Shown here one piece after another: positions 1 through 49,796 of a stretch of 49,796 bases of DNA. The stretch is taken from positions 1 to 49,796 of the forward strand of contig CANPYZ010000014.1 of the NCBI GenBank assembly GCA_947589035.1, given 5' to 3'. The stretch's first letter is position 1. The number at the start of each line of letters is the position of its first letter. The notes beneath the pieces were generated by a model. It was not told the DNA's origin, searched no databases, and worked only from the letters and a program-made list of their open reading frames with translations. Position numbers and translations under genes: made by a program. Source of the stretch: an uncultured Clostridia bacterium. Its GTDB lineage: Bacteria; Bacillota; Clostridia; Oscillospirales; Ruminococcaceae.

Positions 1-745
1 CAACCACGACTTCCGAACCGGAAACCACTACAACAGCAAAAGCAACAACCACAACTTCCGAACCGGAAACCACTACAACAGCAAAAGCAACAACCACAAC
101 TTCCGAACCGGAAACCACTACAACAGCAAAAGCAACAACCACGACTTCTAAACCGGAAACCACTACAACAACTACTACTGAAACCATAACCACGACTTCC
201 GAACCGGAAACCACTACAACAAAAGCAACAACCACGACTTCTAAACCGGAAACCACTACAACAAAAGCAACAACCACAACTTCCGAACCAGAAACGACTA
301 CAGCAAAAGCAACAACCACGACTTCTAAACCGGAAACCACTACAACAAAAGCAACAACCACGACTTCTAAACCAGAAACCACTACAACAAAAGCAACAAC
401 CACAACTTCCGAACCGGAAACCACTACAGCAAAAGCAACAACCACAACTTCTGAACCGGAAACGACTACAACAACAACTACTGAAACCACAACCACGACT
501 TCCGAACCGGAAACGACAACAACAACTACTGAAACCACAACCACGACTTCTGAACCGGAAACGACTACAACAACAACTACTGAAACCACAACCACGACTT
601 CCGAACCGGAAACGACAACAACAACTACTGAAACCACAACCACGACTTCTGAACCGGAAACGACTACAACAACAACTACTGAAACCACAACCACGACTTC
701 CGAACCGGAAACCACTACAACAACTACTGAACCAGAAACCACAAC
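1..745 (+). repeat. Thr/Ser/Pro/Glu coding repeat array
   Basis: Near-identical direct repeats built on 'acttccgaaccggaaacc' plus 'actacaacagcaaaagcaac' units, of two phase lengths (with and without the AKA insert). All units stay in the dockerin gene frame. There are two sub-blocks: AKA-containing units up to about 450, and TTTTTETTTTTSEPE units from about 460 to 710. Long identity between units suggests recent unequal exchange, so the copy number may differ between strains or be collapsed in an assembly. Confidence 0.9.
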
Positions 746-1043
746 ACCAGAAGAAACAACAAATCCTGATATTCCTGAAGAAGAACTTCCTCTCGGTGAT
801 GTGAATGGTGATGGTCTTGTAAATGCCGTTGATGCTGCGGATATTCTGGTAGAAGCTGCAATGCTTGGTGCAGGCAATGATGGAATATTTACAGAACAAC
901 AAATACTTGCTGGTGATGTCAATAAAGATACCCGTATTAATGCAGAAGATGCAGCTAATATTTTACAATATGCTGCAATGATTGGTGCAGGTTCTTTCAC
1001 TGATGACATGAAAACCTATATGACACAACAAAATTTTCAATAA
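1..1043 (+). CDS. Dockerin-bearing secreted protein, 3' part (Thr-rich linker plus type I dockerin)
   Basis: The gene enters from the left edge; the reading frame is set from base 3 and is open to the TAA at 1041-1043. About 250 residues are a linker of TTTTSEPETTTT and TTTTAKA units, followed by an acidic stretch (PEETTNPDIPEEE) and a C-terminal dockerin. The dockerin has two duplicated calcium loops, GDVNGDGLVNAVD and GDVNKDTRINAED, with D-x-N-x-D...N..D ligands in the usual places, each followed by a helix ending in AAMxGAG. Dockerins of this kind bind cohesins and attach enzymes or structural proteins to a cellulosome or cell surface. The catalytic or binding part lies outside the window, so the function of the whole protein is unknown. 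Thr-rich linkers of this sort are commonly O-glycosylated in ruminococci (family knowledge, not seen here). Confidence 0.9.
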   Translation, partial: TTTSEPETTTTAKATTTTSEPETTTTAKATTTTSEPETTTTAKATTTTSKPETTTTTTTETITTTSEPETTTTKATTTTSKPETTTTKATTTTSEPETTTAKATTTTSKPETTTTKATTTTSKPETTTTKATTTTSEPETTTAKATTTTSEPETTTTTTTETTTTTSEPETTTTTTETTTTTSEPETTTTTTTETTTTTSEPETTTTTTETTTTTSEPETTTTTTTETTTTTSEPETTTTTTEPETTTPEETTNPDIPEEELPLGDVNGDGLVNAVDAADILVEAAMLGAGNDGIFTEQQILAGDVNKDTRINAEDAANILQYAAMIGAGSFTDDMKTYMTQQNFQ

Positions 1044-1060
1044 TTTTTGAAATAAAAATT

Positions 1061-1093
1061 TGCCCGCATACTTTATCGTGTGCGGGCATTTTT
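1061..1093. terminator. Bidirectional intrinsic terminator
   Basis: A stem of tgcccgcata (1061-1070) and tgtgcgggca (1079-1088) with one G-U pair and an 8-nt loop is followed by TTTTT on the plus strand. On the minus strand it is followed by AATTTTTATT. It sits between the end of the dockerin gene and the convergent gene ending at 1099. Confidence 0.85.
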
Positions 1094-1098
1094 AATTT

Positions 1099-1422
1099 TT
1101 AGAAATCAGAATGATTCACAAAAGCAACTCTCACGGAAAATTCCATCTGTTCAATAATAGCACTTGTTTCTTTATCAGCAATCTTCAGATAATACACAGC
1201 ATTTTCATCAAAATGGATATTTTTCAGCGTAAATCTTAATTTTATGGCTCTTTCCTGAGGTTTTCCGGTTTTATTTGCAAGCATTGTCTGAATATTACTA
1301 ACAAAATTTAATTTATTGTCGCAAAAATAAATTTCATATTCAGCAGGAACGAGTTTTCCGCTGACGGCTTCAATTTGCATGAAATCGAGTGAAAAAATAG
1401 TATTACTGATTTTTCTTGTCAT
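1099..1422 (-). CDS. Hypothetical protein, probably a C-terminal remnant
   Basis: A 107-residue beta-rich reading frame with no signal peptide or clear start signal: an in-frame TAA lies 27 nt upstream of the ATG and no good Shine-Dalgarno is visible. The pattern (SNIQTMLANKTGKPQER, then LKNIHFDENAVYYLKIADKE, then EQMEFSVRVAF near the end) looks like the C-terminal beta sandwich of a much larger protein. From memory it recalls the tail of PglZ-type BREX phosphatases, but I cannot verify that and do not assign it. It stands at the end of a stretch of decaying genes (1447-2026), so I read it as a surviving fragment rather than a complete gene. Convergent with the dockerin gene, sharing its terminator. 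Confidence 0.4.
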   Translation of the reverse strand: MTRKISNTIFSLDFMQIEAVSGKLVPAEYEIYFCDNKLNFVSNIQTMLANKTGKPQERAIKLRFTLKNIHFDENAVYYLKIADKETSAIIEQMEFSVRVAFVNHSDF

Positions 1423-1446
1423 GCTGATGAGTCTGACCTGAATTTT

Positions 1447-1602
1447 TTAGTATTTACGAAATGTTTTGAACTTTTCGGAATATTTCTGAATTTCACTACA
1501 GGCACACAGCATTCCTGCAAAGAAAAACCGCCATGAACAAAACGACTTCCGCCGCCTTGTTTTTTATGCGGATGTTTTTAAAAGGCGTGAAACCGGTAAC
1601 AT
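1447..1602 (-). pseudogene. Possible degraded lipoprotein-like fragment
   Basis: Read from ATG at 1602, the frame meets one in-frame TAA after 12 codons and then continues with a basic stretch, a hydrophobic run (WRFFFAGMLCAC) and a short tail (SEIQKYSEKFKTFRKY) to a stop at 1447. The basic-hydrophobic-Cys order resembles a lipoprotein signal. No product can be named. It may be noise, but it lies between two other broken frames on the same strand. Confidence 0.22.
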
Positions 1603-1604
1603 GA

Positions 1605-1821
1605 TTAGTAAAGATATTCATAGGAATGGGCATTAAATGCTCCGGATTCAGGAAGTGACATAAATAAAGCTAAATCTGTTTTATTTTGGTAATTTTGTAA
1701 ACTTTTGATACCGTCGTCATCATCGGAAACATCATTATTTGCACTTTCTATCGCTTCTTCCAGAACAGAACAGCCTGCGGATGATGAAAAGCAAAACAAT
1801 TACAGATGTTTTAATGTTCAA
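1605..1821 (-). pseudogene. Frameshifted small lipoprotein gene
   Basis: A Shine-Dalgarno (aaaggag at 1831-1837) lies 9 nt before a TTG at 1821 that opens MNIKTSVIVLLF, a typical basic-plus-hydrophobic signal start. That frame soon becomes LFIIRRLFCSG and stops at 1735. In the overlapping frame, beginning right after a TAA, comes FSSSAGCSVLEEAIESANND and a further 40 residues ending at 1605, where SAGC would be a good lipobox. A one-base indel between the two frames would join signal and mature part. I therefore read this as a frameshifted lipoprotein of roughly 70 residues. Product unknown; mature part is acidic (VSDDDDG). Confidence 0.45.
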
Positions 1822-1852
1822 AAAGCAATTCTCCTTTAAATTAGTGATTTTA

Positions 1853-2026
1853 TCAGTATAAGTCATCAATTGTGTAAATGGGTGTGTATCCTTCCGGAAC
1901 AGTGTCAGTCACCGCTGCTGAAGCGTAAATTTGTTCCTGTACAGCATGATTTGCTGAAAACATTGTACAATTGCACAACAAAACTCCCGCCATGATTAAC
2001 GCAGTAATTTTCTTTTTCATTTTCAT
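1853..2026 (-). CDS. Truncated secreted protein (signal peptide plus short stub)
   Basis: ATG at 2026 follows a good Shine-Dalgarno (aggag, 9-nt spacer) and an apparently intact promoter (2062-2090). The 57 residues begin MKMKKKITALIMAGVLLCNC, a classical signal peptide, and end PEGYTPIYTIDDLY at a TGA. PIYTIDDLY-type text normally introduces a longer repeat domain in secreted ruminococcal proteins (recollection of the family), and here it breaks off abruptly. I infer the remains of a larger secreted protein shortened by deletion. The next frame downstream (the frameshifted lipoprotein) is close enough to be on the same transcript. Confidence 0.5.
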   Translation of the reverse strand: MKMKKKITALIMAGVLLCNCTMFSANHAVQEQIYASAAVTDTVPEGYTPIYTIDDLY

Positions 2027-2061
2027 TTTACATAACTCCTTTGAAAATATTTGTTACACTC

Positions 2062-2090
2062 ATTTTAGCACAAAAATGAAATAGAGTCAA
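2062..2090 (-). promoter_or_regulatory. Sigma-A-type promoter for the truncated secreted gene
   Basis: Read on the minus strand: -35 TTGACT (2090-2085), 17-nt spacer ending TGC, -10 TAAAAT (2067-2062). The TGn before the -10 is an extended element. Points at the gene starting at 2026. Confidence 0.6.
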
Positions 2091-2136
2091 TGCAAAACAG
2101 TTCCGAAATTTTTTATTTTTTTGGAATCATTTTATC

Positions 2137-2166
2137 TTGACAATCATTCAGAATTTATGTTATACT
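2137..2166 (+). promoter_or_regulatory. Promoter with start site almost at the first codon
   Basis: -35 TTGACA (2137-2142), 18-nt spacer, -10 TATACT (2161-2166). Transcription should begin around 2172-2175, while candidate start codons are GTG 2175, ATG 2178 and ATG 2184. This leaves no room for a Shine-Dalgarno, so a leaderless or near-leaderless transcript is implied. Confidence 0.6.
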
Positions 2167-2177
2167 ATTCACGGGTG

Positions 2178-2423
2178 ATGCAGATGCAGAAATATAAGGC
2201 TGTCCAGAAGAGAACAATTAAACGTCTGGAAAATATCGAAGAAGAGAAGGCTAAACTGAACCGGATGATTTTCATTCTGGAACTATGCAGGGAATCTGAT
2301 GAAGAATTATGGAAACAGCTGATTTTGTTACAACTTGAAGATTTGAAGATTCTCAAAGGCAGAGAGGGAAATAAAATCAAAAACGAAATGAGACGAAAGA
2401 GGCGAAAACTGAAATATGAATAA
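2178..2423 (+). CDS. Small basic coiled-coil protein, unrecognised
   Basis: I start it at ATG 2178 (81 residues) because the frame upstream contains the promoter itself; TTG 2121 would place the -35 and -10 inside the gene. The protein is strongly charged and helical: RTIKRLENIEEEKAKLNRM, then DEELWKQLILLQLEDLKIL, ending with a very basic tail (KNEMRRKRRKLKYE). That suggests nucleic-acid contact or oligomerisation, but no family is recognised. Its stop overlaps the next gene's start by 8 nt (ATGAATAA at 2416-2423), so the two are probably translationally coupled. GC is low, like the gene that follows. Confidence 0.55.
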   Translation: MQMQKYKAVQKRTIKRLENIEEEKAKLNRMIFILELCRESDEELWKQLILLQLEDLKILKGREGNKIKNEMRRKRRKLKYE

Positions 2424-3630
2424 TGATATAGATTATGAAATTTATCAATATATCAATCAGCAGGCGGAAAATTATATTCCGCTGAAAGAACTGCTCTCAC
2501 AGAAAAAACTGACCTACGATACAGCTTTACAGAAAGCAGCTGAATTAAAAGAAAAATATCATTTTATCCGGAAAAAATATCATATCCAAAATCAGAATCT
2601 TGTTAGTTTCTGTTATGATTTAATGGAACAAATTCATCAGTTTCCGGAAAATCAGGAACTGCAATATTTATATTTCTGTATTCTAACGGATACAGGGTTA
2701 CTGAATCCAATCAATACAGGAGAACGGACAGAAGAACAGATGATTCGAAATTTTATTCGTCAAAAAGAAAAAATTCAGAAACTGACTAATTTCATGAAAA
2801 TACAGACAGAATGCAAAGAAAAATTAAAACATTTAACAGCAAATCTTGAAAAATCAGAAATTATAAATAATGATAATTTTATGCAGGAATTTGAATTATT
2901 ATATCAGCTGACAATTCAGCATACATTTCTGTATGGAGCAAATAAAAATCAAATTTATCAGGAAAATTTGCAGTCTTTACTGATAAATCTTAACAGCAAT
3001 GAGAATTTAAAAACAATTAAGCCTTATTTAATTTTTGCAGTATTAAGCCGTAAACACGGCATGATGCAGAAAAGGAAACACTTCATGCCGAATCTGAAAA
3101 CAGCATTTCAATATCAGGAATATCAAATTTACACCGATAACGGCAAAAATTTTAATTCGTACCAGTCTTATTTGGAATTATATGACCATTTGCGAAGATT
3201 CTACATGCAGGATAAAAACACAGATATTTTGTTTTGTGATTTCTGTTTTGCAAATCTTAGCCCACTGAATGAATGGTATTATGAAAATTGCCAGCCTGAT
3301 ATTGAAATTCCTATGAATTTAAAATTAAAAATTAAGCAATTAAAGGCTCTCAGCTTTCCGATGCTGTATTGTTATGAAGATTACAGCGAATATGATATTT
3401 CTGAATTTGAAGCAAAACATTCTGAAATTTGTCAGATATGGGAAACATTAATCACTTCTGATTTAACAGAAAAGTTTATGCAGGCAATTAATCATCATGC
3501 AAATCAGTCAGAAGTGCTGTACCAGTTGCCCTATTATGAAAAATATCCCCGATATGCAGAATTATTTTTCTATGAATCTGCTGAACATCTTCTGAATGAA
3601 AAAATGCTTGGTCTTTCTGAACTATTATGA
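2416..3630 (+). CDS. Hypothetical all-helical protein, 404 residues
   Basis: No family recognised. The sequence is rich in Gln, Asn, Lys, Tyr and Leu and reads as helical throughout, with a central pair-like FCDFCF motif near residue 275 and many aromatic residues in the C-terminal third. There is no signal peptide or obvious membrane helix, so it is probably cytoplasmic. Its ATG overlaps the preceding small gene by 8 nt and its TGA overlaps the next small frame by 4 nt (ATGA), giving a compact three-gene unit. A weak Shine-Dalgarno (agagg) lies somewhat far upstream, consistent with coupling. Base composition is more AT-rich than the housekeeping genes, which hints at acquired DNA (inference). 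Confidence 0.7.
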   Translation: MNNDIDYEIYQYINQQAENYIPLKELLSQKKLTYDTALQKAAELKEKYHFIRKKYHIQNQNLVSFCYDLMEQIHQFPENQELQYLYFCILTDTGLLNPINTGERTEEQMIRNFIRQKEKIQKLTNFMKIQTECKEKLKHLTANLEKSEIINNDNFMQEFELLYQLTIQHTFLYGANKNQIYQENLQSLLINLNSNENLKTIKPYLIFAVLSRKHGMMQKRKHFMPNLKTAFQYQEYQIYTDNGKNFNSYQSYLELYDHLRRFYMQDKNTDILFCDFCFANLSPLNEWYYENCQPDIEIPMNLKLKIKQLKALSFPMLYCYEDYSEYDISEFEAKHSEICQIWETLITSDLTEKFMQAINHHANQSEVLYQLPYYEKYPRYAELFFYESAEHLLNEKMLGLSELL

Positions 3631-3764
3631 AAATCATTTTGTCTTTACTTTTGTATTGTTTTATCGGAGTTTTCGCTTTCGCAAAATTAAAATATCGCTA
3701 TATATCGCCGATGTGTAAGTCGTGCAAGTCATTTCCTAAACTTTCTATATCACTTAATTTTTGA
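3627..3764 (+). CDS. Small membrane peptide with CKSCK motif, 45 residues
   Basis: ATG at 3627 overlaps the stop of the 404-residue gene (ATGA), an arrangement typical of coupled genes. The product begins MKIILSLLLYCFIGVFAFAK, a single membrane helix or signal segment, followed by KYRYISPMCKSCKSFPK with a paired-cysteine motif, and ends at TGA 3762-3764. It is short and may be chance, but the tight overlap and coherent membrane-plus-Cys design favour a real gene. The first repeat copy at 3697-3711 lies inside it. Confidence 0.42.
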   Translation: MKIILSLLLYCFIGVFAFAKLKYRYISPMCKSCKSFPKLSISLNF

Positions 3765-3835
3765 AAAAATTTCACCTAAAAGGATTTTAAGATACGACCT
3801 ACACACATTAACTCTTTTTGGCTATATTTCGCCGA
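3697..3835. repeat. Direct repeats flanking inverted repeats
   Basis: GCTATATATCGCCGA (3697-3711) recurs as GCTATATTTCGCCGA (3821-3835), one mismatch in 15. Between them GTGTAAGTCGT (3713-3723) and ACGACCTACAC (3794-3804) form an inverted pair with one mismatch. The arrangement resembles a miniature insertion element or recombination scar; there is no gene inside beyond the end of the small frame stopping at 3764. Confidence 0.4.
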
Positions 3836-3873
3836 AATTGTCTTTTGACTTTTTTATACCACTTCAAAAACTG

Positions 3874-3908
3874 AAATCCGTGTCCATTTGCCGGACACGG
3901 ATTTTTTC
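3874..3908. terminator. Bidirectional intrinsic terminator
   Basis: Perfect 12-bp stem aaatccgtgtcc (3874-3885) / ggacacggattt (3893-3904), 7-nt loop, T-run on the plus strand and CAGTTTTTG on the minus strand. It ends the GH44 transcript and any transcript from the 2178-3764 unit. Confidence 0.85.
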
Positions 3909-3925
3909 AGTGTAAGTTAATTATT

Positions 3926-6085
3926 TCAGTGAATGGTCATGCTGTTCATGGTCAGTTCAGATAAATCCTGTTCTACAGATTCACCGAGTGCAGCGTCATA
4001 ATAAGCATAATAATATGCCTGTACCTGGAGACTGGTTGCATTCTCCGGAACTTCAAAAGAGAATGTCGCTTCGCCTTGTCCGTTCAGCGTATGATTGCCG
4101 AGAGAAGTTTCATCTCCCTGAATCCATTCTTCTTTCGTGTTGTCCCAATAACCATAGCCCCATGAAGTCGCATAACCAGCTTTTCCGGAAACGGTGCAGG
4201 TTAATGTTTTTCCGGCAACGCCGTCTTTCGCTTTCCAGGTTGCTGTGTTGATTTCTTCAAAATCCCACGCTGTTTCTTCCGGCACACGTCCGGAAAGAAG
4301 TTTATTCTTCATGGCAACGAAATCAAAAATGTTAATGATTTCGTTCCCGTCAAAATCGCCTGCTTTCCAGTCGGTAAGCGTTCCGGCATTGAGTAAATAT
4401 TTCTGCATCATGACAACATCCGTTAAATTGAATTGTCCGTCAGTGTCGACATCACCCATTAATGTAAATGCATCAGAAGACACTTCAATCTGTACAACAG
4501 ATAATGCGGGAATTTCCACAGTGAATTGATTATCCGCAATATCATTCACTGCGCCTAATAACTGAATATCACTGGATTCTCCGGTAATGCCATAAATTGC
4601 CGCTGAACTGTATTGTGCATCGCCATTCAATTTTACGGTTGCTTTCTGACTCTGATGTAAGTCTTTATTCGTTAAAACGAGTGTCACTTTCGATTCGTCA
4701 GAACCGTGAATTGCAGCGTAAGAAGTCGCTTTTTCAATGTCGGAAGTTTTCGCACTAACAAGTGTATCCCCGAAAGAAGAACCTTTCCCGTCATAATTCG
4801 TGTATAAATTAATGGCAGAAAGCTGATAATCAATGTCAGAAGTCAAAGGCCATAATGTTGCTAAATAAACATCATTTGCCGCAAATGCTCCTAAAGCATC
4901 TGCTTCTGCAATTGCTCCGGAAACATGGTCACCACCTCCGAAATTATATTCCGTCATGGCAAGTTTCGTTCCGGGGTAATATTGTTCAATCGAATCCTGA
5001 ATATTCGGAAGAATCGGAAGATGTGCCTGCCCCCATTGCCCAATCCAGCTATTTTCCACATAACCTGTTTCGTAAAGGGAACGTGGTGCCTGCACTCTTG
5101 CTTCAATGCAGTCTTCATGCGTGTTGTCAATGCAGTTCGTCACACGGTCCGTTCCCATTGCTTCAGAATAATAATGCACGTCAATGGCATCAATTAAGCG
5201 TTTTCCCGCTTCTTTTTCCGCATTCGCCATTTTATCTAAGTAATACGAAAGAAACCAGTTATAGGAAGAATCTTTATCCGGTGCATCATTCAATTCCGTA
5301 TAAGACCCGAATCCATATAATGCTAAACCGAAAACTTCCGCTTTCGGGTCAACGGCTTTGATTGCGGCAGCGTATTCTGTTGATTTGTCAACCATTTCCG
5401 CATAAGTTGTCTTATCAGGGTGCATTAAACTGTGTGTACTGCTCCATAACCCTGGTTCATTATCTAAGTTATACCCGTTAATGCCTTCCGCCGTGGAAGC
5501 ATCGCCTAAGGTGTTCACTAAATAATTGACATATTCGTCCATATAGACATAATCATCAGTGGTGTCCGGTGTCATGGAAAATTCTGCATTTTTCGTTGCT
5601 TTCACTTGTTTCCATCTTGCGGAAGGTGCAGCCTCTTCCGGTGTGACTTCTCCGTCAGCGTCTGCGGAAGCGTAACCAGCCATTTGAATGGTTGCCATTT
5701 TATACGGAATGTTATGACTTACGCAATCTTCAGACAAATGCAATGCACAAGCACCTGGTGTTTTCGCTTCTTCTTCCGTGTAACCGTTCGTTAAAAACGT
5801 GTCGGAACTGTTCACCCAGTCAGAACCGGCATTGGAAAAGTTATTTTCCCAGTTATACGCTGAATAGCGGTTTCCGCCTTGTCTGACTGCCGTCGTGGTG
5901 ACATCATCTAAATAACCGGCATCGTTAATTCCGTAAATATACGGGCTAATGGATTTTTTCGCACTGTTTACGTCTACTGTGACATCAAGTGCATAGCTGT
6001 CTCCTTCAGCGGCTGCCGGAAAAGCAGACCCCAGCGAAGTCAATAAAAACGCCGCAACAGAAACAGCAAGAAATTTCTTTTTCAT
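3926..6085 (-). CDS. Cellulosomal GH44 endoglucanase/xyloglucanase with internal dockerin
   Basis: 719 residues. Signal peptide 1-26 (MKKKFLAVSVAAFLL...AAA). Residues about 30-540 form a glycoside hydrolase family 44 catalytic region: the acid/base Glu is E210 in GYNLDNEPGLW and the nucleophile E379 in LAMTEYNFGG, spaced much as in known GH44 enzymes. A dockerin follows (about 543-600: GDVDTDGQFNLTD and GDFDGNEIINIFD, calcium ligands intact), and then about 110 residues rich in Trp, Tyr and Ala (606-719) that are probably a carbohydrate-binding module, perhaps of the type described with ruminococcal GH44 enzymes (inference). It should cleave beta-1,4-glucan or xyloglucan outside the cell as a cellulosome component. 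Shine-Dalgarno aaaggagag precedes the ATG; monocistronic, with its own promoter and terminator. Confidence 0.93.
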   Translation of the reverse strand: MKKKFLAVSVAAFLLTSLGSAFPAAAEGDSYALDVTVDVNSAKKSISPYIYGINDAGYLDDVTTTAVRQGGNRYSAYNWENNFSNAGSDWVNSSDTFLTNGYTEEEAKTPGACALHLSEDCVSHNIPYKMATIQMAGYASADADGEVTPEEAAPSARWKQVKATKNAEFSMTPDTTDDYVYMDEYVNYLVNTLGDASTAEGINGYNLDNEPGLWSSTHSLMHPDKTTYAEMVDKSTEYAAAIKAVDPKAEVFGLALYGFGSYTELNDAPDKDSSYNWFLSYYLDKMANAEKEAGKRLIDAIDVHYYSEAMGTDRVTNCIDNTHEDCIEARVQAPRSLYETGYVENSWIGQWGQAHLPILPNIQDSIEQYYPGTKLAMTEYNFGGGDHVSGAIAEADALGAFAANDVYLATLWPLTSDIDYQLSAINLYTNYDGKGSSFGDTLVSAKTSDIEKATSYAAIHGSDESKVTLVLTNKDLHQSQKATVKLNGDAQYSSAAIYGITGESSDIQLLGAVNDIADNQFTVEIPALSVVQIEVSSDAFTLMGDVDTDGQFNLTDVVMMQKYLLNAGTLTDWKAGDFDGNEIINIFDFVAMKNKLLSGRVPEETAWDFEEINTATWKAKDGVAGKTLTCTVSGKAGYATSWGYGYWDNTKEEWIQGDETSLGNHTLNGQGEATFSFEVPENATSLQVQAYYYAYYDAALGESVEQDLSELTMNSMTIH

Positions 6086-6147
6086 GAAATTCTCTCCTTT
6101 TCAGTTTAAGTTAATCTGGAATACATTCTTTTTAATATATTATATTC

Positions 6148-6176
6148 AGTATAGCATATTTTTTCCGGTTTGTCAA
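6148..6176 (-). promoter_or_regulatory. Promoter of the GH44 gene
   Basis: Minus strand: TTGACA (6176-6171), 17-nt spacer ending in TGC, TATACT (6153-6148). Perfect -35 and extended -10, about 60 nt upstream of the GH44 ATG. Confidence 0.8.
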
Positions 6177-6221
6177 GAAAAATTCCAGAAGACATGAAAA
6201 TCAATTTTCGTCAGGAAAGAC

Positions 6222-6250
6222 TTGCATTTCAGAAAAAAATCTGTTATAAT
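6222..6250 (+). promoter_or_regulatory. Promoter of pepF
   Basis: TTGCAT (6222-6227), 17-nt spacer, TATAAT (6245-6250). Expected start near 6257, leaving a short leader with the Shine-Dalgarno at 6267-6274. Confidence 0.65.
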
Positions 6251-6283
6251 AAGAATAACATCATGCAGAAAGGGTTGATTAGC

Positions 6284-8074
6284 TTGAAAAGAAGCGAAAT
6301 CGAACAAAAAGATAAATGGAATTTATCTTCAATTTACGAAAATGAAACTGCCTGGAAACAGGAAGCAGAAGACGTTCAGCAGAAGTTGAACCTTTTTCCG
6401 GAACGGGAAAAACACATGCGCAATTCAGCAGAAGAATTATACCAGACAATTCGTTTCATTACGGAAACCGGAGAACAAGTGAACCGAGTATATGTGTATG
6501 CGCATTTGCGTTATTCGGAAGATACAACTAACGCAGAAGCGAAAACGTTAATGGGACAGGCGCAGAATTTACTGACTGCTTATGCAGAAGCAACAGCATT
6601 TTTCGACAGTGAATTATTAGAATTACAACCGGAAGAACTGGAGAAGTATTTACAAGAGCATGACGGACTGAAAGAGTATGAAATTTTACTGAAAGAAACT
6701 TACCGTTACAAGCCGCATACACTTTCCAAACCGGAAGAAAAATTATTAGCCGCTTTCCAGAAAGAACGGGAAACCGCCTCAGACACTTATGAAACATTAA
6801 CTTCCGCAGATATGCGCTTCGGGGAAATCCTGAATGAAGAAGGGGAATCAGTAGCATTAACAGACACGAATTATACAGTATATTTGCGTTCGGCAGACCG
6901 TTTAGTTCGAAAACAGGCATTTCAGAAATTATATGCCGGTTATCGCCAATATGGGAATACGTTTGCTTCTTTGTATGCAGGGCAGATTGAAACGGAAAAA
7001 ATTATGGCAAAAGTCCGGAATTTTTCTTCAGCTTTAGAAAGTGCCGTATTCAGTGACCATGTGACACCGGAAATTTATAATAATATGATTTCCAGTGTTT
7101 CAGCGCATTTAGACGTACTATTCCGGTATTACCGCCTGAAAAAGAAAGTTCTGCATTTGAAGGAAATGCATATTTATGACATTTATTTAGCTATGCTGCC
7201 GGAACATCAGAAACAATATTCCTATGAAGAAGCCGTGGAAGAAGTATTATCTGCCGTGAAAATTTTCGGGGAAGAATATGCTGAAATTTTAAAACAAGGC
7301 TATGAAAATGGCTGGGTAGACGTTTACCCGAATGACGGGAAAGTCGGCGGAGCATTTTCAGGAGGGTGTGCCACAACGGAACCGTTTATTCTGCTGAATT
7401 TCCAGAATACAGAAGATGATGTTTCCACATTGGCGCATGAATCAGGGCATTCCATGCACAGCTATTTCACAAGAAAAAATAATCCTTTACAATATGCGGA
7501 TTATACTATTTTTGTTGCGGAAGTACCGTCTACTGTTAATGAATTAATTTTAGCCTATTACCGGCTGGAACACACTGAAAACAGGGAAGAAAAGCTTTCC
7601 ATTCTGAATCATTTAGCTGAATTATACAAGGGAACAATTTTCCGCCAGATGATGTTTGCGGAATTTGAAAAAATCACGCATGACCTTTCCGAACAAGGCG
7701 AAATTTTAACAGCGGAATTACTTTGCGAAAAATATTACGCCTTAAATGAAAAATATTTCGGCGGAGAAGTCGTTCTCGATAAAGAAATTGCGTGGGAATG
7801 GGCAAGAGTACCGCATTTTTACTATCATTTCTACGTGTATAAATATGCCGTAGGACTGACTGCCGCAAGCCATATTGTGAAACGAATCCGAAACCATGAA
7901 GAAGGCGCATTAGAACAATATTTTGAATTTCTGAAAATCGGCACAAAGAAAAATCCTGTGGATTCTTTGAAAATTGCCGGAGTGGACATGACCAAAACAG
8001 ACGCTTTCGACAGCGCAATTGAAATGTTCAATGAAATTTTAGATGAATTTGAACGGCTTTACGACGAAAAATAA
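6284..8074 (+). CDS. pepF: Oligoendopeptidase F (M3 family zinc peptidase)
   Basis: About 596 residues, the normal length for PepF, beginning with the family-typical MKRSEIEQKDKWNLSSIY. The zinc motif HESGH (in TLAHESGHSMHSYF) is intact, with the downstream Glu ligand region (ELILAYYRLEH) also present. It cleaves short peptides in the cytoplasm, recycling imported or turned-over oligopeptides. I choose TTG 6284 because agaaaggg (6267-6274) sits 9 nt upstream and transcription begins near 6257; the longer in-frame start at TTG 6170 would precede the promoter, and ATG 6263 lacks a ribosome site. Monocistronic, followed by a terminator shared with the convergent NERD gene. Confidence 0.93.
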   Translation: MKRSEIEQKDKWNLSSIYENETAWKQEAEDVQQKLNLFPEREKHMRNSAEELYQTIRFITETGEQVNRVYVYAHLRYSEDTTNAEAKTLMGQAQNLLTAYAEATAFFDSELLELQPEELEKYLQEHDGLKEYEILLKETYRYKPHTLSKPEEKLLAAFQKERETASDTYETLTSADMRFGEILNEEGESVALTDTNYTVYLRSADRLVRKQAFQKLYAGYRQYGNTFASLYAGQIETEKIMAKVRNFSSALESAVFSDHVTPEIYNNMISSVSAHLDVLFRYYRLKKKVLHLKEMHIYDIYLAMLPEHQKQYSYEEAVEEVLSAVKIFGEEYAEILKQGYENGWVDVYPNDGKVGGAFSGGCATTEPFILLNFQNTEDDVSTLAHESGHSMHSYFTRKNNPLQYADYTIFVAEVPSTVNELILAYYRLEHTENREEKLSILNHLAELYKGTIFRQMMFAEFEKITHDLSEQGEILTAELLCEKYYALNEKYFGGEVVLDKEIAWEWARVPHFYYHFYVYKYAVGLTAASHIVKRIRNHEEGALEQYFEFLKIGTKKNPVDSLKIAGVDMTKTDAFDSAIEMFNEILDEFERLYDEK

Positions 8075-8079
8075 ACAAA

Positions 8080-8107
8080 ACTCCACCCGAAAATTTTCGG
8101 GTGGAGT
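8080..8107. terminator. Bidirectional terminator between pepF and the NERD gene
   Basis: Perfect 10-bp stem actccacccg (8080-8089) / cgggtggagt (8098-8107) with an AT loop that can extend the pairing. The minus side is followed by TTTTGTTTATT; the plus side has only AAATTATTT. Stronger for the minus-strand operon. Confidence 0.75.
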
Positions 8108-8110
8108 AAA

Positions 8111-9157
8111 TTATTTCGTTTTCCACTGAATGTATTTTTTCCCGTCTTTAGTAAAAGTTTCTACTGCTTCGGGCAGAACGGTTGTGCGTTTTTTTGTCTG
8201 GCAAACAACAGATTTTCCCTGAAGTAAGCTTTCTACTTGTTCATCAGAAAGCGTTACACCATAGACTTTATCTAATATCATACCGCATTTTCCGGTACAA
8301 TACCAACCAAATCCACTTTTCCTTACGGGCTTTTTGCATTTCGGACAAAGTAAAAATTTTGTTTTCTGAACGGGTTCAGCTGGTTTGCGTACAGCCAGAG
8401 TAGGGGAAGATTTTAATTTCGGAGCAGGTGCATTTGTTTTCGGAAGATATTGCTGATATTTTGCCGTGTAATCAGTCGTGTTAATCTGAGATTTTTTGTT
8501 GAACATTTCCGCAAGGCGTTCCATTTCCTTATCCGAAAATGAAGAAAAACGATGCGTTTCTTCCGTTTCACGGATAAACTGCACTAACTGGTCTGCACGG
8601 CATACCTGACTGGCAATTTCTTCTGGTGCGTTTTTCTTGTTCAGAATGCTTTGTGCGTTAGAAAATACTACAACCGGAAGAAAACGTTTCTTATATTCCG
8701 GAAACATCTGACAAAGAAAATCTAAATGTCTCCGGTTTTGCTCAACAGGCGTGGGAATGCCTTCTTTCGTTCCGTCTTTTCCAGTCAGAATAAATTGTCC
8801 AGAACTGTCAATTTGAACGTCTTTACTGTAATTTTTGCATTCTAAAATCAGAATATGTTTTTTAGTAATAATTAGAAAATCAATCTGCACAGACAAATCT
8901 TTCTCTTTGAAATACACATCATGTAAAATATACATGGGCTGATAACTCGTGCTTAAAATGTAACGTACTTGTTTTTCTCCGGCATCACCGGCTTTACAGT
9001 TTTGAATGTCCTGTTGAATTTCTTCACGGGTTTTTGGAGGTAAACTTTTTTTCAGCAATTTTTCCAGTTCAGCAACTTGTGTAGAAGGTGTTTTTTCTTT
9101 GTAAAATACAGGGTGAGTTAATTTTTCCTGATTCTGAAACAGTTCAAAAAGTTTCAT
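8111..9157 (-). CDS. NERD nuclease-domain protein with C-terminal zinc finger
   Basis: 348 residues. A nuclease-related (NERD) domain occupies about 55-175: GDAGEKQV at the start, then QIDFLIITKKHILILECKNY, with the Asp and Glu-x-Lys of a PD-(D/E)xK-like core. A linker rich in Pro, Ala and Lys follows (about 240-270), then a four-cysteine finger (CPKCKKP...YCTGKCG, about 276-300) like the C-terminal fingers of topoisomerase I, and a short YGVTLSDEQVESLLQGKSV segment also seen after such fingers. It probably acts on DNA, but the substrate and role are unknown. Last gene of the long minus-strand run; Shine-Dalgarno gaaagg precedes the ATG. Confidence 0.8.
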   Translation of the reverse strand: MKLFELFQNQEKLTHPVFYKEKTPSTQVAELEKLLKKSLPPKTREEIQQDIQNCKAGDAGEKQVRYILSTSYQPMYILHDVYFKEKDLSVQIDFLIITKKHILILECKNYSKDVQIDSSGQFILTGKDGTKEGIPTPVEQNRRHLDFLCQMFPEYKKRFLPVVVFSNAQSILNKKNAPEEIASQVCRADQLVQFIRETEETHRFSSFSDKEMERLAEMFNKKSQINTTDYTAKYQQYLPKTNAPAPKLKSSPTLAVRKPAEPVQKTKFLLCPKCKKPVRKSGFGWYCTGKCGMILDKVYGVTLSDEQVESLLQGKSVVCQTKKRTTVLPEAVETFTKDGKKYIQWKTK

Positions 9158-9194
9158 GCGTTTTTCCTTTCAGACTTTCGAAAATTATTTCTGA

Positions 9195-9395
9195 TTATTT
9201 CTGATTATCTTTGTAATACAACAGACAATGACAATAGCCTTCAAAATTCGGGTCGGCAATTTGTTCCCGAAATTCTTTGCACATGCATTTCGTTTCGGGG
9301 GTGCGTTCCGTCCGGCAGGGACAGTAACCGCCGGTTTGTTTCAGTCCCTCACGGACGAGATTCACAATCTGTTGATTTTCGTTAAGCCGAACCAT
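9195..9395 (-). CDS. Short ferredoxin-thioredoxin reductase catalytic-chain-like protein
   Basis: 66 residues with three Cys-x-Cys pairs: C25-P-C27, C37-M-C39 and C55-H-C57, the last in FEGYCHCLLYYK. This is the signature of the catalytic (beta) chain of ferredoxin-thioredoxin reductase, whose cysteines hold a 4Fe-4S cluster and an adjacent redox disulfide. The spacing is not the plant/cyanobacterial one: here the first two pairs are close and the last is distant. Its ATG directly follows the TGA of a thioredoxin gene with no gap, so it probably reduces that thioredoxin, taking electrons from ferredoxin or a similar donor (inference). No partner variable chain is visible. Confidence 0.75.
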   Translation of the reverse strand: MVRLNENQQIVNLVREGLKQTGGYCPCRTERTPETKCMCKEFREQIADPNFEGYCHCLLYYKDNQK

Positions 9396-9713
9396 TCAAG
9401 AAACTCCGTGCTTCTGGAAAAGCATTTTCACCTGAGCGGCATTCTGCAATCCGGTTACCCGTTCAACAGGCTGACCATTCTGGAAAAGAATCATTGTCGG
9501 AATTGCAGAAATGCTGAATTTTTCAGCAAGTTTCCGGCATTCGTCAACGTCCACTTTCCCAATACAGAAAGAAGAATTTTCTGCATCAACCTGATGAAGA
9601 ATTTCCCCTTGCATCATGCACGGCGCACACCATGTCGCCCAAAAATCAATTAAAATAGGTGTTTCCGATTGAATCGTTTCTTCAAACTGATTTTCATTTA
9701 AATTTTTAATCAT
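9396..9713 (-). CDS. Thioredoxin with CAPC active site
   Basis: 105 residues, a complete single thioredoxin fold: DFWATWCAPCMM holds the redox pair, and SAIPTMILF holds the cis-proline opposite it. The usual Gly-Pro of thioredoxin is Ala-Pro here, which should shift redox potential only modestly. The gene is fused by zero spacing to the FTR-like gene, so the pair is likely a dedicated ferredoxin-linked thioredoxin system. Shine-Dalgarno aaagga is 10 nt upstream of the ATG, and a possible promoter lies at 9744-9771. Confidence 0.93.
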   Translation of the reverse strand: MIKNLNENQFEETIQSETPILIDFWATWCAPCMMQGEILHQVDAENSSFCIGKVDVDECRKLAEKFSISAIPTMILFQNGQPVERVTGLQNAAQVKMLFQKHGVS

Positions 9714-9743
9714 GTTAAAATTTCCTTTCTAATCTAAAAATAA

Positions 9744-9771
9744 ATTATATTTAGTATTTGCGAAAAATCAA
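9744..9771 (-). promoter_or_regulatory. Possible internal promoter before the thioredoxin gene
   Basis: Minus strand: TTGATT (9771-9766), 16-nt spacer, TATAAT (9749-9744). Good -10, weaker -35. Could give the thioredoxin/FTR-like pair expression independent of the upstream genes. Confidence 0.4.
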
Positions 9772-9774
9772 TTT

Positions 9775-10593
9775 TTATGCTTCTGGAGCGGCAGTTTCTT
9801 CAGAGGAATTTTCTGCCGGAGCAGAATTTCCCGTTCCGGTAATGGTGAAATTCACTTCTACAGTTGTCCATGTGGCGAACGCCTCCGGGTCAACAATCTG
9901 AGCGGAATATTCATCGCAAATTTCTAAAGCATTTCCTTCCGCATCATACAGCGCACCTTCCGGAGAACGTGCATCTGTTGCGGGAGCTGTTACATAAGTA
10001 TTATAAATATTCGCTCTTGTTTCTTTGCCGTCATCACTGCAAGTGTAATTTTTCGCACTGAGTTCAAGTTCGTTGCCGTCTACTTTAATACTGTCAATAG
10101 TAATTACAGCATTTGGATATAATGTTTCCCCGTCCGGAATCATCACCGACAAAAAGCTAAGCCCTTCCGGCGTATAGGGTTCGTCGGGGTCTCCGGTTAC
10201 GTCATAGCGGCAGCCTTTCGTATCAGCGGTTACGCTGACAGTGTAGGAGCCATCCCCTTGAATATCAGCAATTCCGGCATTGTAAGCGAGCATATAACCG
10301 TCTTTTTCAGCACTTCCCCAATATTGCACCCACCACTGACCGTCAACAATAGCTAAATACGCCTGACCGGATTCAGCAGAATTTGCCGGTTCGAAATCAA
10401 TATTCTGTGCAGCATTAGTCGCATCGACATCACCATTAGCGGCAACAGGGGAAGTTTCCGGTGCTTCATGAACAATATCTTCAGAAGTGGAAATAGTTTC
10501 TTCCGGAGCAGAACTGTCCGAAGATTGATTACAAGCCATAAAAACAGAACTGAACAATGCAGCCGTAAGAAAACAAATCACATATTTTTTCAT
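9775..10593 (-). CDS. Lipoprotein of unknown function
   Basis: 272 residues. Lipoprotein signal MKKYVICFLTAALFSSVFMAC with the lipobox Cys at 21, followed by a Ser/Glu/Thr-rich tether (to about 65). The mature domain (about 75-255) is beta-rich with aromatic clusters (AIVDGQWWVQYWGS) and alternating strands like a carbohydrate-binding or sensor jelly roll; no specific family is recognised. The tail (APAENSSEETAAPEA) is low complexity. It would sit on the outer face of the membrane. Lies between the ABC-F gene and thioredoxin on the same strand with about 60-nt AT-rich gaps and no terminator, so it may share their transcript. Confidence 0.75.
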   Translation of the reverse strand: MKKYVICFLTAALFSSVFMACNQSSDSSAPEETISTSEDIVHEAPETSPVAANGDVDATNAAQNIDFEPANSAESGQAYLAIVDGQWWVQYWGSAEKDGYMLAYNAGIADIQGDGSYTVSVTADTKGCRYDVTGDPDEPYTPEGLSFLSVMIPDGETLYPNAVITIDSIKVDGNELELSAKNYTCSDDGKETRANIYNTYVTAPATDARSPEGALYDAEGNALEICDEYSAQIVDPEAFATWTTVEVNFTITGTGNSAPAENSSEETAAPEA

Positions 10594-10643
10594 GGTAAAA
10601 ATCCTCTTTTCATCAAATTTAATTAAATTATAAGCATTTAAAT

Positions 10644-12575
10644 TTATGCCGAATCTTCCAGTTCACAAAGTTCAGCAAAACAACATTCAGACTGATTTTT
10701 CGCCTGTTCAAGTTCAGAACAGACAGCTTGCATTTTCTGATAATCTGAACAAATTTCCGGAAGGGATAATTTTTCTTCCAAATCAGCAATTTGAACTTCT
10801 AATTTTTCAATCTGGTTTTCTAATTCACGAATACGGTTTCTTTTAGCAGCGTCAGCACTTCTCTGTGCTTTTGAACGGTGGGAAATTGCCGTAGCAGTTT
10901 GTTTTTCCTGTTTTGCCTTTTCGAGTTGCTGTGCCTGGAATAATTCCTGTTCTTCAGCTTTTTGGCGGGCTTTTAATTCGAGATAGCGTTCAAAATTGCA
11001 CGGGTAGAAAATTGCTTTTTCCGGAGTAAGTTCAAGAATTTGTGTGGCAATTTTTTTCAGAAAATAGCGGTCATGCGAAACGAATAATAATGTTCCGGTA
11101 TATTGGGAGAGGGCAGTTTCTAAAACTTCTTTCATTGGCAAATCAAGGTGATTCGTTGGTTCGTCAAGCAACATGACATTAGCATGTTCCAGCATTAACA
11201 GAACGAAACAGACTTTTGCCCGTTCTCCGCCGCTTAACGCTGAAATTGGCTTGAATACGTCCTCACCGGTAATTCTGACTTGCCCGAGAAGGTCACGGAT
11301 TTCCCCGTCAAGCATAGCTGGGAAACGGTCATGCAATTCTTCAATAACAGTATTATCCGGATTTAAATTTGCGCTTTCCTGGTCAAAATAGGCAGTTTTA
11401 ATATTTTTATTAAAGCAAATGATTCCTTCATGGGGAAGAATAGATAAAATTTCTTTCAGTAAAGTGGATTTCCCAATTCCGTTCGCCCCGATAATGCCTA
11501 ATTTTTCACCTCTCCGCAATGTAAATTCAATATTTCGAATTAACGTTTTCCGTTGGTTGCCCTCTCCGACGGAAATATCTGCATTCCGGACTTCCAGCAC
11601 ATCTAAAGGAGGTTCTATTTCATAAGTAAAATTTAATTTAGCACGTTTCTGCATAATTACAGGCTTGTCTATCCGTTCCATTTTATCTAACTGTTTCTGG
11701 CGGCTTTTTGCACTTTTCGCAGTGGAAGCCCTTGTCATATTGCGTGCGACATAATCTTCTAATTTAGCAATTTCTTTCTGCTGGAGTGCATATTCTTTCG
11801 CCTGACGTTCAACAGCGGCTTCTTTCAATATCGTGTAAGCTGAATAATTTCCCTTGAAACGGGTTAATTTTCCGTTTTCAATTTCACAAATGCTCGTACA
11901 GAGTTTATCTAAAAAATACCGGTCATGGGAAACAATCAATAAAGCACTTTTTGCGGAAGATAAATATTCTTCCAGCCATTGAATCGTTTCCACGTCAAGG
12001 TGGTTTGTTGGTTCGTCAAGAATTAACAAATTCGGCGATTCAAGAAGTAATTTACACAACGCAAGACGAGTTTTTTCTCCTCCGCTGAACTGGGAAACCG
12101 TTCTGTTCAAATCTTTTTCCGTAAAGCCCATACCGAACAGAACTGTTTTAATTTTCACGTCAATTTCATAGCCGCCGTTCAGCGTAAAATAAGAAAATAA
12201 TTTGTCATATTCTTCAAGAATTTCAGGTTGATGAGAATCTAATTTTTGTTCAAGCTCCTGAAAACGTTTTTGCATATTCAGCAAAACCGAAAAAACATTC
12301 CGCATTTCCTCCCACACCGTCAAAGAAGAATCCAATGCGGCAGACTGTGCGAGATAGCCAACAGAAATTTTTGCGGAACGAATAATTTGTCCGTCTTGTT
12401 CCTGTTCATGGTCGGGAAGAATTTCACCGAGAAGAATTTTCAGCAAAGTAGATTTCCCACAGCCATTAGCACCAATTAAACCAATGCGGTCAGTTTCTTC
12501 AATTTGTAAATCAATATCAGAAAATAATTTTACTCCGTTATAAATTTTATGAATTTTCACCGCTTTCAGCAGCAT
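10644..12575 (-). CDS. ABC-F family ATPase (ribosome-associated, translation factor-like)
   Basis: 643 residues with two nucleotide-binding domains and no membrane segment, the ABC-F plan. First domain: Walker A GANGCGKST (35-43), signature FSGGEKTRL, Walker B LLILDEPTNHLD. Second: GANGIGKSTLL, signature LSGGERAKV, VMLLDEPTNHLD. The inter-domain linker (about 245-320) is charged and helical, and a C-terminal coiled coil (about 545-643, NRIRELENQIEKLEVQIADLEEKL) follows. ABC-F proteins act at the ribosomal E site; this one could be a housekeeping YdiF/Uup-type factor or an antibiotic-protection protein. Nothing here favours resistance. Shine-Dalgarno aaaggtgat precedes the ATG. Confidence 0.92.
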   Translation of the reverse strand: MLLKAVKIHKIYNGVKLFSDIDLQIEETDRIGLIGANGCGKSTLLKILLGEILPDHEQEQDGQIIRSAKISVGYLAQSAALDSSLTVWEEMRNVFSVLLNMQKRFQELEQKLDSHQPEILEEYDKLFSYFTLNGGYEIDVKIKTVLFGMGFTEKDLNRTVSQFSGGEKTRLALCKLLLESPNLLILDEPTNHLDVETIQWLEEYLSSAKSALLIVSHDRYFLDKLCTSICEIENGKLTRFKGNYSAYTILKEAAVERQAKEYALQQKEIAKLEDYVARNMTRASTAKSAKSRQKQLDKMERIDKPVIMQKRAKLNFTYEIEPPLDVLEVRNADISVGEGNQRKTLIRNIEFTLRRGEKLGIIGANGIGKSTLLKEILSILPHEGIICFNKNIKTAYFDQESANLNPDNTVIEELHDRFPAMLDGEIRDLLGQVRITGEDVFKPISALSGGERAKVCFVLLMLEHANVMLLDEPTNHLDLPMKEVLETALSQYTGTLLFVSHDRYFLKKIATQILELTPEKAIFYPCNFERYLELKARQKAEEQELFQAQQLEKAKQEKQTATAISHRSKAQRSADAAKRNRIRELENQIEKLEVQIADLEEKLSLPEICSDYQKMQAVCSELEQAKNQSECCFAELCELEDSA

Positions 12576-12628
12576 ATGATCACCTTTATTTATATTTATT
12601 ATGATTAAATTTTAATTATAATTATTAA

Positions 12629-13378
12629 TTATAATGTAATTTCCAACCCGACAGGGCAATGGTCACTGCCTGTAATTTCAGGGTAAATTTGCGCTTGTGT
12701 AATTTTCGGGGCAATGCGGTTCGACACAAGAAAATAATCAATCCGCCAACCAACATTCCGCATTCTTGCCTGATGCATATAAGACCACCAAGTGTAAGCA
12801 TTTTGTTTATCTGGGTACAAATAACGGAAAGAATCCGTAAACCCTGCAGCTAATAAAGCAGAAAATTTCCCACGTTCTTCATTAGTGAATCCTGCATTCC
12901 CAATATTCGTTTTAGGGTTTTTAAGGTCAATTTCCTGATGTGCGACATTCATATCGCCGCAAATAATTAAAGGCTTTTTCTTGTCAAGTTCCGTGACAAA
13001 ATTCCGGAAATCGTCTTCCCATTGCATTCTGTAGTCAAGCCTTGTCAATTCACGCTGTGCATTGGGAACGTAAATATTCAAAAGAATAAAATTTTCATAT
13101 TCCGCAATAATTGTTCTGCCCTCGTCAGTATGTTTTCCATAATTGAATGTCACCTGTAAAGGGGTTTGTTTCGTGAAAATCGCCGTGCCGGAATAGCCTT
13201 TTCTGATTGCGCTGTTGAAATATTGGGTATAGCCTTCAAATTCAACAGTGACTTGCTCCGGCTGGAGTTTTGTTTCCTGAATGCAGAAAATATCTGCATT
13301 CAGGGCATAAAACTGTTCAGTAAAATTTTTATTCAGATTAGCACGGAAACCGTTGACATTCCATGAAATCAATTTCAT
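12629..13378 (-). CDS. xth: Exodeoxyribonuclease III / AP endonuclease
   Basis: 249 residues, full length for the XthA/ExoA family of the endonuclease-exonuclease-phosphatase fold. Catalytic motifs are all visible: WNVNGFRAN at the start, CIQETKL (metal-binding Glu), YVPNA, GDMNVAH (Asp and Asn), RIDYFLVS and the terminal GSDHCPV with the catalytic Asp-His. It cuts at abasic sites in base-excision repair and degrades 3' ends. Shine-Dalgarno aaagga before the ATG; flanked by AT-rich 50-nt gaps on both sides, with no terminator, in the minus-strand run. Confidence 0.95.
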   Translation of the reverse strand: MKLISWNVNGFRANLNKNFTEQFYALNADIFCIQETKLQPEQVTVEFEGYTQYFNSAIRKGYSGTAIFTKQTPLQVTFNYGKHTDEGRTIIAEYENFILLNIYVPNAQRELTRLDYRMQWEDDFRNFVTELDKKKPLIICGDMNVAHQEIDLKNPKTNIGNAGFTNEERGKFSALLAAGFTDSFRYLYPDKQNAYTWWSYMHQARMRNVGWRIDYFLVSNRIAPKITQAQIYPEITGSDHCPVGLEITL

Positions 13379-13432
13379 AAATGAAATCCTTTCTTTTTAT
13401 AATAAAATTAATATTAAAATTAAATATTAAAT

Positions 13433-13627
13433 TTATTCCGGTAAATAAGCATTATCTGATTCAATAATAATTGTATTGGCAGAAGTGGAAATCAACATCA
13501 GAAGCGTTTGATTTTCGTCCTGAATGGAAATATAATTTCCATTCTGTTGAATTTCCACGTTCTGAAAATGCCGGAAAAATTTTCTGTTCATGTCCCTGTC
13601 GTAAAAACTAACTGTGTAATTTCCCAT
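13433..13627 (-). CDS. Hypothetical small protein, 64 residues
   Basis: Starts 11 nt after the stop of the M18 aminopeptidase gene and ends 54 nt before exonuclease III, on the same strand. The sequence (MGNYTVSFYDRDMNRKF..., then NVEIQQNGNYISIQDENQTLL and ISTSANTIIIE) reads as a small all-beta domain without signal peptide or cysteines. No family recognised. Its position inside an otherwise unbroken operon supports a real gene. Confidence 0.6.
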   Translation of the reverse strand: MGNYTVSFYDRDMNRKFFRHFQNVEIQQNGNYISIQDENQTLLMLISTSANTIIIESDNAYLPE

Positions 13628-13638
13628 GTGTTCACCGT

Positions 13639-15051
13639 TTAAGATTCGAGGAAAACTTTAAATGCACGGTAAGCCGCCCAAATATCCGTTTTCGCAACGA
13701 GTTCATACGGGGCGTGCATGGACAGAACCGGAACGCCAATGTCAATTGTATCAATATTTAAATTGGCAATGTAAGCCGCAACTGTTCCGCCGCCGCCGAG
13801 GTCAACTCTGCCGAGTTCGCCGGTTTGCCAGATAACATGATTTTCGTCAAGAATTTTCCGGATTTCTCCGGCAAATTCTGCTGAAGCGTCAGAAGTTCCA
13901 GATTTTCCTCTTGCGCCAGTGAATTTCGTCACACAAACACCGTGATTTAAATAAGCACAGTTATTTTTCTCGAGAACGTCCGGAAATGTCGGGTCAAATC
14001 CTGCATTTACATCAGCGGAAAGGCATTTTGATGCACTAATTACTGTTCTGCCATTTGCGCCGAAACATTCCGCTAAATCATACAGGAAATATTTCAAATA
14101 GGAAGATTTCAAGCCCGTGTTGCCGTCACTTCCGGTTTCTTCCTTGTCCGTGAGAACGATAACACTGGTATGTTCCGGAGTGGGTACGTCAAGAGAAGCC
14201 CGAAATGCCGGATAAGCACAAACTTTATCATCATGCCCGTAAGCACCAATGAAACTCCGGTCAAAGCCAACATCTTTCGCCGGATAAGCCGGAACGGCTT
14301 CTAATTCAGCGGAAAGAAAATCTTCTTCTGTAATGTTGTATTTTTCGTTCAGTAACTTCATTACAGCGAGTTTCACTAAATCATTGCCTTTTTCTGCTTT
14401 GAACGGCATAGAACCAATGACGAGATTTAATTCTTCCCCTTTGATGATTTGCGGAGCGGAACGGCGCATTTGTTCATCAGCAAGATGTGGAAGTAAATCT
14501 GTAATGTAGAAAATCGGGTCGCCCTCTTCTTCACCAATGCGAACCGTTAAAGTAGAACCATCTTTGCGAATAATTACACCATGTAAAGAAAGCGGAACTG
14601 TTGTCCACTGGTATTTTTTAATTCCGCCGTAATAGTGCGTTTTGAAATAAGCCATTTCCTGACTTTCGTAAAGCGGATGCTGTTTCAAATCCAAACGGGG
14701 GGAGTCAATATGCGCTGCACAAATGCGCACGCCTTCACGAATATCCTTTTTTCCGATTGTCGCCATAATGACAGATTTTCCACGGTTATTCAGATACACT
14801 TTATCGCCTGCATGAAGAGTCATACCGGAATGAAATGGCTGATACCCTTGTTTCTGAAGGAAATCTGTCATGAACGTGTTAATTTCCCGTTCAGTTTTAG
14901 CAGTATTCATGAAAAATTTATATTCTTCACAAAATTCCTGACATGCCTGCAATTCTTCTTCTGACAAACGCATAGCGGCATGTTTACGCTGATAGAATAA
15001 TTTCTCTTTCAGCGACTGAACTTCATTTTTTTCTTTTTCTGAATTAGACAT
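13639..15051 (-). CDS. M18 family aminopeptidase
   Basis: 470 residues, the normal size for M18 (aspartyl aminopeptidase-like) enzymes. Metal and catalytic motifs: AAHIDSPRLDLK, GAYGHDDKVCAYP, DKEETGSDGN and SMHAPYELVAKTD near the end, together giving the two-zinc centre. It removes N-terminal, often acidic or neutral, residues from peptides in the cytoplasm, complementing PepF in peptide turnover. It is the first gene of the minus-strand run down to 8111, with a strong promoter (15087-15115) that is interleaved with the terminator of the preceding coaE operon. Shine-Dalgarno agaaag before the ATG. Confidence 0.93.
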   Translation of the reverse strand: MSNSEKEKNEVQSLKEKLFYQRKHAAMRLSEEELQACQEFCEEYKFFMNTAKTEREINTFMTDFLQKQGYQPFHSGMTLHAGDKVYLNNRGKSVIMATIGKKDIREGVRICAAHIDSPRLDLKQHPLYESQEMAYFKTHYYGGIKKYQWTTVPLSLHGVIIRKDGSTLTVRIGEEEGDPIFYITDLLPHLADEQMRRSAPQIIKGEELNLVIGSMPFKAEKGNDLVKLAVMKLLNEKYNITEEDFLSAELEAVPAYPAKDVGFDRSFIGAYGHDDKVCAYPAFRASLDVPTPEHTSVIVLTDKEETGSDGNTGLKSSYLKYFLYDLAECFGANGRTVISASKCLSADVNAGFDPTFPDVLEKNNCAYLNHGVCVTKFTGARGKSGTSDASAEFAGEIRKILDENHVIWQTGELGRVDLGGGGTVAAYIANLNIDTIDIGVPVLSMHAPYELVAKTDIWAAYRAFKVFLES

Positions 15052-15086
15052 AAAAACACTTCTTTCTGAAAAATAATCACAAATTA

Positions 15087-15115
15087 ATTATATCAAAAAT
15101 TCAGCAGTTTGTCAA
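15087..15115 (-). promoter_or_regulatory. Promoter of the M18 aminopeptidase operon
   Basis: Minus strand: TTGACA (15115-15110), 17-nt spacer, TATAAT (15092-15087). Both boxes are perfect matches. The -35 lies at the loop/arm junction of the coaE terminator hairpin. Confidence 0.8.
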
Positions 15116-15133
15116 GTTTTTTGAAAACTGCTG
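15096..15133 (-). terminator. Terminator of the prfA-tsaC-coaE operon
   Basis: On the minus strand CAGCAGTTT (15133-15125) pairs perfectly with AAACTGCTG (15110-15102) across a 14-nt loop, followed by AATTTTTGA. The hairpin shares bases with the downstream promoter -35 and the T-run lies in the promoter spacer. Confidence 0.7.
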
Positions 15134-15140
15134 TTTTGAA

Positions 15141-15758
15141 TTACAGGAAAAGTTTTATTTTTTCGGCAACGTCTGCGGATAAAGCCGAAAGTTCAGCGAA
15201 ATTTCCGTTATTATGAATAAGATAATCAGAATGCTGAATGAAAAATTGTTCATCAAGCTGTGCATTCATGCGTTCATGTGCGGCTTGTCGGGTTAAATTG
15301 TCACGAAGCATAATTCTTTCACACCGAATAGAAGCATTCGCAATAACGGAAATAATTACATCGCAAAAATCAGAAGCACCACTTTCAAACAGTGTCGGCG
15401 CATCTAAAAGAATAAATTTCTGATTCTGTGCGGAAAATGCCTGAATTTGATTTGAAATTTCTTTAATAATAAACGGATAACAAATTGCATTTAAATTTTC
15501 TAATTGTTGTTTGTCGTTGAAAACGATTTTCGCAAGAGCTTTCCGGTTCAGGGTTTTATCAGGATTTTTGACGGAATCGCCGAAAAAATGAAAAATTTTC
15601 TCTAAACAAGGCAAGCCAGGTTCAACCACCTGACGGGAAATTTTATCCGCATCAATTAACATAAATTCATGCTGAAGGAAAATTTTTGCAACCGTGCTTT
15701 TCCCTGCGCCAGTCTGACCGGTTAAGCCTGCAATGAGAGTATGTTCAGCATTTTTCAT
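15141..15758 (-). CDS. coaE: Dephospho-CoA kinase
   Basis: 205 residues, normal for CoaE. P-loop GLTGQTGAGKST at 11-22, then the substrate-side DADKISRQVVEPGLPCLEKI, and the LLDAPTLFESG lid region. It phosphorylates the ribose 3'-hydroxyl of dephospho-CoA, the last step of coenzyme A synthesis. Its ATG overlaps the tsaC stop (ATGA), so translation is coupled; gaggtgat provides the ribosome site. Last gene of the DUF951-prfA-tsaC-coaE operon. Confidence 0.95.
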   Translation of the reverse strand: MKNAEHTLIAGLTGQTGAGKSTVAKIFLQHEFMLIDADKISRQVVEPGLPCLEKIFHFFGDSVKNPDKTLNRKALAKIVFNDKQQLENLNAICYPFIIKEISNQIQAFSAQNQKFILLDAPTLFESGASDFCDVIISVIANASIRCERIMLRDNLTRQAAHERMNAQLDEQFFIQHSDYLIHNNGNFAELSALSADVAEKIKLFL

Positions 15759-16771
15759 AAACTAATCACCTCAAAACCTGCTGCACGCATTAAGCGGTTA
15801 TATACGGAAAGGGAAGTACCGGATTTTTCCGGCATTCGGACGTAAACAATTTCTGCGCCGAGTTCGTCCAGTTCCCTGAACCGGAAAAATAAATCATGCG
15901 CTTGCTGAACGCCGTTGTCCCCGTAACGAAGACAAGGAATGGAATGAATTTCGGGGTCAGAATCAAATAATAAACAATATGTATAATTAGTTTTATGCTG
16001 TTCCACATAATTCCGGAAATGTTCGAAATCCGGAGCATCTACAGGAAGAATTTTCGCTTTAGGGGAATAATGTTTATATTTCATTCCAGGGGAAGAAACT
16101 TTCGTTTCAGGGGAAATCTGCTGAAAAACGGCTTTGTCAATGTAAACAGACTTTGTGAAAGGGGAGAGGTCATTTTCTGAAATTAGCCCCGGGCGGAGAA
16201 TGTGAATCGTTTGCGCATCATCAAAACAAATAACTGTGGATTCCACACCGCCGGAACATTGACCACCGTCAAGCACAGCGGCAATTCTTCCGGACATGTC
16301 CTGTAAAACATGTTCAGCAGTTGTCGGACTCGGTAAGCCGGAACGATTAGCAGAAGGTGCAGCAATTGGACAGCCTGAAAGGGAAATTAATTCCCTTGCG
16401 GCGGAATGCGCCGGAATGCGTACACCAACAGTATCTAAGCCACCGGAAGTTATTTCCGGAATTTCTTTTCGTTTCGGGAAAATCATCGTTAAAGAACCAG
16501 GCCAGAACTGTTCTGCTAAAGTCCACGCAATAGAGGGAATTTCTTTCGCAACGCTTTCCAGCATATCTAAATTGGCAAGATGAACAATTAAAGGATTGTC
16601 TGCCGGTCTGCCTTTAGCGGTAAAAATTTTCTGCACCGCTTCCGCATTTCGTGCGTCTGCACCTAAGCCGTAAACCGTTTCTGTTGGAAAAGCAACGAGT
16701 TCCCCCTGACGAATTAAATTCGCTGCGAATTGTAAATCTTTATTTGTATTTGTTAATAATTGTGTTATCAT
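15755..16771 (-). CDS. tsaC: Threonylcarbamoyl-AMP synthase (Sua5/YwlC type)
   Basis: 338 residues. N-terminal YrdC/TsaC domain: [43 protein letters not shown], and the nucleotide-binding PSANRSG. A C-terminal Sua5 domain (from about 205, [15 protein letters not shown] onward) makes it the long form. It makes threonylcarbamoyl-adenylate from Thr, bicarbonate and ATP for the t6A37 modification of ANN-decoding tRNAs. Overlaps prfA by 4 nt upstream and coaE by 4 nt downstream; prfA-sua5 adjacency is common in Firmicutes. Confidence 0.95.
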
Positions 16772-17841
16772 AAAATTTGCTCCGCTAATTTTTCTGCTTG
16801 ATGCGCCGTAGCGAGTGCATCAAAAATTTCTTCTAAATCGCCGTTGAGAATGCTTTCCAAACGGTAAAGCGTAAGGTTAATTCTGTGGTCGGTCATTCTG
16901 CCCTGTGGGTAATTATAAGTTCTGATTCGTTCGGAACGGTCACCCGTGCCAACTTGTAATTTCCGTTCGGAAGCGATTTTCTGATTTTGTTCTTGCTGAA
17001 CGAGTTCAAATAATCTTGCCCGAAGAACTTTTAACGCTTTTTCTTTGTTTTTGTGCTGGCTGCGTTCGTCCTGACATTCTACAACCATTCCGGTCGGTAA
17101 ATGCGTAATTCTGACGGCGGATTCTGTTTTATTGATATGCTGACCGCCTGCGCCGCTGGAACGGAAAACATCAATTTTCAATTCTGTGGGAAGAATGTCT
17201 AATTCCACTTCATCAGCCTCCGGAAGAACGGCAACAGTAACTGTAGAAGTATGGATTCTGCCTTGTGATTCTGTTTCCGGAACACGCTGAACACGATGCA
17301 CGCCGCTTTCGAATTTTAAACGGGAATATGCTGCATTTCCGTCAATGGAAAAACAAATTTCTTTATACCCTCCGAGTTCTGTCGGGTTTGCATTTAAAAT
17401 TTCAATTTTCCAATGTTTTGTTTCTGCGTACATGCTATACATGCGAAATAATGAACCGGCGAATAAAGATGCTTCTTCACCGCCCGCACCGGAACGGATT
17501 TCCATAATGACATTTTTGTCGTCGTCCGGATTTTTCGGTAAAAGTAAAATTTTCAGTTGTTTTTCCTGTTCCTGAAGTTGAACTCGTGCTTCTTCCAGTT
17601 GCATTTGTGCCATAAGTTTCAACTCTTCATCCTGAATCGCATCATTCAGTAAATTTTTCGCTTCTTCTTCTTCCTGCTGTGCTTTCTGGTAAGCCGTAAA
17701 GGCTTCAATGATTGGTGTTAAAGATTTATATTCTTTCATTAAAATCATATATTTTTCGTGGTCAGCAAGCACTTCCGGAAGGGAAAGCTGCTGACTAATT
17801 AGTTGATATTTTTCATACATTGCCAATAATTTTTCAAACAT
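16768..17841 (-). CDS. prfA: Peptide chain release factor 1
   Basis: 357 residues from ATG 17841 (a GTG at 17850 is also in frame, but ggtg lies 6 nt before the ATG). The GGQ loop is in [17 protein letters not shown], and the RF1-type region [18 protein letters not shown] precedes it; the N-terminal coiled helices are present. It recognises UAA and UAG and triggers peptide release at the ribosome. No PrmC methylase gene is adjacent, unlike many genomes. Start overlaps the DUF951 stop by 8 nt; stop overlaps tsaC by 4 nt. Confidence 0.95.
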
Positions 17842-18040
17842 TCTGTTCACCGTCTTTCAAATTTTGGTGTGTAACTTGTCGGATATATTTTTGAATTTTC
17901 AGTCTCGGCACGAGAAATTCCCGCCCGCAGCGAATACAGCGCAAACGAAAATCCATGCCTGTTCTTAACACAAGCATTTCTTTTCCTCCGCAGGGGTGTT
18001 GTTTTTTCATCAATAATTTGTCATTGACACGAATATCCAA
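17834..18040 (-). CDS. DUF951 family protein
   Basis: 68 residues from TTG 18040, chosen because agagg lies 8 nt upstream; the in-frame TTG at 18046 would leave only 2 nt. The family pattern is clear: [41 protein letters not shown]. Conserved Cys residues (HPCGG and CIRCG) suggest a small zinc-binding domain. Widespread in Firmicutes, usually next to translation or chromosome-maintenance genes, function unknown. First gene of the prfA operon, with a clear promoter at 18075-18103. Confidence 0.88.
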
Positions 18041-18074
18041 ATGCAAAACCTCTTTCTGTTTTGTGTTCTATTTT

Positions 18075-18103
18075 ATTATACCGCATTTTTTTCAAAAAGG
18101 CAA
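18075..18103 (-). promoter_or_regulatory. Promoter of the DUF951-prfA-tsaC-coaE operon
   Basis: Minus strand: TTGCCT (18103-18098), 17-nt spacer, TATAAT (18080-18075), about 35 nt before the TTG start. Confidence 0.7.
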
Positions 18104-18216
18104 GATTCAGAATGCATAGTTTTTCCGATTTGTGCAATCATAATAAAAATAGCAGCTGTATCCTGTTCAGATTGCTATATTTTCAAACTATTTGAAGAAA
18201 CGGAGAGAATGCAAAA

Positions 18217-18564
18217 ATGGAACTTTGCAGAATGAAAGGCGAATTTGCCTCAGAAGAATTAGCGGAATTAGCTGCCGGAAGAATCAGAAGAAGTCTGAAA
18301 AATATCCGCAGTTTACGCATTCGCAAATTAGGAAAGGCTTTCCCTTCAATGAATGGAAAACAACATTATACTATGCTTCCGGCGAACTTACGCATGGAAA
18401 ATTATGCAACAGATGTATTGATTTCTGAAATGAGTGATTCTGTTTATCCGGAATACTGGTATAGAAAAACGGCTGAATTAACAGTAATTTGCGACAAGGA
18501 AAATAAAGCAGACGTTTCCGCCACAATGCAGGCATTAGGGGCAATGCAAATCCGCATAGTCTAA
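18217..18564 (+). CDS. Hypothetical protein, 115 residues, possible two-repeat alpha/beta domain
   Basis: ATG 18217 follows ggagag at good distance. The N-terminal half (GEFASEELAELAAGRIRRSL, then KNIRSLRI) and the C-terminal half (AELTVICDKENKADVSATMQALGAMQIRIV) both look like beta-alpha-beta units, as in small ferredoxin-fold or stress-protein-like domains; a basic MNGKQHYTMLPANLR segment lies between. No cysteine motif or signal peptide. No family can be named. It stands alone between the divergent DUF951 promoter and the S1-protein leader. Confidence 0.65.
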   Translation: MELCRMKGEFASEELAELAAGRIRRSLKNIRSLRIRKLGKAFPSMNGKQHYTMLPANLRMENYATDVLISEMSDSVYPEYWYRKTAELTVICDKENKADVSATMQALGAMQIRIV

Positions 18565-18625
18565 CGCTGATTCAAATTGTTACCAGATTTTGACCATTGT
18601 GACAAAAAAGTAATCAAATATACTC

Positions 18626-18654
18626 TTGACAAAATGCTGAAAATATGATAGCAT
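18626..18654 (+). promoter_or_regulatory. Promoter of the S1-domain gene
   Basis: TTGACA (18626-18631), 17-nt spacer ending in TGA, -10 TAGCAT (18649-18654). Expected transcription start near 18661, exactly before the first helix of the structured leader. Confidence 0.65.
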
Positions 18655-18662
18655 GAAAGAGA

Positions 18663-18748
18663 AGGAAAACGCCGGATATCAGAAAGTCATTTGCTGTAGT
18701 TGTTCTATTCTAAAACAATCCGGCATAAACTACAGCAGGACTTTTCCT
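18663..18748 (+). promoter_or_regulatory. Structured 5' leader with pseudoknot upstream of the S1-domain gene
   Basis: Four perfect complementary pairs lie in 86 nt. P1 AGGAAAA (18663-18669) with TTTTCCT (18742-18748). P2 GCCGGAT (18671-18677) with ATCCGGC (18718-18724). P3 GCTGTAGTT (18693-18701) with AACTACAGC (18728-18736). P4 AAAGTC (18683-18688) with GACTTT (18739-18744). P4 and P3 stack as one hairpin, and the 3' strand of P2 lies in its loop, so P2 and P3 interlock as an H-type pseudoknot. P1 and P4 compete for 18742-18744. The Shine-Dalgarno cggagg (18761-18766) follows 12 nt later. No known riboswitch class is recognised. Confidence 0.65.
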
Positions 18749-18774
18749 AAAAGTAAACATCGGAGGTCGAAAAT

Positions 18775-19725
18775 ATGTATCAGAAACATTTTTGTCCAGA
18801 GGGGACACTTCTGGACACCCTTGAAAACCAGACAGCCATTTCCAGCCGTCAGGGGCTTATGCAGGCACAACTCAGCGGACGGATTCTGGAAGCCCGTGTA
18901 ATGACTTGCGACAGCGAGCATAATATGTGGGTCAATTTGCCTTGTATGCGTGGATTGATTCCCCGTGAAGAAGGTGCTGTCGGCATTGCTGAAGGGGAAT
19001 TGCGTGATATTGCGCTGATTGCAAGAGTAGGCAAACCTGTTTGTTTCAAAGTAATACGCATTGAAACAGATGAAACAGGGGAAGAACTTGCGATTTTGTC
19101 CCGTAGAGCCGTGCAGGAGCAGTGCATGGAACAATTTTTGAGTCAACTTTTGCCGGGGGATATTATTGACGCAAAGGTAACGCATTTAGAACCGTTCGGG
19201 GCATTTGTGGACATTGGTTCCGGAATCGCTTCAATGGTGCCGATTGATGCAATTTCCGTTTCCCGAATTACACATCCGGCTGACCGTTTTGTCGTAGGGC
19301 AGAATATACGGGTCATTATCAAAGGAAAACAAGACAAGCGGATTATGCTTTCTCATAAAGAATTATTAGGTACATGGGAAGAAAATGCATCATTATTCCA
19401 TGTGGGAGAAACAACATGCGGTATTGTGCGTTCAGTGGAAAAATACGGCGTATTCATTGAATTAATGCCAAATTTGGCAGGTTTGGCAGAACTCCGCCAG
19501 CCAGTGCAGGTTGGACAGCGCACAAGCGTTTACATTAAGGCGTTAATTCCGGAAAAACTGAAAGTGAAATTAATTCTGGTGGATGTTTGTGAAGATAACG
19601 CCAAACCCGAACCGTTAAAATATTTTTACCAGAAAAATCATATTGACCATTGGGTATATACGCCAATTGGTTCAGGAAAATTCATTGACACAGTATTTGA
19701 CGGAAACCTGACAGAAACTGTATAA
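18775..19725 (+). CDS. S1 RNA-binding domain protein (RpsA-like)
   Basis: 316 residues with three S1-type OB folds: a divergent one (about 29-108, EARVMTCDSEHNMWVNLP), a canonical one (about 124-198, GDIIDAKVTHLEPFGAFVDIGSG...SHKELL) and a third (about 208-272, GETTCGIVRSVEKYGVFIEL). It is shorter than ribosomal protein S1 and resembles the clostridial S1-like proteins that bind mRNA or the ribosome. The tail (KYFYQKNHIDHWVYTP) is not an S1 domain. A strong ribosome site (cggagg, 8 nt before the ATG) and an elaborate leader precede it. S1 proteins of enterobacteria repress their own translation through leader structure, so autoregulation is a reasonable inference here. Confidence 0.88.
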   Translation: MYQKHFCPEGTLLDTLENQTAISSRQGLMQAQLSGRILEARVMTCDSEHNMWVNLPCMRGLIPREEGAVGIAEGELRDIALIARVGKPVCFKVIRIETDETGEELAILSRRAVQEQCMEQFLSQLLPGDIIDAKVTHLEPFGAFVDIGSGIASMVPIDAISVSRITHPADRFVVGQNIRVIIKGKQDKRIMLSHKELLGTWEENASLFHVGETTCGIVRSVEKYGVFIELMPNLAGLAELRQPVQVGQRTSVYIKALIPEKLKVKLILVDVCEDNAKPEPLKYFYQKNHIDHWVYTPIGSGKFIDTVFDGNLTETV

Positions 19726-19733
19726 AGCAAATC

Positions 19734-19761
19734 TCCGGTTCTTTATGAACCGGATTTTTTT
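19734..19761 (+). terminator. Terminator of the S1-domain gene
   Basis: TCCGGTTC (19734-19741), 5-nt loop, GAACCGGA (19747-19754), then seven Ts. The right arm and T-run encode the last codons of the convergent thioredoxin, whose stop codon is at 19743-19745. Confidence 0.85.
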
Positions 19762-20075
19762 ATCTTGTCAAGAACATTACGGATTTTTTCAAGGGAAATT
19801 TGCTTTTCCCATTGCTGAAACGGCTGACCGTTCCGGAATAGAATGACTGTAGGAATTTCCTGAACGTGATACCGTTCAGCAAGCGTTTTTTCCGTATCGA
19901 TATTGACGGAATAAGCGGAAAGGAAATTTTCTTCCTGTTCAGAAAACTGCTCCAGTTCAGGCGCAAGCAACCGACAAGGAGCGCACCATGGGGCATAAAA
20001 ATCCACTAAAACGAAACGGGAAAAACTTTCTTCTAAAATTTCATGAAAATATTGTTCATTTGTCTGAAATACCAT
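19743..20075 (-). CDS. Thioredoxin-like protein, second paralogue
   Basis: 110 residues from ATG 20075 (the frame is open further upstream, but agaaag sits just before this ATG and the promoter -10 is at 20106). Active site DFYAPWCAPCRLL and cis-proline EIPTVILF are intact. Like the paralogue at 9396 it has CAPC rather than CGPC, but the two share only moderate identity. Monocistronic, own promoter; its 3' end is embedded in the convergent S1 gene terminator. A general cytoplasmic disulfide reductant is the likely role. Confidence 0.92.
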   Translation of the reverse strand: MVFQTNEQYFHEILEESFSRFVLVDFYAPWCAPCRLLAPELEQFSEQEENFLSAYSVNIDTEKTLAERYHVQEIPTVILFRNGQPFQQWEKQISLEKIRNVLDKIKKSGS

Positions 20076-20105
20076 GAAAAACACTTCTTTCTGTTTGTTT
20101 TCTTT

Positions 20106-20134
20106 AGCATAGCATAATTTGCACAATTTGTCAA
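20106..20134 (-). promoter_or_regulatory. Promoter of the second thioredoxin gene
   Basis: Minus strand: TTGACA (20134-20129), 17-nt spacer ending TGC, -10 TATGCT (20111-20106), preceded by an overlapping TATGCT copy. Confidence 0.7.
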
Positions 20135-20165
20135 GGGAAAATTTTTCAGAACAGCTGAAAAAATA

Positions 20166-20194
20166 TTGACTTTTTGAAAAAAATATTATATAAT
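20166..20194 (+). promoter_or_regulatory. Promoter of the serpin operon
   Basis: TTGACT (20166-20171), 17-nt spacer, TATAAT (20189-20194). About 35 nt of leader then caggagg and the GTG start of the first serpin. Confidence 0.7.
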
Positions 20195-20233
20195 ATTAAT
20201 GTAAGTAAATCTTTTCAACAGGAGGAAATTTTT

Positions 20234-21694
20234 GTGAATCAATTTACCCGAATAGGCATATTAGCCTTGTGTGCATTATTGCTTACCAGCTGCGGAAAAC
20301 AGGAGGAAATCACTTCCACAGTCGAAAAAGTACCGGAAACAGTCATGCAGACGGAAACTGAGACAGAGACTGAAACAGAACCCGAAACCGAACCAGAAAC
20401 AGAAACGGAGACAGAAATGGAAACAGAACCTAAAACAGAACCTACAACACAACCTGAGACAGAAACACAGCCCCCGACACAACCCCCAACCCAACCCGAA
20501 ACACAATCGCACGCTTTCCCGTCAACGCCTGGAGCTACACCATCATCACCAGGTTCACCTGGTTATATTCCGGAGGAAAGAATGAATGATACTTTCCGAT
20601 TCGGTCAAATGAACGTTGCTCTCGAACTCATGCAAAAGCAAATGGAAACAGACGGACAGAAAAATATTTTAATTTCACCGTTTTCCATTTCCGCAATATT
20701 AGCCCTTACGGCAAACGGCGCAAATTCAACAACCCTTGAACAAATGGAAGCCTTTTTCAGTGAAGATATTCCGACACTGAATGAAGATTTACAGCAGTAT
20801 ATTGCCATTTTGGAATCAAAAAATGAAAGCAGGCTCATTTCTGCAAATTCAATCTGGCTGAAAGACGACCCAATGTTTGAAGTAAAGCCGGATTTCCTGG
20901 ACATTGCCAATAATATTTATCATGCAGAAGTGTTCAGTGAACCATTTACTTCTGATACAACAGAGAAAATTAACAGTTGGGTCAACGAACACACGGAACA
21001 AATGATTCCTTCTATTTTAGATTCCATTGACGAAAGTGCTGTTACTTATCTGATTAACGCATTAGCTTTCGAATCTCAGTGGTCTGAAACGTATACTGAC
21101 AAACAAATTGAAGATGATATTTTCACGGCGTATGACGGTTCGGAACGGACAGTACCCATGATGACCAATACAGAAAGTCGTTATTTTGAGGACGATTATG
21201 TCACAGGGTTTAAAAAATATTATCGGGGAATTTATGATTTCGTTGCCCTTCTTCCGAATGAAGGCGTGGACATGCAGGAATATCTGAATATGCTTGATGC
21301 GGAATATTTACTCAATCTTCTGGATAATCCACAGCGTGCAGATGTGATTGCTACGATACCGAAATTTTCCAATGATTACAGCTGTAACCTTTCGGAAACG
21401 CTTAAAACTTTAGGAATGGAAGATGCTTTTTCTGATTGGGCAGATTTTTCCAATATGACAGATGCTGTAGTAAAAATCAGCACAGTTCTGCACAAAACAC
21501 ATATTGAAGTCGACCAGAACGGAACGAAAGCCGCAGCGGCAACTGCTGTAGAAATGTCATTAGTCACTGCAACTTTAGACGAACCCGAACCGCCGAAATA
21601 CGTTCGTTTAGACAGACCATTTATTTACATGATTACGGATAGTTACAGCAATCTGCCGTTATTTATCGGAACAGTGAACGATATTACAAACTGA
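20234..21694 (+). CDS. Lipoprotein serpin 1 (inhibitory-type)
   Basis: 486 residues from GTG 20234, preceded by caggagga. Lipoprotein signal MNQFTRIGILALCALLLTSC with the lipobox Cys at 20. Next is an acidic Glu-Thr-Pro repeat tether (about 33-105), then a full serpin domain (about 118-486) starting NDTFRFGQMNVALELMQ and with ILISPFSISAILALTANGA. The hinge GTKAAAAT before the reactive loop has the small residues needed for strand insertion, so it should trap proteases. Counting from the hinge, P1-P1' falls near Val-Thr in AVEMSLVTATLDE, suggesting an elastase- or subtilisin-like target (inference). It would protect surface enzymes from proteolysis on the outside of the membrane. Followed after 17 nt by a paralogue. 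Confidence 0.93.
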   Translation: MNQFTRIGILALCALLLTSCGKQEEITSTVEKVPETVMQTETETETETEPETEPETETETEMETEPKTEPTTQPETETQPPTQPPTQPETQSHAFPSTPGATPSSPGSPGYIPEERMNDTFRFGQMNVALELMQKQMETDGQKNILISPFSISAILALTANGANSTTLEQMEAFFSEDIPTLNEDLQQYIAILESKNESRLISANSIWLKDDPMFEVKPDFLDIANNIYHAEVFSEPFTSDTTEKINSWVNEHTEQMIPSILDSIDESAVTYLINALAFESQWSETYTDKQIEDDIFTAYDGSERTVPMMTNTESRYFEDDYVTGFKKYYRGIYDFVALLPNEGVDMQEYLNMLDAEYLLNLLDNPQRADVIATIPKFSNDYSCNLSETLKTLGMEDAFSDWADFSNMTDAVVKISTVLHKTHIEVDQNGTKAAAATAVEMSLVTATLDEPEPPKYVRLDRPFIYMITDSYSNLPLFIGTVNDITN

Positions 21695-21711
21695 GAAAAG
21701 AGGAAATTTTA

Positions 21712-23160
21712 ATGAATAAATTGATTCAGACAGGCATATTAGCCTTGTGCGCTTTGCTGCTTGCCAGCTGCGGAAAACAGGAGGAAACAACTTCCACAAT
21801 TGAAAAAGTTCCGGAAACAGTCATGCAAACCGAAACAGAAACAGAGACTGAAACAGAACCTGAAACAGAAACTGAACCAGAAACCGAAACTGAGACAGAA
21901 ACCGAAACGGAAACGGAATCAGAAACTGAAACAGCAACTGAAACACAACCCCCGACACAACCAGTTACAGAAGCGGAAATAATACCCGCTTCACCGTCGC
22001 CTTCAAGGGAGCCGTCAGATCTCGATAGATATATTCCGGAGGAAAGAATGAATGATAATTTCCGGTTCGGGCAAATGAATGTTGCTCTTGAACTCATGCA
22101 AAAGCAAATGGAAACAGATGGACAGGAAAATATTTTACTTTCGCCGTTTTCTATTTCTACAATATTAGCCCTTACGGCAAATGGCGCAAATTCAACAACC
22201 CGTGAACAAATGGAAGCCTTTTTCGGAGAAGATATTCCGACACTGAATGAAGATTTGCAGAAATATCTTTCCACTCTGGAATCCTCAGAAGACGACAGCA
22301 GACTCATTTCCGCAAATTCAATCTGGCTGAAAGATGACCCGATGTTCGAAGTGAAACCAGATTTTATGGATATTGCCAATAATATGTATCATTCGGAAGT
22401 GTTCAGTGAACCGTTTACTTCTGAAACAAAAGATAAAATTAACGGCTGGGTTAATGAACACACAGAACAAATGATACCTTCCATTTTAGATACAATTGAT
22501 GAGAATGCTTTAATTTATTTAGTGAATGCATTAGCATTCGATTCCAAATGGTCTGACCCTTATCGTGATGAAGCTGTTGAAGAGGATATTTTCACAGCAT
22601 ATAACGGTACAGAACGTACAGTATCTATGATGAACAGTGAAGAAGACTATTATTTTGAAGACGACTATGTCACAGGGTTTTCAAAATATTATCGTGGAGG
22701 ATATAAATTTATCGCTCTTCTTCCGAATGAAGGCGTAAACATGCAGGATTATCTGAATACGATTGATGCGGAATATTTAATCAATTTTCTTGACAATGCA
22801 CAATATGAAAAAGTGTTCGCTGCTATGCCGAAATTTTCAAATGATTACAGCTGTAATCTTACAAACACACTCAAGGCTTTAGGAATGGAAAATGCTTTTT
22901 CAGCTGGTGCGGATTTTTCCAATATGACAGATGCGGCAATAAACATTAGCATGGTTCTGCATAAAACACATGTTGAAGTAGACGAAAAGGGAACAAAAGC
23001 CGCAGCGGCGACTGTTGTCGGAGCGACACCTTCTGCTGCGGCTATAGACACCAGAGAACCGAAATATGTCCGTTTAGACAGACCATTTATTTACATGATT
23101 GTGGATAATTGCAGCAATTTGCCGTTATTTATCGGGACAGTGAACGACATTACGAACTGA
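21712..23160 (+). CDS. Lipoprotein serpin 2 (tandem paralogue)
   Basis: 482 residues, same plan as serpin 1: lipoprotein signal (MNKLIQTGILALCALLLASC), Glu-Thr repeat tether, serpin domain. The two are near-identical in the core, so this is a recent duplication. The hinge GTKAAAAT is conserved, but the reactive loop differs: VVGATPSAAAIDTREPK instead of AVEMSLVTATLDEPEPPK, placing Pro-Ser-Ala near the scissile bond. The pair may thus inhibit different proteases. Shine-Dalgarno agaggaaa 8 nt before ATG 21712; co-transcribed with serpin 1. Confidence 0.93.
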   Translation: MNKLIQTGILALCALLLASCGKQEETTSTIEKVPETVMQTETETETETEPETETEPETETETETETETESETETATETQPPTQPVTEAEIIPASPSPSREPSDLDRYIPEERMNDNFRFGQMNVALELMQKQMETDGQENILLSPFSISTILALTANGANSTTREQMEAFFGEDIPTLNEDLQKYLSTLESSEDDSRLISANSIWLKDDPMFEVKPDFMDIANNMYHSEVFSEPFTSETKDKINGWVNEHTEQMIPSILDTIDENALIYLVNALAFDSKWSDPYRDEAVEEDIFTAYNGTERTVSMMNSEEDYYFEDDYVTGFSKYYRGGYKFIALLPNEGVNMQDYLNTIDAEYLINFLDNAQYEKVFAAMPKFSNDYSCNLTNTLKALGMENAFSAGADFSNMTDAAINISMVLHKTHVEVDEKGTKAAAATVVGATPSAAAIDTREPKYVRLDRPFIYMIVDNCSNLPLFIGTVNDITN

Positions 23161-23166
23161 GGGAAA

Positions 23167-23406
23167 ATGATGACGGAACTTGAAGTAATGAAAAATGCGC
23201 AAGCTTGTCTCAGACTGCTTGCGCAAGGTGTAGACCCTTTCACAAAACAGCCTTTACCGGAAACGGAAACTGTGCGGAAACCTGCTATTGCAAAATATTT
23301 AAATTTTACAGCGGAATGCATGAACCAACTCATTCAGAAAAAAGAACAGGAAGAAAAACGGTTTATTTTTCCCAAAGAATTGGCATTATTGTTAAAAATT
23401 TCGTGA
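23167..23406 (+). CDS. Small hypothetical protein, possibly frameshifted at its 3' end
   Basis: 79 residues starting 6 nt after the serpin 2 stop with gaggg as ribosome site. The text NAQACLRLLAQGVDPFTKQPLPE and the AIAKYLNFTAECMNQLI helix match a small Firmicute family of unknown function (recollection, unnamed). Homologues usually continue past the point where this one stops at 23404-23406. Overlapping that stop, the -1 frame runs on to 23510 with a sensible tail (ICIYTEQAQQYIFDHINDI), so the C-terminus may have been lost to a one-base indel. Confidence 0.6.
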   Translation: MMTELEVMKNAQACLRLLAQGVDPFTKQPLPETETVRKPAIAKYLNFTAECMNQLIQKKEQEEKRFIFPKELALLLKIS

Positions 23407-23531
23407 GAAATAATTTTAATCATACAATCTGTATTTATACGGAACAGGCACAACAATATATTTTTGATCATATCAATGATATTATTGAATTTAATTTATC
23501 AGAAAATTAACTCAAAGAAAAGAGCATTTCA

Positions 23532-24404
23532 ATGAATACAAAAAATAAAGGCATTATTTTTATTATTTGTTCGGCGTTTTGTTTTGCGTTAATGAATGCA
23601 TTTGTCCGGCTTTCGGGAGATTTGCCGGCAATTCAGAAAAGTTTTTTCCGGAATTTAGTTGCTTTAGTGATTGCGGCAGCAGCTTGCCTGAAAGATAAAA
23701 ATAGTTTATCCGTTCCGAAAGGGAACTGGCATTGGCTTTTTCTTCGGGCAGGCTGTGGAACAATTGGAATTATTTGTAATTTTTACGCAATAGACCATTT
23801 AGTTTTGTCAGATGCTTCTATGCTGAATAAAATGTCACCATTTTTTACAATATTGTTTTCATGGATTCTGCTGAAAGAAAAACTTTCGCCTGTGCAGGCT
23901 GGAGCAGTATTCACCGCATTTCTCGGAAGTTTATTAATTATTAAACCAACTTTGGATTTTTCTGATTTCGGAGCTTCCGCAATTGGTTTATTAGGCGGAA
24001 TTGCTGCCGGAGCGGCATATTCCGTTGTGAGAATCCTCGGTCAGAAAGGTGTCAGCAAAAATTTCATTGTTCTATTTTTTTCAGGTTTTTCCTGTGTAGT
24101 GGCATTGCCATTTTTAATATTAGATTTTCATGAAATGACCGGAAAACAGCTTTTATTTCTGTTAGGGGCAGGCGTTGCGGCAGCAGGAGGGCAATTTTCT
24201 ATTACGTCGGCGTATTGTTACGCACCAGCGAAAGAAATTTCCGTCTATGATTATTCACAAATTATTTTTGCAACAACGTTAGGAAGAATTTTATTTTCAG
24301 AAATTCCGGACATGTACAGCTTTATCGGCTATGGAATTATTATTTTTGCGGCTGTGGGAATGTTCTGGTATAATAATTACTATCAAAAAAGGCAGTCTGG
24401 CTGA
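23532..24404 (+). CDS. EamA family transporter (drug/metabolite transporter superfamily)
   Basis: 290 residues with about ten membrane helices in two EamA halves (GIIFIICSAFCFALMNAFVRL at the start; GLLGGIAAGAAYSVVRILGQ opening the second half). Members export amino acids, nucleosides or other small metabolites; the substrate is unknown. Last gene of the serpin run, with its stop codon inside the left part of a strong terminator. Shine-Dalgarno aaagag upstream of ATG 23532. Confidence 0.88.
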   Translation: MNTKNKGIIFIICSAFCFALMNAFVRLSGDLPAIQKSFFRNLVALVIAAAACLKDKNSLSVPKGNWHWLFLRAGCGTIGIICNFYAIDHLVLSDASMLNKMSPFFTILFSWILLKEKLSPVQAGAVFTAFLGSLLIIKPTLDFSDFGASAIGLLGGIAAGAAYSVVRILGQKGVSKNFIVLFFSGFSCVVALPFLILDFHEMTGKQLLFLLGAGVAAAGGQFSITSAYCYAPAKEISVYDYSQIIFATTLGRILFSEIPDMYSFIGYGIIIFAAVGMFWYNNYYQKRQSG

Positions 24405-24416
24405 ATACCAGACTGC
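24392..24416. terminator. Bidirectional terminator between the EamA gene and pnp
   Basis: Perfect 9-bp stem gcagtctgg (24392-24400) / ccagactgc (24408-24416), 7-nt loop. Minus strand is followed by CTTTTTTG; plus strand by TTATTTTC. Confidence 0.85.
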
Positions 24417-24422
24417 TTATTT

Positions 24423-26555
24423 TCAGGAATTTTTCTTTTTTGCGGCAATATCGGCGAGGGCTTCTTTTCGGGAAAGGTTAATTCTTCCTTGTTTGTCAAT
24501 TTCAATGACTTTGACAACAATTTCGTCACCAATCTGCACAACGTCTTCCACTTTTTCGACACGGCGGTTTTCAAGCTGGGAAATGTGAACAAGCCCGTCT
24601 TTCCCCGGGGCAATTTCCACGAATGCGCCGAAATTCATAATTCTGACAACTTTGCCTTTGTAAATAGCACCGACTTCAGGGTCATTGGCAATTGTTTCCA
24701 CAATCTGAATGGCTTTTTTCGTGTTGGCAAGGTCTAAACCACTGACGAAAACGTTTCCTTCTTCGGAAATGTCAATTTTTACATCGCATTCTGTGCAAAT
24801 TTTCTGAATGACTTTTCCGCCCTGACCAATGACTTCACGAATTTTGTCAACAGGAACTTTTGTCTGAAGCATTTTCGGAGCGTATGCGCCGACTTCCGGA
24901 CGAGGTTCAGGAATGGCTTTCAGCATAATTTCATCTAAAATATATAATCTTGCTTTTCTGGTTTTTTCGAAAGCCTGTTCAATAATGGCAGGTGTCAAGC
25001 CGTCAACTTTAATATCTACCTGAATAGCGGTAATTCCTTTATGTGTACCGCCGACTTTGAAATCCATGTCGCCGAAGAAATCTTCTAAGCCTTGAATATC
25101 AACCATAGTCATGAAATCATCACTATCAGGTAAAGTAATTAATCCGCAGGAAATGCCTGCAACGGGGGCTTTAATTGGCACTCCGGCATCCATTAAGGCA
25201 AGTGTTGAACCGCAGATTGACCCCTGAGAAGTTGAACCATTAGAACTTAACACTTCCGAAACGAGCCGCATAGAATAGGGAAATTCTTCTACAGACGGAA
25301 GAACAGGAACAAGGGCTTTTTCCGCAAGCGCACCATGACCGATTTCTCTTCTTCCCGGACCTCTGGACGGTTTTGTTTCGCCGACGGAATAAGACGGGAA
25401 ATTATACTGGTGCATGTAACGTTTAGAAGTTTCTTCATCTAAGCCGTCAATTTTCTGTGCATCGCTGACAGGTCCTAAAGTGGCAACTGTTAATACTTGC
25501 GTTTGCCCTCTGGTAAACAGTCCTGAACCGTGTACCCGTGGCAAAACGCCAACTTCCGCCGCAAGAGGACGAATTTCGTCAATGCCTCTGCCGTCAACAC
25601 GTTTCCCATTATAAAGCCAATTACGAACAATTTTTTTCTGAAGTTTATATAAACATTCGTCTAATTTCGCCGGAGCAGCATCACCGAATTGTTCAGCTAA
25701 TTTTTCATCAAATGCCTGATGAACTTCATCAATAATAGGCTGTAACCGTTCATCACGGACATTTTTGTCATTCGTATCTAATGCAAGCTGTACTTTTTCG
25801 CCAACAAGATTTTCCACTTCTTCAAATAATTCATGCGGAATTTCCTGTGATTCAAAAGCGAATTTCGGTTTACCGATTTCTTTTTGAATTTCAGCAATAA
25901 AAGCAACCATTTTTTTAATTTCTTCATGACCGGTTAAAATGGCTTGTAACATGGTTTTTTCATCAACTTCATTTGCTCCGGCTTCAATCATGACAATTTT
26001 TTCAGCACTTCCGGCAACAGTTAAAACAAGGTCATTGTGTTCTCTCTGGTCTTTGTCAGGATTTAACACAATTTCCCCGTCAACCAGTCCGACACTAATT
26101 CCGGCAATAGGACCATTCCACGGAATGTCTGAAATAGAAATTGCAATAGAAGTCGCAATCATTCCGGCAATTTCAGGTGAACAGTCAGGGTCAACGGAAA
26201 GCACTGTCATGACAACAGAAACATCATTCCGCATATCTTTCGGAAATAATGGTCTGATTGGTCTGTCTACCATACGGGAAGTTAAAATTGCCTTTTCAGA
26301 AGGTTTTCCTTCACGTTTAGTGAAAGACCCCGGAATTTTTCCTACAGCGTATAATCTTTCTTCATAGTCAACAGAAAGCGGAAAGAAATCAATTCCTTCA
26401 CGGGGTTTTGCACTGGCAGTCACGTTCGCCATAACAACTGTTTCCCCGTAATGCACCCAACAAGAACCGTTGGATAAAGCACAAGTTTTTCCTGTTTCGA
26501 CTTTAACCGGTCTGCCGGCATAAGTAGTTTCAAAAGTTCTGTAATGTTCAAACAT
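24423..26555 (-). CDS. pnp: Polynucleotide phosphorylase
   Basis: 710 residues, full length. Two RNase PH-like cores, an intervening helical domain, a KH domain (EVIGQGGKVIQKICTE) and a C-terminal S1 domain (GAIYKGKVVRIMNFGAFVEIAPGKDGLVHIS). The catalytic PH core has RGPGRREIGHGALAEKALVP, SNGSTSQGSICGSTLALMDAG and the phosphate-binding region. It degrades RNA 3'-5' with phosphate and acts in RNA turnover. Lies downstream of rpsO in the classical rpsO-pnp order, with a structured leader of its own between them. Confidence 0.97.
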   Translation of the reverse strand: MFEHYRTFETTYAGRPVKVETGKTCALSNGSCWVHYGETVVMANVTASAKPREGIDFFPLSVDYEERLYAVGKIPGSFTKREGKPSEKAILTSRMVDRPIRPLFPKDMRNDVSVVMTVLSVDPDCSPEIAGMIATSIAISISDIPWNGPIAGISVGLVDGEIVLNPDKDQREHNDLVLTVAGSAEKIVMIEAGANEVDEKTMLQAILTGHEEIKKMVAFIAEIQKEIGKPKFAFESQEIPHELFEEVENLVGEKVQLALDTNDKNVRDERLQPIIDEVHQAFDEKLAEQFGDAAPAKLDECLYKLQKKIVRNWLYNGKRVDGRGIDEIRPLAAEVGVLPRVHGSGLFTRGQTQVLTVATLGPVSDAQKIDGLDEETSKRYMHQYNFPSYSVGETKPSRGPGRREIGHGALAEKALVPVLPSVEEFPYSMRLVSEVLSSNGSTSQGSICGSTLALMDAGVPIKAPVAGISCGLITLPDSDDFMTMVDIQGLEDFFGDMDFKVGGTHKGITAIQVDIKVDGLTPAIIEQAFEKTRKARLYILDEIMLKAIPEPRPEVGAYAPKMLQTKVPVDKIREVIGQGGKVIQKICTECDVKIDISEEGNVFVSGLDLANTKKAIQIVETIANDPEVGAIYKGKVVRIMNFGAFVEIAPGKDGLVHISQLENRRVEKVEDVVQIGDEIVVKVIEIDKQGRINLSRKEALADIAAKKKNS

Positions 26556-26590
26556 AAAAAATCCTCGCTTTTTGGAGATAAATTTTTTGT

Positions 26591-26668
26591 GTCAGGCAGC
26601 GTTTTTAGCGAAAAACCCTGCTCCGGAAATTCCGGAGTACGGCAGAATGCTAAGCAACCGCTGCTGAC
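26591..26668 (-). promoter_or_regulatory. Structured leader of pnp
   Basis: On the plus strand GTCAGGCAGCG (26591-26601) pairs with CGCTGCTGAC (26659-26668), leaving one bulged G. This stem encloses TTTTTAGCGAAAAA (26602-26615), which folds as a 5-bp hairpin, and CTCCGG...CCGGAG (26621-26637). The result is a multi-branched fold 10-20 nt before the ribosome site of pnp. PNPase controls its own leader in enterobacteria; the same may hold here (inference). Confidence 0.5.
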
Positions 26669-26679
26669 AACATGCACAG

Positions 26680-26714
26680 AAAGGCAGAAAGAAAAATAAT
26701 TCTTCTGCCTTTTG
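26680..26714 (-). terminator. Hairpin between rpsO and pnp, attenuator or processing site
   Basis: AAAGGCAGAA pairs with TTCTGCCTTT across 26680-26711 (11 bp, AT-rich loop). The minus-strand 3' side lacks a strong T-run, so this may be a partial terminator or RNase III processing hairpin rather than a full stop. Confidence 0.45.
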
Positions 26715-26722
26715 TATGGTGT

Positions 26723-26989
26723 TTACTTACGGATACCGAGTTTTGCAATAATTGCACGGTATCTGTTAATGTCTTTCTTCTTGAGATAAGCAAGAAGATT
26801 TCTTCTGCGACCAATCATTTTGAGCATACCTCTTCTGGAATGATGGTCGTTTTTGTGCATTTTCAGATGTTCAGTCAGGTCATTAATCCGACGTGTCAGA
26901 ATGGCAATCTGTACTTCCGGAGAACCTGTGTCTGTTTCGTGGTTACGGTTCTGTTCAATAACAGCCGTTTTTTCTTCTTTGCGCAACAT
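26723..26989 (-). CDS. rpsO: 30S ribosomal protein S15
   Basis: 88 residues from ATG 26989, preceded by aagaggtg; the frame is open for 13 more codons, but no ribosome site serves an earlier start. Family text is unmistakable: [50 protein letters not shown]. Binds the central 16S rRNA junction early in 30S assembly. Upstream leader contains hairpins typical of S15 autoregulation; pnp follows. Confidence 0.97.
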
Positions 26990-27027
26990 AATTAATTTCA
27001 CCTCTTTTAATTCATAATTTTCCGTCA

Positions 27028-27092
27028 ACGCAGAACAGGGAAGGCGAAAATTCCCACATCGGGCATAACCCCTGAACCGAGTACACGGAACA
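27028..27092 (-). promoter_or_regulatory. rpsO 5' leader, possible S15 autoregulatory fold
   Basis: Two short helices are visible: GGGAA (27038-27042) with TTCCC (27051-27055), and the GGGCATAACCCC region (27061-27072) bracketed by TCGG (27059-27062) and CCGA (27077-27080), which would compete. S15 leaders of several unrelated designs are known in bacteria; I do not recognise this one. Confidence 0.3.
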
Positions 27093-27098
27093 ATGTAT

Positions 27099-27127
27099 AT
27101 TATAACACATTTTTTCGGATTTGTAAA
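27099..27127 (-). promoter_or_regulatory. Promoter of rpsO-pnp
   Basis: Minus strand: TTTACA (27127-27122), 17-nt spacer ending TGT, TATAAT (27104-27099). Leader of about 100 nt before rpsO. Confidence 0.75.
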
Positions 27128-27157
27128 GAGGTTTTTGAAAATTTTTTGAAAAAATTT

Positions 27158-28120
27158 TCAGGAGATAATTTTCCGCTTTTTGTTGGATTTGGAAGAATGG
27201 GAAGAATGGGAAGTTTCCGGCGCAGGAGCGGCAGTTTCTTTTCCGCCCATGTCTTCAAAGAGATTCTGCCCGTCATTTTCGGAATAAGTTAATTCCGGAT
27301 TGATTTCACCACGCTGTGCATAATAGGGATTGATGACGAATTGCTGAATGACGGGATAGCAATTGAACACAATCATGAAGGCAACGAATCCCGTTGGAAC
27401 AAAAAGCCAGATAATCATTAAATAGGGAACATAGTAAGTTAATAATCCGAAAATTCCCATAATGAAAACCGCAAGCAACAGCGTGAGTGTATTCTTTTTG
27501 AGGGCGATAAAACTAAGGGCGAGAGAATTTTTCAAAATATTAGTCATGCTTAGTTCTGTTGAAACAATCATTAAATATGCGTAAAAACTCATTAACGTGA
27601 CAACTATGGCAATACTTAATGTCAGCACAAACAAAACATAATAAATTGTTTCCCCGCCGAGGGCTTGTTCTTTAATCTGGGCAATGATTTTCGGGTAAAC
27701 GTAAAAGCTGCTCAGCACGGAAGCTGTCATCACAAGGTCAATTATTCCCATAATGCAGGATTGCTTGAAACAGGAACGAAATGTTTTCCAGAATGTGTGC
27801 ATCATGAATGTAGGCTTTTCCAGAACGAAATTGCGTAAAACTTTCGTACAGCCGGCAATGACACCGCCGAAACAGATTGCTGTTATTAAAATTAACATTG
27901 CCGCAATCAGTAAGGCAATATTAGTATAATCTTCCACGAAATAAAAAATTACTGTTACGGCAAGCAATACCGGCACGGAAGAAAATGCCATAAGCATATT
28001 AATTTCAATAATTTTCCAGAATTTGTTGAATGCAAGTTCCCAATACCGGAAAAAAGGTTTTTTCTTTGGTGCGTCTTTGGCAATGCCTGCACCGGAAGAA
28101 TCGTTTCCAAACAGGCTCAA
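27158..28120 (-). CDS. DUF624/YesL-like membrane protein
   Basis: 320 residues with about six hydrophobic helices (first INMLMAFSSVPVLLAVTVIFYFV, last GLLTYYVPYLMIIWLFVPTGFVAFMIV). The start (FFRYWELAFNKFWKIIEINML) matches the cytoplasmic entry of YesL/DUF624 proteins, often found beside sugar-uptake genes. The tail is hydrophilic and Ser/Lys-rich (ETSHSSHSSKSNKKRKIIS). Function unknown. Starts 14 nt after the upstream membrane-protein gene and probably shares the proC transcript. Confidence 0.7.
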   Translation of the reverse strand: MSLFGNDSSGAGIAKDAPKKKPFFRYWELAFNKFWKIIEINMLMAFSSVPVLLAVTVIFYFVEDYTNIALLIAAMLILITAICFGGVIAGCTKVLRNFVLEKPTFMMHTFWKTFRSCFKQSCIMGIIDLVMTASVLSSFYVYPKIIAQIKEQALGGETIYYVLFVLTLSIAIVVTLMSFYAYLMIVSTELSMTNILKNSLALSFIALKKNTLTLLLAVFIMGIFGLLTYYVPYLMIIWLFVPTGFVAFMIVFNCYPVIQQFVINPYYAQRGEINPELTYSENDGQNLFEDMGGKETAAPAPETSHSSHSSKSNKKRKIIS

Positions 28121-28134
28121 TTTTTTCAGTCCTT

Positions 28135-28695
28135 TCAGGAAAAATGAATCAGCAAGAAATTCTGGAGAATGCCGAATAACGTCATAAACAGGAATAACAC
28201 CAGAAAACGGAGAGTATATAATTTTACGGAAAAATATTCTTCCGTCATTTTCTCGCAGACAAGGTCGGTAATTTGTAAAGAAAAGCGCAAGGCTTCTCTT
28301 GCGGCGAATAACATTACAAAAGAAGTGGCATAGGCGTAGGGGACAATTAACAGCAGATTCATTCCGGCACGCAAAGGGGATTCATTCGTGTAAAGCGTTT
28401 CTAAAACTGAACCAATAGCCGCCCCCCGTAAAAATAGCACTAATAATACAAGAGGCATTCCGGCGGCAGAAAGTCCGAGAACGGCAACAACAGCAAGCCA
28501 GAACAGCGGCGCAATAATACAATAAAAATGCTGTTCTTTCAGAATGCCTATTCCCTGCAAAAAAGTTACATTATTCCAGATGTTCCATTGCGGATATAAT
28601 GCGTATAGAATACTTCCGGCAATTGTTCCGAAAAGAATCATCAGAAATAAAATTAATAGTTGTATATTTCGTTTCTGAATTAATTTCATGCTCAT
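28135..28695 (-). CDS. SpoIIM-like (DUF95) membrane protein
   Basis: 186 residues with five hydrophobic helices, including FWLAVVAVLGLSAAGMPLVL and LFLRGAAIGSVLETLY, the arrangement seen in stage II sporulation protein M and its non-sporulation relatives. A ggaggc ribosome site precedes ATG 28695. Lies between proC and the DUF624 gene. Without other sporulation genes in view I do not claim a sporulation role; SpoIIM helps septal peptidoglycan removal in spore formers (family knowledge). Confidence 0.55.
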   Translation of the reverse strand: MSMKLIQKRNIQLLILFLMILFGTIAGSILYALYPQWNIWNNVTFLQGIGILKEQHFYCIIAPLFWLAVVAVLGLSAAGMPLVLLVLFLRGAAIGSVLETLYTNESPLRAGMNLLLIVPYAYATSFVMLFAAREALRFSLQITDLVCEKMTEEYFSVKLYTLRFLVLFLFMTLFGILQNFLLIHFS

Positions 28696-28756
28696 GCCTC
28701 CTGAATTTTTTAAATTTTTATACAGTGTATGAGCATGTCCGGAATTTTATACCAGA

Positions 28757-29566
28757 TTATTCAGAAAGTTCATAAGCCCGTTTTGTGCAAGCCGTGCAGG
28801 CGTTGTTCACAGTTCCGGTCAAATCGCCCTGGTATAATTGTTCTAATCCGGCAAGCGTTGTTCCTCCTGGGGAAGAAACCATTCGAATTAATTCATCAAT
28901 CGAATAACCGGATTCTGTCAGCATTTTTGCTGAACCAATTAAACTTTGTGCGAATAACGGAAGAGCAACACTTTCTTCAATGTTTTCCGTTTTGGCGTAA
29001 TCCACAAACGCTTTCGCAAACAAATAAATAAATGCAGGGCTACTCCCGTTAATGGCAATAATTTCCTTCATTTTCGTTTCGGGAAGCTGTGCGGAAATTC
29101 CACAAGCGTTGAAAATATTCTGCACAACGGAAAATTCTTCTTCCGTGGTAAATTCCGATTTTGCTAAAGCAGAAGCCCCAGCCCCTAATAATAACGGCGT
29201 ATTCGGCATCACGAGAATGACTTTAGCATTAGCAAGGGTTTTCGTTCGGATATATTCGGCAGTAATTCCGGCAGCAATTGAAACGAATACTGTTTCTTCC
29301 GTTGTGCCGTCTTTAATCTGGTCAAGCACTTGTGAAAACATTTGCGGTTTTACGGCAAGAAAAACGAATTTGCATTTCTGCATGATTTCCAAGCCGGACG
29401 AACACGCATTCACGCCAGAAGAAACTAATGCCTGTACTTTCTGTGTGTCGGGGTCAAAAGCGTAAACTTCCGTATGCTGCGCAAGTTCACAATTCAGAAT
29501 GCCTTTCATAATGGCGGTACCCATATTTCCGGCACCAATAAAACCAACGGTAATTTTTTGATTCAT
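28757..29566 (-). CDS. proC: Pyrroline-5-carboxylate reductase
   Basis: 269 residues, normal length. Rossmann motif GFIGAGNMGTAI (9-20), FLAVKPQMF and VFVSIAAGIT in the nucleotide half, and the C-terminal dimer domain with GSSPAFIYLF and VSSPGGTTLAGL, the conserved substrate loop. Last step of proline synthesis, NAD(P)H-dependent. First gene of a three-gene minus run with two membrane proteins whose link to proline is not obvious. Confidence 0.95.
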   Translation of the reverse strand: MNQKITVGFIGAGNMGTAIMKGILNCELAQHTEVYAFDPDTQKVQALVSSGVNACSSGLEIMQKCKFVFLAVKPQMFSQVLDQIKDGTTEETVFVSIAAGITAEYIRTKTLANAKVILVMPNTPLLLGAGASALAKSEFTTEEEFSVVQNIFNACGISAQLPETKMKEIIAINGSSPAFIYLFAKAFVDYAKTENIEESVALPLFAQSLIGSAKMLTESGYSIDELIRMVSSPGGTTLAGLEQLYQGDLTGTVNNACTACTKRAYELSE

Positions 29567-29603
29567 GAAAATTCATCCTTTCAAATTAAAAACACTGCTC
29601 TTA

Positions 29604-29631
29604 ATTATATAACAAAATGCATAAAAAGCAA
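29604..29631 (-). promoter_or_regulatory. Promoter of proC
   Basis: Minus strand: TTGCTT (29631-29626), 16-nt spacer, TATAAT (29609-29604), about 40 nt before the ATG with gaaagga as ribosome site. Confidence 0.5.
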
Positions 29632-29650
29632 GTGTTTTTTTGTAAAAATT

Positions 29651-30241
29651 TCAAGACATCGTGGAGTGATTTCGGAATGCCCTCTTGTAAGCAATTAACG
29701 CCGCTGAAAGTAAAACAATCAACAGGGGAATATCTGCCACAAGTTCAAGTAAATTTTTCACAAGCCTTGTGGAAATTGCCACGCCGAACGCCTCTTTCGG
29801 AATGAAGCCGTAATGCATATTCAGCCATGTATTCAAGCATAAATTGATTACGCCCACATCAAGCAAGCGTGCCACAACTGACCGGATAATTAAAGAAAAT
29901 TCCTCATTCAGCCCGAATAATTGAAAATGTTCCTGCTTGCGATACAGGCATATTCCGTAAATGAACCCCTGAAGCCCTGCAACAAGCGTGTAAACCGGAA
30001 GATATGTATTTGTCGGATTCGCTAAATACCCTACAATATCACAAATCAATCCGGCGGAAAATCCCATTACAGGACCTGTCAACATACCAATTACGGCAAT
30101 TGCCAAAAATGCAAAATTAATTTTCAGTGAAGCACTGATATTGATTGTAAATTTTTCAATCACCATTGAAACTGCAATAAACATTCCCGTAATCGCAAGG
30201 GAACGAATATTTTTAAATTCGGAACAAGATTTCTGAAACAT
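29651..30241 (-). CDS. folT: ECF transporter substrate-binding component for folate
   Basis: 196 residues from ATG 30241, the codon following ggagg. Six hydrophobic helices, with the FolT-type NINFAFL-like segment (SLKINFAFLAIAVIGMLTGPVMG), CDIVGYLANPT and TRLVKNLLELVADIPLL. The S component binds folate at the outer face and is energised by a shared EcfAAT module coded elsewhere. Assignment to folate is reinforced by the THF riboswitch directly upstream. The nearest upstream promoter is that of pfkA, so readthrough from pfkA may supply transcription. Confidence 0.88.
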   Translation of the reverse strand: MFQKSCSEFKNIRSLAITGMFIAVSMVIEKFTINISASLKINFAFLAIAVIGMLTGPVMGFSAGLICDIVGYLANPTNTYLPVYTLVAGLQGFIYGICLYRKQEHFQLFGLNEEFSLIIRSVVARLLDVGVINLCLNTWLNMHYGFIPKEAFGVAISTRLVKNLLELVADIPLLIVLLSAALIAYKRAFRNHSTMS

Positions 30242-30246
30242 AAAAA

Positions 30247-30292
30247 ATACCTCCTTTTCCGCAAGATGACAAAGCATGAGAAAAAGAGGTAT
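30247..30292 (-). promoter_or_regulatory. Expression platform: hairpin hiding the folT ribosome site
   Basis: On the minus strand ATACCTC (30292-30286) can pair with GAGGTAT (30253-30247), burying the ggagg ribosome site, and is extended by T/A pairing. Six Ts follow the right arm, so the same hairpin could also terminate transcription. Confidence 0.65.
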
Positions 30293-30315
30293 CTCTATCT
30301 GATTTTTCCTGTTAT

Positions 30316-30424
30316 GTCATACGAAGCGGGATGCGAAGTCTGTACCGCAAGCAAGGCTCTTCGTTTAGCTGACAACTCCCCGTTCAGCTAACACTTAACG
30401 CACAGACTTCTACTCTGTGTATGC
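30316..30424 (-). promoter_or_regulatory. Tetrahydrofolate (THF) riboswitch
   Basis: The minus strand carries the family landmarks in order: GAGTAGAAGTCTGTGCGTTAAGTG (strong core, split across two helices), a hairpin AGCTGAAC...GTCAGCT, AACGAAGAGCC, GCGGTACAGACTTCGCATCC, and a closing stem toward GTATG. GCGTTAAGTG and CGCATCC-type boxes are diagnostic. GAAGTCTGT pairs with ACAGACTTC. It precedes folT, its usual target, and should lower folate uptake when THF is abundant. Confidence 0.85.
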
Positions 30425-30432
30425 AAAAATTT

Positions 30433-31398
30433 TTAATACGCTGTTGCCGCCAGAATATCATATCTTTCATCAAGGAACGGCTTTTTCATGGCAAGACCTT
30501 CCTGAAGGTCAATGTCATATACTTTGCCTTGTTTTAAACCGACAATTCTGTTACCAATTCCCTGTTCAAGAAGTTCTACAGCATGATAGCCCATTTCTGT
30601 AGCCATAATTCGGTCACGGAGTGTTGGAGAACCGCCACGCTGTACATGTCCGAGAACGGTTGCACGGGATTCCACGCCGGTCATTTCCTGAATTTCTCTG
30701 GCAATCACTTCAGTTTGTCCGACACCCTCAGCCACAACGAGAATAAAATGATGTTTACCGCCTTTTTCGCTCATCGTCTGAGTCATTTTTTTAGCGATTT
30801 CGTTTAAATCGTAAGGGCGTTCGAGAGTAATTGCCGCTTCTGCGCCGACAGCCATAGCCACATTTACTGCAATGAATCCGGCTCTTCTTCCCATAACTTC
30901 CACAACGGAACAACGGTCATGTGACTGTGTTGTGTCACGGAGTTTGTCAATCATTTCCATAGCGGTATTCATTGCCGTATCATAACCAATTGTGTATTCC
31001 GTGCATTGAATATCATTATCAATTGTTCCTGGGATACCAATGCAAGGAATGCCCACGCTGGATAAATCCCCAGCCCCACGGAAAGAACCGTCTCCGCCAA
31101 TGACGACAAGACCTTCTAAGCCGATTTCTTCACAAACGGCTTTCCCCTTTAAAACGCCGTCCATGTTGCGAAATTCCGGACATCTTGCCGTATACAGACA
31201 AGTTCCGCCCCTCTGGATAATGCCGGAAACGCTTCTTGCGGTCATGTCCACAAATTCACGATTAAGCAGACCAACGTAACCACGCTGAATGCCAATCACT
31301 TCCATTCCTTTGTTAATGGCGGTACGAGCAACTGCTCTGACAGCCGCATTCATGCCTGGAGCGTCTCCGCCGCTTGTCAAAACACCAATTTTTTTCAT
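30433..31398 (-). CDS. pfkA: ATP-dependent 6-phosphofructokinase
   Basis: 321 residues from ATG 31398 (family-typical MKKIGVLTSGGDAPGMNAA; upstream in-frame codons lack a ribosome site, while ggag lies 12 nt before). Motifs: GGDGSFRGA for ATP, IPGTIDNDI with the catalytic Asp, VVEVMGRRAGFIA. TIDND and GGDG indicate the ATP-dependent bacterial enzyme. Commits fructose 6-phosphate to glycolysis. It follows dnaE on the same strand but has its own strong promoter. The folT riboswitch begins within a few nt of its stop. Confidence 0.96.
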   Translation of the reverse strand: MKKIGVLTSGGDAPGMNAAVRAVARTAINKGMEVIGIQRGYVGLLNREFVDMTARSVSGIIQRGGTCLYTARCPEFRNMDGVLKGKAVCEEIGLEGLVVIGGDGSFRGAGDLSSVGIPCIGIPGTIDNDIQCTEYTIGYDTAMNTAMEMIDKLRDTTQSHDRCSVVEVMGRRAGFIAVNVAMAVGAEAAITLERPYDLNEIAKKMTQTMSEKGGKHHFILVVAEGVGQTEVIAREIQEMTGVESRATVLGHVQRGGSPTLRDRIMATEMGYHAVELLEQGIGNRIVGLKQGKVYDIDLQEGLAMKKPFLDERYDILAATAY

Positions 31399-31524
31399 AA
31401 TTTTTCTTCTCCATTCTGCATCAGCAAGCAATAATGCAATAAATTGTTCACATTTCTTAAAATCCGGTCAAATACCAGTTTTGCAACAGCTATTTGAACA
31501 AAATTCCAAGTTCGCTCTTTTTTC

Positions 31525-31553
31525 ATTATAGCACAAATTTCACATGATGTCAA
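31525..31553 (-). promoter_or_regulatory. Promoter of pfkA
   Basis: Minus strand: TTGACA (31553-31548), 17-nt spacer ending TGC, TATAAT (31530-31525): perfect -35 and -10 with extended TGn. Confidence 0.85.
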
Positions 31554-31595
31554 TATTGAATTTTAATATTTTTAATTTTTTTCTGTACCATATTT

Positions 31596-34500
31596 TTATA
31601 AATTTGTCAAGTGCTTTTTAGGAATACAGCCGATATTTTCCGCCGGAATATGTTGACAAAGAGCCGAAAATGAATGGGAAGACAATGCAACAGAGAATTT
31701 TTTTTCAGGGAAAGCATAATGTTTTGTATCTGTGTAATAAAATAAAATTTTTGTTTTTCCGGAATACTGCCGGCAAAATTGCGGAAGAAACTGTAAATTT
31801 TCGGAATGTGTGATTTTCAGGCAAAGAAACATCTGTTCAAATAATGAAGAAAAATTTTCCCACGGCTGAAGAAAATCACAAAGTAAATACATTTTTTCCG
31901 CTTTACGGGAAATTTTTCCGGTCATGAAAACATATTGATTTTGCTGAACATTAGTGTTCACTTTCGGAAGGGGGAAGGCGTGAATGCTGCCGGAAGAATC
32001 TTTCAATTGAAAAAAAGGAATAGTCATTCCGGAATTTGCCTGAAAAGATTGCACTGACCGCAAACAGCAGAATATTCTGACAGAAGTCCGTTCGGGAAGT
32101 CGGGAAAGGGAAGCAATCGGCTGAATATGCAGAATTTGTTTTACCCATGCAGGCAATTCCGGAAACGCAGAAGAAAAGCCAATGCCTAAAAAATTTTTTT
32201 CCATTTGAAATTTTTCTTCAGGGGTGAAATCGGAAAAATTTTTTTGTTCCGGTGCGCCGAATAAACTCATTTGCCCGTCAATGAATAATTCCCCTTGATG
32301 TGCATGAAATAATTTTTCTTTCTGGGAAAGCATTTGTTTCCGGTTTTCGCCGAGAGAATCCAACGTGCCGGAACGAATCAAAGAATCCAATGCTTGCGAA
32401 TACAACCCAATCGGAATAGTTCTTTCACAAAAATCTGAAAAATTCCGGAAATTTCCGTTTTTTCTTCTTTCGAAAAGAATTTTGTCAATTAAGCCTTTTC
32501 CAAGCCCTTTGACGGCAAGCAACCCGAAAGAAATCGTTTTCCCCTGAAAAACAAAATTCCATTCACTGGAATTGATTTCCGGCGGACTGATAACAAGATG
32601 ATTCTGACGGCATTCTTCTAAATAAGAAAAAAATTTTTCCTGTTCGTCACTCGTGCTTGTCAATAAAGCAGCCATATATTCACCGAAATAATGCGTTTTC
32701 AAATAGGCTGTCTGGTAGGCAATTTTCGCATAGGCGGCAGCATGGGAACGGTTAAATGCATATTCAGCGAATTTCTGCATTTGGGAAAAAACCTGCATAG
32801 CGATAGTTTCGGGAATATGATTTTCTTTTGCGCCGTCAAGAAATTTCTGTTGTTCTTGTTGCATGATGTCCATTTTTTTCTTTGCCATTGCCCGACGGAC
32901 ATTGTCAGCTTCCGTATAGGAATAATTTGCCATTTCCTGACAAATTTGCATAACCTGTTCCTGATAGAGCATACAACCGTAAGTGGGCTGAAGGATTTTT
33001 TTCAGAATAGGGTGAAGGTAAACAATTTTTTCCGGATTCTGGCGATTCCGGAGATAATCGGGAATGGAATCCATAGGACCTGGGCGGTAAATGGCTAATG
33101 CCGTGAGTAAATCTTCCATACAAACGGGCTTTAATTTTGTTAAAAAATTTTTCATGCCGTCGCTTTCCAGCTGAAACACACCGGAAGTTTTCCCAGATGC
33201 AAGCAAGGCATAGACAGCAGAATCTTCTGTAGAAATTGTTTTCAGGGAAAATTCCGGAAACTGTTTCCGGATTGCTTTTTCCGTGTCCTGAATCAATGTT
33301 AAATTGCGCAAGCCGAGAAAGTCAATTTTCAGAAAACCAAGGTCTTCAAGGGCGGTCATAGTATATTGCGTGATTAACATCCGGTCACGGTGACAAACGG
33401 GAATGTCATTAGTAATTGGCTTTTCCGTAATGACAATTCCGGCAGCATGAACGGAAGTATGACGGGGAAAACCTTCAATTTTCAGCGCATTCTGCAAAAG
33501 AAACTGAACTTGTGAATTTTCCTGATAAAGATTTTTTAATTTGTCGGATTGTTCCAATGTTTGCGCAATAGTCAGACGGCTGTCTAATAATTTGACTATG
33601 GATTGAATGAAACTTTCCGGCATGTTCAGCACTTTTCCGGTATCTTTCACTGCTGCACGGGCTTTCAGCGTATCAATAGAAATAATTTCCGCAACATGAT
33701 TTTTTCCGTAACGCCTGACGACGTAATCTTTCACTTTCATTCGCCCTTCAATGCAGAAATCAATATCAATATCCGGCATAGTTTTCCTTCCGGCGTTCAG
33801 GAAACGTTCAAACAGTAAATTTTCCGCAATGGGGTCAATTTCCGTAATGTCTAAACAGTAGGCGCAAAGGCTTCCGGCAGCTGAACCTCTGCCGGGGCCA
33901 ACGGGAATTTCCTGTTGTCGGGCGTAACGCACGAAATCCTGCACAATTAAAAAATAATCCGTAAAGCCCATATGTTGAATAACCTGTATTTCATGCTGTA
34001 AACGTTCTTTGACGTGTTGAGGGGGATTTTCACCGTAATGCCGGAATAATCCCTGTTGACATAATTGTTCAAAATATGCCTGATTATCTTTAACACCTTC
34101 CTGCACGAAATGCGGGAGTTTCCATTCATGGAACGTGAACGCAAAATGACAACGGTCAGCAATGATTTTCGTATTATGTAAAATTTCCGGAAAATCGGAA
34201 AATAAATTTTCCATTTCAGCGGAAGATTTCAAATGATATTCCGCATTTTCAGAAGAAACTTTTTCTAAAGGCTGATTATTCCGGATACAAGTTAAAATTT
34301 TCTGCATAGGCGCATCTTCAGAACGTAAATAATTCACGGAATTTCCCGCAACTAAAGGAATATTTGTCATTTCAGACAAACGCAGAAGCAAATTGAATAA
34401 AATTTTTTCTTCCGGAAGATGATGCTGCTGAATTTCTAAAAAATAATTTTCTTTGCCGAAAATAGTTTGATATTGCAGAATATTTTTCTGAACAGTAGAA

Positions 34501-34898
34501 AAATTGCCTTCCGTGAGTGTTTCCGGAGAAAACACCGAAAGGCAGAACAAACCAGAAGAATATTTCCGGAGCGTGGCGAAATCAAGCGGCTTTTCCAAAG
34601 AAACTAACTGCACTAAATTCCGGTAGCCTTGCTGATTCTGACACAGCAACAAAACAGAATGCTGGTCTGTACAGCGCAATTCACAACCAATAATAGGCTG
34701 AATGCCAATTTTCACGGCTTCCTGATAGAAAATTACTGCACCATAAAGATTTTGTTTATCTGTTAAAGCAACCGCTTTCTGACCGAAATGTTTCACTTGC
34801 TGAACGAGTTCTTTAATTCTGCACGCCCCGTCCGGAAAACTATATTCACTGTGTACATGTAAATGCACGAAATCTGAATGTTGAATTGCTGTCTGCAT
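31596..34898 (-). CDS. dnaE: DNA polymerase III alpha subunit, DnaE type
   Basis: 1100 residues. N-terminal PHP domain (about 8-210), polymerase core with GPGRGSAAGSLCAY and the catalytic MPDIDIDFC, fingers and (HhH)2 region, and C-terminal OB domain (SVRIFCCLRSVQSF). Several PHP metal-ligand positions are altered: the usual TDHGN reads TDKQN, and the usual NDVHY reads NSVNY, so PHP exonuclease activity is unlikely. Firmicutes normally use PolC for bulk synthesis and a DnaE as partner; this gene fits that partner. Start shares one base with the whiA stop (TAATG), giving tight coupling. Confidence 0.95.
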   Translation of the reverse strand: MQTAIQHSDFVHLHVHSEYSFPDGACRIKELVQQVKHFGQKAVALTDKQNLYGAVIFYQEAVKIGIQPIIGCELRCTDQHSVLLLCQNQQGYRNLVQLVSLEKPLDFATLRKYSSGLFCLSVFSPETLTEGNFSTVQKNILQYQTIFGKENYFLEIQQHHLPEEKILFNLLLRLSEMTNIPLVAGNSVNYLRSEDAPMQKILTCIRNNQPLEKVSSENAEYHLKSSAEMENLFSDFPEILHNTKIIADRCHFAFTFHEWKLPHFVQEGVKDNQAYFEQLCQQGLFRHYGENPPQHVKERLQHEIQVIQHMGFTDYFLIVQDFVRYARQQEIPVGPGRGSAAGSLCAYCLDITEIDPIAENLLFERFLNAGRKTMPDIDIDFCIEGRMKVKDYVVRRYGKNHVAEIISIDTLKARAAVKDTGKVLNMPESFIQSIVKLLDSRLTIAQTLEQSDKLKNLYQENSQVQFLLQNALKIEGFPRHTSVHAAGIVITEKPITNDIPVCHRDRMLITQYTMTALEDLGFLKIDFLGLRNLTLIQDTEKAIRKQFPEFSLKTISTEDSAVYALLASGKTSGVFQLESDGMKNFLTKLKPVCMEDLLTALAIYRPGPMDSIPDYLRNRQNPEKIVYLHPILKKILQPTYGCMLYQEQVMQICQEMANYSYTEADNVRRAMAKKKMDIMQQEQQKFLDGAKENHIPETIAMQVFSQMQKFAEYAFNRSHAAAYAKIAYQTAYLKTHYFGEYMAALLTSTSDEQEKFFSYLEECRQNHLVISPPEINSSEWNFVFQGKTISFGLLAVKGLGKGLIDKILFERRKNGNFRNFSDFCERTIPIGLYSQALDSLIRSGTLDSLGENRKQMLSQKEKLFHAHQGELFIDGQMSLFGAPEQKNFSDFTPEEKFQMEKNFLGIGFSSAFPELPAWVKQILHIQPIASLSRLPERTSVRIFCCLRSVQSFQANSGMTIPFFQLKDSSGSIHAFPLPKVNTNVQQNQYVFMTGKISRKAEKMYLLCDFLQPWENFSSLFEQMFLCLKITHSENLQFLPQFCRQYSGKTKILFYYTDTKHYAFPEKKFSVALSSHSFSALCQHIPAENIGCIPKKHLTNL

Positions 34899-35827
34899 TA
34901 TGATTTTTCCTCAATATGATTCTGATAAGTTTCGGCAATAGCTGAAATTTTCCGGAAACGGTGATTGACACCGGAACGCCCGATAGGCTGGCGGAGCATT
35001 TCTCCGAGGTCGGCAAGGCTTAAATGGGGATTTTCCAACCGTAACAGGGCAAGTTCCTGCAATTCCGGAGAAAGATTTTTCAAATCGTCATGACGAATAA
35101 TTTCTTCAATGGCTTGACATTGTTTTTCAGCAGCGGAAATAATTTTATTGATATTCGCAATATCGCAATTTGTCCGGCGGGTAGCCTGGTTAGTGACTTC
35201 CTTGTCAATTTTGATGTCAATTAAACGTAAAGTGCATTTCTGCGCACCGATAAACGTTAAAAAATCTTCTATTTCTTCACTGACTTTCAAATATACGGAA
35301 TAATTATATTTCCGGCGCATGACATTCGGGTGCAGTCCGATATGTGAAAGAATTTGGCATAAATCTGAACAAAGCGTTTCCGTCGGAGGGGAAAATTCTA
35401 AATGATATTCTTTTGTCGGGTCGGTCATGCTGCCGCAAATTAAAAAAACTCCCCCTAAAAATGCCCCTGTGCGATTTTTGGACAAATTGCGCATATCAAT
35501 CCGGCGTTCTTCATGTAAATGAAATTTCCGCCGGACAGCAGTCACGGCTTTTTCGTTGGTAATTTTGTAAATTGTCATCATGCTGCCGTTTTTTCTGGGT
35601 TTATTTTCCATGGAAAGCAGGGAAGCGGAATCTTTGCATACATGCTGAAGTAATGATGGAAACAATGAACGGAATACTTCACTTTCGCTTTTCAGTTCAA
35701 TTTCTTCACGAGTGACTGTTCTGCCGAACAGAAGTATGCCATAAAGACAAGCGAATTTCTGATAATCATTACTAAGAGAATTTCGTATGCATTCCCGAAT
35801 ATCATGGGAAAATGACATGGTTTTCAC
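34898..35827 (-). CDS. whiA: WhiA, DNA-binding cell-division/sporulation regulator
   Basis: 309 residues, normal for WhiA: N-terminal LAGLIDADG-like region (FGRTVTREEIELKSESEVFRSL, GAFLGGVFLICGSMTDPTKEYHLEF), C-terminal helix-turn-helix (LSLADLGEMLRQPIGRSGVNHRFRKI). It binds DNA in actinomycetes and influences division and chromosome segregation in Bacillus. In many clostridia whiA follows rapZ and yvcK, ahead of dnaE and pfkA; here whiA-dnaE-pfkA are together but rapZ is 13 kb away on the other strand. Shine-Dalgarno ggaggtg, strong promoter. Confidence 0.93.
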   Translation of the reverse strand: MKTMSFSHDIRECIRNSLSNDYQKFACLYGILLFGRTVTREEIELKSESEVFRSLFPSLLQHVCKDSASLLSMENKPRKNGSMMTIYKITNEKAVTAVRRKFHLHEERRIDMRNLSKNRTGAFLGGVFLICGSMTDPTKEYHLEFSPPTETLCSDLCQILSHIGLHPNVMRRKYNYSVYLKVSEEIEDFLTFIGAQKCTLRLIDIKIDKEVTNQATRRTNCDIANINKIISAAEKQCQAIEEIIRHDDLKNLSPELQELALLRLENPHLSLADLGEMLRQPIGRSGVNHRFRKISAIAETYQNHIEEKS

Positions 35828-35850
35828 CTCCAGATGTTCGTAATAATTTC

Positions 35851-35879
35851 ATTATACTATATTTGACAAGAAATTTCAA
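35851..35879 (-). promoter_or_regulatory. Promoter of whiA-dnaE
   Basis: Minus strand: TTGAAA (35879-35874), 17-nt spacer, TATAAT (35856-35851). Confidence 0.7.
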
Positions 35880-35926
35880 GTGTTTGAGAAAAATTTTTAT
35901 ATTATGAACAAAATATGAAAAAACTC

Positions 35927-35955
35927 TTGCAATTTTGAAAACAGTGTGCTATAAT
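35927..35955 (+). promoter_or_regulatory. Promoter of the HD-GYP gene
   Basis: TTGCAA (35927-35932), 17-nt spacer ending TGC, TATAAT (35950-35955). Diverges from the whiA promoter. Confidence 0.7.
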
Positions 35956-36002
35956 TAGTATATTAGCAAATTGTTGATTAAAATTTTGGAGATGTGATTG
36001 TT

Positions 36003-37358
36003 ATGCAAACGCATATTTATGAATGTGCAAAATTAACATTGGATTTTATTATCATGTTCATGCTGTCGAGGTATATTTTTTTTATTCCGCCAATGGAGCA
36101 GAAAGTGAAAAAATTTTCCGCACAGTTCCTGTTTATTTTCGGAGATTACCTGTTACTGATGATACTTTGCCTGCTTACAGGAATAATTCCGGCTTTTGTT
36201 TTTCTGAATATTTCTATGGCGGCGTATTGTTTTCTCACGGCGAAAAAAAGTAAACATTCGTGGCTTCAGGCATTGCGGTTCATTCCGATTTCCGGCATTA
36301 CTTACGGGCTGTTAATGCCATTGGAAACATTTCCGGCAATTATTCTGCACCTTAGTCAGAACGCCAAAGAATGCTATAATCTTGCGCTTTACTTAATTTT
36401 CGGGGTAATGTTAATTGGATTTGTCCTTTTTGGGCGAGAATGGCGGAAAAATTTCCGGAAAGAACTGAATTACCGGAAATTGGAAACCTGGGAAGAAGTA
36501 ATTTTATCTGTGATTGGCATTTTAATGTACGGTTTCGTTGCAGCGATTTATTCTTATGGTTCAATTAATCAAAGAAATTTTCAGAAAATTGCCCTTTTGG
36601 AAAGTTCCGTGGCAACAGTCACTGGTTTTGCGGTCACGCTGACAGTGATTATCTTAATTTTAGTCGGAAATAAAAATGCCCATATACAGCAGGATTTACT
36701 GGAAATGCAGCATAATATTATTGTCACTATGGCGGATATTGTGGAAAACCGTGACGAAAGCACAGGCGGTCACATTCGCCGGACAGCAACTTATGTGCAG
36801 ATTATTGCTGAAACGCTTTTTGAAGAAGGCTGGTATCAAAATATCATCAACCCCCAATATATCAAAGATATTGCCATTGCTGCCCCTCTTCATGACATTG
36901 GAAAAATTCACGTTCCCGATTCGATTTTGAAAAAACAGGGAAAATTAACTGATGAAGAATATGCTATTATGAAAAGTCACACTATCGAAGGCAGAAAATT
37001 ATTGCTTCATGCTGAAAAAGCCCTCGGCAATTTCAGCTATTTGAATATTGCGGCGGAAATGGCTTACTGTCATCATGAATGGTGGAACGGGAAAGGTTAC
37101 CCGCAAGGCATTTCACAGCAAAACATTCCCCTTTGCGCAAGAATTATGGCGGTTGCAGATGTTTTTGATGCAATCGTTTCCCAGAGATGTTATAAAGGCT
37201 CTATGAGCCTTGAAGAAGCCTATGACATTATTCGGAAAGAAAGCGGCGAACATTTCGACCCAATCGTAGTAGAGGCATTTTTCCACGCCAAAGACAGAAT
37301 CAGTCAGGCACTGACAGAATTTCGTGAACCTTACTTTTATTTAAACGAAGAAAAATAA
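36003..37358 (+). CDS. Membrane-anchored HD-GYP phosphodiesterase
   Basis: 451 residues from ATG 36003 (a GTG at 35994 is in frame but only 2 nt from ggag). Six to seven membrane helices fill the first 225 residues, then the HD-GYP domain: GGHIRR, PLHDIGKIHVPDSIL (HD), CHHEWWNGKGYPQG (GYP), and MAVADVFDAIVS, all ligands intact. It should hydrolyse cyclic di-GMP in response to a signal sensed by the membrane part, which has no recognised sensory family. Monocistronic between divergent whiA and the AraC gene; no diguanylate cyclase gene is in view. Confidence 0.9.
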   Translation: MQTHIYECAKLTLDFIIMFMLSRYIFFIPPMEQKVKKFSAQFLFIFGDYLLLMILCLLTGIIPAFVFLNISMAAYCFLTAKKSKHSWLQALRFIPISGITYGLLMPLETFPAIILHLSQNAKECYNLALYLIFGVMLIGFVLFGREWRKNFRKELNYRKLETWEEVILSVIGILMYGFVAAIYSYGSINQRNFQKIALLESSVATVTGFAVTLTVIILILVGNKNAHIQQDLLEMQHNIIVTMADIVENRDESTGGHIRRTATYVQIIAETLFEEGWYQNIINPQYIKDIAIAAPLHDIGKIHVPDSILKKQGKLTDEEYAIMKSHTIEGRKLLLHAEKALGNFSYLNIAAEMAYCHHEWWNGKGYPQGISQQNIPLCARIMAVADVFDAIVSQRCYKGSMSLEEAYDIIRKESGEHFDPIVVEAFFHAKDRISQALTEFREPYFYLNEEK

Positions 37359-37390
37359 TTTGAAATTGTCAAAAAAAATTTAATTCTATG

Positions 37391-37419
37391 TTGACAATTA
37401 CCTGAAAATGTGGTATAAT
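37391..37419 (+). promoter_or_regulatory. Promoter of the AraC-family gene
   Basis: TTGACA (37391-37396), 17-nt spacer ending TGG, TATAAT (37414-37419): consensus boxes with extended TGn. Confidence 0.8.
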
Positions 37420-37464
37420 AGATTAAAGATTACTTCGATTTCTATTTGTAAGGGAGAATGTTTT

Positions 37465-38292
37465 ATGATGATTAAAACGAAAGAGATTACTTTAGTTGAC
37501 TGCGGTCAAGAAGTAAAGAACGGAACGAAAGAAATTTCGCCCGACGAAAGGCAAAATTTCTTGCTGATTATGTCTGGCACACGGGCGATGTTTAACATTC
37601 GTGATAAGCAATACAACATGCAGCCATTCACTTTTCTGCTGCTTCCGCTTGATGATGAACCGTTAATAATTGACGTACCCCGCAACGCTTCCTATCGTTA
37701 TATGCAATTATATTTGACGGAAAACTATCTCAGGATTCTTGCGGAAAGAAAAGTCAATCTTATGGAAATTCATACGTTACCCCAGCCCATCACCGTTGAA
37801 GAAATCTGGAAATTGCTGATGCATTTCATTCAAAATGAATTTAGCATTTGTTCTTCTGAAATCGGTGAACATGCACTCCAGCTTTTGATGTATCTTTTAA
37901 TGGAATGTGTCAATAATCCGATTTATCGTGCAGCAGAAGTCCCACATTATGAAAAACTTGCTGCTGTTCGCCATAATATTTATACTAATCCGGGGAAACA
38001 TTGGCGCATTCAGGAAATTTGCAATGAACTTGAAATTAGCCGTCCTTATTTCCACAAACTTTACTTGGAAGCATTCGGCACAACCTGCACACAGGATGTC
38101 ATTGCGAGCCGGATTGCGTATTCCAGAAAATTACTTACTGAAACAGATGAAGTCATTTCGAATATTTCCAAAAAATGCGGATTCGAAACAGATGTGTATT
38201 TCATGCGTCAGTTTAAACGCCATGTCGGAATGACACCTTCAGCTTACCGTAAAGTTTGCAAAGAAAACCAGAAAAAAGAACAGAAAAAATAA
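37465..38292 (+). CDS. AraC family transcriptional regulator
   Basis: 275 residues from ATG 37465, 8 nt after gggag. The N-terminal cupin-like domain (about 1-150: NIRDKQYNMQPFTFLLLPLDD) is a small-molecule sensor. The C-terminal two helix-turn-helix units are clear: HWRIQEICNELEISRPYFHKLYLEAFG and VISNISKKCGFETDVYFMRQFKRHVGMTPSAYRK. Ligand and targets unknown; carbon-source control is common in this architecture. The neighbouring genes do not suggest an obvious regulon. Confidence 0.9.
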   Translation: MMIKTKEITLVDCGQEVKNGTKEISPDERQNFLLIMSGTRAMFNIRDKQYNMQPFTFLLLPLDDEPLIIDVPRNASYRYMQLYLTENYLRILAERKVNLMEIHTLPQPITVEEIWKLLMHFIQNEFSICSSEIGEHALQLLMYLLMECVNNPIYRAAEVPHYEKLAAVRHNIYTNPGKHWRIQEICNELEISRPYFHKLYLEAFGTTCTQDVIASRIAYSRKLLTETDEVISNISKKCGFETDVYFMRQFKRHVGMTPSAYRKVCKENQKKEQKK

Positions 38293-38354
38293 TTTTCTAA
38301 AATAGCATAGTTGAATGGATTTGGCAAACTCTCAAATTTGAAAGGTAATTTTTA

Positions 38355-38632
38355 ATGGGAAATATCATATCTTTTGACGAAAATATATCTGAAAATGATG
38401 ACTCTCTTTCAATATCAAATGGGTTGACGGATGTATTTCTTGATTACTTGCTTGTCAGCGGTTCAGAACTTGCAAAAACTGACAGCGAAAAAATATTGAT
38501 TCTAATCATTTTGAAAATTTTCTTAATGAAAGTGATGAAAATGACCCTATTTATTGCGGATTTCCAAAATGTTCCAAACATAGCATATTTTTATCTTGTT
38601 TCGGCTGTAAATTTTGCAATGATTGGAAATAA
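38355..38632 (+). pseudogene. Frameshifted gene for a small zinc-ribbon-like protein
   Basis: ATG 38355 has aaaggt upstream. The first frame (MGNIISFDENISENDDSLSI..., to about TDSEK) then turns hydrophobic and stops at 38654. At an A6 run near 38490, moving to the -1 frame gives NIDSNHFENFLNESDENDP and then YCGFPKCSKHSIFL, SCFGCKFCNDWK, stopping at 38632: acidic text continuing the acidic start, followed by clustered Cys/His as in a zinc ribbon. One added A would join the halves into about 92 residues. This may be a true mutation, an assembly error in a homopolymer, or slippage. Confidence 0.55.
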
Positions 38633-38793
38633 ATTTTTATCATTACCTCAATAATTCCTGAATTGAAAGTTAATCATCGTCACAATTATCATCATTAAAT
38701 CTAAAGGTATCTTTAAAAATCTATAATTTTGACAAAAAATGAAAACATAGAGTTTTTATAGGTTGCCTTTAATTTCAAGGAGCGAAATTTTTT

Positions 38794-39363
38794 ATGAAAT
38801 TCTCACGAATTATTGCCAATTTGCATAATTCTACAAAAGCAACTGTGATTGCCTGTTCCGTTATAATTGCAATGACAGCTGTTGCGTTATTCTTCCTGAT
38901 GCTTTTCCCCATTAAAGCACGAGACAAAAGTTCTGCATTGTCTGCACCGATTATTATTGAAACAACTACTCAAAAAGTTCCGGCTGTTAAGCCCTCCACA
39001 ACCAGAGAACCATCGCACACCCTTTCCACATGGGCGGCAACAGCGGAAACACTTGATACCACCAGTGACCCCGACGGAATCCCGTGGTACGATAAAATTT
39101 TCACGACAACTACACAAACAGATATTTACGGCAATATCATTAAAGTAACGACAACTAAAAAATCTACTACAACAACACAACCCCCTGAAGAACTTCCAGA
39201 AACTTTTCCAGAAGAACCTGCAACCATTTCTGAACCAATCGTTGAACCCCCTGAACAGACAATTACAGAAGTTATTGCTACGGAAGAACCCCCTGTAACT
39301 GCTCCTGCAATTCCCTTTTCGGAAGAATTTGCCAATGCTGAACTTAATGCCCCTGAAAACTAA
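38794..39363 (+). CDS. Membrane-anchored Thr/Pro-rich extracellular protein
   Basis: 189 residues; ATG 38794 follows aaggagcg. A single helix (TVIACSVIIAMTAVALFFLM, about 18-40) anchors a low-complexity outer part rich in Thr, Pro and Glu (TTTTQTDIYGNIIKVTTTKK, EEPPVTAPAI). It resembles the linker of the dockerin protein at the window start but has no domain I can name. May act as a surface spacer or glycosylated coat. Ends about 35 nt before the promoter of the rib operon; own promoter is not clear. Confidence 0.6.
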   Translation: MKFSRIIANLHNSTKATVIACSVIIAMTAVALFFLMLFPIKARDKSSALSAPIIIETTTQKVPAVKPSTTREPSHTLSTWAATAETLDTTSDPDGIPWYDKIFTTTTQTDIYGNIIKVTTTKKSTTTTQPPEELPETFPEEPATISEPIVEPPEQTITEVIATEEPPVTAPAIPFSEEFANAELNAPEN

Positions 39364-39396
39364 TTTGTTTCACTCTGCAACAGATTTCAGAAAAAT

Positions 39397-39425
39397 TTGA
39401 CAAATCTTTTTCCACATGCTATAAT
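39397..39425 (+). promoter_or_regulatory. Promoter of the riboflavin operon
   Basis: TTGACA (39397-39402), 17-nt spacer ending TGC, TATAAT (39420-39425). About 20 nt upstream of the riboswitch. Confidence 0.85.
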
Positions 39426-39450
39426 GATAGTTAAATAAAATTAAATGTAA

Positions 39451-39560
39451 ATTCTTCGAGGTCATGTGCAAGCCATGACCGGCGGTAAAGTCCGCAAGCC
39501 TTCCCTGCTGAACTGGTGCAATTCCAGTACCGACGGTAACAGTCCGGATGAAAGAAGAAT
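39451..39560 (+). promoter_or_regulatory. FMN riboswitch (RFN element)
   Basis: P1 attcttc (39451-39457) with gaagaat (39554-39560). Conserved RFN boxes appear in order: GACCGGCGGTAAAGTCCGC, CTGGTGCAATTCCAGTACCGACGGTAACAGTCCGGATGAAAGAAG-type text (positions 39478-39556). Senses FMN and controls the rib genes downstream. Confidence 0.95.
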
Positions 39561-39570
39561 GCTGTTTTCG

Positions 39571-39602
39571 CATACCTCGAATTTTTCGGGGTATGTTTTT
39601 TT
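39571..39602 (+). terminator. Riboswitch-controlled terminator
   Basis: catacctcga (39571-39580) pairs with tcggggtatg (39586-39595), followed by at least seven Ts (39596-39602), directly before the ribosome site aggagtg of ribD. With FMN bound the terminator should form. Confidence 0.85.
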
Positions 39603-39615
39603 AGGAGTGATGTAA

Positions 39616-40707
39616 ATGCATGATGTGGACTATATGAAAAAAGCCATTGCTTTAGCCAAAAACGGAATTGGTTTCGTGAATCCTAATCCTTTAGTTGGTG
39701 CTGTCATCGTCAAAAATGGAAAAATTATCGGTGAAGGTTGGCATGAATGCTACGGTCAGCCCCACGCTGAACGGAATGCCCTTAAACATTGCACGGAATC
39801 CCCCGAAAATGCGGAAATTTATGTGACTTTAGAGCCGTGTTGCCATTACGGGAAAAATCCCCCCTGTACAGAAGCATTAATTCAGGCAGGAATCCGGAAA
39901 GTTTTTGTTGGTTCGAATGACCCGAATCCCTTAGTTGCCGGAAAAGGGATTCAACAGCTAAGAAATGCCGGAATTGAAGTATTCACCGGAATTTGCAAAG
40001 AAGAATGTGATAAATTAAATAAAATTTTTTTCCATTATATTACTACCGGAAAGCCTTATTGCTTATTAAAAATTGCCATGACTGCCGACGGAAAAATAGC
40101 AACCCGTTCCGGAAAATCTAAATGGATTACCGGAGAAAAAGCCCGTCAGCATGTTCACGAAACAAGAAAACGCTTTTCAGCAATTCTTTGTGGAATTGGA
40201 ACAGTACTTGCAGATGACCCTTTGCTGAACTGCCGAACGGAAAACCCCAGTCACCCGACAAGAATTATTTGTGATACGCAATTGCGCATTCCTTTAAATT
40301 CCCGTATTTTACAGACAGCGAAAACCATTCCTACAATTATTGCGACAAGCTGCAAAGAAAATTCCGCATTAGCTGCTGTTCAGCAGACCGGAGCGGAAAT
40401 TCTTCAGCTTCCTATTTCAGAAGGGCATGTGGATTTGTCCGTACTTATGGAAAAACTCGGAAATTCAGGAATTGACAGCGTTCTCATTGAAGGCGGCGCA
40501 GAAATTCATGAAGCTGCACTCCATTCCGGAATTGTTCAGCATGTGCAAATTTACATTGCGCCGAAAATTTTCGGCGGTGTTTCCGCTAAATCTGCTGTCG
40601 GCGGTTCAGGCGTTGCGGAAGTTAGTGAAGCATATTCCCTTAGTTCACCGGAAATTCGCCGTTATGATGAAGATATTCTATTAGATTATGATGTAATCGG
40701 AGGCTGA
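39616..40707 (+). CDS. ribD: Bifunctional riboflavin deaminase/reductase RibD
   Basis: 363 residues. Deaminase half: PHAERNALKHC with zinc His and Glu, and PCCHYGKNPPC with the zinc cysteines. Reductase half from about 145: LLKIAMTADGKIATRSGKSKWITG, then SVLIEGGAEIHEAAL. It converts the pyrimidine product of GTP cyclohydrolase II to 5-amino-6-ribitylaminouracil 5'-phosphate. First gene of the operon, aggagtga ribosome site 7 nt upstream. Confidence 0.97.
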   Translation: MHDVDYMKKAIALAKNGIGFVNPNPLVGAVIVKNGKIIGEGWHECYGQPHAERNALKHCTESPENAEIYVTLEPCCHYGKNPPCTEALIQAGIRKVFVGSNDPNPLVAGKGIQQLRNAGIEVFTGICKEECDKLNKIFFHYITTGKPYCLLKIAMTADGKIATRSGKSKWITGEKARQHVHETRKRFSAILCGIGTVLADDPLLNCRTENPSHPTRIICDTQLRIPLNSRILQTAKTIPTIIATSCKENSALAAVQQTGAEILQLPISEGHVDLSVLMEKLGNSGIDSVLIEGGAEIHEAALHSGIVQHVQIYIAPKIFGGVSAKSAVGGSGVAEVSEAYSLSSPEIRRYDEDILLDYDVIGG

Positions 40708-40715
40708 AGTTGAAA

Positions 40716-41354
40716 ATGTTTACAGGCATTATTGAAGAAATCGGAAAAATTCAGCGCATTCATCACAGTTCAGATTCCTGCATATTCACCATTTCTGCAA
40801 AAAAAATTCTTTCTGATATGCACATTGGCGACAGTATCGCCGTAAATGGCACTTGTCTGACGGTCTGCCGTTTTAATGAAAATTCTTTTTCAGCGGACGT
40901 TATGCCGGAAACCGTCCGGCGCACGAATTTAAATGCTTTACGTTCCGGTTCTCCGGTAAATTTAGAACGTGCCATGCCGGCGAACGGCAGATTCGGCGGT
41001 CATATTGTTTCCGGACATATTGACGGAACAGGTGTCATTCAATCATTCACTAAAGAAAAAAACGCCGTCTGGCTGAAAATTTCCGCCCGCCCTGAATTAC
41101 TTCGTTACATCGTTGAAAAGGGTTCAATTGCTATTGACGGCGTAAGCTTAACCGTTGCGGAAATCAATGCGAAAACTTTTTCCGTTTCGCTTATTCCGCA
41201 CACTGGAGAAGAAACAATTCTATTAACCAAAAAATCCGGCGATATGGTTAATTTAGAATGCGATATTCTCGCCAAATATATTGAAAAATTATGTAAACCG
41301 GAAAATTCTTCCGTTCTTTCGGAAAGTTTTCTCGCAGAACATGGATTTTATTAA
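40716..41354 (+). CDS. ribE: Riboflavin synthase alpha chain
   Basis: 212 residues from ATG 40716, the usual MFTGIIEEIGKI start; an in-frame TTG at 40710 is nearer the ggagg box, so MKMFTG is also possible. Two lumazine-binding repeats: VNGTCLTVCRF, MPETVRRTNL, GRFGGHIVSGHIDGTG, then IDGVSLTVAEI and LIPHT. Dismutates two 6,7-dimethyl-8-ribityllumazine molecules to riboflavin. Separated by 8 nt from ribD. Confidence 0.96.
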   Translation: MFTGIIEEIGKIQRIHHSSDSCIFTISAKKILSDMHIGDSIAVNGTCLTVCRFNENSFSADVMPETVRRTNLNALRSGSPVNLERAMPANGRFGGHIVSGHIDGTGVIQSFTKEKNAVWLKISARPELLRYIVEKGSIAIDGVSLTVAEINAKTFSVSLIPHTGEETILLTKKSGDMVNLECDILAKYIEKLCKPENSSVLSESFLAEHGFY

Positions 41355-41462
41355 ACGAATGTTTTAACTGTTTAATGCCTTCTCGGCGAACATATAATGG
41401 AAAGATGAAATTGATTGCTTAATTTTTAATTTTGAAGAAATGATTCAGAAAGGTGAATGTTC

Positions 41463-42659
41463 ATGAATACAATTCCTGAAGCCCTTGCCGCTTTACAGCA
41501 AGGAAAACTAATTTTAGTGATTGATGACCCCGACCGTGAAAATGAGGGTGACTTAATTTGTGCAGCGCAATTCGCCACAACACAGAATGTCAATTTTATG
41601 GCGAGTCAGGCAAAGGGCTTAATTTGTATGCCCATGTCTAAAGCCTACATTCAGAAACTCGGTCTTCATCAGATGGTTGCCCATAATACGGACAATCACG
41701 AAACAGCGTTTACAGAATCCATTGACCATGTGAAAACAACTACCGGAATTTCCGCAGAAGAAAGAGGATTTACTGCAAGAATGTGTACTGAACCGGAAGC
41801 TCGTCCGGCAGATTTCCGCCGTCCTGGGCATATGTTTCCACTCGAAGCGAAAGCCGGCGGCGTTCTTGAACGAAACGGTCACACGGAAGCAACAGTGGAT
41901 TTCATGCGCCTTGCTGGTCTGGAACAATGCGGTTTATGCTGTGAAATTATGGCTGAAGACGGAACCATGATGCGCACAACAGAATTAATTCAATTCGCTG
42001 AAAAACATCATTTAGTGATTACCACAATTAAAGAATTACAATGTTACCGGAAAATGCACGACCAATTTATGACTAAAATCACAAGCGCACAACTTCCGAC
42101 AAAATACGGAAATTTTACCATTTACGGCTATCAGAATCAGATTACCGGAAGGGAACATGTTGCTTTAGTGATGGGAAATGTCGCTGACGGGAATCCGGTT
42201 TTATGTCGGGTACATTCGGAATGTTTAACAGGTGACGTATTCGGTTCAAGCCGTTGTGACTGCGGTCAACAGCTTGAGGAAGCCTTAAAACGTATTGCCA
42301 AAGAAGGCAGGGGCATTTTGCTTTACCTCCGGCAGGAAGGCAGGGGCATTGGCTTATTGAATAAAATTAAAGCCTATGCCCTTCAGGAACAAGGGCGTGA
42401 CACGGTAGAAGCGAATATTGAATTAGGGTTTGCGCCGGATTTAAGAGATTACAGCGAGGGCGCACAAATTCTGAAAGATTTAGGCGCATTCCGGCTGAAC
42501 ATTATGACTAATAATCCGGATAAAATTTCTGATTTGTCCGAATACGGCATTGACATTCTCAGCCGTGAACCAATTGAAATTCCTCCCAAAAAGGAAAATT
42601 TATTCTATTTGAAAACCAAACAGGTGAAAATGGGTCACTTGTTGGATAATATTCAGTAA
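41463..42659 (+). CDS. ribBA: Bifunctional DHBP synthase / GTP cyclohydrolase II
   Basis: 398 residues from ATG 41463, 7 nt after aaaggtg (the ATG at 41457 would be too close). N-terminal DHBP synthase: [47 protein letters not shown]-terminal GTP cyclohydrolase [23 protein letters not shown] with zinc cysteines, RQEGRGIGL. Supplies both branches of riboflavin synthesis. About 100 nt of spacer follows ribE, with nothing recognised in it. Confidence 0.97.
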
Positions 42660-42686
42660 TAACAAACACAGAAAGGAAGATTTTTC

Positions 42687-43160
42687 ATGAATATTTTAGA
42701 AGGCTTTTACGAGGGAAACGGGTTGCGCATTGCTATTGTTGCGTCACGTTTCAATGAATTTATCACGAATAAACTCGTTAGCGGTGCAGAAGATTGCCTC
42801 CGGCGGCACAACGTCAAAGAAGAAAATATTACTCTTGCATGGGTGCCAGGGGCTTTTGAAATTCCGTTAGCCGCTAAAAAATTAGCCAAAACCGGAAAAT
42901 ATGATGCCATTATTTGCGTGGGAGCAGTCATTCGGGGAGCAACTTCCCATTATGATTATGTTTGTGCAGAAGTATCAAAAGGCATTGCAAGCGTTTCCCT
43001 TGAAACGGAAATTCCGGTTCTTTTCGGCGTTCTGACAACGGATTCCATTGAACAGGCTATTGAAAGAGCCGGAACAAAAGCCGGAAATAAAGGCTATGAC
43101 TGCGCATTGTCTGCACTTGAACTTGTGCAGATGCTCAGAAAGGTCAATACTGATGTCTAA
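42687..43160 (+). CDS. ribH: 6,7-dimethyl-8-ribityllumazine synthase
   Basis: 157 residues, normal length. Motifs: [72 protein letters not shown]. Condenses the ribitylaminouracil with dihydroxybutanone phosphate; normally a 60-mer. Its stop overlaps the HAD gene start by 8 nt. Confidence 0.97.
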
Positions 43161-43950
43161 AATTATGTTTTTCGATATTGACGGAACGTTAATGGAAGAT
43201 TCTTCTTCACATTTCGTTCCGGAAAGTACCGTAAATGCCCTGAAAAAAGCCCATAATGCCGGACATTTACTGTATGTTAATACCGGAAGACCAGTCATTA
43301 ACGTTGATGCCGATGTGCGGAATTTAGGGTTTGACGGATATATCTGCGGTTGTGGTTCTTATATCGAATGCAACGGAAAAGAATTATTCTACCAGACGAA
43401 CTCAAAAGAAGTTTGCGCTGAAATTGCTCAGCTTGTGCGGAGTTGCAATGCTTCCCCGCTTTACGAAAGAAGAGATGCATTTTATTTTGACCCTGAATGC
43501 CGTGAATTGAATTTCGTCAAGGAAATTCGTGACACGTTCCGAATGCAGGAAAAAAATATTTGGCAAAGTGTACAAGATGAAGATTTCAGTTTTGACAAAT
43601 TCGTGATTGCCTACGACGAAAAAACCGATTTAGAACGTTTTAAAAAGGGCATTGCACCGCATTTCGTATATATTGACCGTGGGCAGGGATTCGGAGAAAT
43701 GGCGCAGAAGTCGTGCAGTAAAAAAACCGGAATAGAATTTGTGTTAAATTATTATCATTTATCTAAAACAAATGCTTATGCTATCGGGGATAGCTTGAAC
43801 GATTTACCAATGTTTGAAGGCGTGGGAACTTCCATTGCTATGGGAAACGGTGAAAAATTAATTCCCTATGCGGATTATGTCACGGCGGATTTATGGCATG
43901 ATGGAGTTGAACAGGCAATGGAACATTTTGGTTTTTTTGAAAAGGATTGA
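43153..43950 (+). CDS. Cof-type HAD phosphatase, candidate riboflavin-pathway phosphatase
   Basis: 265 residues from ATG 43153 inside the ribH stop (ATGTCTAA). Motif [12 protein letters not shown], motif II VNTGRP, Lys in [12 protein letters not shown], motif [13 protein letters not shown], with a C2B cap between, all intact: a Cof-family hydrolase. The rib operon has no enzyme for removing phosphate from 5-amino-6-ribitylaminouracil 5'-phosphate; in Bacillus, HAD proteins such as YcsE and YitU do this. The tight coupling to ribH suggests this gene does the same here (inference). Confidence 0.88.
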
Positions 43951-43955
43951 TTGAC

Positions 43956-44927
43956 ATGAAACTGAAAAACCATCGGCAGAAAAAGAAAAAATATATCGAA
44001 AAAGGCACCGTCACGAATACTGCATGGATTGCCGGAATGTTGACTTTGCCGTTTTTCCTGCTGCTGATGATTTTATGCAAAGAATTATCTTTCCGGCTGC
44101 TTATGGTCGTTTTCGTGCTATTGTCCTGTTATTTGATTTTAACAATTAACTGGAAAATTGATTATGATTCAAACGGTTTTACTTACCGGAATATTTTCCG
44201 GAAGTCTGTTCATTACCGTTACAGCGAAATTACCCGAATCCGGAAAAATATCACCAGTACAATTTACATTGGCAAGAAAAAAATTCACATAGAATCTTCT
44301 TTTTCAGGGGATAAGAATTTTTTAGCGGTTGCTGTTTCTCATGCGAAACAGGCAAAATTAACCACTCCTGAACGGGAAAAAGCCTTTAACGGCAATGTGA
44401 AAAATCCGGAAGAATTTATTCTTTTCAGTGTGGCAATGCCTGTTTTAACAATTGGGGCAATGATTTTCTGCGTGGTAATGCTGCGCCCCGTTCCGCTGGA
44501 AAATTTACAGCACAGTGAAATGAAATTTTCAAATTGTTCTTTAGAATATGATGAAAATGATAATCCAAGACTAATTTTTACAGACGAATCCGGACAAAAC
44601 TATTTTCTTCATGAAAACAGTCACCAGAAAATCAATCTTTCCGATTTACAGCAGGAAGTCAACAATGGGCAGTTATTCACTGTAGATTACGAAAAAGTAA
44701 ATTTTGTAATTCATCAGATTTCTTCTGAAAAGCAAATTTATTTATCCCTTGAAAATTTTCAGGCAGAAGAAACAGATACTGTTTCAGGGATTATCATTTG
44801 TTTTTCTGTCATGCTTGTGATAGAATTATTATTCATTGCCGTGCAGAATCACATTCTCCGACATGCTGACCGCTACCCGAACGCCGTAAAATTTTTCGTG
44901 AAATCGTCCTATCTTGTCAAAAAATAA
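43956..44927 (+). CDS. Membrane protein, four helices, possible PH-like cytoplasmic part
   Basis: 323 residues from ATG 43956, preceded by aaagg at 43941-43945. Two N-terminal helices (TAWIAGMLTLPFFLLLMIL; LLMVVFVLLSCYLILTI), then a beta-rich segment (YDSNGFTYRNIFRKSVHYRYSEI...IHIESSF) like a bacterial PH or DUF-type fold, a third helix near 165-187, a second soluble segment and a fourth helix near 280-300. No function known. Last gene of the riboflavin operon and followed by a strong terminator; whether it relates to riboflavin or is simply cotranscribed is open. Confidence 0.75.
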   Translation: MKLKNHRQKKKKYIEKGTVTNTAWIAGMLTLPFFLLLMILCKELSFRLLMVVFVLLSCYLILTINWKIDYDSNGFTYRNIFRKSVHYRYSEITRIRKNITSTIYIGKKKIHIESSFSGDKNFLAVAVSHAKQAKLTTPEREKAFNGNVKNPEEFILFSVAMPVLTIGAMIFCVVMLRPVPLENLQHSEMKFSNCSLEYDENDNPRLIFTDESGQNYFLHENSHQKINLSDLQQEVNNGQLFTVDYEKVNFVIHQISSEKQIYLSLENFQAEETDTVSGIIICFSVMLVIELLFIAVQNHILRHADRYPNAVKFFVKSSYLVKK

Positions 44928-44932
44928 CGTTC

Positions 44933-44968
44933 AGGCAGTACGCTGCACGCATACTGCCTAAATTTTTT
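44933..44968 (+). terminator. Terminator of the riboflavin operon
   Basis: AGGCAGTA (44933-44940) and TACTGCCT (44952-44959), loop of 11 nt that contains a small GC pairing, then AAATTTTTT. Confidence 0.85.
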
Positions 44969-45012
44969 CCCATATGCTGAAAATATTTTTCAAAAAATTT
45001 ACAGCTTGGATA

Positions 45013-45041
45013 TTGACGAAAAGCGAATTTTCCGCTATAAT
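45013..45041 (+). promoter_or_regulatory. Promoter of the rpe-hprK-murB-rapZ operon
   Basis: TTGACG (45013-45018), 17-nt spacer, TATAAT (45036-45041). Confidence 0.75.
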
Positions 45042-45075
45042 AGAAATAGAGAAACATTTACCGGAGGAATGGAAC

Positions 45076-45735
45076 TTGAATACAAAAATTGCTGCTTCTA
45101 TCTTAAGTGCGGATATGCTGCATTTACATGACGAACTGAACCGACTGGAAAAGGCTGGCACAGACTGGCTGCATTTTGATGTGATGGACGGGGTTTTCGT
45201 GCCGAATATTTCTTTCGGCTTGCCCGTTCTAAAAGCTGTGACAAAACAAACAACTTTGTTTCCAGATGTTCACTTAATGATTGAAAATCCGTTGGCATAT
45301 GTTCAGGATTTCGCTTCAGCTGGCGCAAAACTAATTACTTTTCATCTTGAAAGTAAGAGTAATCCTTTTCAGGTTGTGCAGGCGATTAAAAACCAGCATT
45401 GTCAGGTGGGTATGTCTATTAAACCAGATACGCCCGCAAAAGCATTATTGCCGTTTCTGGAAGATTTAGATGTGATTCTCGTCATGACAGTTGAACCTGG
45501 ATTCGGCGGGCAAAGTTACATGCATGAAATTACCCCGAAAATTAACACAATCCGGAAAATGATTCAGAACCGGAAAATTTTGCTTGAAGTTGACGGCGGT
45601 ATTGATGCTGTCACCGCTCCGGAAGCCCTTCAGGCAGGTGCAGACGTGCTTGTTTCCGGAAGTTATCTTTTCCGGCAAACAGATATGCATTCTGCTGTTT
45701 GTTCTCTTAGAAAGGAGTTCCCTGTTGGGAAATGA
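45076..45735 (+). CDS. rpe: Ribulose-phosphate 3-epimerase
   Basis: 219 residues from TTG 45076, exactly 8 nt after ggagg; the frame is open further back, but the promoter lies there. Full barrel with IAASILSADML, WLHFDVMDGVFVPNISFG, DVHLMIENP, ITFHLES, VMTVEPGFGGQSY, EVDGGID, all metal and substrate residues present. Interconverts ribulose 5-phosphate and xylulose 5-phosphate. First gene of a five-gene operon; start of the next gene overlaps the stop (ATGA). Confidence 0.95.
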   Translation: MNTKIAASILSADMLHLHDELNRLEKAGTDWLHFDVMDGVFVPNISFGLPVLKAVTKQTTLFPDVHLMIENPLAYVQDFASAGAKLITFHLESKSNPFQVVQAIKNQHCQVGMSIKPDTPAKALLPFLEDLDVILVMTVEPGFGGQSYMHEITPKINTIRKMIQNRKILLEVDGGIDAVTAPEALQAGADVLVSGSYLFRQTDMHSAVCSLRKEFPVGK

Positions 45736-46877
45736 AACAGAAATATAGAAAAATTTACCACAGAAAAGATAAAATCGCTTTTTATAAAAAACTCCGTCAT
45801 GATACCGGTTCAGCAATGATGACTTTGCTAATTGCCGTTGTGATTGGGTTTGTTGGCTATAGTGCCGGAAAACCGGTTTTCCAATTTCTGAAAGAAAGAA
45901 ATCTCCTCGCACCGCCTGAACAGTACAGTGCAGATTCTGTTAAATATACGGAAATTGCAACAGAAGAATATTTTCCTACAGAAAATAATTTTTCTGATGA
46001 TTCTTCTGATGAACAAACAGAAGATTCCCAAACCGAAACAGAACCGGAAACAGAAGAAAATCTCGGATTCGTTCAGAAAGCCCCCTCTGTAAAAGGCTAT
46101 CTCTTAGATGAATCTGCGCTAATGTCTGAAAATACTTTAACTTCTGCACTTGATGCTATTCCGGAAGGAATTTCTCATTTACTCATTCCGCTGAAATTGA
46201 AAGGCGGTGCAGTGTATTATGCAACTTCCGTGAAAGATGCCGCAAGATGTCAGGCAGTACAGGCGTTTCTTCCGCTTTCCCAGATTTACCAGACAGTTTC
46301 TGCAAAGGGATTTGAACCCGTGGCGTTAATTAACACATTGGAAGATACTTTCTTTTCTAAAACTTATCCAGATTCTTCCTATTATTTTCCGGCTGACGGT
46401 ACACTCTGGAAAGACCAATCCACGCCGGAAGAAACAACATGGCTTGCACCGTTTAGCATTTTAGCACAGGAATATCTTTCCGCCTTCTGTACTGAATTGG
46501 AAACAGCTGGTTTCCGGACAATAATTTGTGACGGGCTTGTGTTTCCTAATTTTCCCCGTACAGAACTTTCAAATTTAAATCCTGAATGCAGTGAAACTGA
46601 CCGCTGGAAATATTTAACACAATTTTTAACGGCTATGCGTACCGCCGCCCCTGAAACAGTTTTTTTCGTTCGGGTTGACGGTGAAGAAGCCCTTTCCGGC
46701 AATACGGAAGCCATTCAGGCAGCAGAAGCCTTTCCGGCAGATTGCCTGTTAATTTCAACACAAGAACAAAATTGGGAACAAATTCAGGAACTTTCCCAGA
46801 CTGTCCCCATTATTCCGGAATTTTCCGTTCTTCCTGATGATTTCCGGAAAAAAAGTTATGTCCTTAATCCGGATTAA
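45732..46877 (+). CDS. Membrane-anchored extracellular protein, possibly glycoside-hydrolase-like
   Basis: 381 residues. Basic N-terminus, one helix (about 28-46, MMTLLIAVVIGFVGYSAG), acidic tether (SDDSSDEQTEDSQTETEPETEE), then about 265 residues that look like an alpha/beta barrel: VKGYLLDESALM, SHLLIPLKLKGGAVYYAT, FRTIICDGLVFPNF, VFFVRVDGEE, DCLLISTQ. This recalls DUF4015-type putative glycosyl hydrolases, but the match is weak and no catalytic pair is certain. ATG overlaps rpe by 4 nt, and hprK follows after 23 nt, so it belongs to this operon. Function unknown. Confidence 0.6.
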   Translation: MKQKYRKIYHRKDKIAFYKKLRHDTGSAMMTLLIAVVIGFVGYSAGKPVFQFLKERNLLAPPEQYSADSVKYTEIATEEYFPTENNFSDDSSDEQTEDSQTETEPETEENLGFVQKAPSVKGYLLDESALMSENTLTSALDAIPEGISHLLIPLKLKGGAVYYATSVKDAARCQAVQAFLPLSQIYQTVSAKGFEPVALINTLEDTFFSKTYPDSSYYFPADGTLWKDQSTPEETTWLAPFSILAQEYLSAFCTELETAGFRTIICDGLVFPNFPRTELSNLNPECSETDRWKYLTQFLTAMRTAAPETVFFVRVDGEEALSGNTEAIQAAEAFPADCLLISTQEQNWEQIQELSQTVPIIPEFSVLPDDFRKKSYVLNPD

Positions 46878-46900
46878 ATTAATGCAAAAGGAGAATTTTT

Positions 46901-47860
46901 ATGGCTGAAAAATTTACTATCTCCCTGAAAAAAATCATTGATGAATTTAAATTAGAAGTAATTTACACTCCCTCTGACCCGGCTGAACTTCTGATTGATG
47001 AAAATGATGTCAATCGTCCAGGTTTGCAGCTTATGGGCTTTTACGAATATTTCAACCCCGAACGCATTCAAATTATCGGGAAAATGGAATTTGCGTATTT
47101 GTCCACAATTGACGAAAAAACCAGAAGAGAACGTTTGGAATTGCTTTTCTCTCAGAAATTACCTGCTTTAATTATCACCCGTGAACTGCCTTATTTTTCT
47201 GAAATGCTGGAACTCGCCCAGAAATATGAAATGCCTTTACTCCGTAGTAAAGAAAGTACGTCGAATTTTATGTCCGGCTTGATTGCCTTCTTGAATTTAA
47301 ATCTTGCCCCCAGAATTACCCGTCACGGCGTGTTAATTGAAATTTACGGTGAAGGCGTATTTCTTACTGGTGAAAGCGGCGTGGGCAAAAGCGAAACAGC
47401 TATTGAACTCGTGAAACGTGGACACCGCCTTGTAGCAGATGATGCCGTGGAAATCCGTAAAGTTTCTAATATCAGCCTTGTTGGCAGCTCTCCTGAAAAT
47501 ATCCGTCATTTTCTGGAACTCCGTGGTATTGGTATTATTAACGCAAGGCGTTTATTTGGTATGGGTGCTGTCAAAATGACGGAAAAAATTGACCTCGTTG
47601 TGGAAATGGAACTCTGGAATCCGGAAAAAATTTATGACCGCATGGGTGTAGACACAGAATATACTTCTATTCTTGGCGTGAAAGTGCCTTCTCTGACAAT
47701 TCCGGTAAAGCCTGGCAGAAATCTTGCAGTTATTCTTGAAGTTGCGGCAATGAACAACCGTCAGAAAAAAATGGGCTATAATGCCGCTACAGAACTTCTT
47801 GACCGTCTCGGAATGGATATGGAAGGCACAGAAACGGTAAAAGACTACGATGCATTTTAA
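46901..47860 (+). CDS. hprK: HPr kinase/phosphorylase
   Basis: 319 residues. N-terminal sensor-like domain, then P-loop GESGVGKSETAIEL, capping VADDAVEIRKV, and the signature LRGIGIINARRLFGMGAV, with the C-terminal LEVAAMNNRQKKMG. Phosphorylates Ser46 of HPr in response to fructose bisphosphate and ATP, driving catabolite repression. Shine-Dalgarno aaaggag precedes ATG 46901. Fits with pfkA and rpe as a carbon-metabolism set. Confidence 0.96.
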   Translation: MAEKFTISLKKIIDEFKLEVIYTPSDPAELLIDENDVNRPGLQLMGFYEYFNPERIQIIGKMEFAYLSTIDEKTRRERLELLFSQKLPALIITRELPYFSEMLELAQKYEMPLLRSKESTSNFMSGLIAFLNLNLAPRITRHGVLIEIYGEGVFLTGESGVGKSETAIELVKRGHRLVADDAVEIRKVSNISLVGSSPENIRHFLELRGIGIINARRLFGMGAVKMTEKIDLVVEMELWNPEKIYDRMGVDTEYTSILGVKVPSLTIPVKPGRNLAVILEVAAMNNRQKKMGYNAATELLDRLGMDMEGTETVKDYDAF

Positions 47861-47875
47861 TGGAGGTTTTAATTC

Positions 47876-48808
47876 ATGGAAACACGTTTGCAGCAACTTT
47901 GTGAAGCATATCATATGCCATTTTTCAAAAATGTTCTTCTTGGCGGACACACAACATTTCAGATTGGCGGAAAGGCGGATTTCTGGATAGAAATCAATTC
48001 TGTTGAAGGGCTTAGTGCCGTTTTACGGTTTTGTCATGAAACGGGAACACCGCATTTCGTTATGGGTAAAGGCAGTAATGTGCTTGCCTCTGATGAAGGG
48101 TATCGGGGAGTCATTCTTCATTTAGGGAAAGAATTTTCAGGAATGTCTGTTCAGGAAAATCATATTTTGGTTTGTCAGTCCGGCGCAATGCTTTCTTCTG
48201 TTGCGAACATGGCTGCGAAACATCAGCTTTCCGGAATGGAAGCTATCAGCGGCATTCCTGGTTCAGTTGGCGGTGCATTATGTATGAATGCAGGGGCTTA
48301 TCAACGTGAAATGAAAGATATTGTTCTTTCCTGTGATTATTTAGACGCTTCCGGAAATTTGCACACGTTGCAGCGTAATGATTTAAATTTGTCTTACAGG
48401 CATAGTTTTTTCACGGAACATTCTGACTGCATTATTTGTTCTGTGAAAATTCAGCTTCAGCCGGATAATTCCGGCGCAATTCGTGCAAGAATGTCTGAAT
48501 ATGCTGAATGTCGGAAAAGCAAACAACCGTTGAATTATCCCAGTGCCGGAAGTACGTTCAAACGTCCGAAAGGCGATTTCGCTTCCCGATTGATTGACTT
48601 ATGCGGTTTGAAAGGTTTCCGTGTAGGCGGTGCGCAGGTCAGTGAAAAACATGCCGGTTTTGTCATTAATATCAATCGGGCGACTTGTGAAGAAGTTCTC
48701 CGGTTATGCGGTTATGTCCAGAATAAAGTACTTGAAAAAACAGGCTATATTCTGGAATTAGAACCTGTTCTTCTCGGCATACAGCAGGAGGACTTTTTAT
48801 GCAACTAA
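47876..48808 (+). CDS. murB: UDP-N-acetylenolpyruvoylglucosamine reductase
   Basis: 310 residues, type II MurB. FAD-binding part: TTFQIGGKADFWIEI, GKGSNVLASDEGYRG, GMEAISGIPGSVGGALCMNAGAY. Substrate part: SYRHSFF, YPSAGSTFKRP with the proton-donor Ser, and LIDLCGLKGFRVGGAQVSEKHAGFVIN. Second step of cell-wall precursor synthesis. Start after tggagg; its stop overlaps rapZ by 10 nt. Confidence 0.97.
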   Translation: METRLQQLCEAYHMPFFKNVLLGGHTTFQIGGKADFWIEINSVEGLSAVLRFCHETGTPHFVMGKGSNVLASDEGYRGVILHLGKEFSGMSVQENHILVCQSGAMLSSVANMAAKHQLSGMEAISGIPGSVGGALCMNAGAYQREMKDIVLSCDYLDASGNLHTLQRNDLNLSYRHSFFTEHSDCIICSVKIQLQPDNSGAIRARMSEYAECRKSKQPLNYPSAGSTFKRPKGDFASRLIDLCGLKGFRVGGAQVSEKHAGFVININRATCEEVLRLCGYVQNKVLEKTGYILELEPVLLGIQQEDFLCN

Positions 48809-49665
48809 TGATTATTACAGGAATGTCCGGTTCAGGAAAATCCACAGCAATGAAAGTTCTGGAAGATATTGGATTTTACTGTATTGATAATCTACCGCCG
48901 CAATTTATTCCGAATTTTGCAGACCTCTGCAACCACACTGGCGGAAGTTTAAATAAAGTCGCTATCGCTGTAGACATTCGCACAGGCGAAATGTTTTCAG
49001 AAATTTATACTGTTATCCAAAAGTTAAAAAAAACTATGCCTGGAGAAGTGAAAATTATTTTCACAGAATCTTCTGATGAAGTGTTAATTCAGCGATACAA
49101 AGAAACTCGCCGCCGTCACCCTCTTGCTGAAAAATACAGCAGTATGCAGGAGGCAATCCAGAAAGAACGGGAAGCACTTCTTCCCTTGCGTACACAGGCG
49201 GATTATTATTTAGAAACTTCTCACCTCAGCACCGCCCAACTCGGCGAAGAAATCAGAACTTTATTTTTAGAAAATCAACTGGATTCCCTCATGGTGAAAG
49301 TGATGTCATTCGGCTATAAATACGGCGTTTCGGCGGAATCGGATTTAATTTTTGACGTTCGCTGTCTGCCGAATCCGTTTTATATTCCGGAATTGAAATT
49401 TCATACCGGAACAGAAGCTTGTGTTCGGGATTATGTGATGCAGTTTTCGCAATCTCAGACGCTTTTGACGAAAATTAACGATTTACTGGAATTTTTACTT
49501 CCCTTATATATTAGTGAAGGAAAAAGTCAACTCGTTGTGGCGTTCGGCTGTACGGGCGGAAAACATCGCAGCGTGACATTTGCGGAACTTGTCGGCGATT
49601 CTCTTTGGAAAAAGGGTTACCGTGTGCATAAAATGCACAGAGATATTCAAAAAGGCAAACACTGA
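48799..49665 (+). CDS. rapZ: RapZ/YvcJ family nucleotide-binding protein
   Basis: 288 residues. Walker A TGMSGSGKSTAMK at the start, CIDNLPPQFIP, and the C-terminal domain FGCTGGKHRSVTFAE, LRHRDI-like MHRDIQKGKH end. In enterobacteria RapZ controls GlmS small-RNA turnover; in Firmicutes YvcJ is a nucleotide-binding protein of unclear role that sits next to yvcK and whiA. Here it is coupled to murB by a 10-nt overlap with aggagg as ribosome site, but yvcK and whiA do not follow. Last gene before the truncated TnpB remnant. Confidence 0.95.
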   Translation: MQLMIITGMSGSGKSTAMKVLEDIGFYCIDNLPPQFIPNFADLCNHTGGSLNKVAIAVDIRTGEMFSEIYTVIQKLKKTMPGEVKIIFTESSDEVLIQRYKETRRRHPLAEKYSSMQEAIQKEREALLPLRTQADYYLETSHLSTAQLGEEIRTLFLENQLDSLMVKVMSFGYKYGVSAESDLIFDVRCLPNPFYIPELKFHTGTEACVRDYVMQFSQSQTLLTKINDLLEFLLPLYISEGKSQLVVAFGCTGGKHRSVTFAELVGDSLWKKGYRVHKMHRDIQKGKH

Positions 49666-49700
49666 AAAGAAGGCGTTTAACAGTTAAAGCATTTTGATAA

Positions 49701-49796
49701 AATGTTGTCATAAAGTATAGTTACCCAAACATCAACAAGACCGCAAAAGTCAAAAAACTAAAAAAGAAAAAGCGTAGATTGCAACGCAGAGTATCA
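49701..49796 (+). pseudogene. 5'-truncated TnpB (IS200/IS605-type OrfB) remnant, continues past the window
   Basis: The frame from 49701, right after a TAA, to the right edge reads YPNINKTAKVKKL then KKKKRRLQRRVS, the conserved NINKT and RRLQRRVSRKY-like region in the middle of TnpB/OrfB proteins. No start codon or N-terminal 150 or so residues precede it, so it is a broken copy or fragment. TnpB is an RNA-guided nuclease of IS605-type elements. An end of the element is not visible; whether the remainder is intact lies outside the window. Confidence 0.7.

Follow-up and report, generated by a model that had tools for sequence, protein, structure and literature searches.

A candidate interlocked leader RNA ahead of an S1-domain protein gene in a clade of Ruminococcaceae

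The S1-domain gene and its upstream region

We analyzed a stretch of 49,796 nucleotides (hereafter the window) spanning positions 1-49,796 of the forward strand of contig CANPYZ010000014.1, from the assembly GCA_947589035.1 of an uncultured Clostridia bacterium (Ruminococcaceae). The locus of interest holds a gene for an S1-domain protein with the following features:

18626-18654, + strand: good promoter, with TTGACA (18626-18631), a 17-nt spacer and the extended -10 element TGATAGCAT (TAGCAT, 18649-18654)
18661-18774, + strand: putative 5' UTR of the S1-domain gene, about 114 nt
18762-18767, + strand: Shine-Dalgarno (SD) sequence GGAGGT, within the conserved ATCGGAGGTCGAAAA
18775-19725, + strand: S1-domain protein gene, 316 aa (Pfam S1, E 4e-18)
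19734-19754, + strand: terminator-like hairpin immediately 3' of the gene, from a consensus scan

The promoter that the initial annotation had placed ahead of the leader was found as listed, including the TG of the extended -10, and transcription would start at about 18661 judging from this promoter. An equally spaced TTGAC[ATG] + TG + TAxxxT arrangement was present 5' of the SD in 28 of 32 leaders of the genus (exceptions L065, L066, L067 and L084), and the GGAGGT itself in all 32. The terminator-like hairpin right behind the gene suggests that the leader serves the S1-domain gene alone. By sequence, the nearest solved chains to the 316-aa protein are bS1 proteins, and the protein falls short of the cut-off for each 30S S1 model in the NCBIfam listing. 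We considered a leader peptide and discarded it; 18661-18774 contains no ATG, no GTG and only two TTG.

Upstream of the S1-domain gene, 18217-18564 (+) encodes a 115-aa protein without a Pfam or NCBIfam match. At 64 of the 123 S1 loci (counting duplicates), a relative of this protein lies upstream on the same strand; 62 of these loci belong to the genus, and in them the gap between the relative and the S1 gene measures 166-423 nt.

Interlocked helices in the leader

Four perfect complementary blocks had been described between the promoter and the ribosome site, and all of them are present. The sizes reported for P1, P2 and P4 (7, 7 and 6 bp) were reproduced, whereas P3, reported as 9 bp, is actually 10 bp. 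We refer to P2, P3 and P4 as helices A, B and C, and to their 5' and 3' strands as B5, B3 and so on:

18671-18677 and 18718-18724, + strand: helix A (P2), 7 bp, GCCGGAT / ATCCGGC, perfect pairing
18692-18701 and 18728-18737, + strand: helix B (P3), 10 bp, TGCTGTAGTT / AACTACAGCA, perfect pairing
18683-18688 and 18739-18744, + strand: helix C (P4), 6 bp, AAAGTC / GACTTT, perfect pairing
18663-18669 and 18742-18748, + strand: P1, 7 bp, AGGAAAA / TTTTCCT, perfect pairing in the window
18702-18709, + strand: conserved loop motif GTTCTATT, with UUCU invariant in eight representatives of the clade defined below
18725-18727, + strand: AUA linker joining the 3' strands of A and B, invariant in the same eight representatives

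As annotated, P2 and P3 (A and B) interlock in the H-type manner and P1 and P4 share bases, at 18742-18744; helix C extends B downward, and 17 nt separate the end of the knot from the SD. The AUU of GTTCTATT is part of a further hairpin, E, in relatives, and the window has lost this hairpin. Helices A and B are interlocked and conserved, a pattern in which sequence fits their coexistence and their mutual exclusion alike.

Such a density of blocks had been thought unlikely by chance, and dinucleotide shuffling of the 115-nt stretch bore this out. Out of 6000 shuffles, 21 contained a stem of at least 10 bp, one contained such a stem interlocked with another of at least 7 bp, and none combined the interlocked pair with a third stem of at least 6 bp. 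Scanning the entire 49.8 kb in 1988 segments of 115 nt (step 25) returned the interlocked pair in 6 segments, 2 of them at the leader site, and the pair with the third stem in 2. The folding energy of the leader was ordinary (z -0.56; 52 of 200 shuffles as stable), a value that covers nested folds only, as nested folding is unable to score a pseudoknot.

Distribution among relatives

Of the 38 genomes of the genus, 33 carry the S1-domain gene at E ≤1e-40; for the family the count is 251 of 297 genomes. The genus comparison comprised 32 distinct leaders (30 plus L125 and L126, which were cut out separately); G341 is without a leader, its protein match beginning at residue 28. A tree delimited a clade of 14 leaders that includes the window (L001, L022, L057-L067 and L126). 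The tree, like the model search of leaders outside the clade, comprises the leaders other than L125 and L126, and the placement of L126 in the clade rests on its leader. We built a covariance model from 13 of the 14 clade leaders, which hence match it by construction; L126 is an independent match with 161 bits. Outside the clade, L071, L074 and L080 matched at E <0.01, and weak matches at the S1 leader (E 0.019-0.088) were obtained for L018, L072, L076, L077, L078, L081 and L085. The E values for L075, L073 and L069 were 1, 2 and 7, respectively, and L070, L082, L083 and L084 gave no match up to E 10. At 51 loci outside the genus, with S1 proteins 48-63% identical, the best model match had E 0.48. 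Only the clade of 14 leaders has the A/B/C fold, and one of its members (L065) is without B5 and C5.

In L065, B3 and C3 are unchanged although B5 and C5 are gone; this may be a genuine loss or a mistake in the assembly. Two related genomes, L069 and L070, which may come from rabbit gut judging by their contig names, have about 28 nt of additional GC-rich sequence separating the folded region from the SD.

We searched 61 genomes (37 of the genus) with the model. Strong matches (E ≤2.1e-4) were recovered in 15 genomes, one in each and every one of them at the S1-domain gene. Across the 297 family genomes, four matches reached E ≤0.01, three in the genus at the S1-domain gene and one judged to be chance. 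In all, two borderline matches that could have been second copies were dismissed as chance, one in G340 between convergent gene ends (28.8 bits, E 0.007) and one in G203 where a ParA-like gene begins (30.7 bits, E 0.0034). The association with a single gene was judged on the strong matches and these two borderline ones; weaker matches occurred at E 0.05-1, and there were two weaker ones in G008 and G034. With Rfam 15 at gathering score, the whole window yielded two riboswitches elsewhere and nothing at the leader. The leader alone gave one chance match at 13 bits (E up to 10), and 18 relatives gave 8 weak matches (E up to 5), none covering the leader. These searches agree with the initial annotation, which had recognized no known riboswitch or ribosomal-protein leader class.

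A metabolite-binding RNA had been called equally possible, and a metabolite riboswitch now appears to be the weaker option. The compact interlocked helices, the invariant UUCU and AUA, and the near-isoenergetic states described below would suit a riboswitch, but its strong matches are single in each genome and always precede one non-metabolic gene, rather than the genes of one metabolic pathway. In addition, helix B is missing in L065 and was not found in L071, and Rfam found nothing across the leader region of the 18 relatives. We therefore consider a new riboswitch class improbable.

Selection and covariation within the clade

The window leader is 73-82% identical to seven clade representatives, compared to 31-43% at fourfold-degenerate sites of the S1 gene, which shows that selection acts on the leader as an RNA. 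Among all pairs of eight clade leaders (8 of the 14 were used), UUCU and AUA were fully identical (1.00), followed by the A strands (0.94-0.96), C3 (0.92) and B3 (0.85); at the other extreme, J1, J3, the E loop and the one-base spacer ranged from 0.22 to 0.36. The identities of B5 (0.68), C5 (0.71) and the E strands, together 0.62-0.71, did not exceed those of linker L1 and the 5' end (0.70-0.71). Clear conservation of P1 was not seen in the leader alignments.

In the structure-blind alignment, A1, 93.6% of the cells were paired, compared to 27-43% when the partner was slid, and the covariation score was reached by 1 of 500 shuffles. Two-sided changes occurred in helix B (C-G to U-A in L063, L064, L066 and L067; U-A to C-G in L062) and in hairpin E (G-C to A-U in L059). 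The number of such pairs, three, was reached by 121 of 500 shuffles; for the further pair types, 472 of 500 shuffles did as well. No two-sided change was present in helix C in A1. The structure-guided alignment alone added a change of G-C to A-U in B of L059, also in L126, and changes of A-U to C-G and G-C to U-A in C of L062, where helix C consists of GCATTC paired with GAATGT. One mismatch occurs in helix C of 4 of 13 clade leaders. A third alignment, A2, was fitted to the model and gave 10 pairs changed on both sides, a number reached by none of 500 shuffles. We rejected A2 as the main evidence and preferred A1, since A2 leans on L071, whose helix B there is a local hairpin.

Helix A kept 7 of 7 Watson-Crick or GU pairs in 12 of 13 clade leaders and 6 of 7 in L062 (L065 left out), and A1 contained no two-sided change in it within the clade. 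On these alignments helix A is conserved, not covarying, and B, C and E carry compensatory changes, for C only under the structure-guided alignment. Covariation, by which the initial annotation had proposed to judge P1-P4, was found for P3 in the structure-blind alignment and for P3 and P4 in the structure-guided one, but not for P2, which is near-invariant within the clade and so offers no two-sided change; P1 lacks clear conservation.

Divergent leaders of the genus

Helices A, B and C are kept beside the gene in the clade of 14, apart from B5 and C5 in L065, but were not detected in the divergent leaders of the genus. In 15 divergent leaders, crossed controls paired as well as the true A strands (2619 of 5000) and the true B/C strands (2618 of 5000). 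The same permutation with 23 representatives gave 11 (A) and 1 (B/C) of 5000; the 23 were drawn from 31 leaders by leaving out near-duplicates, L065 and L126, and L084 was out for want of a GCATA anchor. We take the signal from the 23 representatives to be driven by the contrast between the clade and the outsiders, as no signal comes from the 15 divergent leaders by themselves.

What persists across the genus is sequence, mainly in the 3' part, rather than helices: besides GGAGGT, 30 of 32 leaders (all but L084 and L125) have GCATA no more than 70 nt ahead of the SD. A local hairpin, GC-AUAGGAU-GC, gave 184 of 5000 in the divergent leaders and 1621 of 5000 in the clade representatives (L070, L077 and L084 left out). 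This hairpin, modestly supported in the divergent leaders, may be an older form, and the full fold would have arisen within the clade on top of a more ancient 3' module. We rejected an extra helix between the UUCU loop and AGGAC (loop-to-3' test, 1659 of 5000 overall and 1189 of 5000 in the divergent leaders). The likeness of GGUUCUAUUCC to a tRNA T-arm was dismissed by eye, because the sequence variation there agrees with hairpin E.

The persistence of GCATA (30/32) and GGAGGT (32/32) as sequence, not as helices, would be consistent with another trans-acting factor, such as a different RNA-binding protein, a small RNA, temperature or an RNase, acting on the conserved UUCU/AUA and SD region. 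We think this quite unlikely; no candidate presents itself, and such a factor alone would leave the compensatory changes of helices B and C and hairpin E unaccounted for. It is very improbable that the helices are chance pairings inside a merely conserved 5' UTR. The frequency with which shuffles reach the count of two-sided pairs and the lack of signal in the divergent leaders are in keeping with chance, but the three-stem combination was absent from 6000 shuffles, 93.6% of the cells were paired although the fourfold sites are near saturation, and L062 is altered on both strands of B and of C. The leader is very likely a control element of the S1-domain gene.

Proposed mechanism

We give an even chance to the proposal that the leader is a genus-restricted cis-regulatory RNA acting on translation of the S1-domain gene, with the S1-domain protein as the probable effector. 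Autoregulation by the S1 protein and switching, both raised by the initial annotation, are parts that we infer, as are the transcription start, translation as the level of control, the protein as the ligand and the direction of control. Helix A and the B+C arm, joined in relatives by hairpin E, would form either one H-type pseudoknot or two competing folds. If A formed without B and C, the freed 3' strands of B and C could close over the SD and the start codon, with UACA of B3 pairing with UGUA at the start codon and GAC-UUCC, from C3, pairing with GGAGGUC at the SD. If B and C formed, these strands would be occupied and the SD would be more open. The S1-domain protein would shift the balance between the folds and close a feedback loop; we propose it as the most likely effector because S1-type proteins bind and melt pseudoknots. 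S1 is reported to bind H-type pseudoknots (PMC7708055) and to melt the rpsO pseudoknot on the 30S subunit (PMC3858243).

The predicted unpaired probability of the SD in the isolated 3' half was 0.05-0.16 in 13 of 14 clade leaders and 0.57 in L062. With A enforced it was 0.05-0.23 in 12 of 13 clade leaders, and with A, B and C all in place the SD was predicted to be 0.57-0.70 open (three leaders computed). Enforcing B alone left the SD open (≥0.45) in only 4 of 13 leaders. The ensembles of the A state and the B state were at most 3.1 kcal/mol apart in 11 of 13 leaders, and B was favoured by L001 (-4.5) and L062 (-10.1); these energies cover 13 clade leaders (L065 out, having no B5), and L084 was out of the SD-masking computations. 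The near-isoenergetic states make a switch plausible. Masking of the SD did not exceed chance, being equalled by 28-93 of 300 shuffles in 13 clade leaders, and was absent in L062. Outside the clade, in L073, L076, L077, L080, L082, L083 and L125, the SD was more open than in at least 262 of 300 shuffles. The better conservation of B3 and C3 than of B5 and C5, together with their retention in L065, suggests that the 3' strands are under a second constraint, and a second partner in the SD/start region would explain it.

In L062, B, C and the linker merge into a near-continuous helix of about 20 bp that is apparently incompatible with A; the extended B+C arm would leave a linker of 1-2 nt, probably too short for A to coexist.

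The pseudoknot might also serve as a landing or standby site that recruits the 30S subunit or S1 and enhances translation without a feedback switch, as with the S1-bound 5' pseudoknot that tisB is reported to employ (PMC7708055). The 17-nt distance from the knot to the SD and the openness of the SD with A, B and C in place (0.57-0.70, three leaders) are compatible with such a site. However, a perfect GGAGGT should need little help, low-GC Gram-positive ribosomes are reported to be without S1 (PMC10931766), and the fold was undetected in sister species, so we regard a standby function as unlikely.

Comparison with known systems

In gamma-proteobacteria, S1 is reported to repress its own mRNA through a region without a proper SD (PMC10931766). 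The rpsA region resembles the present leader in being a structured leader directly ahead of the gene for an S1-repeat protein, with feedback proposed. It differs in that rpsA is without a canonical SD and reportedly loses repression when given one (PMC10931766), whereas the leader described here has GGAGGT at 18762-18767. Moreover, the present leader consists of interlocked helices, belongs to another phylum and precedes the gene for a shorter S1 protein. The rpsA mechanism is not simply transferable, because it needs a weak SD. S1 is also reported to be absent from Bacillus-type ribosomes, where the function of the S1 gene is described as unsettled (PMC10931766).

The rpsO (S15) leaders of E. 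coli and mycobacteria are similar in that a 5' UTR pseudoknot controls translation of the downstream ribosomal protein, control being a proposal in our case, and the mycobacterial pseudoknot is reported to lie upstream of the initiation site (PMC10931766), as here. The protein is a different one, and the leader described here is without any Rfam match. With tisB, our leader shares a 5' pseudoknot ahead of the ribosome site, S1 being the reported binder in tisB (PMC7708055), but tisB is a toxin mRNA with a distant, masked ribosome-binding site, and S1 autoregulation is not proposed for it. Lineage-limited structured leaders of ribosomal-protein genes are also reported among the 20 comparative-genomics leaders of Eckert and Weinberg (PMC7247131) and for the rpsJ motif of Peptostreptococcaceae (PMC11109978).

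Like such leaders, ours has a covarying 5' UTR structure, within the 14-leader clade and not in divergent members of the genus, and precedes one gene only (15 of 15 strong matches and 3 of 4 family-wide matches). The downstream product has the Pfam S1 match and bS1 proteins as its nearest solved chains by sequence, and lies under the NCBIfam 30S S1 cut-offs. The terms 'bS1' and 'uS1' are absent from the main text of PMC7247131, and the open-access literature searched, including PMC7247131, PMC11109978, PMC8632094 and PMC6429828, yielded no S1 leader in Firmicutes. The leader thus appears to be a clade-limited cis-regulatory element with an architecture of its own, outside the known Rfam classes. 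A further claim, that it is the first autoregulatory S1-protein leader beyond the gamma-proteobacteria, through which an S1-repeat protein, in bacteria whose ribosomes reportedly do not carry S1, selects between two interlocked and nearly isoenergetic folds, one hiding a perfect SD and the start codon, is one we put forward only tentatively and would not favour at present. As a conserved RNA that is probably the target of the S1-repeat protein, the leader offers a concrete substrate for testing what this protein binds and does. It is also a small natural system for learning whether interlocked helices behave as a true knot or as mutually exclusive states of a switch.

Other features of the window

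The two riboswitches found elsewhere with Rfam, and a pair of tandem genes, are located as follows:

20234-23157, + strand: tandem pair of serpin genes (Pfam Serpin matches at E 2e-84 and 3e-89)
30322-30419, - strand: THF riboswitch (RF01831, 87.8 bits)
39448-39563, + strand: FMN riboswitch (RF00050, 94.3 bits)

The translations of the tandem serpin genes have a lipoprotein-like start and Thr/Glu-rich repeats ahead of the serpin domain, and the pair is likely a duplication.
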